NCBI GenBank assembly: GCA_002189035.1
Contig: NEEC01000019.1
Span: 1,178,001-1,242,000, forward strand
Source: Utricularia gibba
Taxonomy: Eukaryota; Streptophyta; Magnoliopsida; Lamiales; Lentibulariaceae
DNA length: 64,000 bases
Direction: 5' to 3'
The position numbers and the translations under genes are program-made. Positions 1 through 64,000 of this stretch are shown here, piece by piece (within the stretch, counting starts at the first letter, position 1; every line of letters begins with the position of its first letter). Under the pieces are notes generated by a model that was given only the letters and a program-made list of their open reading frames with translations, was not told the DNA's origin and ran no database searches.

Positions 1-2033
1 CTGCAAACATTATCAGCATCAGGTCTATTGCCATGTCCACTGCTACTGTTAAACGAGTCGGTACTCACAATGGCAGCTTTCACTGTGATGAGGCCCTTGG
101 CTGCTTCTTGATGCGCCTGACGACTAAATTCTCCGATGCGCATGTTGTGCGAACACGTGATCCAGAGGTTGGATTATCATTTGAGTTCCCTAGGAACGTT
201 GTCTTTTAGTTTCTCAAAGCAATCGTTTCTGGATGCATTGGTAATGTATCTTGTGTTCTGAACAGGTGTTAGATACCCTTGATGCCGTTCTTGATGTGGG
301 TGGCGTTTATGATCCCAAGAGGGATCGGTATGACCATCATCAAAAAGGATTTGAGGAAGTTTTTGGTTATGGATTTACGACTAAGCTCAGCAGCGCTGGG
401 CTTGTTTACAAGGTAATGTTGCATGGAAATACTTGTTTAAGTTTTTCTGCTTTGATTAGAATAATTTTAATTTTTTGAAAGTTATCTATGCTCTACTTTA
501 TTAATTTTCTGACTCCAAAATTGACTATTCCGACCTTGATTACTCCAGAATATGCTTTAGTTGACAGTAAAGCATCTTGTGGATTGAGAGCATACATATC
601 TCACTACTGGTTCACTTTCTTCAACTCTGCAATTTTTATGTTCTTTATTTTCAGCATTTTGGCAAGGAAATAATAGCGAAGGAACTTCAGGTTGATGAAA
701 ACCACCCAGATGTCCAACGTCTGTTTCTAGCGATTTATAGAAGCTTCATGGAGGTAGTAGACTTCACCAGCTTTAAAGATATGTTATTCATAATTCGACA
801 ATCAAATATTCCAATGGTGTTTTCCAAGGTGCTATTTCAAAGAAATCTAGTGTTAGTTTTGTATGATCGAAGGCAAATGCTATTTTCAAGATGCAGTTTA
901 CCACATAAAAGTAGGTCGCATCATTGTAGTCATTTGCTATCCTTGGATGTAATATGTTTTTTTTCCCAGTGATTGATCTATGAACAAATTACAGTTGGTA
1001 TTTCTTTATTTTTCATGATCAACGAAGTTGTGGGGAAGTTTTAGTTGGTGGTATCCTGGTTGCAGGCGATTGATGCTACAGATAATGGCATTAATCAGTA
1101 TGACACCGACCAACCACCCAAGTATGTTAACAACACGCACTTGTCTTCTCGTGTTGGAAGATTGAACTTGGATTGGACTGAACCTGATCAGTCTAGTGAG
1201 AAAGAGAATGAAGCATTTGATCGCGCAATGGCTCTGGCTGGATCCGAATTTCTGGATGTAAGATTCTTCGACTATCTTTCACTTAAAAGTTACTTTCCAG
1301 TGCTGGGATTGTTTCTTCATTCGGAACTTGCATTACACTAAATGTCTCATTTCTTTTTGAGATTCTTTTACTCCAGAATTTAATCTGTTCAGTTCTGATA
1401 ATCTCCTCCAGAGCGTCCGCTTTCATGCAAAGTCATGGCTCCCTGCACGGTCAGTTATCATAAGCTCCCTTGAAGAGAGGTTTGACGTGGATCCAAGTGG
1501 TGAAATCTTATATCTACATAAGTTTTGTCCGGTATGTATTCCACACTCTAGAGCATGCTTTGATTTCACTTCACTGAAACCACCTTCATTCTCATGCTGC
1601 AGTGGAAGCTCCATTTGTTCGAGTTAGAGGAAGAGATGAAGATTACCCCTCCCATCAAATATGTACTCTATCAGGTAGCTGCATGCATTTGCTGCTTCTT
1701 CACCCCCACTGTACTGCGTCATATGAGCAATGGGACTTCCCCAAATTCATCACATTCTTACTCCACATGCCATAGATGCTGTGTGATGGTGATGATTGAT
1801 TCTTTCAGGATGAGCGCAGCAAGGGGTGGCGAGTGCAGGCGGTAGCAATAGCACCGGATAAATTCGAGAGCCGCAAGGCGCTCCCTACAATGTGGCGAGG
1901 GCTACGAGATGAAGAGCTCTCCGAGCACGCCGGAATTCCCGGCTGTGTTTTTGTCCACATGAGCGGCTTCATCGGCGGAAACAAAACATGCGACGGAGCA
2001 CTCCAGATGGCGAAAGCTGCTCTCAAGCTCTGA
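1..2033 (+). CDS. MYG1: MYG1-like DHH-family exonuclease/metal-dependent hydrolase (5' partial)
   Basis: This is the 3' part of a MYG1 (UPF0160) gene; the start lies left of the window. Exons read as <1..167, 266..412, 655..753, 1066..1257, 1412..1531, 1603..1674 and 1809..2033, with all phases closing and a TGA at 2031. The reading frame is open to base 3, upstream of the ATG at 33, and the residues before that ATG look like the end of an organelle presequence. The product carries GTHNGSFHCDEALGCFL near its start, the RYDHHQKGF metal-binding segment typical of DHH phosphoesterases, and a C-terminal SGFIGGNKTCDGAL block. MYG1 proteins are RNA exonucleases of nucleus and mitochondria in animals; the plant role is less clear, so the activity is inferred from the family. 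Nothing looks broken. Confidence 0.93.
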
Positions 2034-3366
2034 CTGCAACGAAGGCTCGTTTTTCCAGGAGGGCATTTCGGAGATTCCAAGACCTTATCCCTTCTATTTG
2101 CATTTTTCATACATTTTTTTCATTGAGAAAATTGCAAAAATGACAACTAAAGTTTCAGTTAGTATAAATCTTTTAACTCCTAAGTTTGAAACTTATAAAA
2201 AAGATACTTTAATTTGTTAAAACCGTTTAACGAAAACTCAAATCATTTTCAAAATTTTTAAAAAGTGAACTAAATATGAGAAATTAAGTATGCAATAAAA
2301 ATGATAAATTAAAAATGAGAATTTAAATATATAAAAAAAATTAAAACAATTGTCAAAATCATTCAACGAAACCCAATCTGAGGTATTAAATATGTAATTT
2401 CATAAATTGAGAGAAATTGTTTACAAAAAAAATAGTTAAAAAGCTTATGATGTAATTTTAAAACTTGAAAATTAGACTTTTTATTATTGACTGCAATTTA
2501 AGGTGACACTGACAAACTTTACCCTTTTTTTATTTGAAAAATACAAGATAATTATCACGTCGCGATACGATGTCGTTTATTCCTTCAATGGAAGAAGACA
2601 ACAGGAAAAATTGTGCAACAAAATCGCCTATTTATGGAATAAACATCTTCCACGTGGCCCCCGAAAAAAAATATTCTAGAAACATCTTGGGCCGGCGGCC
2701 GCCTGGTCCACCTAAAGCCAACACGCCCCGGCCCACATCTCACAAAAGGACGGCGTGGCTGCTATCTCCACCGTACATGTGTCGCCGCACAAGTGCATCG
2801 GCGGCAGGGCGGCAACCACAGTGACGTGCCAGAATTGGTGACCATTCGTTTCGGCTTCTGGATAGATCTAATGATTTGAACATTTTTGTTTTTATTTCTA
2901 AATTAATATATTATACTTAATTCTCTAATATTTAATTTCTGATAATTGCTCGAATTACAAGAATAATAGGGCCAATTATTGAGGAGGAAAATATCCAGAA
3001 GCGACGATCAAGAAACGGTAGAGCACCAACGTGGCACGCTTCTTCTACTTTGTTTGAAATAGGATAAAAAAACTTTTTTTATCAAAGTAGTTTTTATTTA
3101 AAAAATAAAAAAAATTATTAGGGTATATTTTTGAGAATTGTAAATATCTAATTTTATTTTATTGGAAGAAAATTTTTAAAAGCATATTGTCAATACATAA
3201 TTTTTGAGAAAATTGTCTCTACAAAAATAATTTTAGAATACAATTTAAATTTAGATTATATTTTTCGAAACGTGGAGTTGTTCAGCTATAAAAAAGGAAG
3301 GTTCGCCATTGAAATTATCAGACTTCCAGCAAGCTTCCACGTTGTGTGCTCCATTCATCAGCGGCC
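2034..3366. other. Intergenic: MYG1 3' flank and aquaporin promoter
   Basis: AT-rich DNA with no supported gene. A GC-richer island at about 2640-2830 contains a G-box (CACGTG, 2651-2656) and a GGCCGGCGGCCGCC patch. An ABRE-like ACGTGGC lies at 3029-3035. These elements and the TATA box at 3287 make this the likely promoter of the downstream aquaporin. The G-box role is inferred from motif identity only. Confidence 0.6.
3287..3295 (+). promoter_or_regulatory. TATA box of the TIP aquaporin gene
   Basis: TATAAAAAA lies 80 bp upstream of the aquaporin ATG at 3367, which would put transcription start near 3315-3320 and leave a short leader of about 50 nt. It is the only strong TATA match in the proximal region. 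Confidence 0.65.
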
Positions 3367-4215
3367 ATGCCGGGACCTGACGAGTATTTCAACGCACCCC
3401 TCAGCCGCGTGGCCATCGGGAACTCTCAAGAGTTCCGGCATCCGGGGGCAGTGAAGGCGGCGCTTGCCGAGTTCATCAGCACCCTCATCTTCGTTTTCGC
3501 CGGTTCTGGCTCCGGCGTGGCCTACAACAAGCTTTCGGGAGATGCGCCGGCTTCGCCTGCCGGCATTATCGCCGCTGCTGTTGCACACGCTTTCGGCCTT
3601 TTCGTGGCCGTGTCAGCTGCCGCCAATATTTCCGGGGGCCACGTCAACCCCGCTGTCACTTTTGGGTTGTTTGTGGGCGGTAACATCACTCTCTTTCGAG
3701 GCATTCTGTACGTCATTGCTCAGCTCCTCGGCTCCATCGTCGGCGCTGCTCTCCTTTATTTCACCACAGGAGGCTACGTAAGCATCAAAGTTTACAATTT
3801 AATTCCAACTTTTTGAACGCAGTAACCATCAGAATCAAATTCCAATATGCAGGCAATCCCGGCGTTCGGCTTATCGGCCGGAGTGTCGGTGTGGAGCGCC
3901 TTCGTGTTCGAAATCGTCATGACATTCGGGCTGGTCTACACTGTGTACGCCACGGCCGTCGACCCAAAGAAGGGCGAGATAGGCATCATAGCCCCTATAG
4001 CAATCGGCTTCATCGTGGGAGCCAACATTCTTGCCGGTGGTGCATTCACCGGCGCATCGATGAACCCCGCCGTCGCCTTCGGCCCGGCAGTCGTAAGCGG
4101 TGTTTGGACCTATCATTGGATCTACTGGGCGGGGCCTTTCATCGGAGCCGCCATTGCCGGAATCGTCTATGAGGTGTTTTTCCTGACCCGCTCACATGAA
4201 CAGCTGCCGCACTAA
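3367..4215 (+). CDS. TIP1: Tonoplast intrinsic protein (aquaporin), TIP1 type
   Basis: Two exons, 3367..3777 and 3853..4215, give 257 residues, the usual TIP length. The protein has six membrane segments and the two aquaporin half-helix signatures: [10 protein letters not shown] with NPA at residues 94-96 and [10 protein letters not shown] with NPA at 208-210. His74 in the second helix, Ile158 in the fifth, and the Val after the second NPA fit the His-Ile-Ala-Val aromatic/arginine filter of TIP1 channels, which pass water and often urea or hydrogen peroxide. The N-terminus is longer than in most TIP1 proteins (about 12 residues before the SRVAIG segment) and the tail ends in HEQLPH. Expected location is the vacuolar membrane. 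An upstream GTG in the same frame is not needed; the ATG at 3367 sits well behind the TATA box. Assignment to TIP1 rather than another TIP subgroup rests on remembered family sequences. Confidence 0.95.
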
Positions 4216-5116
4216 GGGGAACATGGGATGCTCCTCTTGCTCTTGCGTCTGCGTCCTTGTGATGTTCCATTCCATGTTATCACATATGATGTAATAATGG
4301 ACCAAATGTGTATTAAATTTTCATAATTTTCCAGATTATAAAGGACCAAATTCGATAATCAATTCATCGGGGGGACCAATCTGAAAAAAAAAACAAAATT
4401 TGACACCAATATTTGAATGAATTAAAAATTTGGTCATATGTGAAAAAAATTATCAATCTATGTATATTTTTTTGTCTAAATGCGCGAGAGAGAATATGGT
4501 ATTGCTCATTTTTCTAAATCACCCATGTTATTATATGCACAAAATGTAATTTTAAATAAATTATTGCTAAATGCATAAATAACGAAAAAATGTGGGGCAA
4601 ATAATGTAATTTGGAATCTGCCATCAATGGTTTAAAAATTATAATTCAATCATGATTAAATCGTTTATCATAATTATGTTTTGATTAAATTTCATTATTT
4701 TAAAATTTTTTAAAAAATAAATTATATTTCAATAAGATTGAATTGTAATTAAATCAAAATCGAACCATCCAAATTTTATTTTTTGTAAAAAAAAAAGCAA
4801 ACGATTTAATCATAATTTGACCTGCAATTACGAAATTACAGTTTTTTTTATAATTTAGAGCATACACTACAAGTTCGAATGCATTACAAAATTGCGTATT
4901 TTAATACATAAAAGAAACGCTTTAGAAACAACGGAAGTTTGTCTGCTTTGCTGTGCCTTTGTCTAAGCGGCTACTTGCCTCGGATTGTATTATAATCCGA
5001 GCACCTGAAGCAAGCCTGTGGAAGAGAGAAAGGGAAGTGAATTCAGTCTTTCCTGTTGAAGAGAGAAAGCAAAGCACCTGCAATAGGCAAAAGGGATGAG
5101 AACAAGAGTTCGAGAT
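4216..5116. other. Intergenic between convergent TIP and SOSEKI genes
   Basis: AT-rich sequence holding the 3' ends of the two converging genes. Poly-A/T runs occur around 4385-4400 and 4785-4800. I see no gene, RNA or transposon end here. Confidence 0.5.
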
Positions 5117-7083
5117 TCAACTTTCTTCAATCTTCATCACATTTCCCTGATCGTCTGATTCGGTAGCATGTTTGCTCGGCTGCTGATCGCTCATTCTTTT
5201 GCTATGGCCGGCGCTGGATGTGGTCGCCCTGTCGGATGACATTCTTGGAACATCGGAAGTTGAAGATCTCAAGGACTCGCACCTGGGCTGCTTGCTTAGT
5301 GAGGATTTGATTGATATGGGGATGCATTTCGTCCTGGAGGTGTTTCCCTCTTCCTTCTCATCGAGTTTCTCAGCACTTCTGAGAATGTTGGGTGACGATT
5401 AGTCGATGTCATGGAGTTCAATAATCTGGGAATTTCTGTCACTGACCTGTCTCCATTGAAGGAGGAAGATCTTTTGAGGTGGGGTGTTCCTTCTTTTTGC
5501 AAGCTTGTTTCAACTATGCTCCCGCTGAAGTACTCTTTGTCGTCAAGTTTCACTCCCAAGAAACGGGGATTCTCCGATAGATGATCCAGTTCTTGTGCTG
5601 AGAATGTCGAAGACGAAAGCTTGGAGCTCGAAAACCTTGGTTTGTAACTGGGAACCAGTTCAAGGTTGTGATCTTTGACAGAGATTGAACCACAGGAGAT
5701 GAGCTGCATGATCATATGGGAAGCCTTGAATCTCACATTAGCTGAGGTTCGAAATTCCTCATCTTCAAGAATCCGAAAGCTGTTAGGCTTTTTTGCATCG
5801 GTTCCAATGAGGGACTCCAAGGTATCTGTCCTGCCACTTGATGGACTGGATGTAGACTGAGGGGGTGACACATGCTCTGTAGAGTAATCCACAATGGCTT
5901 TCACCTGAGGAGTTTGGGTTACAGGAGGGCTTCGGGTGTCGATCTCAAATGGTATATCATCCGTAGAAACACCTCTTGTAATGCAAGTATTTCGAGAGGT
6001 AACATATCTGCTGGTGGCAACATCCTCTGTCTGTGTTGAAGCATCAGCAAGGCCATCATTCTTGTAAACTTTGTAGTCAGTAAAGCTGAGAGAACCATTC
6101 CAAGAGGAACATTTTCCACCAATAAACTCAGAAGATGCATTCGACAAACATGGACGCTGATCCGGAGGAGACAGTTCATCATCATCGGAGTTTTTAGTTG
6201 TTCCACCATTTGAGCTAGAGGAACATGATGACTCTTCTTGGATTCTTGATGATGGTGGGAGGGCTTTCGTATTTTGTATCAGGAGTGTCTCTGGACTCAA
6301 CTGGCCTGGAAAACAACAAGAAACACCGAAGTAAATCGATGAAACAATCAGAATTTCAGGTTCAGGTACAACAACACTGCGGTTGAGCCAAATCTTGTGA
6401 ATGATGTGGTTTTGATCTGAATGACGGATAGCCACCTGGATTGAAGTCTTCAAAGAGCTCTGAGCCCTTAAGGACATACTCATTGCCATGAGCTGGAAGA
6501 ATCAAATCATCATCACAAAGGTCATGCCACACAAATCCATTCTTGTAACTCCTGCATCCAAGAAACTACCCACAGTCACTTCTCTTCAAAAGAGCTTAAG
6601 AGGGTTTCAGCTAAAACGACTCTAGTATCAGTTTAGAAGCCAAATTAGAATCATTTCTAAACAAGAGTTCAGCCAAATTTTCACCTCTTACAAGACCAGG
6701 AGTACATTGAAGCCATTCCTCTGCCCCTCAGAACACCAAGTCTTTCGATTACATCTTCAAAAAAAGAGCCAGCGTAGAAGCTCAATACAAAGCAATTTGG
6801 TGTTCCAATGATGATAAAAACGTGATAAACTGAAACCACATTTCTCTATACCTCTCAAGTGTAGTCCATCACTAGAGGACAAGGGAACTTCCATGAAATG
6901 AGGATGCTCCAGCCGCCTATTCTGGCATAGATAGTAAACAACAGAGACTTTGCCGCTGGATTTCCGCTCCTGGTGTGGATGATGATCATGGCTATGATTG
7001 TAGCTACATTTGGGTGTCTTTTCTATCCATAATTTAGCTCTTCGAGGGTTCACTTGCTGATAAGTCTTACTTCTCCCCTCCAT
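5117..7083 (-). CDS. SOK: SOSEKI-family polarity protein (DUF966, DIX-like domain)
   Basis: Five exons on the minus strand: 7083..6852, 6754..6685, 6551..6370, 6305..5447 and 5378..5117, giving 534 residues with every phase closing. The N-terminal DIX-like polymerisation domain is split over exons 1-3; it begins near residue 44 (VVYYLCQNRRLEHPHFMEV), runs through the MASMYSWSCKR segment and ends near GNEYVLKGSELFEDF. Later conserved SOSEKI blocks follow: CGSISVKDH, the KEYFSGSIVET block, and a Ser/Lys-rich tail with RTKCIPISIKSS, ending in MKIEES. SOSEKI proteins polymerise at cell corners and mark plant cell polarity. The last intron (5379..5446) is only 68 bp; without it the frame runs on to a stop at 5296 and gives an unrelated tail, so the spliced form is preferred because it restores the family C-terminus. 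Confidence 0.93.
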
Positions 7084-8526
7084 TTCTCCGAACCTTCAAA
7101 GTCTACTGAAAGTCAACAACCAAGAAAAGGAAAATTGAAGCAGCCGCTCAAGAATGAAGAAGCTCGAGCAACAAAAAAACTAACTCCCCGAAAACAAACA
7201 ACAAAAATCCAATCTTTAACATAACGACACCAAACTCACCGTCTGAAGGCAAATATCAGATCTCAGGTCACAAAAAAAAGTCCTTGTTTATATCAACGAA
7301 TCCTACCCATAAGCGTTTACCTAAAACCCAACAAATAATAAATACAAAACTGACAAATGGATGTCCATAAAGGAGCAAATGTCTGATGCATGGAGCCCAA
7401 ATGGAAAGCAACACGCAACCCAAGACAAAAAATCGTGAACACAGAATGCCCCTCTCCTGGTGAATGCAGCAGCAGCTGTCACTCCCACCGTGCAGAGGGC
7501 CCTATCGGGGAGAGTAATTCGGTTTCAAGGAGATGAAAGTCAGCGCAGAAGAAGGGAAGATCGAGAATACAAAGAGAAATTGAGCGGGAGTTTTAATTCC
7601 TGGGAAGACAATGGGTGTTAAAGAATCTTGCAGTTACAGAAATTTGTCATGTAATGGATTACGCCCTGTTCGTAACTGCACAGGAGCTTCGTTCCGTCGG
7701 AATCATCACCGTCGTTTACACCTCCAGCGCTCTGTACCCAGCTGCAGTCCCCGTCTGCGCAGCTGTTGCGCTTCCCTCAAATATCACTTCACCCCATGTG
7801 CATACGCTTATTCACATTTTCACCCCGCTAAATTTGAACTCTTCCTGAATGCGGGAGCAAGTTTTTTTTTAATCAAAAGAATTTTAGTTATTTTCTTATT
7901 TTTTTCAAACATATTTATCAAATATAATGAACGTTTTTAAAAATCACTCCAAAATTGATTTTAACAGAATTAAAAATTTTAATAGAATGAGAATTAATAT
8001 ATGTTTGTAAATGTTTTTTTAAAAATAATTATTATAGAATTTATTAACGTTTCTAGTAAAAAAAAAGAACTAATTTTCATAAGTAAATTATATATTTATT
8101 AATAATTATATTTTATAAATTTATTTCAATAAAATATATTATATAATATCAATATTTATCAACTTCTTCACTAATATTATCAAATTAGTATTTATTTTAA
8201 AAATGGTATTCATTATAATTATATATTAATAAATGGTTATAATAATAATTTTATTTATTAAAATAAATTATTAAAAAATAATTCTATATTAAAAGTTACA
8301 TATTTATGTTTTTTTAGAAAATTAAATTGATTCTCATAAAAAAGAATTAAATATATATTTAAAAATTAAAATTAATTATACTATAATAGAATTGAATTTA
8401 TTAGAATAAAATTGATTTACAAACGTTGACATTATATTATTTTAAATACACATTTATAATTTTTTTGTTAAAATTAAACTTAAACAATTCAAATTAATTT
8501 CACATTACCCCAACCTCCATCTTCGT
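7084..8526. other. Intergenic: SOSEKI leader/promoter and XTH 3' flank
   Basis: Positions 7084-7600 are moderately GC-rich and likely carry the SOSEKI 5' leader and promoter (minus strand). From about 7860 to 8500 the DNA is extremely AT-rich with no reading frames that resemble proteins. No TATA box convinced me. Confidence 0.45.
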
Positions 8527-10492
8527 TCACTCGCCGCCGCATTCGGGAGTAGCGCTATGTTCCCGATTCGTATCATGGCAGTAGTAGTAGATGACGTACC
8601 TCCTCTGCACCCACCGCATCGCCGAGTGCTGCTCCTCGCTCAACCCGTAAGCGCCGGTGGGAGACGCCGTGGCCGGGGTGCACGACGAGTTTCCGGCGGC
8701 GTCGCAGCCGGAGATCTTGAAGTCCTTGTACCTGGCGACGAAGGGCTGGTAGGTGTAATCCGCTTTGTATCTCCCGTTGTCCGTCGCCCATGCAGACGCA
8801 TCCCATATGGATCCGTACACCCACATCGGCCTCATTGGAAACGTCGAGGAGCTCCTCTTTTTGTATTTCCGAATTGGGATGTCGTCCACCAAAAATCTGA
8901 GCATCCTCAAATTGATTTATGTCAAATAAAATAAAATGAGTTTAATTTAATTAGAATTAAACTATACTCTGAAAAATTTTCGAGTGTTGTTTTTTTTAAT
9001 AAAAATAATCTTGCACAGAACAATTTTTATTTTTATTTCTGTTTTTTATAAAAATAATTTTTAGATAATAAGATAGAAATAGAAATAGATATTACTATTT
9101 TTATTATCAAATTCCCAAAAACAATATTCTAAAACTTCTATTTATGCAATTTTTTCAAAACACGTTATTTCTATTTCTACTTTTTTTAAAAAAATTATAC
9201 TTCTAATTTTTACTTTTCTAATATATGAGGATTAAATTGTTAAATAGTATTTAGTTATTGAAATTAAAAATGAGATTAAGTGCTTTTAAATAAAGTAAGA
9301 AAAGGATTTAGTTATAAATAAACTCATGTACATAAGATTAAAAAAACTCATGTAATTCGAGACTTATTTAAAACTATTGATTAAAGATACTATAATTTAT
9401 AATTTTCCTTTTAAATCCATGTAATCCCATCAATCAAACATCCCACATGTTAAATAATTGCATAGATTCTTTAAATATACTTAATTAATCAAATTTTAGT
9501 ATTAATTTGATTGGGTTAATGGATGGAATTGACATTTAATGTACATCAATTCTTTCCAAATCCAAAATGTCACATCATGTCCGTTTAAAATTAAATATAA
9601 TAATAAATAAAAAGAAAATGATATATTTATATAAAAATATATAAAAGAAAATAATATTATTTTTGAATTTTATTCATTTGGTTATAGGGAGAAAGAGGAC
9701 TCACATGATCTCTCGTGGGTTCCAAAGGATGGCGTAATGGTGAAAGGCGGCCGTCGGATCGAACCAGAGATGGAATCTCATCTCGCGGCCGACGAGATTC
9801 CCATCTCCGCTCCCGTTCATGTACACGTTGGTCTGCAGAACGTACGGCTCTGCGTCTGGGTGCCCCAAGAACTCCATGTCGATCTCGTCGTGCCTCCCCG
9901 GCAAGGCTTCGTTGTTCGACAGCTACAAGCCCACACCACACATGCGTCAACTCCGGCCTACCAATTCTGCATACCTCAACGGAAAAAGACTCACGTAGAG
10001 ACACGCGATCACTCCGGCGGTGTATCCGCCTTGAAGCTTCAGGGAGGCGCCGAAGTAGCCGGAACTGTAAGCATGCAGCGACTTGAATCCGCTTCCTGCC
10101 ATCGCCATTCATCCATATCCCATTTGAGGGTTAGGGTTGCTCATTCTACTATACTCAACATTCAAGTACCACATACTACTAGAATAAACAATCTCACATA
10201 TATGTATTTATTCGATCTATCCGATTCTTAATTTCAACATATACATAATTTTTGGTATCGAATTGTATCAGGATGAAAGGAAGGACTGCAACTAACCGGA
10301 AGTTCGATCGAGCCAAATGGTGAGCCCGTTTTGATCAACTCGTTGGTGGAAGGGGCCCCAAAGGTTCCGAAGGCCTTGGTCGAATCGAATCGAATTGAAT
10401 TGGGAACTCAGGGAGAAGTTGGGGGAGAGTGGGATTACAGAATCGGAGAGTTTTGCGGTGAGGAGGAGGAGGAGGTAGAGAAGAAAGGCCAT
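8527..10492 (-). CDS. XTH: Xyloglucan endotransglucosylase/hydrolase, XTH31/32 type
   Basis: Four minus-strand exons, 10492..10297, 10095..9995, 9922..9705 and 8896..8527, give 294 residues. Residues 1 to about 21 are a leucine-rich secretion signal. The GH16 catalytic motif [10 protein letters not shown] lies at residues 110-119, holding both active-site glutamates, and an N-glycosylation sequon (NGS) follows as in most XTHs. The C-terminal XET extension contains [29 protein letters not shown] and four or more cysteines. The sequence between signal and catalytic site ([16 protein letters not shown]) is typical of group III-A members such as Arabidopsis XTH31 and XTH32, which tend toward xyloglucan hydrolysis; the substrate preference is inferred. 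The protein should act in the cell wall. Intron 3 is unusually long (808 bp) and contains a dispersed AT-rich repeat. Confidence 0.95.
9246..9446 (+). repeat. Dispersed AT-rich repeat, copy A (in XTH intron 3)
   Basis: This stretch shares long interrupted matches with 10694-10896 (reverse orientation) and 40311-40590. Shared landmarks are AGTATTTAGTTATTGAAATT, the GATTAAGTGCTTTTAA segment, and ACATAAGATTAAAAAAA followed by ATGTAATTCGA. It ends near AATCAAACAT. No open frame is present; a non-autonomous transposon (MITE) family is the simplest explanation, but I could not define terminal repeats. Confidence 0.6.
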
Positions 10493-10529
10493 TGATCGTG
10501 TGTGACATAGTGGAGTGCATGTGGTGGAG

Positions 10530-10537
10530 ATATATAA
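10530..10537 (-). promoter_or_regulatory. TATA box of the XTH gene
   Basis: Read on the minus strand, CTTATATATC lies about 40 bp upstream of the XTH start codon at 10492. This implies a very short 5' leader. The position and sequence fit a canonical plant TATA element. Confidence 0.6.
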
Positions 10538-10693
10538 GGGGTGAAGTGATAAATATGAATAGTTTTGGGGCCACATGAAAGAAAGGAAAGATGATCGGTC
10601 TATTCATTCTCCTCCATGCAAACATTTAATGTTGATGAATATTCTAAAGTGAGGAGGAATTTATTGGATGGGTGATAAAGAGATTTAAATTTA

Positions 10694-10896
10694 TACTATG
10701 TTTAGTTGATAGATTTAAATAATTTTCGAATTATATGAATTTTTTTAATCTTATGTATAGGGATTTATTTAAGATCATATCTCTTTTTTTTACATTACTT
10801 AAAACCACTTAATCTTTTTTCTAATTCCAATTACTAAACACTATCTAACTAATTAATCCTAAACTCATTTTATTTCATTGCAATCAACCAAACATT
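10694..10896 (-). repeat. Dispersed AT-rich repeat, copy B
   Basis: Read on the minus strand this matches copy A and copy C. Shared segments include AGTGTTTAGTAATTGGAATT, GATTAAGTGGTTTTAA, and ACATAAGATTAAAAAAATTC. It lies 200 bp upstream of the XTH start, in opposite orientation to the copy inside the XTH intron. The outer end carries GTTTGGTTGATTG, a common type of MITE end. Confidence 0.6.
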
Positions 10897-11775
10897 GCCT
10901 AAGATTACATTAAAAAATATATATCATAAGATTAGTATTGATACAAAAAAACATTAAGCCACTTAGATTGTAATTGGATTGATTATTGGTTATCCTATCA
11001 TAAACCCTACATAAAAGTAAGGAATTATTTCACAATTCAATGAGCATGATCTAATTATGTGTAACACACTTTTCCGATCCATCGGAATCCTCCTCGGGTT
11101 CACGGGCTTGTGTTATTTTCCCTGACTTGTCTCCCGCGACTCCGAGTTCGTTTACATCAGGAGGCGAGTTCTGGCGCAGCACGGCTCCTCAAGAAAGCAA
11201 CTGGTATTGGGTGTATTGAGTACTGGGCTAACTTTCTGCAATTAATAGCCATGTGAGGAGACGAGGAGACTGAGAGTGAAACCGCAACCAAAAAAGGGCC
11301 TCTTTGCGAACCCGGGAACATGGCCAACTTGGCCATTCTCTTGCTTTCCCTTTTGAACATATTCTTCTTTTCTTTGCATGTGACTGATAAAACACAGCAG
11401 CAATCTTAATGTTGATGATGGGAGCTAAAACGCTGGAGTTAATCACATGGGAAAGACTTCATTCTCGTTCCTTGGTGCTGGTATTACAACCCATTTGTGT
11501 CGAACCAGGAATCAGTTTTCTGATCACCAACTCAGCACATTAAACCAACACAAAACAGGAAAAGGTTTGTGAAGTGCTAAAGAGGTTTTCGATGCTGGTT
11601 ATTTATTAAACACCGGGAAAAGGAGATATCACCTACTTTGGCTTAACAGGGAACTGTTTCAGTTAGCTGTTGCATTCATCTGGACATCGACTCCCTTCAT
11701 CATCAATCCTCTTGACGGCTGATGCTCCTCAGTAACAGTGGTTGGGTTCTATGTGGGATGGAGTTCAATACGCTC

Positions 11776-11793
11776 CAAAACGGCGCCGTTTTG
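11776..11793. promoter_or_regulatory. 18-bp perfect palindrome in the VPS24 promoter
   Basis: CAAAACGGCGCCGTTTTG is its own reverse complement. It lies about 440 bp upstream of the VPS24 ATG and 90 bp before the TGGGCC element. A related ACGGCGTCGTTT lies at about 60258 in the promoter of the mitochondrial L15 gene, which suggests a shared housekeeping-gene element; that role is inferred. Confidence 0.5.
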
Positions 11794-12234
11794 AGCGACA
11801 TCATACCGTCCGCTTTTTAGAAAATAAAAATAAAATGAATTAATAAAGATATTATTAAATTTATTCATGATTTACAGTCTGGGCCTAGGGGCTACCTTTT
11901 ACTACTGTAGCCCATGCCAGATTTTCAGCCCAAAGGCTTGTTATGGATATCAAAATCACCTTCCAAACAGAGAATGGGCGTCCTTTTAAATGGGCTGAAA
12001 CCCGACCCATTAACGAGGGAAATGGATTATTCGAACGCCCGAAATCCTCATCATCGACACGCGTTTGCTGAATTCTTCTCCGGCGACATTCCTCGCTGCT
12101 TTTTTTTTGTTCGTTGTATCGGGATCTATGGTGTATGCCCCGCAACTCATCGTGAATTTCAATTGAAGAAAGTGAAGAGGCGTTGTACGATCTGGAGAAG
12201 TCGATACCGATTTGATTTCTAGAACAGGAAAAGA

Positions 12235-13899
12235 ATGGAGAGGATTAAGAATATAATAAAGCCGAAGCCTAATCCGCAGCAGTTGCTTAGAGATTGGCAG
12301 CGTCGTCTTCGGCAAGAGTGCCGCAACATCGAGCGTCAAGTTCGAGGTCCTTGATGCAGTCTTTTTTTTTTCAGCAACTTTTTTTTGGCTTTGTGATTCG
12401 TTTTGTTGAAATTGATTTTTTCAAGTATTCGAGGGTTGGGACAGATATTCAGAGAGAAGAAAAGAATGTGCAGAATGCGATCAAAGCTGCTGCAAGAAGA
12501 AATGACATGGCCTCTGCTAAGGTATTATTTGTTACTGTTAGCTCCCTTGATCTTCCAAACTTGGGTGTATTTTCTTCTGAACTTTAAAATCATAAGAAAT
12601 GCATGAGTTTTCCAGATCGTAATTGAAACTTGTGTCTTTTTTAAAACAAGAAGAAGATGGGAGCGATGAATGAGAAATTTGAAAGAACAGAAGAATGGAG
12701 TTGAATGATTTCCTTTTACAAAAATTGGACATCTTTTCACTAACCAACGTTTGCTCACGTGGTCGTTTTTCTGCTTCTGTCCGTGAAGTCACTTGCAAAG
12801 GAACTTGTGAGATCCAGGAAGACAGTGAACCGCCTCTATGAGAATAGGGCACAGTTGAATTCCATATCCATGCATCTTGGGGAGAGCATTGGTATGATCC
12901 CATATTATTCTTCTGGATTCGTTTCTGCTTACTGCCTTTTTTTATCTGTATCCTAATGAATGCAATGAGCGGTTGAAGATGGTCTCTTTCTAGACAAGTG
13001 ATCTTCAGACCCTTTCCCCCTCTTTCGAGCAATTTATCTGAATAGGAATAAGTCCCCGTTCTTCTTTTTCTTCTTTACACGTATTGATCGTGTGCATTTC
13101 GTAAATCTATTCTGGTTTGCCCGATAGAGATTTCTTCATGATTTTGTGCCAATGTAAGCGTGGCCGAAGATGAAAGTGTTTGGGAAAATATTCAAGACAA
13201 TGCCTTAACCTGGTATCCATCCTTGTGCAGCAATTGCGCGAACAGTGGGACATCTATCCAAAAGTGCTGAAGTAATGAAGCTTGTGAATAATCTCATGAA
13301 GGCTCCGGAAGTAGCTGTTACCATGCAGCAATTTAGCAATGAAATGACCAGGGTAAGCGTATATCTATATCATCCTTTCAGTTTAGAATTAATCAACTGT
13401 GAGTTTGGTTTTTGGTCAGAGTTTTTTCTGTGATTGCGTACACTGTAGGAGAACAATATAGTTTCTATTCGTTATAGTAGCCAAGACAAGGCAATCGTTG
13501 TTCTATTAAAATTCAGAGGACCAATGTCTGCCTTGTGACAAAAATGGACTGTTGCCAATGTAGGCAGGTGTAATTGAGGAGATGGTAAATGATGCTGTGG
13601 ACAATGTCCTGGACTCAGAGGATATCGAAGAGGAGACTGAGGAAGAAATCGAGAAGGTCCTAGCAGCAATTGCCGGTGAGACTGCTGCCCAGCTTCCTGA
13701 AGCCGTCAGGAAGGAGAAACTGAAGCAGCCTGCGGCAAGTGAACCTGAAGAGGTACATATCCTACATTGACCAAACACAAACTGCTCTTCTCCTATAATA
13801 AAGATTTGATAAAACCTGCTATGAATTCTGTAGGAGGATGTTGATGATGAGGAAGAGCTTGAAGAAATCAGGGCTCGACTCAACCAAGTTCGGTCATGA
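12235..13899 (+). CDS. VPS24: ESCRT-III subunit VPS24 (CHMP3 homologue)
   Basis: Six exons (12235..12346, 12445..12521, 12789..12891, 13231..13352, 13564..13752, 13834..13899) encode 222 residues, the normal Snf7-family length. The basic N-terminal helix (MERIKNIIKPKPNPQQLLRD) and following QRRLRQECRNIERQ lead into the four-helix core with LAKELVRSRKTVNRLYENRA and TVGHLSKSAEVMKLVNNLMK. The tail is strongly acidic and ends in LEEIRARLNQVRS, a good MIM1 motif that binds the MIT domain of the VPS4/SKD1 ATPase. VPS24 caps ESCRT-III filaments during multivesicular body formation on endosomes. All phases close. The gene ends 264 bp from the convergent OB-fold gene. Confidence 0.96.
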
Positions 13900-14163
13900 T
13901 CCATCTCTGACTTATTTGCCATTGCTCAGTAAGCTTAAGGATCACCACTCTTGTATCATAAAACAAGTGTGATGGTGATCATGCTACTCGTATGGTACGC
14001 ATCACAATTCCCATGTTTCTGACTATCAAATCTGTACCTAGTGACATGCTGGTTCCTATATTTACTACACTACTGCTGCAGAAAGAGTTAGCTAATCTAA
14101 TCACTATGGCATCACTAAGCCCTCTGTGAGTGTGAACTTACAGATACCGTTGACTCCACCAAG

Positions 14164-14843
14164 TTACATTGCTCTCAAGGTCTCAATGACCGTCCGGAAG
14201 CCAGGTTGCACCGGCATGACGGTAGTCACCCGTAAATGCTGCGCATTCCCGTTCTTCGGACTCGCCAATGTCATCTCCAACATCTCCCCCTCCAGAGCTC
14301 TGCTTGCTGCTATTTCTGCAACAAGAGTATCCTCAAATGATTAAAGGAGCAGAAACTTTGATCCACACTCTTGCGTTCAGCATCGTACGAAATCCTCGCC
14401 CCCTCAAATCTACACTACAACCGAAGAGCTCTGTGGAAATGACCTTACCAGCGAAGGGATGTGTTTTGACGAAGTCGAGGAACTCGTCTGCTGAACAACC
14501 GAAGAGCAGTCTTGCAGCTCTGTCAAACATGATCACAACGAAAACTTCCGAGTGTGTAGCTACAGACATCTGCAGATCGAAGGTAACAAAAAAAAAAAAG
14601 GAGGAAAAATCGATGATTTCGAAGTAAAGAGACAATGCGGTTATCCCTCAAGAACAAAAGGGAACAACGAGGTCAAAAATTGAAAATGCTCACGAGAACT
14701 TTGAAGAAGCGTTTGGATTCCGAAATGTAACTGAAATTTGTACAATCAACAGCCACCACGGAACAAATCGTAGCCGCCGGCTGATTAGCTTCTTCTTCCG
14801 ACGGCTGCTTCCTCTTCCTCTGATTCGCGGTGGTCATCGCCAT
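14164..14843 (-). CDS. Small RPA-like OB-fold protein, uncharacterised
   Basis: Three minus-strand exons, 14843..14694, 14569..14449 and 14315..14164, give 140 residues with all phases closing. After a basic stretch (NQRKRKQPSEEE) the protein has FFKVLMSVATHSEVFVVIMF and FGCSADEFLDFVKTHP. The second block resembles the C-terminal DNA-binding OB fold of replication protein A large subunits, where an SA-E/D-L helix follows the strand. I therefore call it a single OB-fold nucleic-acid-binding candidate, but do not know its function. The start at 14843 is preferred because it gives MAMTTANQRKR; an in-frame ATG at 14942 would add 33 residues. The gene is tail to tail with VPS24. Confidence 0.75.
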
Positions 14844-17305
14844 TGACGGCGGCGCAATCGAACTACCAAGCGACAACTCCGACGATTCCAGAACCCGAAA
14901 GGCATAGAGGCTCCGAATCCGGCGCGCCCAGATTATACGCATATTTGAATAATTATTTTAAAAAATCCGAACTGAATTAAAATGATGTTAATATATTTAA
15001 TTTTTATTTGACCTTATCACCCACAAACTTACGTTTGTTATAGTAATAATTTAGTTAATTATATATGTTCAAATCAAACACTTGCTATTTAAAATATTAT
15101 TTTATTTGACGTATACATATAAGTAAAATCATTTAATTAAATAAACCCACGAATTGTATTTACCAAAACAAACCTACAAAATATTTGGGATGTTACTACT
15201 TACTACAATAGCTTTGTCCGACCCGTAGTCGAAATTCGGGTCCTGATGCCCAAACCGAACCCGAGTCAGCTCAGCCGTGTCCTGATTAGAGACGCGGTTT
15301 GAACGTCAGTTCTCATCTGTGATTGTGACTCGGGTTTCAAAATCGGATCGGTGGAGGACCGATCCGGTTTTGAAACCGGTTTAACCGGTCAAACTCCGAG
15401 TTTGACCGGTCAATATATATATAAATATATTATATTTATATTAAAATAAATTTCATATTATTATTATATAAAAACATACAAATATAATATATTCAATTAG
15501 TAAAATACAGAATTTGTGACGTGAAATCTGATTCCCAAAAACCCAAAATACGAAAAAATGATTGATTAAAAAACAATAATCGCTTGCCCGGTCAACCGGC
15601 CACACAAGAAAAACCGGTTAACCGGTTTGACTCGCCGGTTGACCGGCCGAGTCACAATCACAGGTTCTCATCTCCTGTGTAAACGCGCACACACTCGAAG
15701 CTTCATAATCCCCTTTGTATACACGAGTGGGGGACCTCAAGGTGTTATTTTCAGTCGTGACTTGATTTTCAACTCTCCCCGGGTGCACCCCTCGGGGCAT
15801 GGATCCTCCCAGTGTCGGGTTGGCCACCAACTAAATCCATCCATCTAATAACATAACACATTCATTTTCGATTCAAAAATATTTTTAATCTATACTAAAT
15901 TAAAAAATTTACATTACGATATATTTGGCTGTTTGATATAAAATGGGTATAAGTGAGTTAATAAAAGATACCCTTGTTTGATATCTTATTAAATATTTAT
16001 CTAGTTTTTATATTAAAACTCATACATAATCCTTTATAAACCTAATTTATGAGTATTTTTTAAATATACAAATTATATGGGTTTTGATAATATACATCTA
16101 TACCCAAATAAATTATACCTAAATTCTCTAAACACATTCAATACATTTACATCCAACCAAACGCACCCTACAAATGATCAATTTTGTTATATATTGTCTG
16201 ACATATGATCAGATTTCTAATTCATTGAATTCAAATAATGAGCTTTACTTTATTTGAATGAAGAAGATGGGGTTCTGGTTTCAAGCAAGTAGAGCCTCTC
16301 CACTGATTCTATATCGTGATTCAATGCTCATAATCAACACACACTACCTCCCCAGAGCCCGGATGTGAAATGAAGGAAAAACACAAGCAAAAGACACCAC
16401 CAAGTTGAGGATGTTTGAAGTTGTCAAGATTAGGGCAGGCTTCAGAGTTGTCAAGGGGATCAACTTCTTGTAATTACTCCCACGCACACCTCTGATCCCC
16501 TCCATCGTGTGTACGTGATCGGACCCTGATAACTGCGCTCGCCCCCCACACTTACCCTAAACCCTAACGCACACAAAAAAAAAAAAAAAAGAAAGAAAGA
16601 AGGCAGTTGGAAGGATTAGGTGAAATGACGGGGGCGGCGGCCTTCGGACAGAATAAAAAAACCTAGGCCGTTTTACAGGGTTTCTGTTTTTCACATGGGA
16701 AAATGGTCAACCCTGGTTGACCTGTGTCTACTAGAAAGTCATTTGTTTATTGCCACCTTCGCGAGTGCCCTAAAGACAGCCCCGGAATAAGAAAGAATAC
16801 CGGGGTGGGTGGGGGTGGACGGAGTCCAGAAAAAGACCAGAAACAACTCGCCACCAAAAACAAACGAGGCCTGTCTTCAAATGCTTCTGCGTGATGGATG
16901 GACTGACGTGTCCGTCATCGGAACGGAGGGGAGGGAGGGGAGGGAGGAGAGAGAGATCAGTGCCCTCAATGGGGGCAGGCGCTTGGGTGGATTTCATTGT
17001 GTGAAATGAGGGAATGATAACTGTGCTTGTTTTCTAACTTCAGTGGGAAATGGGGATTATAGATTACCTAATCCGATTACTGGAAGCTTCTCCTTTTAGA
17101 AGGATTCAGAGGAGCAAGCTGTGCTTTGACCAGATCAGCCTGTCCCTTGAAGCTATGATGAAGCTATGCTGAAACAAGTCAAGTCTTTATGTTCCTCTTG
17201 ATTTGTTTCTCTCCACAAAAGAAAAGAAACCTGTTACATCATTCGTCACCTTTTTTCTTCAATAAATACCTGCCTCTCACATGCAGATCCCGCACCACTG
17301 CAGGT
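14844..17305. other. Intergenic with hAT-like element and MYB promoter
   Basis: No gene is supported. The region contains the 347-bp transposon at 15317, an AT-rich stretch at 15850-16250 whose end (CAACCAAACGCACCCT) resembles MITE termini, an A-run near 16575-16592 and a GGGAGG-rich tract near 16925-16955. The last few hundred bases precede the MYB gene in the same direction and are its presumptive promoter and leader. Confidence 0.5.
15317..15663. mobile_element. 347-bp non-autonomous hAT-like transposon (MITE)
   Basis: The element begins CTGTGATTGTGACTCGG and ends with its exact reverse complement, a 17-bp perfect terminal inverted repeat. It is flanked on both sides by the identical octamer GTTCTCAT (15309-15316 and 15664-15671), an 8-bp target duplication as made by hAT transposases. 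The interior is rich in ACCGGTT/AACCGGT motifs and holds a hairpin with 13-bp arms around 15386-15412. There is no coding capacity. The intact duplication points to a fairly recent insertion. hAT assignment rests on the 8-bp duplication; the terminal sequence does not match the commonest hAT ends I know. Confidence 0.85.
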
Positions 17306-18238
17306 ATGGGAAGATCGCCTTGCTGTGACAAGGATAATGTGAGGAAAGGGCCATGGTCAGCTGAAGAAGATGCCAAGCTGAGAGACTTCATCCACAAGTA
17401 CGGGAATGTTGGGAACTGGATTGCGCTCCCAAAGAAAGCAGGTAACTGGGCTTCTTCAGTTACTGCTGCTGTTTGGTTGTGGTGCTTGCTGCTGACGGGA
17501 TCCTTTTGCGAGACTCCTTAGGGTTGAAGAGATGTGGGAAGAGTTGCAGATTGAGATGGCTTAATTACCTAAGGCCTAACATAAAGCACGGTGAATTCAC
17601 TGATGAAGAAGACAGCGTCATTTGTTCTCTGTATACAGCCATTGGCAGCCGGTCCTTCCCTCCCTCCCTCGCTCCCTCCAATTCTTGCGTTTCTTTCAGA
17701 TATGGATTTTACAAGCGGTGAATGTGGATGCAGATGGTCGATCATAGCATCGCAGCTGCCTGGGAGAACAGACAATGACATCAAGAACCACTGGAACACG
17801 AAGCTGAAGAAGAAGCTCATGAAAATGAGTACTCTGCTGCTTCCATTAGCCCCTCAAAGATACCCTGAAGCCACATTCCAGTGTGGAGCTACTATCCCTT
17901 TATGTAATCCTCTGTTCTTCCAGCATTTCCAAGCACCAAACCCTCTCCCCCGCACTAACACAGGATCATTTCTGAGCCTCGAGAACTTGGAGTCAGGGGC
18001 GTCCCTCCCTGTTTCCCCCTATCAGCATTCCTATCATCCACATGGGGATTTAGCAGGGTTTCAGAGCGCCTCCTCCAGCTACAGATTGGAAACAAACAAT
18101 GACGAGATGGGCCTTTCAAATTCCCTGATCCTCGATCAGGAAACACCATTCTTTTACGATCATCAGCCGATCGACCTTGGGGAAAGCTGCGATTTTTCCT
18201 TTCCAACAGATGATCCTGGCTTGTGGGTGTTGGATTAG
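17306..18238 (+). CDS. MYB: R2R3-MYB transcription factor, subgroup 14-like (MYB36/68/84/87, RAX)
   Basis: Three exons (17306..17441, 17522..17651, 17734..18238) encode 256 residues. Two MYB repeats occupy about residues 12-116: R2 starts [15 protein letters not shown] and R3 contains [20 protein letters not shown] and [20 protein letters not shown]. Exon junctions fall at the conserved R2R3-MYB positions. The N-terminus MGRSPCCDK and the VICSLYxxIGSRWSIIA segment are typical of the MYB36/RAX group, which controls axillary meristems or root endodermis and organ boundaries; the exact orthologue is uncertain. R2 has [10 protein letters not shown] rather than the usual GTGNNWIALP. The bHLH-binding motif of R3 is absent. 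The C-terminal region is Ser/Pro-rich and ends acidic (DDPGLWVLD), a likely activation region. Confidence 0.93.
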
Positions 18239-21200
18239 ATGGTGAAAAATGTACAATTCATGTTGCTGGTTCAGAGTACATACTGGAAGCATTGCTTGTA
18301 TTCACATTTTGCGGTTGCTCTGGGATAAGGAAAGAGTGATGTGCAGTGTGATTATGCTTCTTGTATGTACATGCAGTTTGTCAAGGAAGACTTGTTCAGT
18401 GTTTTGACCTTCTTCCCACTGTCCACCTCTGGTTGTCTTCATCGCATTTAATACCAGCATCACCTTTTTTGGCTGAGTGTTGTCAAATGGTCTTTGAAAT
18501 ATGCACAGACAGAAGGGTATTTCTATCCATATAATGCAGACATAGAGCAGAGTAGATGACCAAACTTCAGCAAATGTGTTTTCAGTAATGGATGACATCA
18601 ATGCGCATGATAGCATTAGGGGAATGAGACATGTTAGATGTAAATTATTAATTGGGATAGATGAGTACTAATGAAGATTAACTTTGATATAGAGTAAGAA
18701 GATAATCATGTATCACAAGGAATTTGAATTAGTGACATGATAATTTTTTTTATTTGCAAAGAATGAAAATGATGCAAGGAATTAATTTGGCATGTTTTAA
18801 ATGAGTACAAGGAAGTGCAGATTTTTTAAAATCATTTGGAATGATGGCATGATAGCACTCTAGATCTATAATAGAATCAATATGATATGATATGAAAGAA
18901 TCGTATCATATAAAGAGTATAATGTTAAAGATTTAGTGATAGCATGTCACATTGGTTAGAGATGAGGAAAAAAATGTAAAAGAATTCTTTTAATCTTGTA
19001 TGATAATTTTTCTTTAAAAAGAGAAAATATAAAACTATAAAAATTAAATATTCGAAATGAACAATATTATGTAAGTAGTATGTGAATTATAACATTTGGT
19101 ATAACATTGTCATATCAATGATGAGATGATGAGACACTCATTAATGAGGTTGAATATTTCAAGAGAGTAGAATATAAGGCAAAAGACGTGATAACAATAT
19201 TCAACATTAATTGCCAATGGGGAATGGATACATTTAAATAAAAATATAATCCTAATCTTATACAAAAATCTTTTTTCTAGAAAAATAAAATGTAAATTAT
19301 GAGATTTAAATTTTTGAAATGAATTATAAAAAAACTTCGATCTTCAATATAATTTTTCACACAAGAAATATAGTCAATAAGTAAAAAATTTATAAAGATC
19401 ATTTCATATATTGTATTATGAATTATTTAGAATCAAATAAATATCAAACGATTCAAATAAATTAATGAAATACCAATAGTTTCAAGTTAAAAATATATAT
19501 TGTTAAGTATCATTTTTTCATTATTTCTTATGTTATTTTTATATCTAAATGTGATTAGAAGTGTTTAATTAGGAGTCTATAATATAAGATTTAGGTTTTA
19601 TTTAATTTAGTGTGATTATTCTAAATCTTATATTTTATCTTTTTTACTACTTTTGTTTAAGTTTTTCTAGACGCACACACGTGACAGTAAATAAGAGAAA
19701 AAGGGCAACATATGGTGATTGGATCTTCTTGAGCTGACATCTCCTTGATTTTCGGAAGATTGTAGACGTCTAATCATTAGTCTTGACGTGCGGAACACGG
19801 GAGTTGCTGACAGACGAAATCATTAGCGTACCACTGTCAAAACAGACGTTTACTTGCAAGTCACTCCAATTTGCAGTAGAACTAAGAGGACACAAAAACT
19901 TAGACTCTCATTGAACTTCAGTTTTATTCATACATTGAGCACCTAGCTTTCAATTCAGTTTAGACTTTTGTTTTCTCTTTTTGGAGGATTTTCCTCTAGT
20001 TTCTCTCTAGAATTTGTTTTCATTTTCTTCAGTTTGTATGGTTGTTCGTGGCTAAAAACTTCCGTTTCTGGGTTGGGATACTCCTAGATCTATGTTTTGT
20101 GAGCTTATCTTCATCTCTTCTTTGAATTCGAACGGGTTCCATATATCTTTATGCGACTATATTATAGTCTTTATGTAATAGTCTCCTTATTCAAGATTAA
20201 TGGTTAACTGATCACTATTCAAGAGTTTTGAAGAGGAGCAAGGTTAAAAGCATCAACTCACGCCCCTTTGACAGTAGGAAGACAACGTTTTGTCTATGGA
20301 CGTACCTCATGATCAATGGATAGATAGTGACCTCGTATCTAGATTCATTGGTTCATTGGTAACACTCGGACACAAGCGTGCAATTCGACCGTGAGGGTAC
20401 GCTGGCAGGACCTCTTATCTTCACGTTCGTCCAAGGAGTAGCAACATCGGGCTATTTCTACGACTTCTTACAAGATAGTGTAATTGAGGGTAGATAATTC
20501 ATTACTTCTATAACCGAGTACTCGAGAAGACCAGAGAAGAGTGAAGACGCAACGAACGTAGCTGGACAGGATTCCAAACTCAGGAACATTCACTTATTTA
20601 AAATTCATCGGTTACATTTATTTTTGTTGTTATCTTAAAACCCTCTTATCTCCTTACTCAACCTTCATCATTTACGTTTTTCGCGCATTTACTTCCAAAA
20701 CCGTTTACAAATAGTGACATTTGTATTTGGTGTAACCTCATCATTTACTGAAAAACAACTACTTACGTTCGACACACATACTACGCTTTTGTGTTTTACG
20801 AATTTTAAAAATATTCAAAATTTGTTGTGTAAACGACACGCATCGTATATCAATATATTTAGTGAGTTAAATTGATACGAGGAAATCATTTATGTATTTC
20901 AATTTTGAATAATTATATCAAATAGATGTAATTTAAGTTTTATGCTCATAATTAGGTATTTTCAATTCTTTTTATATAAAAAATATTTAAATTTTAGCCT
21001 TTGTTCAGTTTTGGGCTGAAGAGGCCCACGATCACATTAAGGGGCCCGGATAACAGAATAAGCCCTGTTTTCAGTTTTCACTGGCGATAATTCTCCCTGT
21101 TATTTATATGCATATTTTAATTTCTCCATTGAAAAAAAATACATATTTTAATTTCAATGACTTTTTAGAGGATTGTGGAATTTAACTAATTTTAATGAGT

Positions 21201-21491
21201 ATTAAATTATATTTAGAAAAAGAATACTGGCGCCTGCAATATCAATATTAGTTGTTTTTTTCAATTGAGGAATAGTATTCTGGATCCTTCGTGAATGTTC
21301 TAGTTTATAAGTTGATTTAATAAGTTTTTTTTTAGTATTTTTCAATATATTTCTCCTATTTACGTGTGTGGACTGCAGGCCCAATTTCAGATCGTTTCTC
21401 CTCCGCGTCTCACATTTTCTTGTTCCCAACGAAACCTCAATATCCTTCTGCTTTCCCGATCCTTTCCGTTCCGCAGTAAGTCGCCGGCGAG
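18239..21491. other. 3.2-kb gene-poor region between MYB and CDC48
   Basis: The first 400 bp are the MYB 3' flank. From 18640 to 19650 the DNA is very AT-rich. A more complex block at about 19670-20720 has no open frame and no gene I recognise; it may be a degraded retroelement or a non-coding transcript. The CDC48 promoter at 21000-21050 has TGGGCT (21012), GGCCCA (21023) and a GGGGCCCGG, typical site II-like elements of growth-related genes. Confidence 0.45.
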
Positions 21492-25244
<3,753 letters not shown>

Positions 25245-28200
25245 ATGGGTATGCATGCCCCTGCTGGGATCAACCATCACATCCATTCCTGTTATATGAT
25301 GCCGCCGCTCTGTTACGGCCGCAGGGAAAAGACCTCCCTACGTTTCATTCTGTTAGGACATATTGTGCTGATTGATTCATGGAGCTGGAACGACTATTTA
25401 CCGTTTTATCTTCCGTCTCCTTTCATTCTGCATTTGTCGGAATGGTGTGTTTGGTTTGGTAGCAGAAGACTGTTAGTTAGCCCAGGGTGGAAGACATGGG
25501 CTTACCATCAAACATCATGACTGGGTCTCACCGGGCTTACAAGTATCACACTGGGGCTAATTGAAATCGATCCTTAGCCCAACACAACTGGGCACATGTT
25601 CTTTGCCTGTCTGCCGAACTAAGAAAAACAGGGGCGATTTGCAACAGGCTGTGGAGGACACAATACAAGCACGTTTGCGTTGCCTGTGTGAGCGCCGAGC
25701 GGAACGGAAATGGGTCTGGGCTGCCCAACGCCTCTCTCGGAATCCACCGGATCCATTTTCACGCTGTGTCGTTTTGTGGTGCGGGATATATTGTCGGCAC
25801 CCTCCACAGGTGGGATGCTCTCCCTACATATCTCGCCCTCCGGTTCCTCTTCTCCTACATCTCCCGGGGAATATTCCGATGGCAGTCGCCGTCTCCCTGG
25901 TGCCGCGTCCTCAAGATTCGCCATTCCCTCTGTAAGGCAAGTAATCAGCAACAAATCTTCTAACATTCTGAAGGCAACTGAACATGACCATCTCTTCAAT
26001 TCAATCAACCCGATTTGACACAAACCTTCTACCTCATCTCATCCACCTTCTGTAGCACATGGGCACACCAACACAAGCTTCTTCCATCAGAGAATTTCCT
26101 TGGAGTTTACCCAGATCGCAAGCGCCGTGAAGAACGACGCTGCCTGCACGCCGACGACCCCCCGGTTCCGCCGGACCGCCGGTTCATACATGTGAGGGGG
26201 GGGCCCATGGAAATTGATCTTCATTAAAAAAAATGGTAATACAAATTATAATTCAAGAGTCCAATACCATCATCCGATGAATTTTTCATTAATTTGGGTT
26301 ACTACATAATTCCAAATCGACCCAATGAAATTCGAGCATGGCGCATTAATTGGTGTAGCGCGATAGGACAATTATTTCGGGGACAAATAGTCGTGAGGTT
26401 TGAATTATAGTACATGCTGCAATCCTTAACTATCCTTACATGTCAAAACGACATCGTTGGAATTTGGAAGCCGCACCATTAAGTGTCCTATTCCTTTAAA
26501 TTTATTTTTAAATAAGTAATATAATAATATATTTTTTATTTTTTTAAAAGATCTCTAAATATTTAGATTTGAATATGATTTTTTTTAAAAAAAAAAAATC
26601 TATCTCGTACAATTATTCAAAGTATTGAATGCATAAATTATCAATTCCTATCAATTTATATCATCAAATATATTATATGTCTAGTAACCGTTGATAACTT
26701 ATAAATTATATTTTTTTCTAATAATTCAAATGATGAATATTCAGGTCCATTGACTTGTATAATAAAATACAAACTATGTCTCTATATTTTATTAAAAATA
26801 AGAAACAGTTTTATATTTATATTCTTTTTAAAACACAAGTTGTTTATATTTAATAACAAAACTATTTTTAGATCGTTTTTTAAGAAAAGCAAGTTGTCAT
26901 GAATATAACCTAAAAATTTAGGACTTTATTTTTTAAAAATTATTCTTGTTTAATAATAAAACTGCTTACAAAAAATACATAGAAACCCTTGTGAACTGAT
27001 CCTAAATGAAGAAGAAAACGAAGCTGAGTGTTGGACGGGTATCCTTGATGAAAATGTCATTTGCAGTCTGATCTTCAGGGTCATGGGGTGCTGTTCCATT
27101 GCTGTGCTGTAGAAATGAGATGAAACTGAGATAATTGTTAAAATTTAAGATTCGATCGATCAGACGAATACTAAATATACAATAAACATGAATTATATTA
27201 AAAAAAAGGTATAATCCATTATTCATCATCAACTTTTGTATTCACGAAAAATAAGAATTCATTTCTATTTTTCGATGTAGTATTGCATGTTCTAATAATA
27301 ACCATCCTCAACCTTCGTCATTCAAATGCTTTATACCGAGTCTGTGGACTCCATCACCTCGCTCTGCGCACAATGCATCAAACTATCTGGTTCTGGGGGT
27401 TCGCCCAATTCGAGTAGGTTACGAACGTGGAATAACAGCAACCCTTTCGCAGCTAATATTAATGACAAAAATTCCACTTCACTTAGCCCTGGTCTACTTT
27501 GAAGATTCTTCTTCTTTTATTTGGATCTGTGTCCTTTTTTCCACTACCAAGATCAAGAAAATCGTACAAAATCAGAGGTTTGCCTTGCCCTAACGTTGAA
27601 AAACAACCCCCCCAGTTCAGGAATACCAAGGATGGTAGGCTGCAGTTTCCACACAGATAGATATCCCTCACTTCTTCCAAATGGGGTTTAGTTAAATTGC
27701 ACAGTCCTCAGCAATAACAGTGACAATAATTCTGGAGTGTGGAATCTGGTGAAAGATGCTTAGTTACTTGCCCTTGGGTTTAGGGTAGTCTTTTTGGCAT
27801 AAAATCAATGCACTAATTGCCACCCAGATTCAACATTAATGGCATTGTTAATTACCCTAATTACACATCCATGGACCTCCCAACTCAGTTTCCTCCCACA
27901 TTAATTCCCCGTTTCTGAATGGAAAGCACATGCCCGCCATCAATCTTGACATCAAAAGGGACATGATTTTAGTTAGGGTTAGGGTTAGGGTTAGGGTTTG
28001 CCAAATTAAATGTTCAATTAGATGACCAGGAAAAGGTAGAGATATTTGAGCCGTTTTGACTTCGAGGGCTTATTCTCCATTTAAGACCAAAATTAATGTG
28101 GCGATGCCCTTTCTCCTCAAATGGCAGCCTAATGACGTAATTAGGGTTTGATATTAGACACGTAGTCTCATTCCATTTTTCAATCTTAATCAATATAATA

Positions 28201-29570
28201 ACATACTCATAAACCCTAGCTGCTGGGTTTTCTTCCTTACATATCATATTTTCCCATTAATCTTGATGACCTAAATCAGTTAAACATGGATTAAGTGGAG
28301 TGATTTAACTGTGACACACTTCCCACTCAACTGTATTATGGTTCCCTAGTCATGACTCCTCTGCACTGCCATTAAAATCTTTTAATTTCAGTCCTCACCA
28401 ACTTTCATCTAATTTAGGGTGGGATTTAATGACATGTTTCAATTATTTGTATTTAGATGAATGCGTATTATATGTTCGAAAGATAGATTTTTACGAATAT
28501 GTGCTTAGAATGTTGGCTTGTGTGAGCATATGTGATGGGAATAGATGGAAAGAGAAAACACATGTGATAGAAAAGTTTTGATAAGCATAGTTTGATAGGT
28601 TGTGTAAGTAAGAAGTTGATTGATAGGATAATATAAAAATTTATACCCAAATTCATACATATATCATTATTTAATTAACTAGTATATATATATGGTTATA
28701 TCACCTATATATTCATTTTTTGATGAAGTGAATGGTATACACAAATGGAGAGGAAATGCATTAATTATATTTATACAATTCATATAATCAGAGTTCTATC
28801 TTTGAATATTAAATATTATATATAATTAAGTATATGCATATTCAATTACACTATACTTAAACATATTAATATTCTACTATCAAACGATCTCTAAGTGTTT
28901 TACAAATAATGCATGCATTGAAAAATATATTTACTAAATAGATGTAGTTCTCAACACAGGCATATTTAGAAACATAAATAAAACTACCAAATACGATATT
29001 AGAGTTTTGATTATTGAAGAAAATGATCCTATTCATGTCTTCAAAATCAGCGTATTTTAAAGTTTTGTTTCATTTTTCAACCCTAATTTTGAATAATGTA
29101 TATACGAAAATAGATTAGAAAGTAAATGATTCTGAAGATAGCATGATATTTCAGATAAGAAAAATCCATTTCTGGGTATTTGTATCTGAAATGGCGCCTG
29201 GCCTCACGTGTTGCAAAAGACTGGTACTCGAAAACAATAATCCTGCGAGGTAAATGTCGTTTAGTAATTGGTTGTAATTAAAGTGAACAACGAAAGCATC
29301 ATTTGTGCAGTAAATTGGCTTTTACAGAAGTCCATTCCATTATGGTTCAAGGGAAAGGATACTTTTTCACACTGGCTGTGTGTGTTTGTACCTTGTTGAC
29401 CAGCTGCAACTGTGGTTTTATAAACACCCACAAGCCTATCCCATTTGTGGTGTGCTGGTTTCTGGTTCTAAGGTGTAGGAGTGACTCCCATTTGAAGAGC
29501 AGTTGCTGTAGTCAGCTTTGATGGTGATCTGTTGGGAGTTTGTGCAGAGAGGGATCTCCTCCATGGGGGG
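25245..29570. other. 4.3-kb gene-poor region between CDC48 and the glycosyltransferase
   Basis: The CDC48 3' flank runs to about 25550. A less AT-rich block at 25560-26220 has open frames on both strands but no recognisable protein. AT-rich DNA follows to about 27000. Minus-strand coding-like fragments lie at 27002-27112 and 27345-27680. A short TTAGGG array is at 27973. From 28450 to 29150 the DNA is AT-rich, and the last 300 bp are the leader/promoter side of the glycosyltransferase. Confidence 0.45.
27973..27996 (+). repeat. Short interstitial TTAGGG array (four units)
   Basis: Four exact tandem copies of TTAGGG are followed by TTTG. The unit is six bases, not the seven-base TTTAGGG of most plant telomeres. 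On the other strand it contains AAACCCTAA-like telo-box sequence. Too short to be a telomere remnant with any certainty. Confidence 0.8.
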
Positions 29571-32526
29571 ATGAGGATGAGGCTGTCAAGGAGCCAGACC
29601 AAGAGAACAGGAGATTATCTAAAGGGAATGATAAGTGATTACTACTTCATGCAGGGGAAGCCGAAGACCAAGACTCACAAGGGAGGGGAATCATGCAGAA
29701 ACGTGCCTTTTCTGACATGTCTGCAGTTCATGTTTGCTGTGTATGCAACCTCCCTCTTGCTGTACATGAGCCCATCTATTGATTTCAGAGGATGGGTGGC
29801 AGAGCATGTCCACAGCTTCATCTCCATGGCGCCTCATTCAGTGAGTCGAATCCAGGAAACGGTGCCGCCTACGGCTGACACAGCGATGGAGACGGCTTGT
29901 GTGCATGAGAAGATCGATTTTGAGCAGAAGAAGTCGAATGATAGTGTGACTATCAGGTTGAAGAAGGAGCTATACAGAGAGGTGCTTGATTTCCAGAGCA
30001 GGGCTTTTGGGACAGAGACTCTGCCCCAGTTGATGTCCATGGAATCAAAATGGAGCTTAAAGGGGCAAAATCTTCCTAGAGTCACCGTGATACTGAATCA
30101 TTTCAAGCGAAAGACGCTTTGTGCGCAGATTGATTCTCTTCTTGAACAAACGCTTCCTTTTCACCATGTTTGGGTTGTTTCTTTTGGGAGTCCAATTGAA
30201 ACATCCCTGAAGAAGATTGTGGAGAGCTATAACAATTCCAGAATTAGTTTCATTAGCTCCAGCTATGACTTCAAGTACTACGGTAGATTTCAAATGGCTC
30301 TGCAGACAGAAGCTGATCTTGTGTACATTCTTGATGATGATATGATTCCAGGAAAGAAGATGCTAGAGATTCTATCGCATGTTGCTGGGACCGAAAAGTA
30401 TAGAAATGCTGTTTTGGGGAGCATTGGAAGGATCTTACCCTTCAAACAAAAAGACTTCACCTTTCCAAGTTACAGGAAGTTTAGATCAAAGGAAGCAGGC
30501 TTGTATTTGCCAGATCCAGCTTATGATATCACTGTTGACAGAGTTGTTAAAGTTGATTTTCTCTCTAGCTCCTGGTTTTTATCATCTGAGCTGATCAAAA
30601 CTCTTTTCATTGAGACCCCATTCACGTTTATGACAGGAGAAGATCTTCATTTAAGGTATGCAACCAAGATGCATTAGTTATTGGAGCTACACTAAATTCG
30701 AACCTGATGACTTGAGTTTGACAATTCCTGTGCAGTTATCAGCTTCAGAAGTATCGAGATGCAGGCTCTTATGTGCTACCTGCTGATCCATATGACAAAG
30801 AAACATGGGGAGACAGTGAGCATAGATTGGCGTATGTATCAGAAACAACAGTGATCTTCAAAGATATTGTCCAAGTGAGAGATGACCAATGGTGGAAAGC
30901 TCTGTCAACAGGATATGTAACACAGTGGGCTTCCATGTATCCACAGAAGATCGATGCTCTATTTTATGCACACTCTCTGGACGAAGTTCAAGCACTGGCT
31001 CCTCTTATTAACAAGTTTAGGACAACAACTGGTAAGAAAGCCTATCTGGTTGTCTCTGGTGGCAAGTTCTGCCCATGTGAAGATGCAGCCCCCATCTTGA
31101 AATGGCCTAAATCTGTCTGTAAGGAGAGAAGGTTCAAGGTCCTTGATCTAGGAATCAATTCGTTGTCTGGAATATCAAATTCAGATGTGCCTATTTTTCA
31201 AGCCATCTATGCTAGTATGAAAGGGATAATCAAAATCCACAATCCAAGCGTGGTGATCTCCGTCTCTAATATCAATCTGAATGTCAGAAAAGCATTGATG
31301 CTGGCCATAGAAACCAACACAAATGGCACAACATTGGTTCTCTTGCCAAGAGAATCCATTTCCAAGTCTCTATGGATGACTGATCTTCGCTCTACAGCTT
31401 TACCTTGTAAGAACTCTCATCTCCTCTTTTCCTATTCAGATACTTAAAAGTCCTGAAATTAAAATTTCTTCTGACTCATTTCTTTGTTCTGCAAACAAAA
31501 AACTCAGACTGGAACAGGATGAAACTTTGTATCAACATCATAACACAAAACCGGGCTCCTTCTCTCTCAAGGCTGCTAAACTCCCTGAAAGATGCTTACT
31601 ATTTGGGAGATAGAATTCCCATAACCTTCAATATGGATAGCAAGGTAGATGAACCAACTCTGCAGCTTGTGAAGTCATTCGAATGGACACATGGGCCGAA
31701 GATCATTCGCAGAAGGATAATCCAGGGTGGCTTGATTCGAGCCGTCAGTGAAAGTTGGTTTCCATCCTCAGATGATGATTTTGGGTTGCTCTTAGAAGAT
31801 GACATAGAGGTCTCTCCTTTCTACTATCTCTGGATCAAATATGCTATCTTAGCGTATCACTATGATCCCAAAGTTTCACTTCCAGAGCTCAGCTCCATCT
31901 CACTCTACACACCACGTTTGGTTGAAGTGGTGAAGGAAAGGCCAAAATGGAATGCTACAGATTTCTTCAAACGCATACACCCAAATACCCCTTATCTTCA
32001 CCAACTTCCCTGCAGTTGGGGAGCAGTATTTTTCCCGAAACATTGGAGAGAATTCTATGCTTACATGAACATGCGCTTCACAGAGAATGCAAAAGAGAAT
32101 CCAGTTCAAATTCCCAAATCAAGAACCAATGGCTGGCAAGCTTCTTGGAAGAAATTTTTAATAGACATGATGTACCTTCGTGGGTATGTGAGCCTTTACC
32201 CTAATTTTCCGAATCAAACAAGTTTTTCCACGAATCACATGGAACCAGGGGCGCATATCAGTGCGAAAGACAACGTCGTGCAGCATAATAAGACGGATTT
32301 TGAGGTTCCGCTCATGAAACAAGACTTTACGAAGCTTTTGCCGAATGGTAAACTCCCGCCAGCTTCAAAGATACCGTCTTTGAATCTCTTTAACCGCGCT
32401 GTATCGCTAAAGGGTCTGAAGGCTGCGGGTGCGAAACTGGGTAAAGATGTTCTTGAATGTGAGGCGAATCAGATTGTGGTGGTAAACCATGAAACTGGTT
32501 TGCCTTCACATTGTGCTGCATTCTGA
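29571..32526 (+). CDS. Plant GT2-like type II membrane glycosyltransferase with two GT-A-like domains
   Basis: Three exons (29571..30655, 30736..31406, 31508..32526) give 924 residues. A short basic cytosolic tail and one membrane segment (about residues 45-67) predict a Golgi or ER type II protein. The first GT-A-like domain starts near residue 178 with LPRVTVILNHFKR and has the DXD-type motif ILDDDM. A linker region containing NINLNVRKALMLAIE leads to a second domain from about residue 588, opening with LCINIITQNRAPSLSRLL and carrying a second acidic motif, LLEDDIEVSPFYYLW. It resembles the uncharacterised plant 'glycosyltransferase family 2' proteins; donor and acceptor are unknown. The start at 29571 is the first ATG in this frame; an upstream ATG at 29563 opens a three-codon uORF overlapping it. 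Confidence 0.88.
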
Positions 32527-33357
32527 TGAATGCCATCAAGATTGATTTTTTATTTGCTAGATCCTTTGCTCCTTTGTTTCCGCTGCAGTTTTCGAGAAAT
32601 CTCCTTGTGCTACTTTGAGATTCTCTCTGTGTATTTCATCTGTAGGATGCACGCAATTGTGAGCACAACTTGTTCATATGTAAAAGCTTACTTTCTTCAT
32701 CTGCACATGCTTTTTCTACTCTTCTCAGTAACATAGCTTTCCCACAAAATGCCATCTTGAATGAAACTTCTTCTCGTTCGGATCTCATTTTCCATCATCC
32801 TCCAATTCTTCTCGTTCTTTACCCGAAAAGAAGTTTCCTTCGGTCGTTTACAGAGATGTCGATACGCGTGTCGGTGTCCATGCGGTCAGGTAGAAAGTTC
32901 CCTCACGCATGCATACTTTAATTGACCCGTAGTTTTTTAGGAGTTGAAGAAGGCAATCATTGGTAGCTGCAAATCCAAATCTTCAGGGGACTTAGCTGAC
33001 AGGATAATTTCTAACAGCTGCCACTTCGCAAATCATTAGTCTTTTCTTCTCTTTATCGCCAATCCAAACCATTTCCATTTTCCTTTTCCTTTTTCCCTTT
33101 TTCACATTTCTTGTAATTGCGTTGCTTTTCCTTTTGCTTGGGAAAGCAAGAAGTCAACCCGAAAGAAAAAGTTGGGGTTGGAGAGAAGAGGAACGACAGG
33201 CTTCATCTTCTTTGTGATTTAACTCTCTTTGACTCAGCGTTCTCTTCTTGGTATCGGCCCAAGTTTTTCGCTTTGTAATCTGACTATGGATGGAACGTAT
33301 CTGAATTATTCGTTGGGAAAAAGTGGAAATTGATATTTTTTTAGGGGGGTTTGAGCG
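32527..33357. other. Intergenic: glycosyltransferase 3' flank and EDR2 promoter/leader
   Basis: No gene is supported. A pyrimidine-rich tract at about 33040-33135 (CTTTTCC-type repeats) lies some 250 bp upstream of the EDR2 start and may be part of its core promoter or leader. There is no clear TATA box. Confidence 0.45.
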
Positions 33358-36300
33358 ATGGAGATTGGTTCAGAGATTGATGGGGGAACTGGGAGAATGG
33401 AGGGATGGCTGTATTTGATTCGCTCCAATCGTTTTGGTCTTCAGTACTCGAGGCGACGCTACTTTGTTCTTCAGAATCACGTGCTCAAGAGCTTCAAAGC
33501 TGTCCCACTTTCATCTGGAGAGGTTTTTGACTTTTCATCCTTCTTCATGCTCTGTTTTGCTCCTGATGATGCATGATTGTTTATTTAGCCTTAAATTTTT
33601 ATGCATACAAGTACGCGGATCTGTTTAACTTGATGCCCAATGCATGAATGTAAAGTAGTTCATCTGAATTGGAAAATTTTTTGTGACTGATTAAAATGTT
33701 TGAAATGATTGTTTTGCTCATGAGTGTCTTGGTATAATTTTGCTACTTTGCTAAATTAACCACCCACTTCTGATTGAACGCTGTGCAGATCCTATTACTT
33801 AGGAAAGGAGCCATGTACAGAAAAACAGGCCACAATGATTGACTAACTATTTATATGCTTGCACACTGCAGGTACCTGTTAGAAGTGCTATTATTGATCC
33901 TTCTATAAGGGCAATGGATAATGGGAGAGAGAGCATCCATAGAAAGGTATCCAGTCTGTTTTTACTTCAATGCTAGCATATAGATTTATTGAAGAAGTGT
34001 CACTGAAATCAATGTGAGATTTTTCTCTTTTTGGTGGTGGGGGACGGTGCTGCAGGTCATTTTCATTTTTACTTTGTACAACACATCCAATAACATTGAT
34101 CGACTAAAGGTAAGTGAGCTTCACTTTTCGATTCACTTGTCACATCTCAAATCAATTTATGTTGAATCAGTAATTTTTCTTATTTATAGTTGGGAGCAAA
34201 TAGTCCCGAGGAAGCTGCAAGATGGATTCAGGCATTCCAAGAATCAGCTTTGCAGGTTGAATTTTCTCCCTATGTTATGGTGATGGCGGCGAATTTCCCT
34301 AAAACTAACTTCTCCAAGATTGCAGTCAGACCAGAATCAACTAGGCTATGGATTGTCTGGATGTGAACTACCATCAAAGAGGTCGCCATCTTTGAATTTT
34401 ATGAGGTTATATTGTAAAACCAATGTTGTTAAAAATTGATTTTCTTAGATTCCCACTGAATATAGTACTTGTTCCTCATCATGTGACACTAATCTCTACA
34501 TAGTTAGCGAGGGTGGTGAAGTTTTTTTATAAGCCATTTGTGCCATTTTAAACCTTTTTTTTTTCTTGAGTTCTTCTATACTTGCCTCCTCCTCCTATCT
34601 ATTTAGGCCAAGCTGCTCGGGTAAGCATGCTCATGCGATTGACTGGACTCTGTACTCTTCTTCAAGGACGGATGGTATGACATCTGATGTTGTTGCTCCG
34701 TCAACTTGGAAACTATTTGGCTGCAAAGATGGTACTTGGTTCATTTTTTTTTTTTTTTTTTTGTTGATGCATAGTGCCCTTTAATCTATCTATTCCAAGC
34801 AAAATATAGGGCTTCGATTATTTAAAGAGGCTAAAGATAAGGAATCGCATACTAAGGTATGTTGTAAATGTTAATCATCAATGATTACTTTTTATAAACA
34901 GCTTCTCAATTTCACAGTGGTATGACCATCCTGCAATTATGGCTGTTGGTGTAATTGACGCAACTTCAGAAGCAGTTTTCCAGACAGTCATGTCACTTGG
35001 TTCTTTGAGATCAGAGTAAGTGTTTAACCAATGCCAGGACATTGTGCAGCTGGTCATACTTTTGATTAGCTCTTTTTTCACTAATGCCTTAGTCTTGGGG
35101 AAGAAGGGTGCAATTCCATTAGATTTTTGGCTCGTTTCCCTGGCCTTGGCTCGAAACATTGGGAATAGATAGGGATATGGTATTCATCAATATTTCTTAC
35201 AATAAAACTCCCTCAGTGGAATGAGATGATGGTTTTCTGTTTTTCTAGAGGGTTTTTTAGATAGGCACCAGATGTATTAGATATGAAACACATTATTTGT
35301 GTAGATGGGTTCGACAAAATCTTTTTGTTTCACATAAGGTTGTCAATCTTGTACCATATAGAAGAAAAAGGATTCATCCTGAAGCTTACACATAATGAAA
35401 GCATATTGTGATGGCGTTTTCTTGTTCTTGGGGGTTGACATGCTCTGGCACTTTCTATGAAAAGCCTACAATTTGTGTAGATGGGACTTCTGCTATGACA
35501 AGGCTTCAGTCATTGAACATGTAGATGGTCATACAGATATAATTCATATGGGTTTCCATCGTCATTGGCTTCCCTGGTGCGCTTCATGCCCACGATTTCT
35601 GTCCTGTCCTTTGATTTCCTATCCCAATTTTCTTCATTAATTTGATGTTTGGTATAAACTGCTTCAGGAGCATGCAGAGAAGGGATCTTTTGTTACGGCG
35701 CTATTGGCGACGTGAGGATGATGGCACATATGGTAAAGATAGGAGTATTGTGTATTCCAATTATTTATGAATGACAAAGACCATTTTTTTGCATGCAGTA
35801 ATTCTTTATCAATCTGTATGTCATCAGAGGTGCCCGCCAAAAAGAGGCTACGTACGTGCCCGCCTTAAAAGTAATGAGTTTCTCACTGTTTAGTTTTTCA
35901 TTGAAAAGTTTTTGCATTTACATAATCCTTCACCTCACCTGTATTTTTGATCTATTTGAAATGCAAAATGATGTATTTAATTCATCGCAGGTGGAGGCTA
36001 TGTCATTTCTCCTATTAACCAAGGAAAACAATCCATTGTAAAGCATATGCTTGCTATCGACTGGAAATTTTGGAGATCTTATTTACACACATCATTTTCC
36101 AGATCAATAACTCTTAGCATGCTGGGAAGACTGGCTGGTCTGTTTTACTTTTGTTTCTCCTTCTGCCACTGGATTTTTTTCCTTCTACAGATCTTTGATG
36201 TTAGAATTATTTATTGCCTTAAGATGCCTGTCGTGTTCTTCTTGATTTTCTTCTGTCACTGTTTTTACTTATATGTTGCGTTCCTAGTGAGTATGGTAGG

Positions 36301-38368
36301 GTACTTGCTCATTCATGTCTTGCAAAAATAAGTTCAACTTTTTTTTTTATTGTTTGATCTTTAGCTTTGAGGGAGATGTTTAGAGCAAAAATAGATTCAG
36401 CACCTGCTTTCTCGACTGGAGAACTATTGAGCAGCAGCAGCAGACAGGAAATACGAAGGTCACTGAAAGTTGAGGTTCCAACAAGAGTTGAAAATGGGCA
36501 TGACAGAGAGGATATGGAGGAAGAACCAATGAAAACGCCATCTGAGAACTTCAGTCTCATTGGCTTCAATGATGCATCAGATGAATTCTTTGATGTCCCG
36601 GAACCTGCAGATCATGAATCATGTGAAAATACTGGTTGGCCTTCTGACCGGAGTCCTGAAGCTTATACTCCGGTAGTGTATATTGGTTTCCTATGTTGCA
36701 TAAAGCTTGAATATTGCACTTTCAAACATTTTCCCAGTTTTGTTTCTTCCCCGCGAGTATTTTTGTGTTTTACCTCACACAATTCTTGCTGCTCAAGAAT
36801 TCAAGGCAGCACAGACTATCAACCGCTTCTAGTTTCGTTAAAAGGTTGCAAGGACTTGCTGGTATATTAATTTGTCCCCACTTTTTGCTGGTTTGTTCTC
36901 ATTTGATGATGGGAATGCTGTCCCACCCTCATGCCCCTTTGTTGTGGCGCCTTGTTAATGTTGCAGTTCAGAAGAAGGGTTACATGGACTTTCATGAGAC
37001 GCCAAGGGACGACACTCAGTGCAAATACGGATACACACTTCCAAAGGATCCCACCTGCAACATTCTCTGCAGTTGGAACGTTTCTGATCCCTCAACTTTC
37101 CTTATTCGTGGGAAGACGTACTTGACTGACAGAGTGAAGGTAGTGTCACAACTAATAAACATCTCCAGCCTAATATGGCGCCTGAGTGGCATCTTCTCCA
37201 TTTTACATTTCGATGTAAAGTTTGTAGCTTATAGTCCATGCAACTCCACAGCATGGAAACCCTGAAGCAACGTGGTAGCTGAATGTTTCCCTTAATGTAA
37301 TTGTCTTCTCAGATCAAGGCAAAAGGCACTCTGATGGAGATGGTGGGAGCAGACTGGTTGAAATCAGACAAGAGGGAAGATGATCTCGGAGGACGGCCTG
37401 GAGGCATTGTCCAGGTAGGATTTTTCTTAGTCAACATGGTAGCTCTTAGTTTTTCTAATCTCTTGATCTTAACTCTGTTTCTACAGAAATATGCTTCAAA
37501 GGGAGGTCCTGAATTCTTTTTCATTGTTAACATACAGGTGAGATACATATTTCTTCTTCAGTTTAGACACCTAATCTGGTTTTTTTCTTTCTATGATCCA
37601 TCTTCTGATTTCATGAATCAGGTCCCTGGTTCAACAACTTACAACCTTGCTTTATACTATATGTTAACTACTCCAATAGAAGACATTCCTTTACTCAATA
37701 ACTTTGTCAATGGAGATGATGCGTACAGAAACTCCAGGTTCAAGCTCATACCATATATTTCCACAGTAAGCTTACCACTAATTTGCCTTTGTTCTCATCG
37801 TTTTCTGCTCTTCACATTGAAGCCATTTGTGATATTCGGACATGAATGCTACTTTTGTTTTGCATTATATGTGTATCAGGGTTCATGGATAGTAAAGCAA
37901 AGCGTTGGGAAAAAGGCATGCCTAATCGGTCAAGCCTTGGAAATCAATTATTTCCGGGGGAAGAACTACCTTGAGGTGTGCTTCAGAAAAGTGATTTCCA
38001 GTTGAAGTCTACTTTACTTACTGGTTCAACTTCATTTTTTTATGAAGCTTGGAGTTAACATCGGTTCATCGACGGTCGCAAGGGGCGTCGTCAGCCTTGT
38101 TCTTGGCTATCTCTGTAATTTAGTCATTGAAATGGCATTCTTGGTGCAGGTAAACACATTGATGTGCTTCAGTTTTCCTCAGATCTTTGGTGTAATAAGA
38201 TGTTCTCATAATTCCTGTTTAGCCAAAAGTACCTGTACTCAACAGTACATGTGATTGTTGCTTTTTCAGGCAAATACTCCTGATGAGCTGCCGGAAAGTC
38301 TCATAGGAACCTGCCGGCTCAACCACTTGGATGTTTCAAAGGCTGTGATGGTGAAACCACAAGTCTGA
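33358..38368 (+). CDS. EDR2: ENHANCED DISEASE RESISTANCE 2-like (PH-START-EDR2_C) protein
   Basis: Twenty-one exons: 33358..33522, 33872..33946, 34056..34109, 34190..34255, 34326..34381, 34607..34731, 34810..34856, 34918..35015, 35481..35576, 35668..35732, 35799..35870, 35991..36137, 36365..36672, 36798..36861, 36967..37139, 37313..37414, 37487..37537, 37622..37765, 37880..37975, 38048..38149, 38270..38368. All phases close, giving 734 residues. The PH domain spans roughly residues 13-117 (RMEGWLYLIRSNRFGLQYSR at its start). The START lipid-binding domain spans about 165-375, with DHPAIMAVGVID and RRYWRREDDGTY. The acidic linker contains NDASDEFFDVPEP. The EDR2_C/DUF1336 domain covers about 515-725, with GADWLKSDKREDDLGGR, FVNGDDAYRNSRFKLIP and GSWIVKQSVGKKACL. 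Arabidopsis EDR2 binds phosphoinositides and restrains salicylate-dependent mildew resistance and cell death; the same role here is by homology. EDR2 or its close paralogue cannot be told apart. Confidence 0.95.
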
Positions 38369-40310
38369 AGCAGGAAACTACATTCTTTTTTTTCCCCCTT
38401 TTCTTCTGTATGTCTGCACTGATAACTCAACATTGTAAAGGCTTGTTTCATCATATTGCATCACGATATCACTTTCAGGCACGTCTCATGTGGATGCAAA
38501 CAGAGCCAAGTTCTGTCAATGAGACCCCCCTCACCCCATAGCTAGCTGATCCATGCTCTACAGCCAATCTTTTAGTGTGAGACACAAGTGATTTTTCTAT
38601 GGCACAACTAGGTGAAGGAGTGGACCATCGTTGCAAAAAACTAGAGGGGCGATGGCAACAAGTCATGGAGTCAAGGCCCACAAATGAGATGAGCAGAGAA
38701 ACGATACCAAGATTTCAGTGCATCCAGCCACAGAGAGCTTGATGAACACTAGACTCTCAGTAGATCAGAAACGGAGTAAATGAAGCAACTGTTTCTTGGG
38801 ATCTGGTTTGGACCAACTGTGATAACTAATACCTGTGAGACAAGAGACAAACAAGGGACACATTGTGGGAGCAATTATTTGCTTGTTGTGGCAGTAGGTG
38901 TGAGATCTTGCATGTTCCATTAATGTCAACACCCTCCTCCCACACACAAACCACCTCAAGAACACAGATGAATTCACCTTCTTACACCAAAAAAACACCA
39001 TCTCCCATCAGCAAAAACCAAACTTTTCATCTACCTTACATAAAAGATGCATATTTTTCACGATTTCCTCCAGATTTTCGCGTAGAAAAGCGGTGTAGAG
39101 CTGGGAAATTAGTCAGTATAAATGGTGCATTGTTGCCTTTGGTCCAGTGTGGATTTCTTATATTTAATAGTTAGAGCCCCCTAGCAGCCCCGAGTGTCAA
39201 GACTGATGGGGGGCATGAAAGGGAAATTTGTAAAGTTGACCAGCCAGTTTCAATTTTTTATTTTTGTGGGGAGGGAGGAGGGGTTTCTCAAGAAATGGTG
39301 GTCCAAATTGCAATAAATTCCCTCCTCTTCTTCCTCTTACCATTTTTCTCTCCCCTTTTCATATGTGACATCACATGGTGTATCAAATGGGAACGACATG
39401 GACATGACTCCCAATCCCCAAACGTTACACCCTCCTCAATTCACTAGCAAAATGCCCACCTTACGTGACATGCCATAAAATTAAAACGATACATATACGA
39501 TTAGCACGACGACATGTCCCCGAAAATGGTCCCTTTAGACATAGCATAGGGAAAAAATAATGAAGATGAGTACATATAAAAAAATAACCTATGGTTTAAA
39601 TAGTGGAGTCTAGCGTATAAAAGTCGTTGAAAAGGTGCACTCGCATGGGTAGAAAAGTACTTTCAACTTGACATATGGTATCATTTTAATTTTTAATTTA
39701 TATTTATGTGGGGAAGTAGCCACTAGCCTCCATGGTGCACCATTTGATAGTCTAATATGTCGAGCTAAAAAAAAAATTACCAATTTTTGAATAAATCGGT
39801 AAAAATTTATGAAATTAAATTTGGTTATTAATCATGTAATAATTTTGGAGAGTGAATCATGGTGAATGATTGTGCAGTTATTCCGACATGAACCATGGAC
39901 ATAACGGCGGGGGAGATGTTGTGTATCGCCAATTTTAATACGGATAATTAATATTAATTAATTAATTGCATTGTATAGGGCAGTAGGATGCCTTAATTCA
40001 AAATATAGTTAAAATATATGTATTAGGTAAATTAAAATTACGGATATGTTTGACATATAAGTTTTTATAAATATTTTTAAATGATATTATATTTGATAGA
40101 TATATTTAAACTATATGAAAAATAAAAATTTACTCGTTTAAAAAAATGTTCATAGAGTAAAAGTTTAAAAAAAACATGTTTGAAGGGTTCATATAAGTGT
40201 TTTTTATAAATTTTTATATGTATATCAAAAAATACATTTATAATATATATATGTATATATTATTTAAAAACACGTTTATGAAATATATATACTTGGATAG
40301 TATTTGATTG

Positions 40311-40590
40311 ATCGAAATGAGATAAAATAAATTTAATTTACTTGAATTTAATAAAGTTAATGTAGTGGAATTAATTTTTTATGTAGTATTTAGTTATTGA
40401 AATTAAAAATAGAATTAACTAATTTTAATTAAAAATATGAGGGAAAATATAGTTTTAAATAAATCCATATATATATAATTAAAAACTATTGTAATCTTGA
40501 GTTTATTTAAATTTGTCAATTAAATATCTTATAATTTATGAATCTATTTTTAAAATAATAAAATCCCATAAATAAACATAATCAAACGTG
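40311..40590 (+). repeat. Dispersed AT-rich repeat, copy C
   Basis: This segment matches copies A (9246) and B (10694, inverted). Shared pieces include TGATTGATCGAAATGA, TAGTATTTAGTTATTGAAAT, AAATAAATCCATATATATA and AATCTTGAGTTTATTTAAA, and it ends near ATAATCAAACG. It is the most diverged of the three. No coding sequence is present. Confidence 0.5.
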
Positions 40591-41538
40591 GTTACGAGTA
40601 ATTTTATTTTTTCGAGTATCTAATTTCTTTTAATTAAAAATTAGTGTAATTTTTTCTATTGAATATTTTTTAATTAGACAAGACACATACATACCTAACG
40701 TGGTGCGTAGATTACATGGTGCAAGTCATGGGGGGCGTGAAGATGAGCGTCATTTAGTATTAATGACTATGAGGGAGGCTCTTAATTGTAATTTGATTGG
40801 CGATGTTATTACTTAATTATTTGTGTGTTGAGTCCATTAGCTATGTTTTTCTTGAATGATACATGTCATTAATGATCATTGATTAGTGGGCGTGATTTGT
40901 GTCACCATGACTCAGTTTTATTGATTATTTTAGATATTTAATCTTCACGATTTTACGTTTTTTTTTTTTGAAAAAAAACATAGTATAAGATCCAGAGTAT
41001 TCATCTATTTAAAAAAGTATTTTCTCTTGTTATTAACTAATATGGAATATTGTAATTAGGATTCTGTACTTATAATTTGTGTTTTCGTATAAATATTTAT
41101 TTTATTTGAAATATTTTTTTTAAAAAAAAAGAAAGAAAGAAAATCAAAGTAAGATTTGCATGTGTGATGAATAGTAATTATGAAAAATAGAGGGTATGAA
41201 TTTGTAATTTTTGAAAAGATGAATGTTGAAAATATAATAAAATAAGGGATAAATAGGACATAAATGGGGGGCCATGGATGGAAGAGCGAGAGCCGAAGTC
41301 GTGTGTAGGAGGAACAGAAGGGAAGACAGTGTTTAAATGCACGCGCACGACGTCGTGTTGTGTTTGACTTGAGCAGCAACATAGAATGCATCAAAAGTGA
41401 AGTATAACGAGAAAGGAGAATCCAATTTGATTCCCTGGATTTCCAGCTTCACTCTCCCTCCCATTTTTACCAACCGCCGGAAGTGATCTGAGGTAATGAG
41501 GAAGGATCTCTGTGTCTGTGTCTGGGTTTAGTTGATTT

Positions 41539-41553
41539 GTGTGTGTGTGTGTG
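41539..41553 (+). repeat. GT dinucleotide microsatellite in the ARF leader
   Basis: An uninterrupted run of TG units lies about 100 bp upstream of the ARF start codon, probably within the transcribed leader. It is short and likely length-variable between individuals. Confidence 0.8.
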
Positions 41554-41652
41554 GCTTCTATTGGATTCAGGGTGGTTTTTGTTTGGGGTGGGTTCAGGGT
41601 TTGGTGATTCGAGGAATAAGCGGGGGTTGAGAAGTTGGGAGAAAGAAGAGCG

Positions 41653-43738
41653 ATGGTGGAGAGTGATAAAAGTGTTGATACAGAGCTGTGGCATGCGTGC
41701 GCCGGCGGAACTGTTGAGATTCCGACGGTGAATACGCAAGTTTTTTACTTTCCGCAGGGACACGCCGAGCACGCGCTCGCGCCTGTTGATTTTGGGTCTT
41801 TGGGGAGAATCCCACCTTTGATTCTTTGTAGAGTCGCTTATGTTAAGTATTTAGCTGATCCTGAGACAGACGAAGTTTACGCGAAAACGGGGTTGATTCC
41901 ATTGAAGAGCAATGAGTTTGTTGGTTTTGACGATGAGAATAAAATGTGCGAGTCCAGCGAAAAACCCATGTCTTTGGCTAAGACATTGACTCAGTCTGAT
42001 GCAAACAATGGCGGGGGATTCTCGGTTCCTCGTTACTGTGCGGAGACGATTTTTCCGCCGTTGGATTACGGTGCTGACCCACCGGTTCAGAACTTGATTG
42101 CTAGAGACATTCATGGAGATACCTGGAAGTTCAGGCATATTTACAGAGGAACACCGAGGAGGCACCTTTTGACTACTGGATGGAGTACTTTTGTCAACCA
42201 TAAGAAGCTTGTAGCTGGGGATTCGATCGTGTTCTTACAGGCTGAGAACGGAGATCTTTGCGTCGGCATCAGGCGGGCGAAAAGGGAGTGCGGGACTTCA
42301 ACCCTTTGGAATTATGCTGCTGCAAACTATGGCGATGAAAATAAGCTGATGCAAACAAGTGTCTGTGGTGGTGGTAGGACCAGGGTGAGACCAGAAGCAG
42401 TTGTTGAGGCTGCCTTCCTGGCGGCCAATGGCCACCCTTTTGAGGTTGTGTATTATCCTCGTGCCGGAACTCCGGAGTTCTGTGTCAAAGCGTCGTCTGT
42501 GAGGGAAGCCATGCGAATACAATGGTGCCCCGGGATGAGGTTCAAAATGGCTTTCGAAAACGAAGATTCTTCTAGGATAAGCTGGTTTATGGGCACTGTG
42601 GCTGCTGTCCAGTTCTATGATCCGCAACGCTGGCCTGGTTCTCCATGGAGACTACTTCAGGTAAATCTCACAATCTACAATTAGCGAGTAAGTAGCTCAT
42701 CAGCCGCTTCTTGTGACATTATGTGTTTGCCTGTCTTCAGGTTATCTGGGACGAGCCTGATTTACTACAAAATGTCAAGTCTGTGAGCCCTTGGCTTGTT
42801 GAAATGGTTTCAAGCATCCCTCTTGTTTCCATCTCCCCCATGTCATCTCCAAGGAAGAAGCTGCGGTTTCCTCATCCGATGGACCTTTCTGTGAACGGCC
42901 GATTTCCGATACCATCGTTTTTAGGCAATCCCCTCCGGCCAAGCAGTTCTTTATGCTGTTTACGGGACAATTTTACTGCAGGCATACAGGGAGCCAGGCA
43001 ATATAATCTTGGACTTGGAGTACCATTTTCAGATCTCCGCATTAGCAATGAAATGCAGATGGAGTTATTACCCTCTAGTTTCCCAAGACATGACGTGGTT
43101 AACATCAAGACGAGCTGCATCACAGACAATGATGAGGACATATCTTGCTTGTTGAGCATGGGCCGTAACACCAGTGAATCAAAATCAGAGAAAAGGGATG
43201 ATGGAGCAAGGACTCCTTCCTTTATCCTGTTCGGTCAGCGGATACACACAGAGCAGCAGTTGTCTCAGGATCAGCAGTCCAGTGAATCATTTTCTCCCTC
43301 ACTAGAAAGAACCTCCTCCTGCGGGGCACCATGGAAACAGGATGCTGCTGACCTTGCTTCCCATCCTGCTGGCATCTGCAAAGTCTACCTGGGCTCGGAA
43401 GACATCGGGCGGACCCTCTACCTATCTGACCTCGGATCATACGAGGACCTGTACAAAAGACTAGAGCACATGTTTGAGATAGAGAGATCTGAGATCATAG
43501 GCTCTCTGTTGTACGACAATGCAACCGGTGCTTCGAAGCAAGTGGTGGAAGAAGAACCATTCAGGTGAAAACATAGCAACATGCTGTCACTAGTTTCTTC
43601 TGAAGAAGTTTACAATTACATGTTCTTTTAGTATTGATGCACCCTTTGAAACATTGCTTCTGCAGTGAGTTCGTCAGATCAGCTAAAAGGTTGATAGTTC
43701 AGGCGAAGACTGGTTGCTCGGTGAAGCTCGGCTTGTAA
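41653..43738 (+). CDS. ARF16: Auxin response factor, ARF10/16/17 clade (miR160-regulated)
   Basis: Three exons (41653..42660, 42741..43564, 43666..43738) encode 634 residues. The N-terminus (SVDTELWHACAGGTVEIPTV) is the flanking dimerisation region. The B3 DNA-binding domain follows at about residues 110-220 (KTLTQSDANNGGGFSVPRYC, GDTWKFRHIYRGTPRRHLLT, GWSTFVNHKKLVAGDSIVF). The ARF ancillary domain has AFEVVYYPRAG-like EVVYYPRAGTPEFCVKAS and SSRISWFMGTV. The middle region is not Gln-rich, as expected for repressor ARFs. A PB1-type C-terminus remains (GICKVYLGSEDIGRTLYL onward) and spans the last intron. The miR160 site and its IQGARQ peptide place it in the ARF10/16/17 clade; the ARF16/10 choice over ARF17 rests on the presence of the PB1 region. 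The ATG at 41653 matches MVESDKS starts in relatives. Confidence 0.95.
42980..43000 (+). promoter_or_regulatory. miR160 target site in the ARF mRNA
   Basis: The 21-base site contains GGCATACAGGGAGCCAGGCA, the exact complement of positions 1-20 of miR160; only the base facing miRNA position 21 differs. It codes for part of GIQGARQ, conserved in ARF10, ARF16 and ARF17. Cleavage by miR160 is well established for these genes. Confidence 0.95.
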
Positions 43739-44666
43739 TCTGGAGCTCATCAAACATGAGGTCAGCAAAACTGATTGCCACGCCCTCAGTCAACTCTAAA
43801 CCACAGGGTTTGCAGTTCTTCTCATGTATTCATTCTTGTTTGGACTTGCTCATCTGTTCATCTGAAACTGATTCAAAGCAAATCTATTCTTTTGACATTT
43901 GCTCTGTAGAAGAAGCAACATTCATTTATTATATTGGAAACATTAAAAACCTACAGCTGAAAATCAACCTCAAAGGTGAAGAAGAAACATGAACTTCATT
44001 TGGTGAGTAGCAAAAAACTGAAAGGATCGAGAATTCCCGGTAACTTCAAACAAAAGTCAAAACTTGGAAGCCATTTCTGATGACAAACAGTTAACAGGAG
44101 AGACCTGTCTCAACTCTCAACCACCATATCATCTTTGGTATCATGTACTTACAGAACCACCGCATGTGATAACCGGAAACCGCCGTGTACCTCCTATTCA
44201 CACACGGCAACCTCCTGATCAACTCTCCAGCAATTAAGATCGCTGAAATCCTCCAACCCAGAATTATCATGTTTCTTTTCAGTGCCCGAGCTTCCCCTCT
44301 AGCATACCTTCTTTTCGAGCTCGCTGTGAGCATTCCCAGCGGTATCTTCTTCTACGGCGACAAATTCAACATCATCCTCAAGCAAAGAGGGGATAGATAG
44401 GAGCAGGAGGACCACCGTCGTGAGGAGCCACCATGGGGATCTGGAGAGCATCACGTACAGTGATTCGCCGGTAACCTTTTTGCTTTTGTCTTTTGTTTTT
44501 TTCTTAATCGTCATTACTATATTTTTTTTTTTTCTGTGCTGCATTTTGAAATTGTTTCATTTTTCTTGAATCCCCCACCCACAGTGGGAAACGAAAAGTG
44601 GTTACGGCGCCGCCGCGGTTCCTCTGCCATTCTCTGCTCTAGAGAACCCAGGTAGATTTTGAGTGG
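43739..44666. other. Intergenic between ARF and CASP-like genes
   Basis: The ARF 3' flank is followed from 44091 by a candidate small minus-strand gene (see separate entry). The stretch 44545-44666 would then serve as a shared, divergent promoter with the CASP-like gene. Poly-T at 44521-44534 is the only low-complexity run. Confidence 0.4.
44091..44544 (-). other. Candidate small membrane/secreted protein gene (uncertain structure)
   Basis: Two overlapping minus-strand frames look coding. The upstream one (44544..44299) has a hydrophobic anchor (SPWWLLTTVVLLLLSIPSLL) followed by acidic EDDVEFVAVEED and ends where a good splice donor (AAG|GTATGC) occurs at about 44307. The downstream one (44333..44091) encodes ISAILIAGELIRRLP and WFCKYMIPKMIWWL. 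I could not join them with a canonical acceptor that keeps the second frame; an acceptor after GTTGATCAG near 44232 would instead give a short six-residue end. I do not recognise the family. It is head to head with the CASP-like gene. Confidence 0.3.
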
Positions 44667-45816
44667 ATGGACGTGAGTCAGGGTGCGGTGCATCCAGTTG
44701 GGGTGCCACTGGAGCAGACGGAGGGTGCCGTTAACGTGGTGGCGCCGCGCGCGAGGATGAAGGATCTTCAGGGCATGCCGGGGACAATCGGCGGCGTGGC
44801 GCTGCGTCTCTTGCAATTTATATTCGCCGGTGGGGCACTCACGGTCATGGCGTCCACCAGTGACTTTCCATCGGCCACTGCTTTTCGGTAAATTTCGCAT
44901 CTTGTTAATCTAAATTGAACCGTTTAATCTGAGCATATGGTTTGGTTATCTGCACCGAGCTAGTTAATTTCCCATCGCTTCCCTTCCTCGGCAATCGTAT
45001 TTCAACGAGAGATGATTTCTATTCTTACCTGTAGACCCGTAGCTTGTTGGTTCTTAAAGTTTCCCGGCACCTTGCTTGTTAAATCGGTTTCTGGTAAAGC
45101 TATATACAGGGGCATAACCTTTTCTGCATGGTTTTCAACATATTTCTTCTCATGATTTCAGCTTCTGTACTAAATAATGTTGCAAAAGGTTGGCGCACAC
45201 TGCAAAGTATGATATCACTATAAAAGTTGAACAATGCTGTGGTTTTTACTTCGTTTTGCCAAGTGTTTAAGGCGAAGTTGAGCCATCACTCACCAGAATT
45301 TCAAATTTTTTTTTTCCTTTGCATGCGGTTGGCGTAGCTAAATGAAGTTCTTTTTTCTAGTTTCCCCGAGCTCTTATTTGCCTGTTTCCCTCATCAATGC
45401 AGCTACCTTGTCGCAGCAACTAGCTTGCAGAGCCTTTGGAGCCTTGTATTAGCCGTTATTGATGCTTATGCCCTTCTGGTAGGACGTCGTTTGCGGAACT
45501 CTAATGTTGTAAGCGCGTTTGCCATTGGTGATGGGGTGAGGCCTCTTCATGAACTGCTGTCAACTCAAAGGAATAACAGAGTGTTTGCTCTAGCCCTTTA
45601 TCCTTCTACACTCCATTATTGCAGGTTACTTCTACACTAACGTTTGCAGCAGCCTCCGCATCAGCAGGCATAACTGTTCTCATCGGGAATGACCTCGGAG
45701 GATGTGGGAAAAATCACTGCACACAGTTCGAAACTGCCACAGCCATGGCTTTCCTCTGCTGGTTCACAGCCATGCCTTCTTTCTTGTTCAATTTTTGGTC
45801 ACTGGCATCAAGATGA
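44667..45816 (+). CDS. CASPL5A: CASP-like protein, subfamily 5A
   Basis: Three exons (44667..44887, 45403..45535, 45625..45816) encode 181 residues. The N-terminal tail starts [14 protein letters not shown] and holds [13 protein letters not shown], both characteristic of the CASPL5A group. Four membrane helices follow (about residues 43-63, 75-96, 118-140 and 155-178), with the conserved [16 protein letters not shown] segment between helices 1 and 2 and a [20 protein letters not shown] loop with two cysteines. CASP-like proteins are MARVEL-related plasma-membrane scaffolds; the function of class 5 members is not settled. Phases all close. I see no link with the MYB36-like gene 27 kb away beyond coincidence, although MYB36 itself regulates true CASPs. 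Confidence 0.94.
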
Positions 45817-46419
45817 TGGAAGGGTAGAGGTCAGTTTTCAGTTCTTCTCTTGTTCCAACACTGCATAGAAAGACCTTGAGAATGCAGTAGTTTTCCACAG
45901 CTCCTCTCTATGTTTTTTCCCTGTATTTTTTATGTGAATGTGATGATGATGATGATGTTTCCATACCTGATTATATTGCATCAAATTCTGAAGGCTTCTG
46001 CAGTATAGATATCAAGAGTCCACTAGTGACATTGGAATCCATTTGCATCCGGGAAGAAGGGCATGTTGTACGGGAGAGGAAGATGCATGTGTGTGTCCGG
46101 AAAAAGCTGTCACAGGACAAGAGGGCGGCAGTTATTCTCAGTAAATACAGTTCACTGTATTCTACATGTTTAAAAAGATAGCGAATTTTATGGATTCAAT
46201 GTATGAGTTGGCCGCCGGCGAAGGCGCCAAACACCGTCCTATGCCTTCTTCAACCTCTGACTTCATGCTGCGCACCTCGCGCAATTTGAATCATTGGCTG
46301 CTTTTATATGTCTCCCATGTCCATGGTGGAGGTTGCAGTCGAGTTCAGAATATAGAATCTGGGGGACTTTGTTTGGTTTTGATTGGCCGTGGGATCGGGG
46401 ATCTCGGCCGTGGAAGGTC
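45817..46419. other. Intergenic: CASP-like 3' flank and leader of the repeat protein gene
   Basis: A GAT/TGA trinucleotide run lies at about 45940-45957. The frame of the next gene is open upstream to 46294 without an ATG, so the leader is partly free of stops by chance. No RNA gene or other signal seen. Confidence 0.45.
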
Positions 46420-47427
46420 ATGATGATGGTTAACGTTGATCGGAATCTTGGGTCAGCCGTGGCTTTCATTTTCCTGGTCTTTGCGGTGCCGGGTTTTTCT
46501 GAAGATTTCGATGTCCCTGTTCGGAAGCCTGCGCTGGCTTCGGTTTGGGAATCAGTGGAATCTGAATCGTCTCTGCCGTCGCTTCCGAACTTCGATCCTT
46601 TTCTGACCGCTGACTCGCCAGAATCGAACGCGCCATCCCCGGCTCCGTCAGGTGACGAAGAGATTCGGGTTCAAGTCCCTGAAAACGAGGTTCCTGGCTC
46701 TTCTCATGCGCTGGCTCCGCTGGTGGAATCAGTGGAATCTGAATCGTCTCTGCCGTCGCTTGCGATCTCCGATCCATTTCTGACAGCTGACTCGCCAGAA
46801 TCGAACGCGCCATCCCCGGACCCGTCAGGCGACGAAGAGATTCGGGTTCAAGCCCCATTGGTTGAAAACGAGGTTCCTAGCCCTTCTCAGGAAGACGACA
46901 GAGACCTTGCAAAATCCCCGCAGAACGACGGCGAAAACGAGGTTCCTAGCCCTTCTCAGGAAGATGACAGAGACCTTGAAAAATCCCCGCAGGACGACGG
47001 CGAAAAGGAGTCTTCCGGGCCTTCTCGGGGAGACGACGGAGACCATGAATCCCAGCAGAGCGACGGCGAAAAGAAGTCTTCTGGGCCTTCTCAGGAAGAC
47101 GACAGAGACCTTGAAAAATCCCCGCGGGACGACGGCGAAAAGAAGTCTTCTGAGCCTTCTCCAACAGACGAGGAACCGCTGCAGAACGTCGTTCATGCAG
47201 AGGCTCCATACACTTTACCACCACTACTTGAAGAGTGGTTCACGAGCAAGAGTCCGAGTGTCGAGAACAGCGACGGCCAACATGGCGGCGGGAGAAATGC
47301 TGCAGTGGCGCTCGGAGTCATCGGCGCGGGGTGCTTACTCGGCGCCACCGCATTTGTATACAAAAAACGGCGGGAGAGACTACGGCAGTCCCAGTTTGGG
47401 TACCGCGGCAGCATTGAAATGCTATAA
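46420..47427 (+). CDS. Acidic, repeat-rich type I membrane protein, uncharacterised
   Basis: One exon encodes 335 residues, starting at the first of three adjacent ATGs (46420, 46423, 46426). A signal peptide (LGSAVAFIFLVFAVPGFS, near residues 8-25) is followed by a Ser/Pro/Glu/Asp-rich outer region made of two repeat types: two copies of a 59-residue unit containing ESVESESSLPSLP and SPESNAPSP, then about five copies of a 22-23-residue unit, e.g. ENEVPSPSQEDDRDL. A single membrane helix (AAVALGVIGAGCLLGATAFV) near the end precedes a short basic cytosolic tail (KKRRERLRQ) ending GYRGSIEML. The layout suggests a wall- or surface-exposed protein anchored in the plasma membrane. I do not recognise a named family. 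Codon use looks normal, but the repeats make neighbouring frames artificially open. Confidence 0.75.
   Translation: MMMVNVDRNLGSAVAFIFLVFAVPGFSEDFDVPVRKPALASVWESVESESSLPSLPNFDPFLTADSPESNAPSPAPSGDEEIRVQVPENEVPGSSHALAPLVESVESESSLPSLAISDPFLTADSPESNAPSPDPSGDEEIRVQAPLVENEVPSPSQEDDRDLAKSPQNDGENEVPSPSQEDDRDLEKSPQDDGEKESSGPSRGDDGDHESQQSDGEKKSSGPSQEDDRDLEKSPRDDGEKKSSEPSPTDEEPLQNVVHAEAPYTLPPLLEEWFTSKSPSVENSDGQHGGGRNAAVALGVIGAGCLLGATAFVYKKRRERLRQSQFGYRGSIEML
46549..46863 (+). repeat. 177-bp coding tandem duplication
   Basis: The segment starting GAATCAGTGGAATCTGAATC at 46549 recurs at 46726, an offset of 177 bp or 59 codons. The two copies differ at scattered single bases, and the second is cut short where the 69-bp array begins. 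The duplication keeps the reading frame. Confidence 0.85.
46864..47163 (+). repeat. 69-bp coding minisatellite, about 4.3 units
   Basis: Unit starts (GAAAA[C/G]) fall at 46864, 46933, 47002, 47068 and 47137, so spacing is 69, 69, 66 and 69 bp; one unit has lost a single codon. Units encode 22-23 residues around PSQEDDRDLEKSP. All length changes are multiples of three. Confidence 0.9.
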
Positions 47428-47710
47428 TCCGTTAATCGCTTTGCATATTCGTCATTATCACCATTTTCCTGCCGATCTGAACTTCTCAAACGAAACTCTC
47501 GCTCCAGAGACGATTCAATTTATTGGTAAACTTTAAAGCCAGAGTTCCGGTGTTCGAATCTCTCATCAGTTTCAAATTTCAATACGATTTTGTCGACGAG
47601 TATCAGATGGAAAAGAAGCACGGTTTCATCCAACGTTTCTAGTGTAGCTTATACGTTCACAGGGCGGCGCCTCTGAGTGCAGTAATTAACTCTAGTTGCA
47701 GAGGCAACGA

Positions 47711-50700
47711 TCACTCCTCCGCCGGAGGATCAACCCACCGCCCGTGCTCCTTGATCAGCTCAATCAACGCATCCGTCGCGTGTTCCATTGCTATGCCTCG
47801 TTTCACCACCGTCTGATCGGAAAACAAGGAGACTGATTGAAACACAGATGACGACAAAGATTGCAGGCAGCTTTTTAGTTGGGAAAAGAAAGGGGTACCT
47901 TGCCAACGTAGAGGTCGATTTTTCCAGGTGCCCCGCCAACATAACCGAAATCTGCGTCCGCCATTTCACCTGGTCCGTTCACGATGCAACCCATGATGGC
48001 GATCTGCATGATGCATCAGGGAAGGCGGACGACGGTGATGCCTCGGGATTGCCTTGAAATTCACTACTAGTGTAGAGTAAAAAGTGCAGAGATTACCGAA
48101 ACACCCGGTAGGTGGGATGTCTTCTCCCTGATTTGTGCACTGATCTCTTGAAGATCGAACAACGTTCTTCCGCAGGAGGGGCAGGATACGTATTCCTGGT
48201 ACCATTGGAGTGGAAGGATTCATGCAGACATCTCATGATAAGACTGCTTCTTTTGTGAGTATGTTGACTTACTGTCTTTGTGTTCCGCATTCTGCAACCT
48301 TGCAGCAAGTTGAAAGAAGTATTCCTGAGGAACTCAAATTCCTGATCCTCAGCTTCGAGTAGGATACCATCTCCCAGACCATCGACCAGCAGGGCTCCGG
48401 CATTTGCTCCCGCACCAATGACCAAGTCATCCCTGCGCAAGAAGAAAAGATAAAAAAAAAATGGACCTTGGCTGATGGTAACTAACTTTTCTTTGTTTTC
48501 ATGTACCTGTGTGTATCTCTTGGGAACTGTATGTGATGGATTACAGGAAAGTTCAATGAGTGCTCTGTGAGATATTCGAAAATCCTGCAACCGCAATTGC
48601 ATAATGGCTTGTAATAGAAAGCAGATTGTTCTTGAGAAAGTTTATGAAACGGAGAAAGTAGTAGTACCTTCTAGCAGCATGAACTCTGCTAACATTCGTT
48701 TCAGTATACGGTAAATTGTGAAGAATCATAGTAGCATCAATAGTCTTAAGAATATCGAGCTCCTCCGTAGGTTCATCACCACGAACCGATACAACCAGAC
48801 GGGTGCCTGAGCAACAAAAACAAGCTTTTTCAAAATCATCCAGAAAACGAGAAGGGAATGTTTTAAAGAAAAAGTTTTGTACCCTCTGGAAGAAGCTTCG
48901 AGGCACCAGATGAGAGTTCCTTGGGAGTCACCAAAACCATAGCATTTGGAAGTGGCTTCGTCAACTGCTCTGATAAAGGAGCTATAACTCCCATGCTAAC
49001 ATCTATCAGCCGCTTAAGAGCTAGATGCTGAAAATAACAAGGACCATGAACTTGTCGGATGAGGACGATGTTATGGAGTTCAAAGGAGAGCGAAGAGCTC
49101 TTACAGCATCTTTATCATCTTGTGCTGGAAGTTCTCTCAACAAGATTGAGTCAACTGTTGCCAGATCCTGCATCGATTGCATTGGTATTTTGTTATGGTA
49201 TGAAAATGGGAAACGAGCTTGATGGGGTGACTTTCCTGTATACCTTGAAAGGCATTCCAACGATGAGCTTGGCTGCTAAAGACTTATATAGAAGCTCTGG
49301 TGCCTATAAAACCAGGAGAGCAGTGAAAATCACTAAATGAATGGTATCTTGTATGATGAGAAAAAAACAAAACTTTGAGAACAAAGTATATAAAAGGTGG
49401 GGAGGGATATGCTACACCTTCAGTTGATCCAGAGTAACTGACATAAGAACTGAACCATCACGATGCAGTACACCTCGATAATCAACTTCTTCACCCTGTA
49501 TCAGGGAAATCAAGAGTCGACTATATCCCAAACACTACAGAGGAAAAAGTTGTAACACATTTGTCAAAAATCAAGTTCAAACCTCCTTTTGAACTGGCAA
49601 TTGACCAGTTCTTCTCTGGAAATCGAAATATCTCCTGTTTTTCTCCTCAAAAGGTGTCTGTAAATTTGCATGTGTAAATCAACGGGACCAAGTTTAAACA
49701 AAAGAATAGTGTCGCAAAGTATATATCTACACCAAGCCATACCACTCCCTTTTGAAGCTCAGCTGCTTTCATCCCAAGGTTAGCCAATCTCCTACATGGA
49801 TCAATTTCTTCCTCTGGAGGTTCGGTGAGAGAAACTCGAATTGTATCACCAAGACCATCCTATTAAAAGTGCATGAAGCTCCATGGTTCAGCTAAATAGC
49901 TCGTCGAAGTTTGAAATCCATGATGTGAATGAAAATGCATGTAATAAAAGTCGATAGAAGAAACTGTTTAGTATAATGTCTTGTTCTGTAATGCCAGATT
50001 TTGATTCAAGGCTCATGAAATAAATAACCACATATAATGAAATCTAAAGTCAGCTTTAGATGTAGGAAAATAAAAGACCTGATACTGATTTTTGTCGAGA
50101 ACATACCATGAGAAGAGTCCCGATTCCAATTGCAGATTTCATCCGCCCATCTTCACCCTCACCAGCTTCAGTCACACCCAAGTGTAGAGGATAGTCCCAT
50201 CCAAGAACATTCATTTCCGCTACTAACAGACGATAGGCTTGGACCATGATAACAGGGTTGCTGGCTTTCATTGAAAAGACAAAGTTGTGGAAATCCAGTT
50301 TCCGGCAAATCCTTGCATACTCAAATGCAGATTCAACCTAACAAGTAGTCAAACATTTATTATCTTCGCATACAGAATAAAAAGCAAGTTTGATTATAGA
50401 AAGATGATGCTTTTGTTGTAGTGTTGGACATCCAAAACTCACCATTCCACGAGGCGAGTCACCATAGTAGCTCATAATACGGTCAGAAAGGCTACCGTGA
50501 TTTGTACCAATACGAATTGCACGTCCATACTTTTTGCACTTCTCAACCAATGGGGTGAAGACCTATCCAAAAATGAAAAATTTTAATTAAACAAGGCTAC
50601 TTCAGAAGCAAAGCTTGCATCAACTTATCAGGGCGATGAACAGAAATCAGAGAAGGAAGGTTCCAAAATCTGACCTTCTCAATATGCTCAAGTTCCTTCT

Positions 50701-51791
50701 GATAATCATCTTCAGTGTACTCCAGCTTCTCAAATTGAGCTCTCCGATCGGCTGGAAAGTGTTCATTATTCAGATATTCAACTAGATCAATACACCCGAG
50801 GCCAAGTTTAATTCAGGGGTGAAAGTGATTACCAAAGTTTCCAGGGTTGACACGAATCTTCTCAAAGCATTCAGCTACTCGAAGTGCAATAGGAGGTGCA
50901 AAATGAATATCAGCCACCAAGGGGATGTTATAGCTGCAATATCAAAATAGCATAACTCCATTTGCTAATGTCAATGAGTACAAATGGTTGAATACAGACA
51001 TACTTCTTCTGAACAAGAGAATCTTTAATTTCGAAACAAGCGTCTGCTTCTTTCTTTCCTTGCACAGTTATTCTCACTATATCCGCTCCTTGATCTGCAA
51101 TTCTCATCACCTAAAACGTAACAATGACCGTCAAAAAGCTAAACTAACCATCAATATAATTGAATACTTAAAATTAAACATGACTAAAATAATCTCAAGG
51201 CCACACAAAGACCTGTTCTACAGTCGCCGCAACATCCTTTGTATCAGTTGTGGTCATCGTTTGAATTCTGATCGGGTGATCACTACCAAGAGCGACATTG
51301 CCTATCATTACGGTCGAGGTTTTTCTCCTGACAGTTTTGTATATGGATTCACAGTACTTCTGCCGGGGAACTACGTCCAAAAAATTATTGGATAACAGAT
51401 TGCGCAAGTTTGAAAATATGCAACTCAAAAAGCCTATGAGTGTCGTCATTTTTTGCAGTTTAACACCCTATAACACCGAAGCTTCTAGGAAAGAACAAGC
51501 AACTGTTGAATGCCGAAAACTTCTCTAACGATCAAAACATCAGGAAACTCGAATTCGAAAACTGAAAACGAAGATAAAATTTACCCAATAATGGACTTCC
51601 TGCTGATGCAGGCTCAAGTTCAACCGTCTCCGAGCCTGAGGAGTTCCTTACCACGAGAACCTTCCTTCTGTGAAACTTGACCCTTGGCAGTTCAGAGGCC
51701 CTTAAAGCTTCGGGAGTTTCGAAAAACCAATTCGCTGATGATCCCGGCTTTGGACACCACTGAAGGGTGCTGAAACAGTTCCAGTTGCCAT
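47711..51791 (-). CDS. HDS: 4-hydroxy-3-methylbut-2-enyl diphosphate synthase, plastid (IspG/GcpE); apparent 1-nt frameshift
   Basis: Nineteen minus-strand exons: 51791..51585, 51370..51213, 51110..51004, 50933..50833, 50751..50675, 50562..50443, 50337..50107, 49859..49743, 49657..49583, 49495..49418, 49303..49244, 49167..49105, 49027..48883, 48806..48668, 48584..48507, 48432..48273, 48195..48097, 48003..47899, 47812..47711. HDS makes HMBPP in the plastid MEP pathway for isoprenoids. Seen are [38 protein letters not shown], the plant-specific middle insert, and the iron-sulphur region with [17 protein letters not shown] and GCIVNGPGE. Exons 2-19 are intact. The start [14 protein letters not shown] matches plant HDS, but exon 1 changes frame near base 51720: the coding sum is 2222 nt, one short of 2223 (740 residues). 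The shift lies in the transit peptide beside a five-T run. Assembly error is more likely than loss of an essential gene. Confidence 0.95.
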
Positions 51792-52875
51792 CATCAACAC
51801 CAGGAAGCCTCCAACTTCAATCTGATAAGCCTTAAAAGGATAAATTAGCCGATTCACAGAAGATACCCATTAAGATCACAGCTTAAATCCTACAGAATTT
51901 AGAAGAATTACACCAAGTCATGCTCATCCCACCAAATTCAACCGACCCAGATAGAGAAACAAGTAGGCATCATAATTATTTTTCGAAAGAGTCGAGCTTC
52001 AATTATGAGCAAAAAGGAAATGTTGTTGAATCCCAGCAACGACACCTGAAACTCGAACAGGAGCAAAAAGGGCTGGGTACTTACTCAGAGCTGGATACAC
52101 CCCTGAACGCGAAGTGAAGAAAACTAGTGGACGGGAATGAGAGCAATGAAATTCAGACCCAGAATTTAAGATTTAAGATTGAGAAGGGAAATCCCTGACT
52201 CCCAAGTGTGATAGACAACTTTATCCGGCAACGCCTAGGCCAGCTCATTTGCCGGTATTAGTAGGCTCAAGTAACTGCACACATCCGGATCAGGCATAGT
52301 TGCTTCCTAAGCTTTGTGTTCGATCAGAATATTCCGCCACAGCCGCACGAGGCTCGTGTGCCACTCCAGTCAATTGAGAAACACAAAATTGTAATAAAAA
52401 TTCCAGGAATTCTTTATTGTCCTCGAGGCGCATGAGCATAGCGCATCGACCTTGCCCCCCGCTGTCCGTATTCTAAGATGTCATTTCACAGGAGCTGCGT
52501 TTCCCAGAAAAAGGTGCACATTAAGCATTTGTTTATTAGAAATAAACTATATTTATATTAGGCATAAATAAAAGTTCATGAGTTAAATTCTATATAAACA
52601 TCACAGCACATTCTTTTTGTGTCAAAAAAAATATTTCTTTCATTAATATTACTAAATAAATACACAGATACAACAAAAACTCAAACACTTAAGAATCCAC
52701 AAGCTATTATATCTATTACAATAAGCAATTATCTCATGTCGAAACTAAGAAAAATGATAGAATTATTAATAATAACGAGGAGCACTTGACAAATAAATTT
52801 GCCCAAGTTTCTTTGGAAGAACCAACGTTTTGTAATATTTGCACCAGGATGAGATGAGTAGCAACTACCATTGCC
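51792..52875. other. Intergenic: HDS leader/promoter and 3' flank of the small gene
   Basis: The HDS leader probably includes an intron ending near 51823 (CTTATCAG on the minus strand). The region to about 52500 is the likely HDS promoter; no TATA box is obvious. From 52540 to 52730 the DNA is AT-rich and belongs to the 3' side of the small minus-strand gene. Confidence 0.45.
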
Positions 52876-53248
52876 TTAATCAGTAACTGTTGTCTGGAGT
52901 GGGAGAACGCTTTCCACTTCCTTAGCCTCAGCAGCGCTTCTCTCAGCAACAGCTTTGGACATCCCGAACATCTATCAAGTTTTTGCCAATAACCAAATGA
53001 AATCAAAATGGAAAGATTAACCAAATCAAATCAAAATGGAAACTTTAGCCAAATCAAAGAAAGACCTTTTTGATTGTCTTTTGGAAGCAAGTTTTGTGTT
53101 CATCCATAGAGGCATGCATGAATTCATCGATATGCTCTCTCACATCTTGAATAAAAGTAGCGTTCTCGCTCTTCTTCTTCCGGCATGAAGACATGGCTGC
53201 TGCGGCCGCTGGTGTTGGTGTCTCGCTTGGGGCTTTCTCAGTTGCCAT
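52876..53248 (-). CDS. Small conserved plant protein, 92 residues, function unknown
   Basis: Two minus-strand exons, 53248..53066 and 52971..52876, encode 92 residues. A low-complexity Ala/Pro/Thr start (residues 1-19) and basic CRKKKSE precede the conserved-looking core: FIQDVREHIDEFMHASMDEH, KTCFQKTIKKMFGMS and an acidic helix ending VESVLPLQTTV. It is predicted to be soluble and largely helical, with no signal peptide or membrane segment. I do not know a function. The clean intron, phase and codon use support a real gene, and its upstream side carries three GGCCCA/TGGGCC elements, as in housekeeping genes. Confidence 0.8.
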
Positions 53249-53974
53249 TGATGAGTTCTACCTAGTGCAACATCAAAGCGTATGTAAAAACGAAGCCAAC
53301 TAAGTACTTAACCGAACAAAAAAAGGTTCCATCAAAGCGTATCTACAGCATATTACAATTCGGCAGTTCGAGTACTGAAAACACCATAAAGTGCACAACG
53401 AAATGCCTCGATGTGATCAAAATCCAAAAAAAAAAAAAAACCAAACAAAATAGCCATGCCGCCGAATTCACTACAAAACAAAACAAAAAAAAACGGTATC
53501 GCAAGAAATAACATCCAGAGTAATCAACAACCAGCGCTGAGAAATCGCCAAGAATTACCAAATCAGCCTCTGAAACGACTCCACCGCCTCCAGACTTCAC
53601 CAAGAAGCGTGATTGGCAGCAAGAATTTACCGAGAAGAGTAGAATAGGTCGAATGCTTCTTCAGAACAAGAAAACGAACTTTTGTTGGGCCTCAGAAGCG
53701 GCCCAATAAACACGAATCCGGCCCAACTCTAAACTAAACATTCCCCCTTTAAAATTGAAAGTTATTGGACCAATCGGAATACATGGGCCACTTTTTAAAA
53801 TCTAAAAAATAAATGAATTTCTAATGATAATAAAAAAATAATAATCAGATAGCTACATATTCCCCCAACTGCATCACCTTCTTCCTACTTTTGAGCTGCT
53901 GGTTACACCGAGGTCCATGGAGAGAGTTCACAGATTCCCCGCTAGAAATCACCGGAACTTCAACTCCAGTTCAC
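53249..53974. promoter_or_regulatory. Promoter of the small gene with three site II elements; PSF2 3' flank
   Basis: TGGGCC at 53686-53691 and GGCCCA at 53700-53705 and 53720-53725 cluster within 40 bp, about 440 bp upstream of the small gene's ATG. Such TCP-bound site II elements mark genes active in dividing cells. The right part is the 3' flank of PSF2. No other gene is seen. Confidence 0.55.
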
Positions 53975-55338
53975 CTATCTATCCTTGAGCGGCCGCTGAA
54001 AACCCAAGAACAAGATTCTCAGCAAAAACATAAGTATAAGAATGAATGCTGCTGCTGGTCAAGAGATCTCATGGATTGAAGCTCTGTATCTCAGAAGAGT
54101 AAAAGAACCGAAAGACTTACCCTTGGTCCGCGGTTGGCCGCTGCTGCCTGGGGCTGTCTGCTGGGAATGCCATCTGATTCTTGTATCATCTCAGAGCTAC
54201 TGAGCTTGTTGAACGTCTCTAGAGCTCTTGTAACAAATGGCCGGACGATGTTTGCCTCCATTGCGGACAAGTTTTTAAGCTGAAATTGTTAAGTGCCTCT
54301 CATGTGGTAATGCAGAACAGCAACAGCACCAGTTTTCATGTAATATGAAATGGGAGAATAGCGAAGAACCGACACCAGGAATTCTCAATTTCAGATCATG
54401 GCTTGGAATGAAAATCACAATGTCCTTCTTCCCTTGAGGGAGATGGAGTTGGAGCATTACCTTAAGAGCGTATGTACGATCCCTGGAGATGATCTCCAAC
54501 CCTGTGCCAATTTTGTGAAACCGTACGTCCTTGATGTCCTCAATAAGGGACTTTACCTATGGGGGCAGTTGTTTTAGCTCACATAAGCAAAAGGGCTCAT
54601 GGTGGGGTGAAGGGAATAAGCCGGCCAACGTACCATATATGTATCAGGAATGTCTTCCCCGGCGCTACATTGAAGAGAGCAGCCCCTTTACTACATCACA
54701 GAGTGGGAAAAAAAGAAATGTGTATTTACTTACTTATCAAATAGAAGGCGGGATACTTCTATGTAGTGAAATGGCAAAGACTGAAACTTTTCGGAGTTTC
54801 GTTCATCTTCCAGAACTTGTGTTAATTTAGCTGGAGAAAAGGGTAATCAAAATCATGGACTTTGGGTAGGTGAGAAGTTTAAAATGTTGAGATCAAGAAA
54901 TATAAACCTCAGTCAAGGCATTACTTTGAAAATCTTACCAACAGACATCCACTCAGGAGCTCTGATGGTGCATTTCCCTCTTTTCTTCAAGGCAACAGCC
55001 AACCAAAGCGGAACCTGAGCAGGCATCTGTGGCCTGAATGGACCAAAGTCCCCTACACATAGAATAGATAGTGGAAAATGCTTAAGAAGTCGGGGTGCAG
55101 GATAGTTTAAGCAGTAAAAGATACACCATGGGAATATCCGTACAGAGGTAAAGTTAAGGGCATCCATTCTCATATTAGGCACAATCTCAATCATTTCATC
55201 CTCAGCTACAAACTCAAGCTGCAAAATGGTTGCGTTTATGGTCAGTTTAACAGCTACAATAAGATTTCTCTGGAAATTCAAAAGGCATACCTCCGCCCCA
55301 GAAAACCCGCCTCCCTGGAGCTTAGATATGCCCTCCAT
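53975..55338 (-). CDS. PSF2: GINS complex subunit PSF2; apparent 1-nt deletion at a splice junction
   Basis: Eight minus-strand exons: 55338..55291, 55218..55144, 55052..54939, 54830..54734, 54664..54634, 54556..54461, 54279..54121 and 53995..53975, for about 213 residues. GINS (SLD5, PSF1-3) joins MCM2-7 and CDC45 in the replicative helicase. The family signature runs [55 protein letters not shown], then [32 protein letters not shown] and [15 protein letters not shown]; the tail is RGPRRPLKDR. Exons 2 and 3 do not join in frame: the donor after ACCTCT (GTACGG) leaves no spare base, but exon 3 needs one. The coding sum is 641 nt. One missing G would restore the expected S-G-D-F. A donor 25 bp further on would keep the frame but insert foreign residues. 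The start could also be 55374. Confidence 0.92.
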
Positions 55339-57597
55339 TTCCAATTTATCCCCTTCTCTAACAACGCTGTTCACCAGAGGATTGGATATCAGCGATACTT
55401 CTACAAGCAGAACAGCTAGATGTCTTATAAATCATTTCAGAGAAACTTAAAGCTAAGTAGCATTGCAGAGTTGACTACTGAGAACTTTCTCCAGTTTCCT
55501 CATAAGAAACTGGCTGTCATTTACATATCTCATCAATCAAATTACACAGCAGCCTCACACACGTTAAAGCTACGTCACTGGGTTGCCTATGCCGCAGAAT
55601 TCCTAACTTTATTTCCATTTTGGTTCAAACAAGTACACGCGCCAGAACAGGACTACAATTAAACCACTGCGATCGTCCCCGGAGTCTCATGTATTAGCAA
55701 AGGAACATCAACAGAATCAAAATCTTCTCGCATATTTAAAACAAGCATAGAATCTCTTGTAAAAAGCAGTCCTACCGGGCTAACGGCGGCGGCACGACAG
55801 TGGCTGCGGAGTCCCCTGGGCTGCCGATCGGAGGAACAAAAACGAAGCGATGAGGATTTGGGCTTTACCACTAAATAGGCCGAATTTACTACAGCTCAAG
55901 ACCCACACAGCCCATCCAGGAGCCGCTCATTTTCGGAAGTGGTAGGAGAGAAATCCTTGAATTCGGCAAGCAAGTCTCCACTTTCAGAGCGAAATAGCAC
56001 TTCCCCCCTAGAGTTTTCTGAACTCTCTGGGATAGATCGACGACCGTTATGGAGACAATACAAGCAATGGAGAAACCGATTTACACTTCCTTGACCAAGG
56101 TAAGTAAAGACGCCTCCAGAACTCCCACGGATTCTGTAAAAAGTTTGCCTTGATACCCATTTCCATTCAGAAGAAGAGGAGAATGCAGCCCGTCAGCAGG
56201 GAAAGCAGTCTTCTTGTTTATACGCCACGCTTACATAGGACCATATCATTAGGACATGGATTCGTTGGACGTAGTCCCATTCCATTACAAATTGTATAAG
56301 AAACACGTGCCGATTTTTCAAATACTTGTGAAACAGTGATGTAAAGCATCCGTACTGCTCCCTTAGTTCCAGAAAAACGGTGAAATGGCGTACGAGTATA
56401 TGATCCTCCGACACAGTGGCTATGCGAAATCAACAAAGTAAACACATTACGGCAAATCTCGATTTTGAAATTCTTGTTTCTGTCGCCGTTTTGTTTAAAT
56501 ACGGTCACGTATTTCGGTGAAAGAGCCGTTTTTTGCGTCTTGTTTTACTCTGAACCCATGTTGTCTGTTTCATCATCATGGGTTTGTCTTCATGTGGAGT
56601 ATCATTATTCCCCTTCACCCACTTCTTTGAAAAACCCACAAGAGCATCAACAGGGCTCACTCACACTCCTTCCCAAGAGCAATGGCTGGTTCCTCATTTT
56701 CTTCTCCACAATGTTTCAACTTCAGGTGCTTCTTTTAGCAAAAGATGGAGTTTTTGGTAAGCATTTTCTGTTTCTTCAGTGGTTGTTGCTCTATTCAAGT
56801 GTAACCTAAAAACTTCGCCATTTTCGTTTTTCAAAATGGGGATGGGTGGTGCATTTTCTGCTGTGGCTTCTTGTCTCTTTGCACACTCATCTGGTAAAAA
56901 GCAGTGTTTCTAAATGGATTGTTGTTTCACATCTGTGAAAAGCAACTTTTTTGAAAAGAACTGCATATCCCTCCTTCTCCAGCGCTTTCACCGTCCTTTT
57001 TTTTTTATTTCTGTTGAAAGATTCTGCTTCTTCAAAGACTGTAGAATTATGGGAGCTTTAATTTTGAAAAAGGGGGAATCTTGCTTGTCCGGCAACCTCC
57101 AAACACTCACCTAGAATTGCTTCTGGGATTCCTAGCATTATTGGCTTCCCTCTGCAGAGAATATCTTTTAAGTAAGCCATTAATTCCGGGGAGAATCCCT
57201 AGTTTGTAGGGGACTTTCTCTGTAAGTTCACGGCGGTTCTGAAGGTTTTTAGTTTACCGTCGAGCACCTCGTGACTGCATTTATTGTGAGTGGTCTTTTT
57301 TTTTTCAAAAAAACGTTCATAGCTGTTTTTCTCATATGGGGGGCGTGAGCAAATTTATATCTCTTCGTTATCTGTGTGTGACCACATACAACTGATGAAA
57401 GTGATTGTCTTTAATAATCCTTCAGATGTTTGTTGTGCATTAAACTGCATTGGATTCCGATGTTTTATTTCTATTTGCTTCCCTTTTGCTCTTCTGTCCT
57501 TGAGCTCTCTGGTGTTGCAGGAGTGAAAGCTTCCCTCTAAGCAGCTCCTGCTGAAGTACCCAAGAACCAGTTTTTACTATTCTGACAGTAGGGAGGT
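55339..57597. other. PSF2/ICR intergenic region and ICR 5' leader with long intron
   Basis: PSF2 (-) and ICR (+) diverge here. GGCC/GCCCA elements at about 55860-55920 suit a shared promoter. An ICR first exon probably ends at 56099, where AAG is followed by GTAAGTAAAG; the matching acceptor is GTTGCAG before GAGTGAAAGC at about 57521. That leader intron would be 1.4 kb, common for plant genes. ATGs at 56049 and 56067 in the first exon would give a short uORF. No protein gene is seen inside the intron. Confidence 0.45.
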
Positions 57598-59653
57598 ATG
57601 CAGACTCCTAAATCAAGGTAATTTCCTAGCTTCTGGAGAATGTTTTAGCACATGCATCACTAGTTTTATCAGGTTTACTTGGTCCAGCTTCTGTGATTTC
57701 TGAAGCCTGCTCTCTGTGGCTATCGGGATTGTAAAATTCAGCACTTCTAGCTCAGTTTTCATTGTGTGTTTATTGGTTTCCAGAGCTAGTTCCGGTAGCA
57801 ATGCACCCCAGAGAACCTCCCCTCGCACTGCAACTTCGGAGGCATCCCGCAAGAACTCTCCACGATCCGCTACTTCAGATGCATCGGAAAAGGTTTCTCC
57901 GAGGGTGGTGCGTCAGCTGAAAGCAACCCCAATTTCTTCAGAGCCTACTGATTCTTCTTCCAACCCTGCGGCAAGGGCATCCAAGGGAAGTTCTAAACTG
58001 GCCCCTGAGGTATTACAGTACGTCCCCAGCTTACCGGAATATGCTCTTTTCTAAAGAAAAACTTGGTGTAAATTTCAGAAAAAGAGCCATGCGAAAGTTG
58101 GTGAACTAGAATCTCAGATTTCCGTGCTCAAGAGTGATCTGCAACTTGTGAAAGATCAGTTATCTGCTACTGAAGAACTGAAGAAACAAGCTCAGCTAGA
58201 AGCTGAAGAATCTAACCAAAAGTTGATAGCCCTGTCCTTGAAGCTGATTGAATCCCAAAGACATCTTCTTCAGCAGTCGACTGCATCAGCAGAAATGAAT
58301 GAGAATTTGGAGAAAAGTGTTGATGGAGTTGTGTCTGAACTTAAAGATGATGTGCAAGTGAAGAGTACTCAGGAGTCATGTGCAGTGGCCTCTGCATTAG
58401 ATGAGGTCAAAAAACTCAAATCACAGCTTGAACTCGAAGCTGAATCAAAAGCCAGAAAATTGGAGAGCACTGAGGATGTGGAAACTGAGATACAGGAAGT
58501 GAAACAGAAGTTGTCCGAGACGCTTTCGCTTGTTGAAGACATGAAAAACCAGCTAAGTGAAGCTAAGGAATCTGAACTTCATGCCCAGGGAGTTGTCGAA
58601 GAGATATCAGAGCAACTAGAAATGGCAAAAGAGAAGGTAGAAAATCTAAAGTTGGAAGGTTTCAAGGCCTCTGAAGCGTATGATAACATTGTTTATGAGC
58701 TCGAGCGTTCGAGGGCTCATGCAGAGTCCCTAGAAGAGCTTGTGAAGAAACTTGAATCTGAAACCGAGTGCATTAATGAGACAGCTGCAAATGAGAAGCT
58801 GGAGATGGAGGCCATTAAAATTGAAGTTGAGCATCTAAGAACTGCCGTTGAAGCTGCTGAAAAAAGATACAACGAGGAACAAGCCCGAAGCTCGGAGCAG
58901 GCTAGAAATGCAGTTGAAATGATAGAAAGGATCAAAGCTGAGTCGAGTCAAAGAGAAACTGAGTTGGAGATCGAGCTGCAAACAACCAGGAAAGAAATCG
59001 ATGAGCTGAAAGCAAATCTTATGGATAAAGAAACAGAGTTACAAGGTATATGTGAAGAGAATGAAGCTCTTTCAGCGAAGCTTGAGAAATCTTTGGTTGG
59101 TCCCAGTGAATTTGAACTTGAGAAAGAGCTTCAATGGTCAAAGGGGGAAGCAGAAAGGCTGAGAGCCCTTTTGGCGGAAAAAGAGGCCCTCTTCAGAAGT
59201 GTATTCGATGAAAATGAAAAGCTGAAGCTGCACATTGAAAAAACAGTCAATGCCAATGAAATTAAAAAGTTCAAGCCTGAAATAGCCGCTGTGAGGACTG
59301 CAGAAGGTGACTTCTCCATGAGGATCAGCCACCTAACTGAGGAAGTCGATAGGGTCAACAAGAAGGCAGCAAGAGCGGCTGAACAGCTAGAGGCTGCTCA
59401 GGCTGCAAAAGCGGAGATGGAAGCTGAACTCAGGCGAGTGAAAGTGCAATCCGACCAGTGGAGGAAGGCAGCAGAGGCTGCTGCAGCGATGATTTCAAGT
59501 GGAAACAATGGCCAAGTGATGGAACGCACAGGATCAATGGGAAGCCACTTTAGCAGCATGGAATCCACTTATGCAGATGATCTGGACGATGATCTGCTGA
59601 AGAAGAAAAACCCAAGCATGCTTACAAGGCTTTGGAGGAAGCCACAAAAATAG
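57598..59653 (+). CDS. ICR: Interactor of constitutive active ROPs (ICR/RIP) coiled-coil protein
   Basis: Three coding exons, 57598..57617, 57784..58009 and 58079..59653, give 606 residues. The start is MQTPKS, standard for ICR2/3/5-type proteins, followed by a Ser/Pro/Arg-rich region with repeated [10 protein letters not shown]-like segments. From about residue 85 to 560 the protein is an almost continuous heptad coiled coil rich in Glu, Lys and Leu. The conserved [14 protein letters not shown] block, needed for ROP GTPase binding in ICR proteins, lies near residue 540, and the C-terminus ends LDDDLLKKK and [13 protein letters not shown] proteins link active ROP GTPases to the exocyst, microtubules or kinesins at the plasma membrane. 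Which ICR this is cannot be settled. The tiny first coding exon (20 nt)is supported by the conserved N-terminus. Confidence 0.94.
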
Positions 59654-60399
59654 AACTTTTATGTTGCCAAGGCATTCTTCTCCCTTCGTTCTTCAGTAAT
59701 GTAATATGTGATTCTCAGGTTGCTGTCCACACCCTTTTGCTATGAAACCAAGTACATCACAAATTCAATGCCACAGCTAGGAGTAATGAAGAACTGTCTC
59801 ACAAACTTGAGACAAGGCGGGGGTCAGCAAAAGGAGCCTTGTCAGAAGGCAAATGCAGAAGGCGGCCCCCATTCTACAAGCTCCAGGTCCCTGGTTTCAA
59901 AGCCAAATTGGTTCAATCTTGAATTCTGAAGTAAAACTTTGTATTTCAAGAGACACATACAATATCTATGATATCGAAAACTATCGATTTTACCCGTTAT
60001 TTCAAAGATGGTGTGTAGCCTGAAGGTAACTCTTCATTACAAAATTGTTTCATGTATATCTTTAGATATGTATTTGAACACTTGCCAAAGAAACACAACA
60101 TTTTGAGGAAATAGGTTTGTCTGAAGCCAATGTGTGTTCATGTTCAATGATGGCTCAAGGCCTAGAGAAATCATTAATGGGCCGGCATATTAGCACCCGA
60201 TAATGGGTCGAAATATTAGCCCATTTCCGCTGAAGCTCAATTTCAGAATCCGTTAGATACGGCGTCGTTTCTCATTGAGCGGACGTTCAGCCATCGGCAT
60301 TGTAGGGCATTCGCCGGCATCGCTGGACACTGAAGTCCTCGTCAGGGCTTCTACTACCACCAGCGCACCGTTTTCCGGTGATTTTGTTGTGATCGGAAA
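59654..60399. promoter_or_regulatory. ICR 3' flank and promoter of the mitochondrial L15 gene
   Basis: The last 230 bp before the L15 start hold TGGGCC at 60178-60183, GCCCA at 60219-60223 and ACGGCGTCGTTT near 60258. Site II elements of this kind are typical of genes for mitochondrial and ribosomal proteins. No gene lies in the left part. Confidence 0.6.
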
Positions 60400-61761
60400 A
60401 TGATTAGAGGAAGATTAGTTTCTTTTTTAGCCTCTTCCTTCCGCATTTCTCATCATATGAAACAGAATGCGACAGGCATATCTCAGCAATTTCCCGCTTT
60501 TAAGTTCCCCGAGCTCCATGGGGCGATTTCGAGTAGCAGCCCTGGTCTTATCGGCGTTAGAGCATACAGCAGTCTCCTGGCTTTGAACGATCTGAGGGAT
60601 AATCCAGGGGCTCGTAAGCAGAAGACGAGAAAGGGAAGAGGAATCGGTTCTGGTAAAGGGAAAACAGCGGGCCGGGGGCACAAGGGTCAGAAGGCCCGTG
60701 GCACGATGAAATTCGGGTTTGAAGGTGGGCAAACCCCGTTACGCCGCCGCGTCCCTAAACGGGGGTTTAAGAATCCCTTCAGTCTCACATTTCAGGTAAA
60801 TCCTTTCATTTATTTCCCTTCTTTTGTTCGTAGTTGCCTTAGCTTGGGTTACTGCAATTTGGCAGCGAATCCTGAATGCATTTTGATTGATTGAATTCTG
60901 AACTGACTTCTTGGTTGCCTCCTTAAAGAACGGTTTTGGAATAATTACTTGTTCGTAATGATGTATGTGCATTGAAGTAAAACCCAGATGGGAATTTGAT
61001 CATCCTTCTCTAGGCTTCATGTGAATGAAATGCTACGTTTGAATATGAACTGATGTACAGAACGATGGTTTTACTGCACATGCAGCCAGTTAGCCTTGGG
61101 AAAATTGCAAAGTTTATCAATGCCGGAAAGATTGATTCTTCAGAGTTAATCTCTATGAAGACTCTAAAGGCAAGCATTTTGATCTGCATCTTTATCTCAT
61201 TTCCTCCCTATTTCTCCAAATTTTCTGCTCTCCTCGAGCTTCCCCCTTTTCTATGTCCAAAAGGATTGCGGAGCAATAGGAAAGCAGATAAAAGATGGAG
61301 TTAGGCTAATGGGACGTGGTGCTGATGACATTCAATGGCCTATTCATCTTGAGGTAAGTATACCCAAAGCTCTTACAAATTCACGCAGGCTTCTATACAA
61401 ACAGGATCTTAATATTCTAAGCTGCCTCTCAATTTGAATCTTCACAGCAAAACCTGATTAACGGTTTCCTTATGCATAACTTTGGTTTGTGTTGTTTTTA
61501 ACAAAGGTGTCAAGAGTGACAGTGAGAGCAAAGGCTGCAGTTGAGAATGCAGGTGGATCAGTAAGAAGGGTTTATTACAACAAGCTTGGATTAAGGGCGC
61601 TGCTGAAACCAGAGTGGTTCGAGAAGAAGGGGCGATTGCTTCCTAAGGCGGCAAGGCCTCCGCCTAGGCAGAGCGACAAAGTAGACAGCATCGGCCGGCT
61701 TCCTGCCCCAAGGAAGCCCATTCCTTTTCCTTCTGAGGTAAATGAGCCCCTCCCAGCATGA
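60400..61761 (+). CDS. MRPL15: Mitochondrial large-subunit ribosomal protein L15 (uL15m)
   Basis: Four exons (60400..60795, 61086..61169, 61264..61353, 61507..61761) encode 274 residues. Residues 1 to about 55 are a basic, Ser-rich mitochondrial presequence ([16 protein letters not shown]). The bacterial L15 core follows: [39 protein letters not shown] and [17 protein letters not shown], then the L18e/L15 fold in exons 2-4. It binds 23S-type rRNA in the mitochondrial large subunit; a presequence of this type argues against the plastid. The C-terminal extension is Pro/Lys-rich. Intron 2 starts with GC rather than GT (AAG|GCAAGC at 61169/61170), a recognised minor donor class; no in-frame GT is nearby. 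Confidence 0.95.
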
Positions 61762-62589
61762 GCAAGTTACTCAGTTTCATCTGTTCTTTTTCCTGCTAAC
61801 AAAAAAGTCATCAAAATGTAATGCTTTTTTTTTCTTAATCTCGCTGTCAAACAAACGTCTACTGCCATTTCTTTCCATGTTTTGCAAGATCTAATTGGAG
61901 TAAACCAATAATTTTTTACAGTGAGTTGGACAGTTTATGCATGGTGAGTAGTGAGGGATGGACGTCAGGGTTATTCTTGTAAAAGTGCTGAACTTTTTTT
62001 ATTATTTTTAAAATTTTTATTTATATTTAAATAGTTATTGTATTTCTTTGATATTTATTTATGGAGATTATATAGAAAAAGTAAAAAAAAAATGAATACT
62101 TTTGGAATAACTTTATGAAAGAGGTATCTGTTGCAGTGGGTCCCTGGTGCGGACCACGCGCCCTGCCGAATTTGACGCGCCGTGAAAGTAAAATATGGGC
62201 CGTCAGATGTGTCTCCTAGTTCCCGCCACGTGGCGAAATCTAAAGAAAAAATCGGAGAGAGAACCAATGCGTGTCGTGAAGCAATACTTGTGGCCCGCCA
62301 CATCGTGTTACCGTCTCATTGGTCCACGTATTCTACAGGTGTCCTCAATCGACGGCCACGATTTCGCCTCTCGTGTTCCGGCGTCATTACCAGGACTCCC
62401 GGATGCATTTCCTTTTCCATTATAGCAGCGTAGCTCCTCTCCGATATAATGGCGGCCTTCTCTGTTTTCTCTTCCTCTCATACTTTTACGAATCTCTTCT
62501 GGAATTCCGAGGTTTCTCATCCGCTTGTTGTTCCTTGGATTTGGATCTGAGGGTTTGTTTTAGCGTTTTGTTGGTGTTGGAATACGATC
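61762..62589. other. Intergenic: L15 3' flank and PP2C promoter
   Basis: AT-rich to about 62110, then a GC-richer promoter with the 12-bp G-box palindrome at 62224 and a CCACGTA at about 62325. No gene seen. Confidence 0.5.
62224..62235. promoter_or_regulatory. G-box/ABRE palindrome in the PP2CA promoter
   Basis: CGCCACGTGGCG is a perfect 12-bp palindrome built on the CACGTG core, 355 bp upstream of the phosphatase ATG. bZIP ABF/AREB factors bind such sites, and clade A PP2C genes are known to be induced by abscisic acid as negative feedback, so this is a strong candidate ABRE. Confidence 0.65.
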
Positions 62590-64000
62590 ATGGCAGGGGT
62601 TTGCTGCGGGGTGAGTATGGGAGAACCGGAGGAGGGATCGGCGGTGGAGGTCATACCCAGTTCTAAAACCTCTCTGAGGAAACGCGTAGAGATGCATCAT
62701 TTTAAATTTCTGCCAATGGATTCCGCAGTGGCGCCGGTGTTGGAAGGCGGTGGGAAAAGGATGAAGCGTGACACTAACGCTGCGGGCGTTTCCGTTGTTT
62801 CTCCTAGAGAGTGTTTGGTCGATTCACCGGACTCCGCGACGGAGAAACCGTCGTTATTGGTTTCTGGGTCAGGGAGTGAAGGTGATTTGTGGCCGGCGAT
62901 TCCGAAGTTTGGAATGATGTCTGTTTGTGGGCGGCGGCGAGATATGGAAGACATGGTTTCTATTCATCCTTCTTTGTTTGGGCAGCGTCAGGGTTGCCCG
63001 TCTGGGTTGCATTTCTTCGGCGTGTACGATGGCCATGGCTGCTCTCACGTTGGTTTTTCATTTTCATTCCTGTTTAAGCTCTAGTTTAATCACCGGGCCT
63101 GGATTTCCTTCCTTGTTTCGGTTTCAGGTTGCGGTGAGATGCCGGGACCGGATGCACGAAATAGTGAAGGCGGAGCACGACAGCAGCCGGACGACGTCAT
63201 GGGAGGAAACGATGGTGAATATTTTCTCAAAGATGGACAAGGAAGTCGATGAGTGGTGCAGTAGCAGCTCAGCCACTTCCAGCTGCCGCTGCGAACTCAA
63301 GACTCCTCAGCGCGACGCCGTCGGATCCACGGCGGTGGTCGCCGTCGTCACTCCCGAAAAAATCATCGTCTCCAACTGCGGCGATTCTCGCGCAGTCCTA
63401 TGTCGTAATGGCGTCGCGATTCCGCTTTCCCTTGATCACAAGGTGGGTTGAACTTTCAGTTTCTACCGTTCACCAGAATCAGATCCCAACATTCCCTCAT
63501 CATCTTCTCATTCCCTGTTTTCTCTCAGCCTGACCGCCCCGACGAACTTAATCGGATAGAAGATGCCGGCGGCCACGTAATTTTCTGGGACGGCCCTCGT
63601 GTCCTGGGCCTCCTCGCCATGTCTCGAGCCATCGGTAACGATAACAACACAGTCCCTTTCCTCATATTCATTTCCCCCATGAAATCACGAAATCATTCCT
63701 AAACCAAACATCTCCAGGCGACAATTACTTGAAGCCGTACGTGATTTCAGAGCCAGAGGTGACGATCCACGATCGTACGGCGGAGGACGAATGCTTGATA
63801 CTCGCGAGCGACGGTCTCTGGGACGTGGTATCCAACGAGACGGCGTGCAGGGTGGCGCGAATGTGCCTCCAGTCCCGGAGTTTGAGCTCCGACAAAAGCT
63901 GCTCCGACGCATCGATTCTTCTGACGAAGCTCGCTCTGGCGCGCCTCACCGCCGATAATGTCAGCGTCGTAGTGGTTGATTTGAGATCGTCGTCGACGCG
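62590..64000 (+). CDS. PP2CA: Clade A protein phosphatase 2C, PP2CA/AHG3-like ABA co-receptor (3' partial)
   Basis: Exons 62590..63048, 63128..63442, 63529..63634 and 63718..>64000 read through to the window edge without a stop. The start MAGVCCGV and N-terminal [17 protein letters not shown] are close to Arabidopsis PP2CA/AHG3. The catalytic domain carries [28 protein letters not shown] (metal-binding DGHG), [36 protein letters not shown], and [17 protein letters not shown]. The Trp lock residue that inserts into PYL-bound ABA is present in the [18 protein letters not shown] segment. The enzyme dephosphorylates SnRK2 kinases and is inhibited by PYR/PYL receptors with ABA. The last visible residues ([12 protein letters not shown]) match the family C-terminus, so only a few codons are missing. 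Confidence 0.96.

Follow-up and report, generated by a model that had tools for sequence, protein, structure and literature searches.

The window analysed was a stretch of 64,000 nucleotides of the Utricularia gibba genome (contig NEEC01000019.1). On its minus strand it contained a plant HDS (IspG/GcpE) gene at 51794-47711, which was rebuilt from the window sequence into 19 exons. All of the introns (18 of 18) were GT-AG. Exon 1 (51585-51794) carried the start ATG at 51791, the transit-peptide region and the donor GTAAAT, and was shared by two frames. A second ATG was located immediately upstream of the MATG start, at 51794. Exons 2 to 19 spanned 47711-51370 and formed a single open frame on the minus strand, with the stop TGA at 47711. 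Exons 2 to 5 were located at 51213-51370, 51004-51110, 50833-50933 and 50675-50751, and exons 6 to 9 at 50443-50562, 50107-50337, 49743-49859 and 49583-49657, with an ambiguous boundary between exons 8 and 9. Exons 10 to 13 occupied 49418-49495, 49244-49303, 49105-49167 and 48883-49027, exons 14 to 17 occupied 48668-48806, 48507-48584, 48273-48432 and 48097-48195, and exons 18 and 19 occupied 47899-48003 and 47711-47812, respectively. Besides a frame break in exon 1, no lesion (further stops or lost splice sites) was found in the 2.2 kb CDS and its 18 introns.

The HDS translation scored 477 bits against TIGR00612 (ispG_gcpE; cut-off 280), and the exons matched PF04551 above the cut-off. The translation also matched solved IspG structures, with its C-terminal part aligning to 3noy_A, and contained both motifs of the C-terminal [4Fe-4S] domain (one of them GCIVNGPGE) as well as the long plant-type insert. 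The sequence is best explained as a normal plastid HDS gene, functional and present in one copy, with a predicted function as 4-hydroxy-3-methylbut-2-en-1-yl diphosphate synthase of the MEP pathway. Two features were seen beside the gene. An exon of a PSF2 (GINS complex) gene, matched by PF25005, adjoined HDS at 54913-55374 on the minus strand, and an ORF at 46294-47427 was found downstream of HDS on the opposite, plus strand, with imperfect repeats PSQEDDRDLEKSPQDDGEK and a hydrophobic C-terminal stretch.

Frame break in exon 1

The initial annotation had described a plant-HDS-type N-terminus at the start of exon 1, in a frame that ended after about 29 codons, with the remainder of exon 1 and all 18 later exons in another frame and a coding sum of 2222 nt. 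All of this was reproduced in the rebuilt gene. The peptide MATG...SAPFSGV was found at the start, and its frame (ATG 51791) ran for exactly 29 codons before a TAA at 51704-51702. The enzyme frame was open from 51816 through what remains of exon 1 and on through exons 2 to 19, where it ended with the TGA at 47711. Counted from MATG, the coding sequence came to 2222 nt, a length with remainder 2 on division by three, one nucleotide too few for a whole number of codons. The frame from the transit-peptide start to the enzyme was not continuous, and the break was located in 51702-51726. Both halves of exon 1 resemble plant HDS.

The idea that a base had been miscounted in the window, or that wrong exons had been chosen and there is no shift at all, is barely credible. 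The ambiguous exon 8/9 boundary speaks for it to some extent, though either choice keeps the frame; the frame changes within exon 1, whatever splice sites are chosen, and this was confirmed on rebuilding, which rules out the miscount that the initial annotation had allowed for.

The candidate stretch for the missing base, TTTTTCGAAACTCCCGAAGCTTTAA in minus-strand letters (51702-51726), where the frame changes, contained runs of T5, A3 and C3. One unknown base inserted at any place in this stretch gave a gap-free N-terminus of 69 residues to SPLL. The restored N-terminus aligned without gaps to Arabidopsis HDS, a comparison that is a lead only. Against the same Arabidopsis N-terminus, insertion downstream of the T run (51702-51719) scored slightly above insertion in the T run; the placements at or near the A3 and C3 runs, or further downstream, were slightly better because most of them retained the GFSK residues. 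The five-T run at 51722-51726, next to which the shift had been placed earlier, is a possible site but not the favoured one. The missing base most likely lies somewhere in 51702-51726, and not necessarily in the T run.

The sequence could also be correct if the plant bypasses the shift, by splicing an upstream start to exon 1 beyond it, by initiating translation in the main frame or by ribosomal frameshifting, but this is very improbable. The main frame was open from 51816, and formal GT-AG introns joined an upstream ATG to it. A search for splice rescue within 1.2 kb upstream returned 213 formal combinations, none of which was convincing. The best of them used a donor at 51913 and an acceptor at 51769; the donor scored 3.7, under all 18 real HDS donors (4.3-9.0), and the intron would render the conserved MATG...SAPFSGV peptide non-coding. 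The earlier statement that no intron can explain the shift was too strong, since formal combinations exist, but the best of them has a weak donor and discards the MATG peptide. An in-frame upstream start, which the initial annotation had named as a way out, was not present: the main frame contained no ATG from the stop at 51816 to exon 2, and upstream of the conserved region it had neither an ATG nor a well-placed near-cognate start. Programmed frameshifting is not known from plant nuclear HDS. It is equally hard to believe that the deletion is real and fixed and that the sole HDS is made through an alternative first exon or recoding. HDS would then carry a new transit peptide.

Copy number and the MEP pathway

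The genome searched comprised 100.09 Mb in 516 contigs. One HDS locus was found by a search with exon 1 DNA and with the GcpE profile PF04551. A second full copy, for which the initial annotation had proposed to look, was found by neither method across the 100-Mb genome. HDR, MCS and DXR, three other enzymes of the pathway, had one locus each. A green plant is expected to be unable to do without HDS, and the same holds for a plant that retains the MEP pathway. It is biologically unlikely that HDS is dead or fixed as a null allele, because the gene has a single locus, DXR, MCS and HDR are retained and HDS is expected to be essential.

These results bear on a real one-base deletion, that is, a recent null allele or young HDS pseudogene in the sequenced clone, perhaps heterozygous with an intact allele that is unrepresented. 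The HDS sequence as given is frameshifted, as this reading requires, and the genome may contain truly disabled genes, an example being perhaps the HSP70 break described below. It is nevertheless unlikely, given that no second locus was found, that an enzyme expected to be essential would be lost, that 2.2 kb of CDS and 18 introns carry no other lesion and that the lesion is of the commonest error type of the assembly. Neither the further decay nor the intact second copy expected of a pseudogene was found in the gene or in the genome search. Among the papers searched, none reported directly on indels in the U. gibba assembly or on an HDS albino phenotype, and no other plant HDS sequences were found in their text.

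One-base losses in control gene families

Families with long or intronless coding regions were used as controls. In the GRAS family, which is mostly intronless, 46 loci showed 12 junctions of the one-base-deletion phase without room for an intron, against 2-3 of the opposite phase. About a quarter of the GRAS loci look frameshifted by one absent base. The losses fell at C or G runs within conserved motifs, at an RPGGPP-type motif in L014, L015 and L018 and elsewhere in L019 and L021. Losses at C or G runs were also found at the HPSVGAF and TGGF motifs of two UGT genes (L029 and L030) and at the APRGVPQ and TIPTKK motifs of two cytosolic-type HSP70 genes (L036 and L037). The residues expected at these motifs follow the known sequences of the families, and they are backed by the profile matches, which carry on in the shifted frame. 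That several paralogs show one and the same loss at a G/C-run motif (RPGGPP) points to sequencing bias, a systematic consensus error of the assembly, and not to independent gene death.

Otherwise intact control genes carried roughly one such frameshift for every 4-6 kb of coding sequence, a rough value from modest counts in G/C-rich families. The UGT genes were kept for single examples only and not for the rate, because the profile spans too small a part of each. Such a rate gives a chance of roughly 30-40% of at least one frameshift in a 2.2-kb CDS. At this rough rate, about one third of the genes as long as HDS may seem to carry a frameshift in this assembly, so reads or transcripts are needed before gene loss or pseudogenes are claimed from it.

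Some frameshifts in the U. gibba genome may be real. An HSP70 break around TTDGGGTM was common to two near-identical duplicated regions, L034 (C241) and L035 (C304:2235100-2244900), and this one may be a true lesion instead of a fault of the assembly. Direct evidence of consensus indels came from contigs C414 and C416: the final part of C414 (L024) and the first part of C416 (L026) were one sequence assembled twice and left unmerged, about 99% identical over 1157 columns. Several short indels separated the two copies, and one of these, a G, broke the GRAS frame in L026 (C416) only. These differences could in part be allelic, and the comparison overstates the general indel rate because contig ends have low coverage. 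Within the window, no obvious frameshift was seen in the neighbouring CDC48, GT2-type glycosyltransferase and ARF genes. Breaks at 30677-30773, 31447-31519 and 42684-42723 were considered as local errors and rejected, as they look like normal introns. The mitochondrial COX1 gene (L032, G000:C515) contained a contiguous double cysteine, LLLLCCSALVEVG, a motif known from Utricularia that fits U. gibba, and was interrupted by an intron-like ORF which by eye was of the LAGLIDADG type.

Probable consensus error and comparison with known systems

The HDS frameshift is very probably a consensus error and not a broken gene. The initial annotation had reported an apparent one-nucleotide deletion and left assembly error or pseudogene open; the deletion in the sequence was supported, and the control families favour consensus error, because the same signature often recurs across unrelated genes of the assembly that are otherwise intact (GRAS, UGT and HSP70). 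A single base would have been lost by the long-read assembly from a short homopolymer within the transit-peptide region of exon 1. In the plant itself, both halves of this exon would together encode a single transit peptide, continuous with the enzyme. We infer that the absent base is present in the plant. As biology, the frameshift is without importance.

In comparison with plastid HDS of plants, the U. gibba gene was alike in the whole enzyme, the exon structure and the N-terminal MATG...SAPFSGV start. With the frame restored, the length of the transit peptide (69 residues to SPLL) presumably equals that of Arabidopsis HDS. The gene was unlike plant HDS in that this assembly is without one base in the transit-peptide part of exon 1.

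A review describes the U. gibba assembly as built from PacBio reads alone by means of HGAP and Quiver, with a contig N50 of 3.4 Mb (PMC5793159), and gene-fragmenting frameshifts have been described for long-read assemblies (PMC12007338). The HDS site is A/T-rich with short runs (T5, A3 and C3), unlike the control cases with mostly G or C runs; this difference, together with the neighbouring genes that showed no obvious frameshift, was counted against a consensus error. The site was like the homopolymer-deletion consensus errors of long-read-only assemblies in the loss of a single base beside a short homopolymer with the exons otherwise intact, and such errors have a strong deletion bias, as in this assembly.
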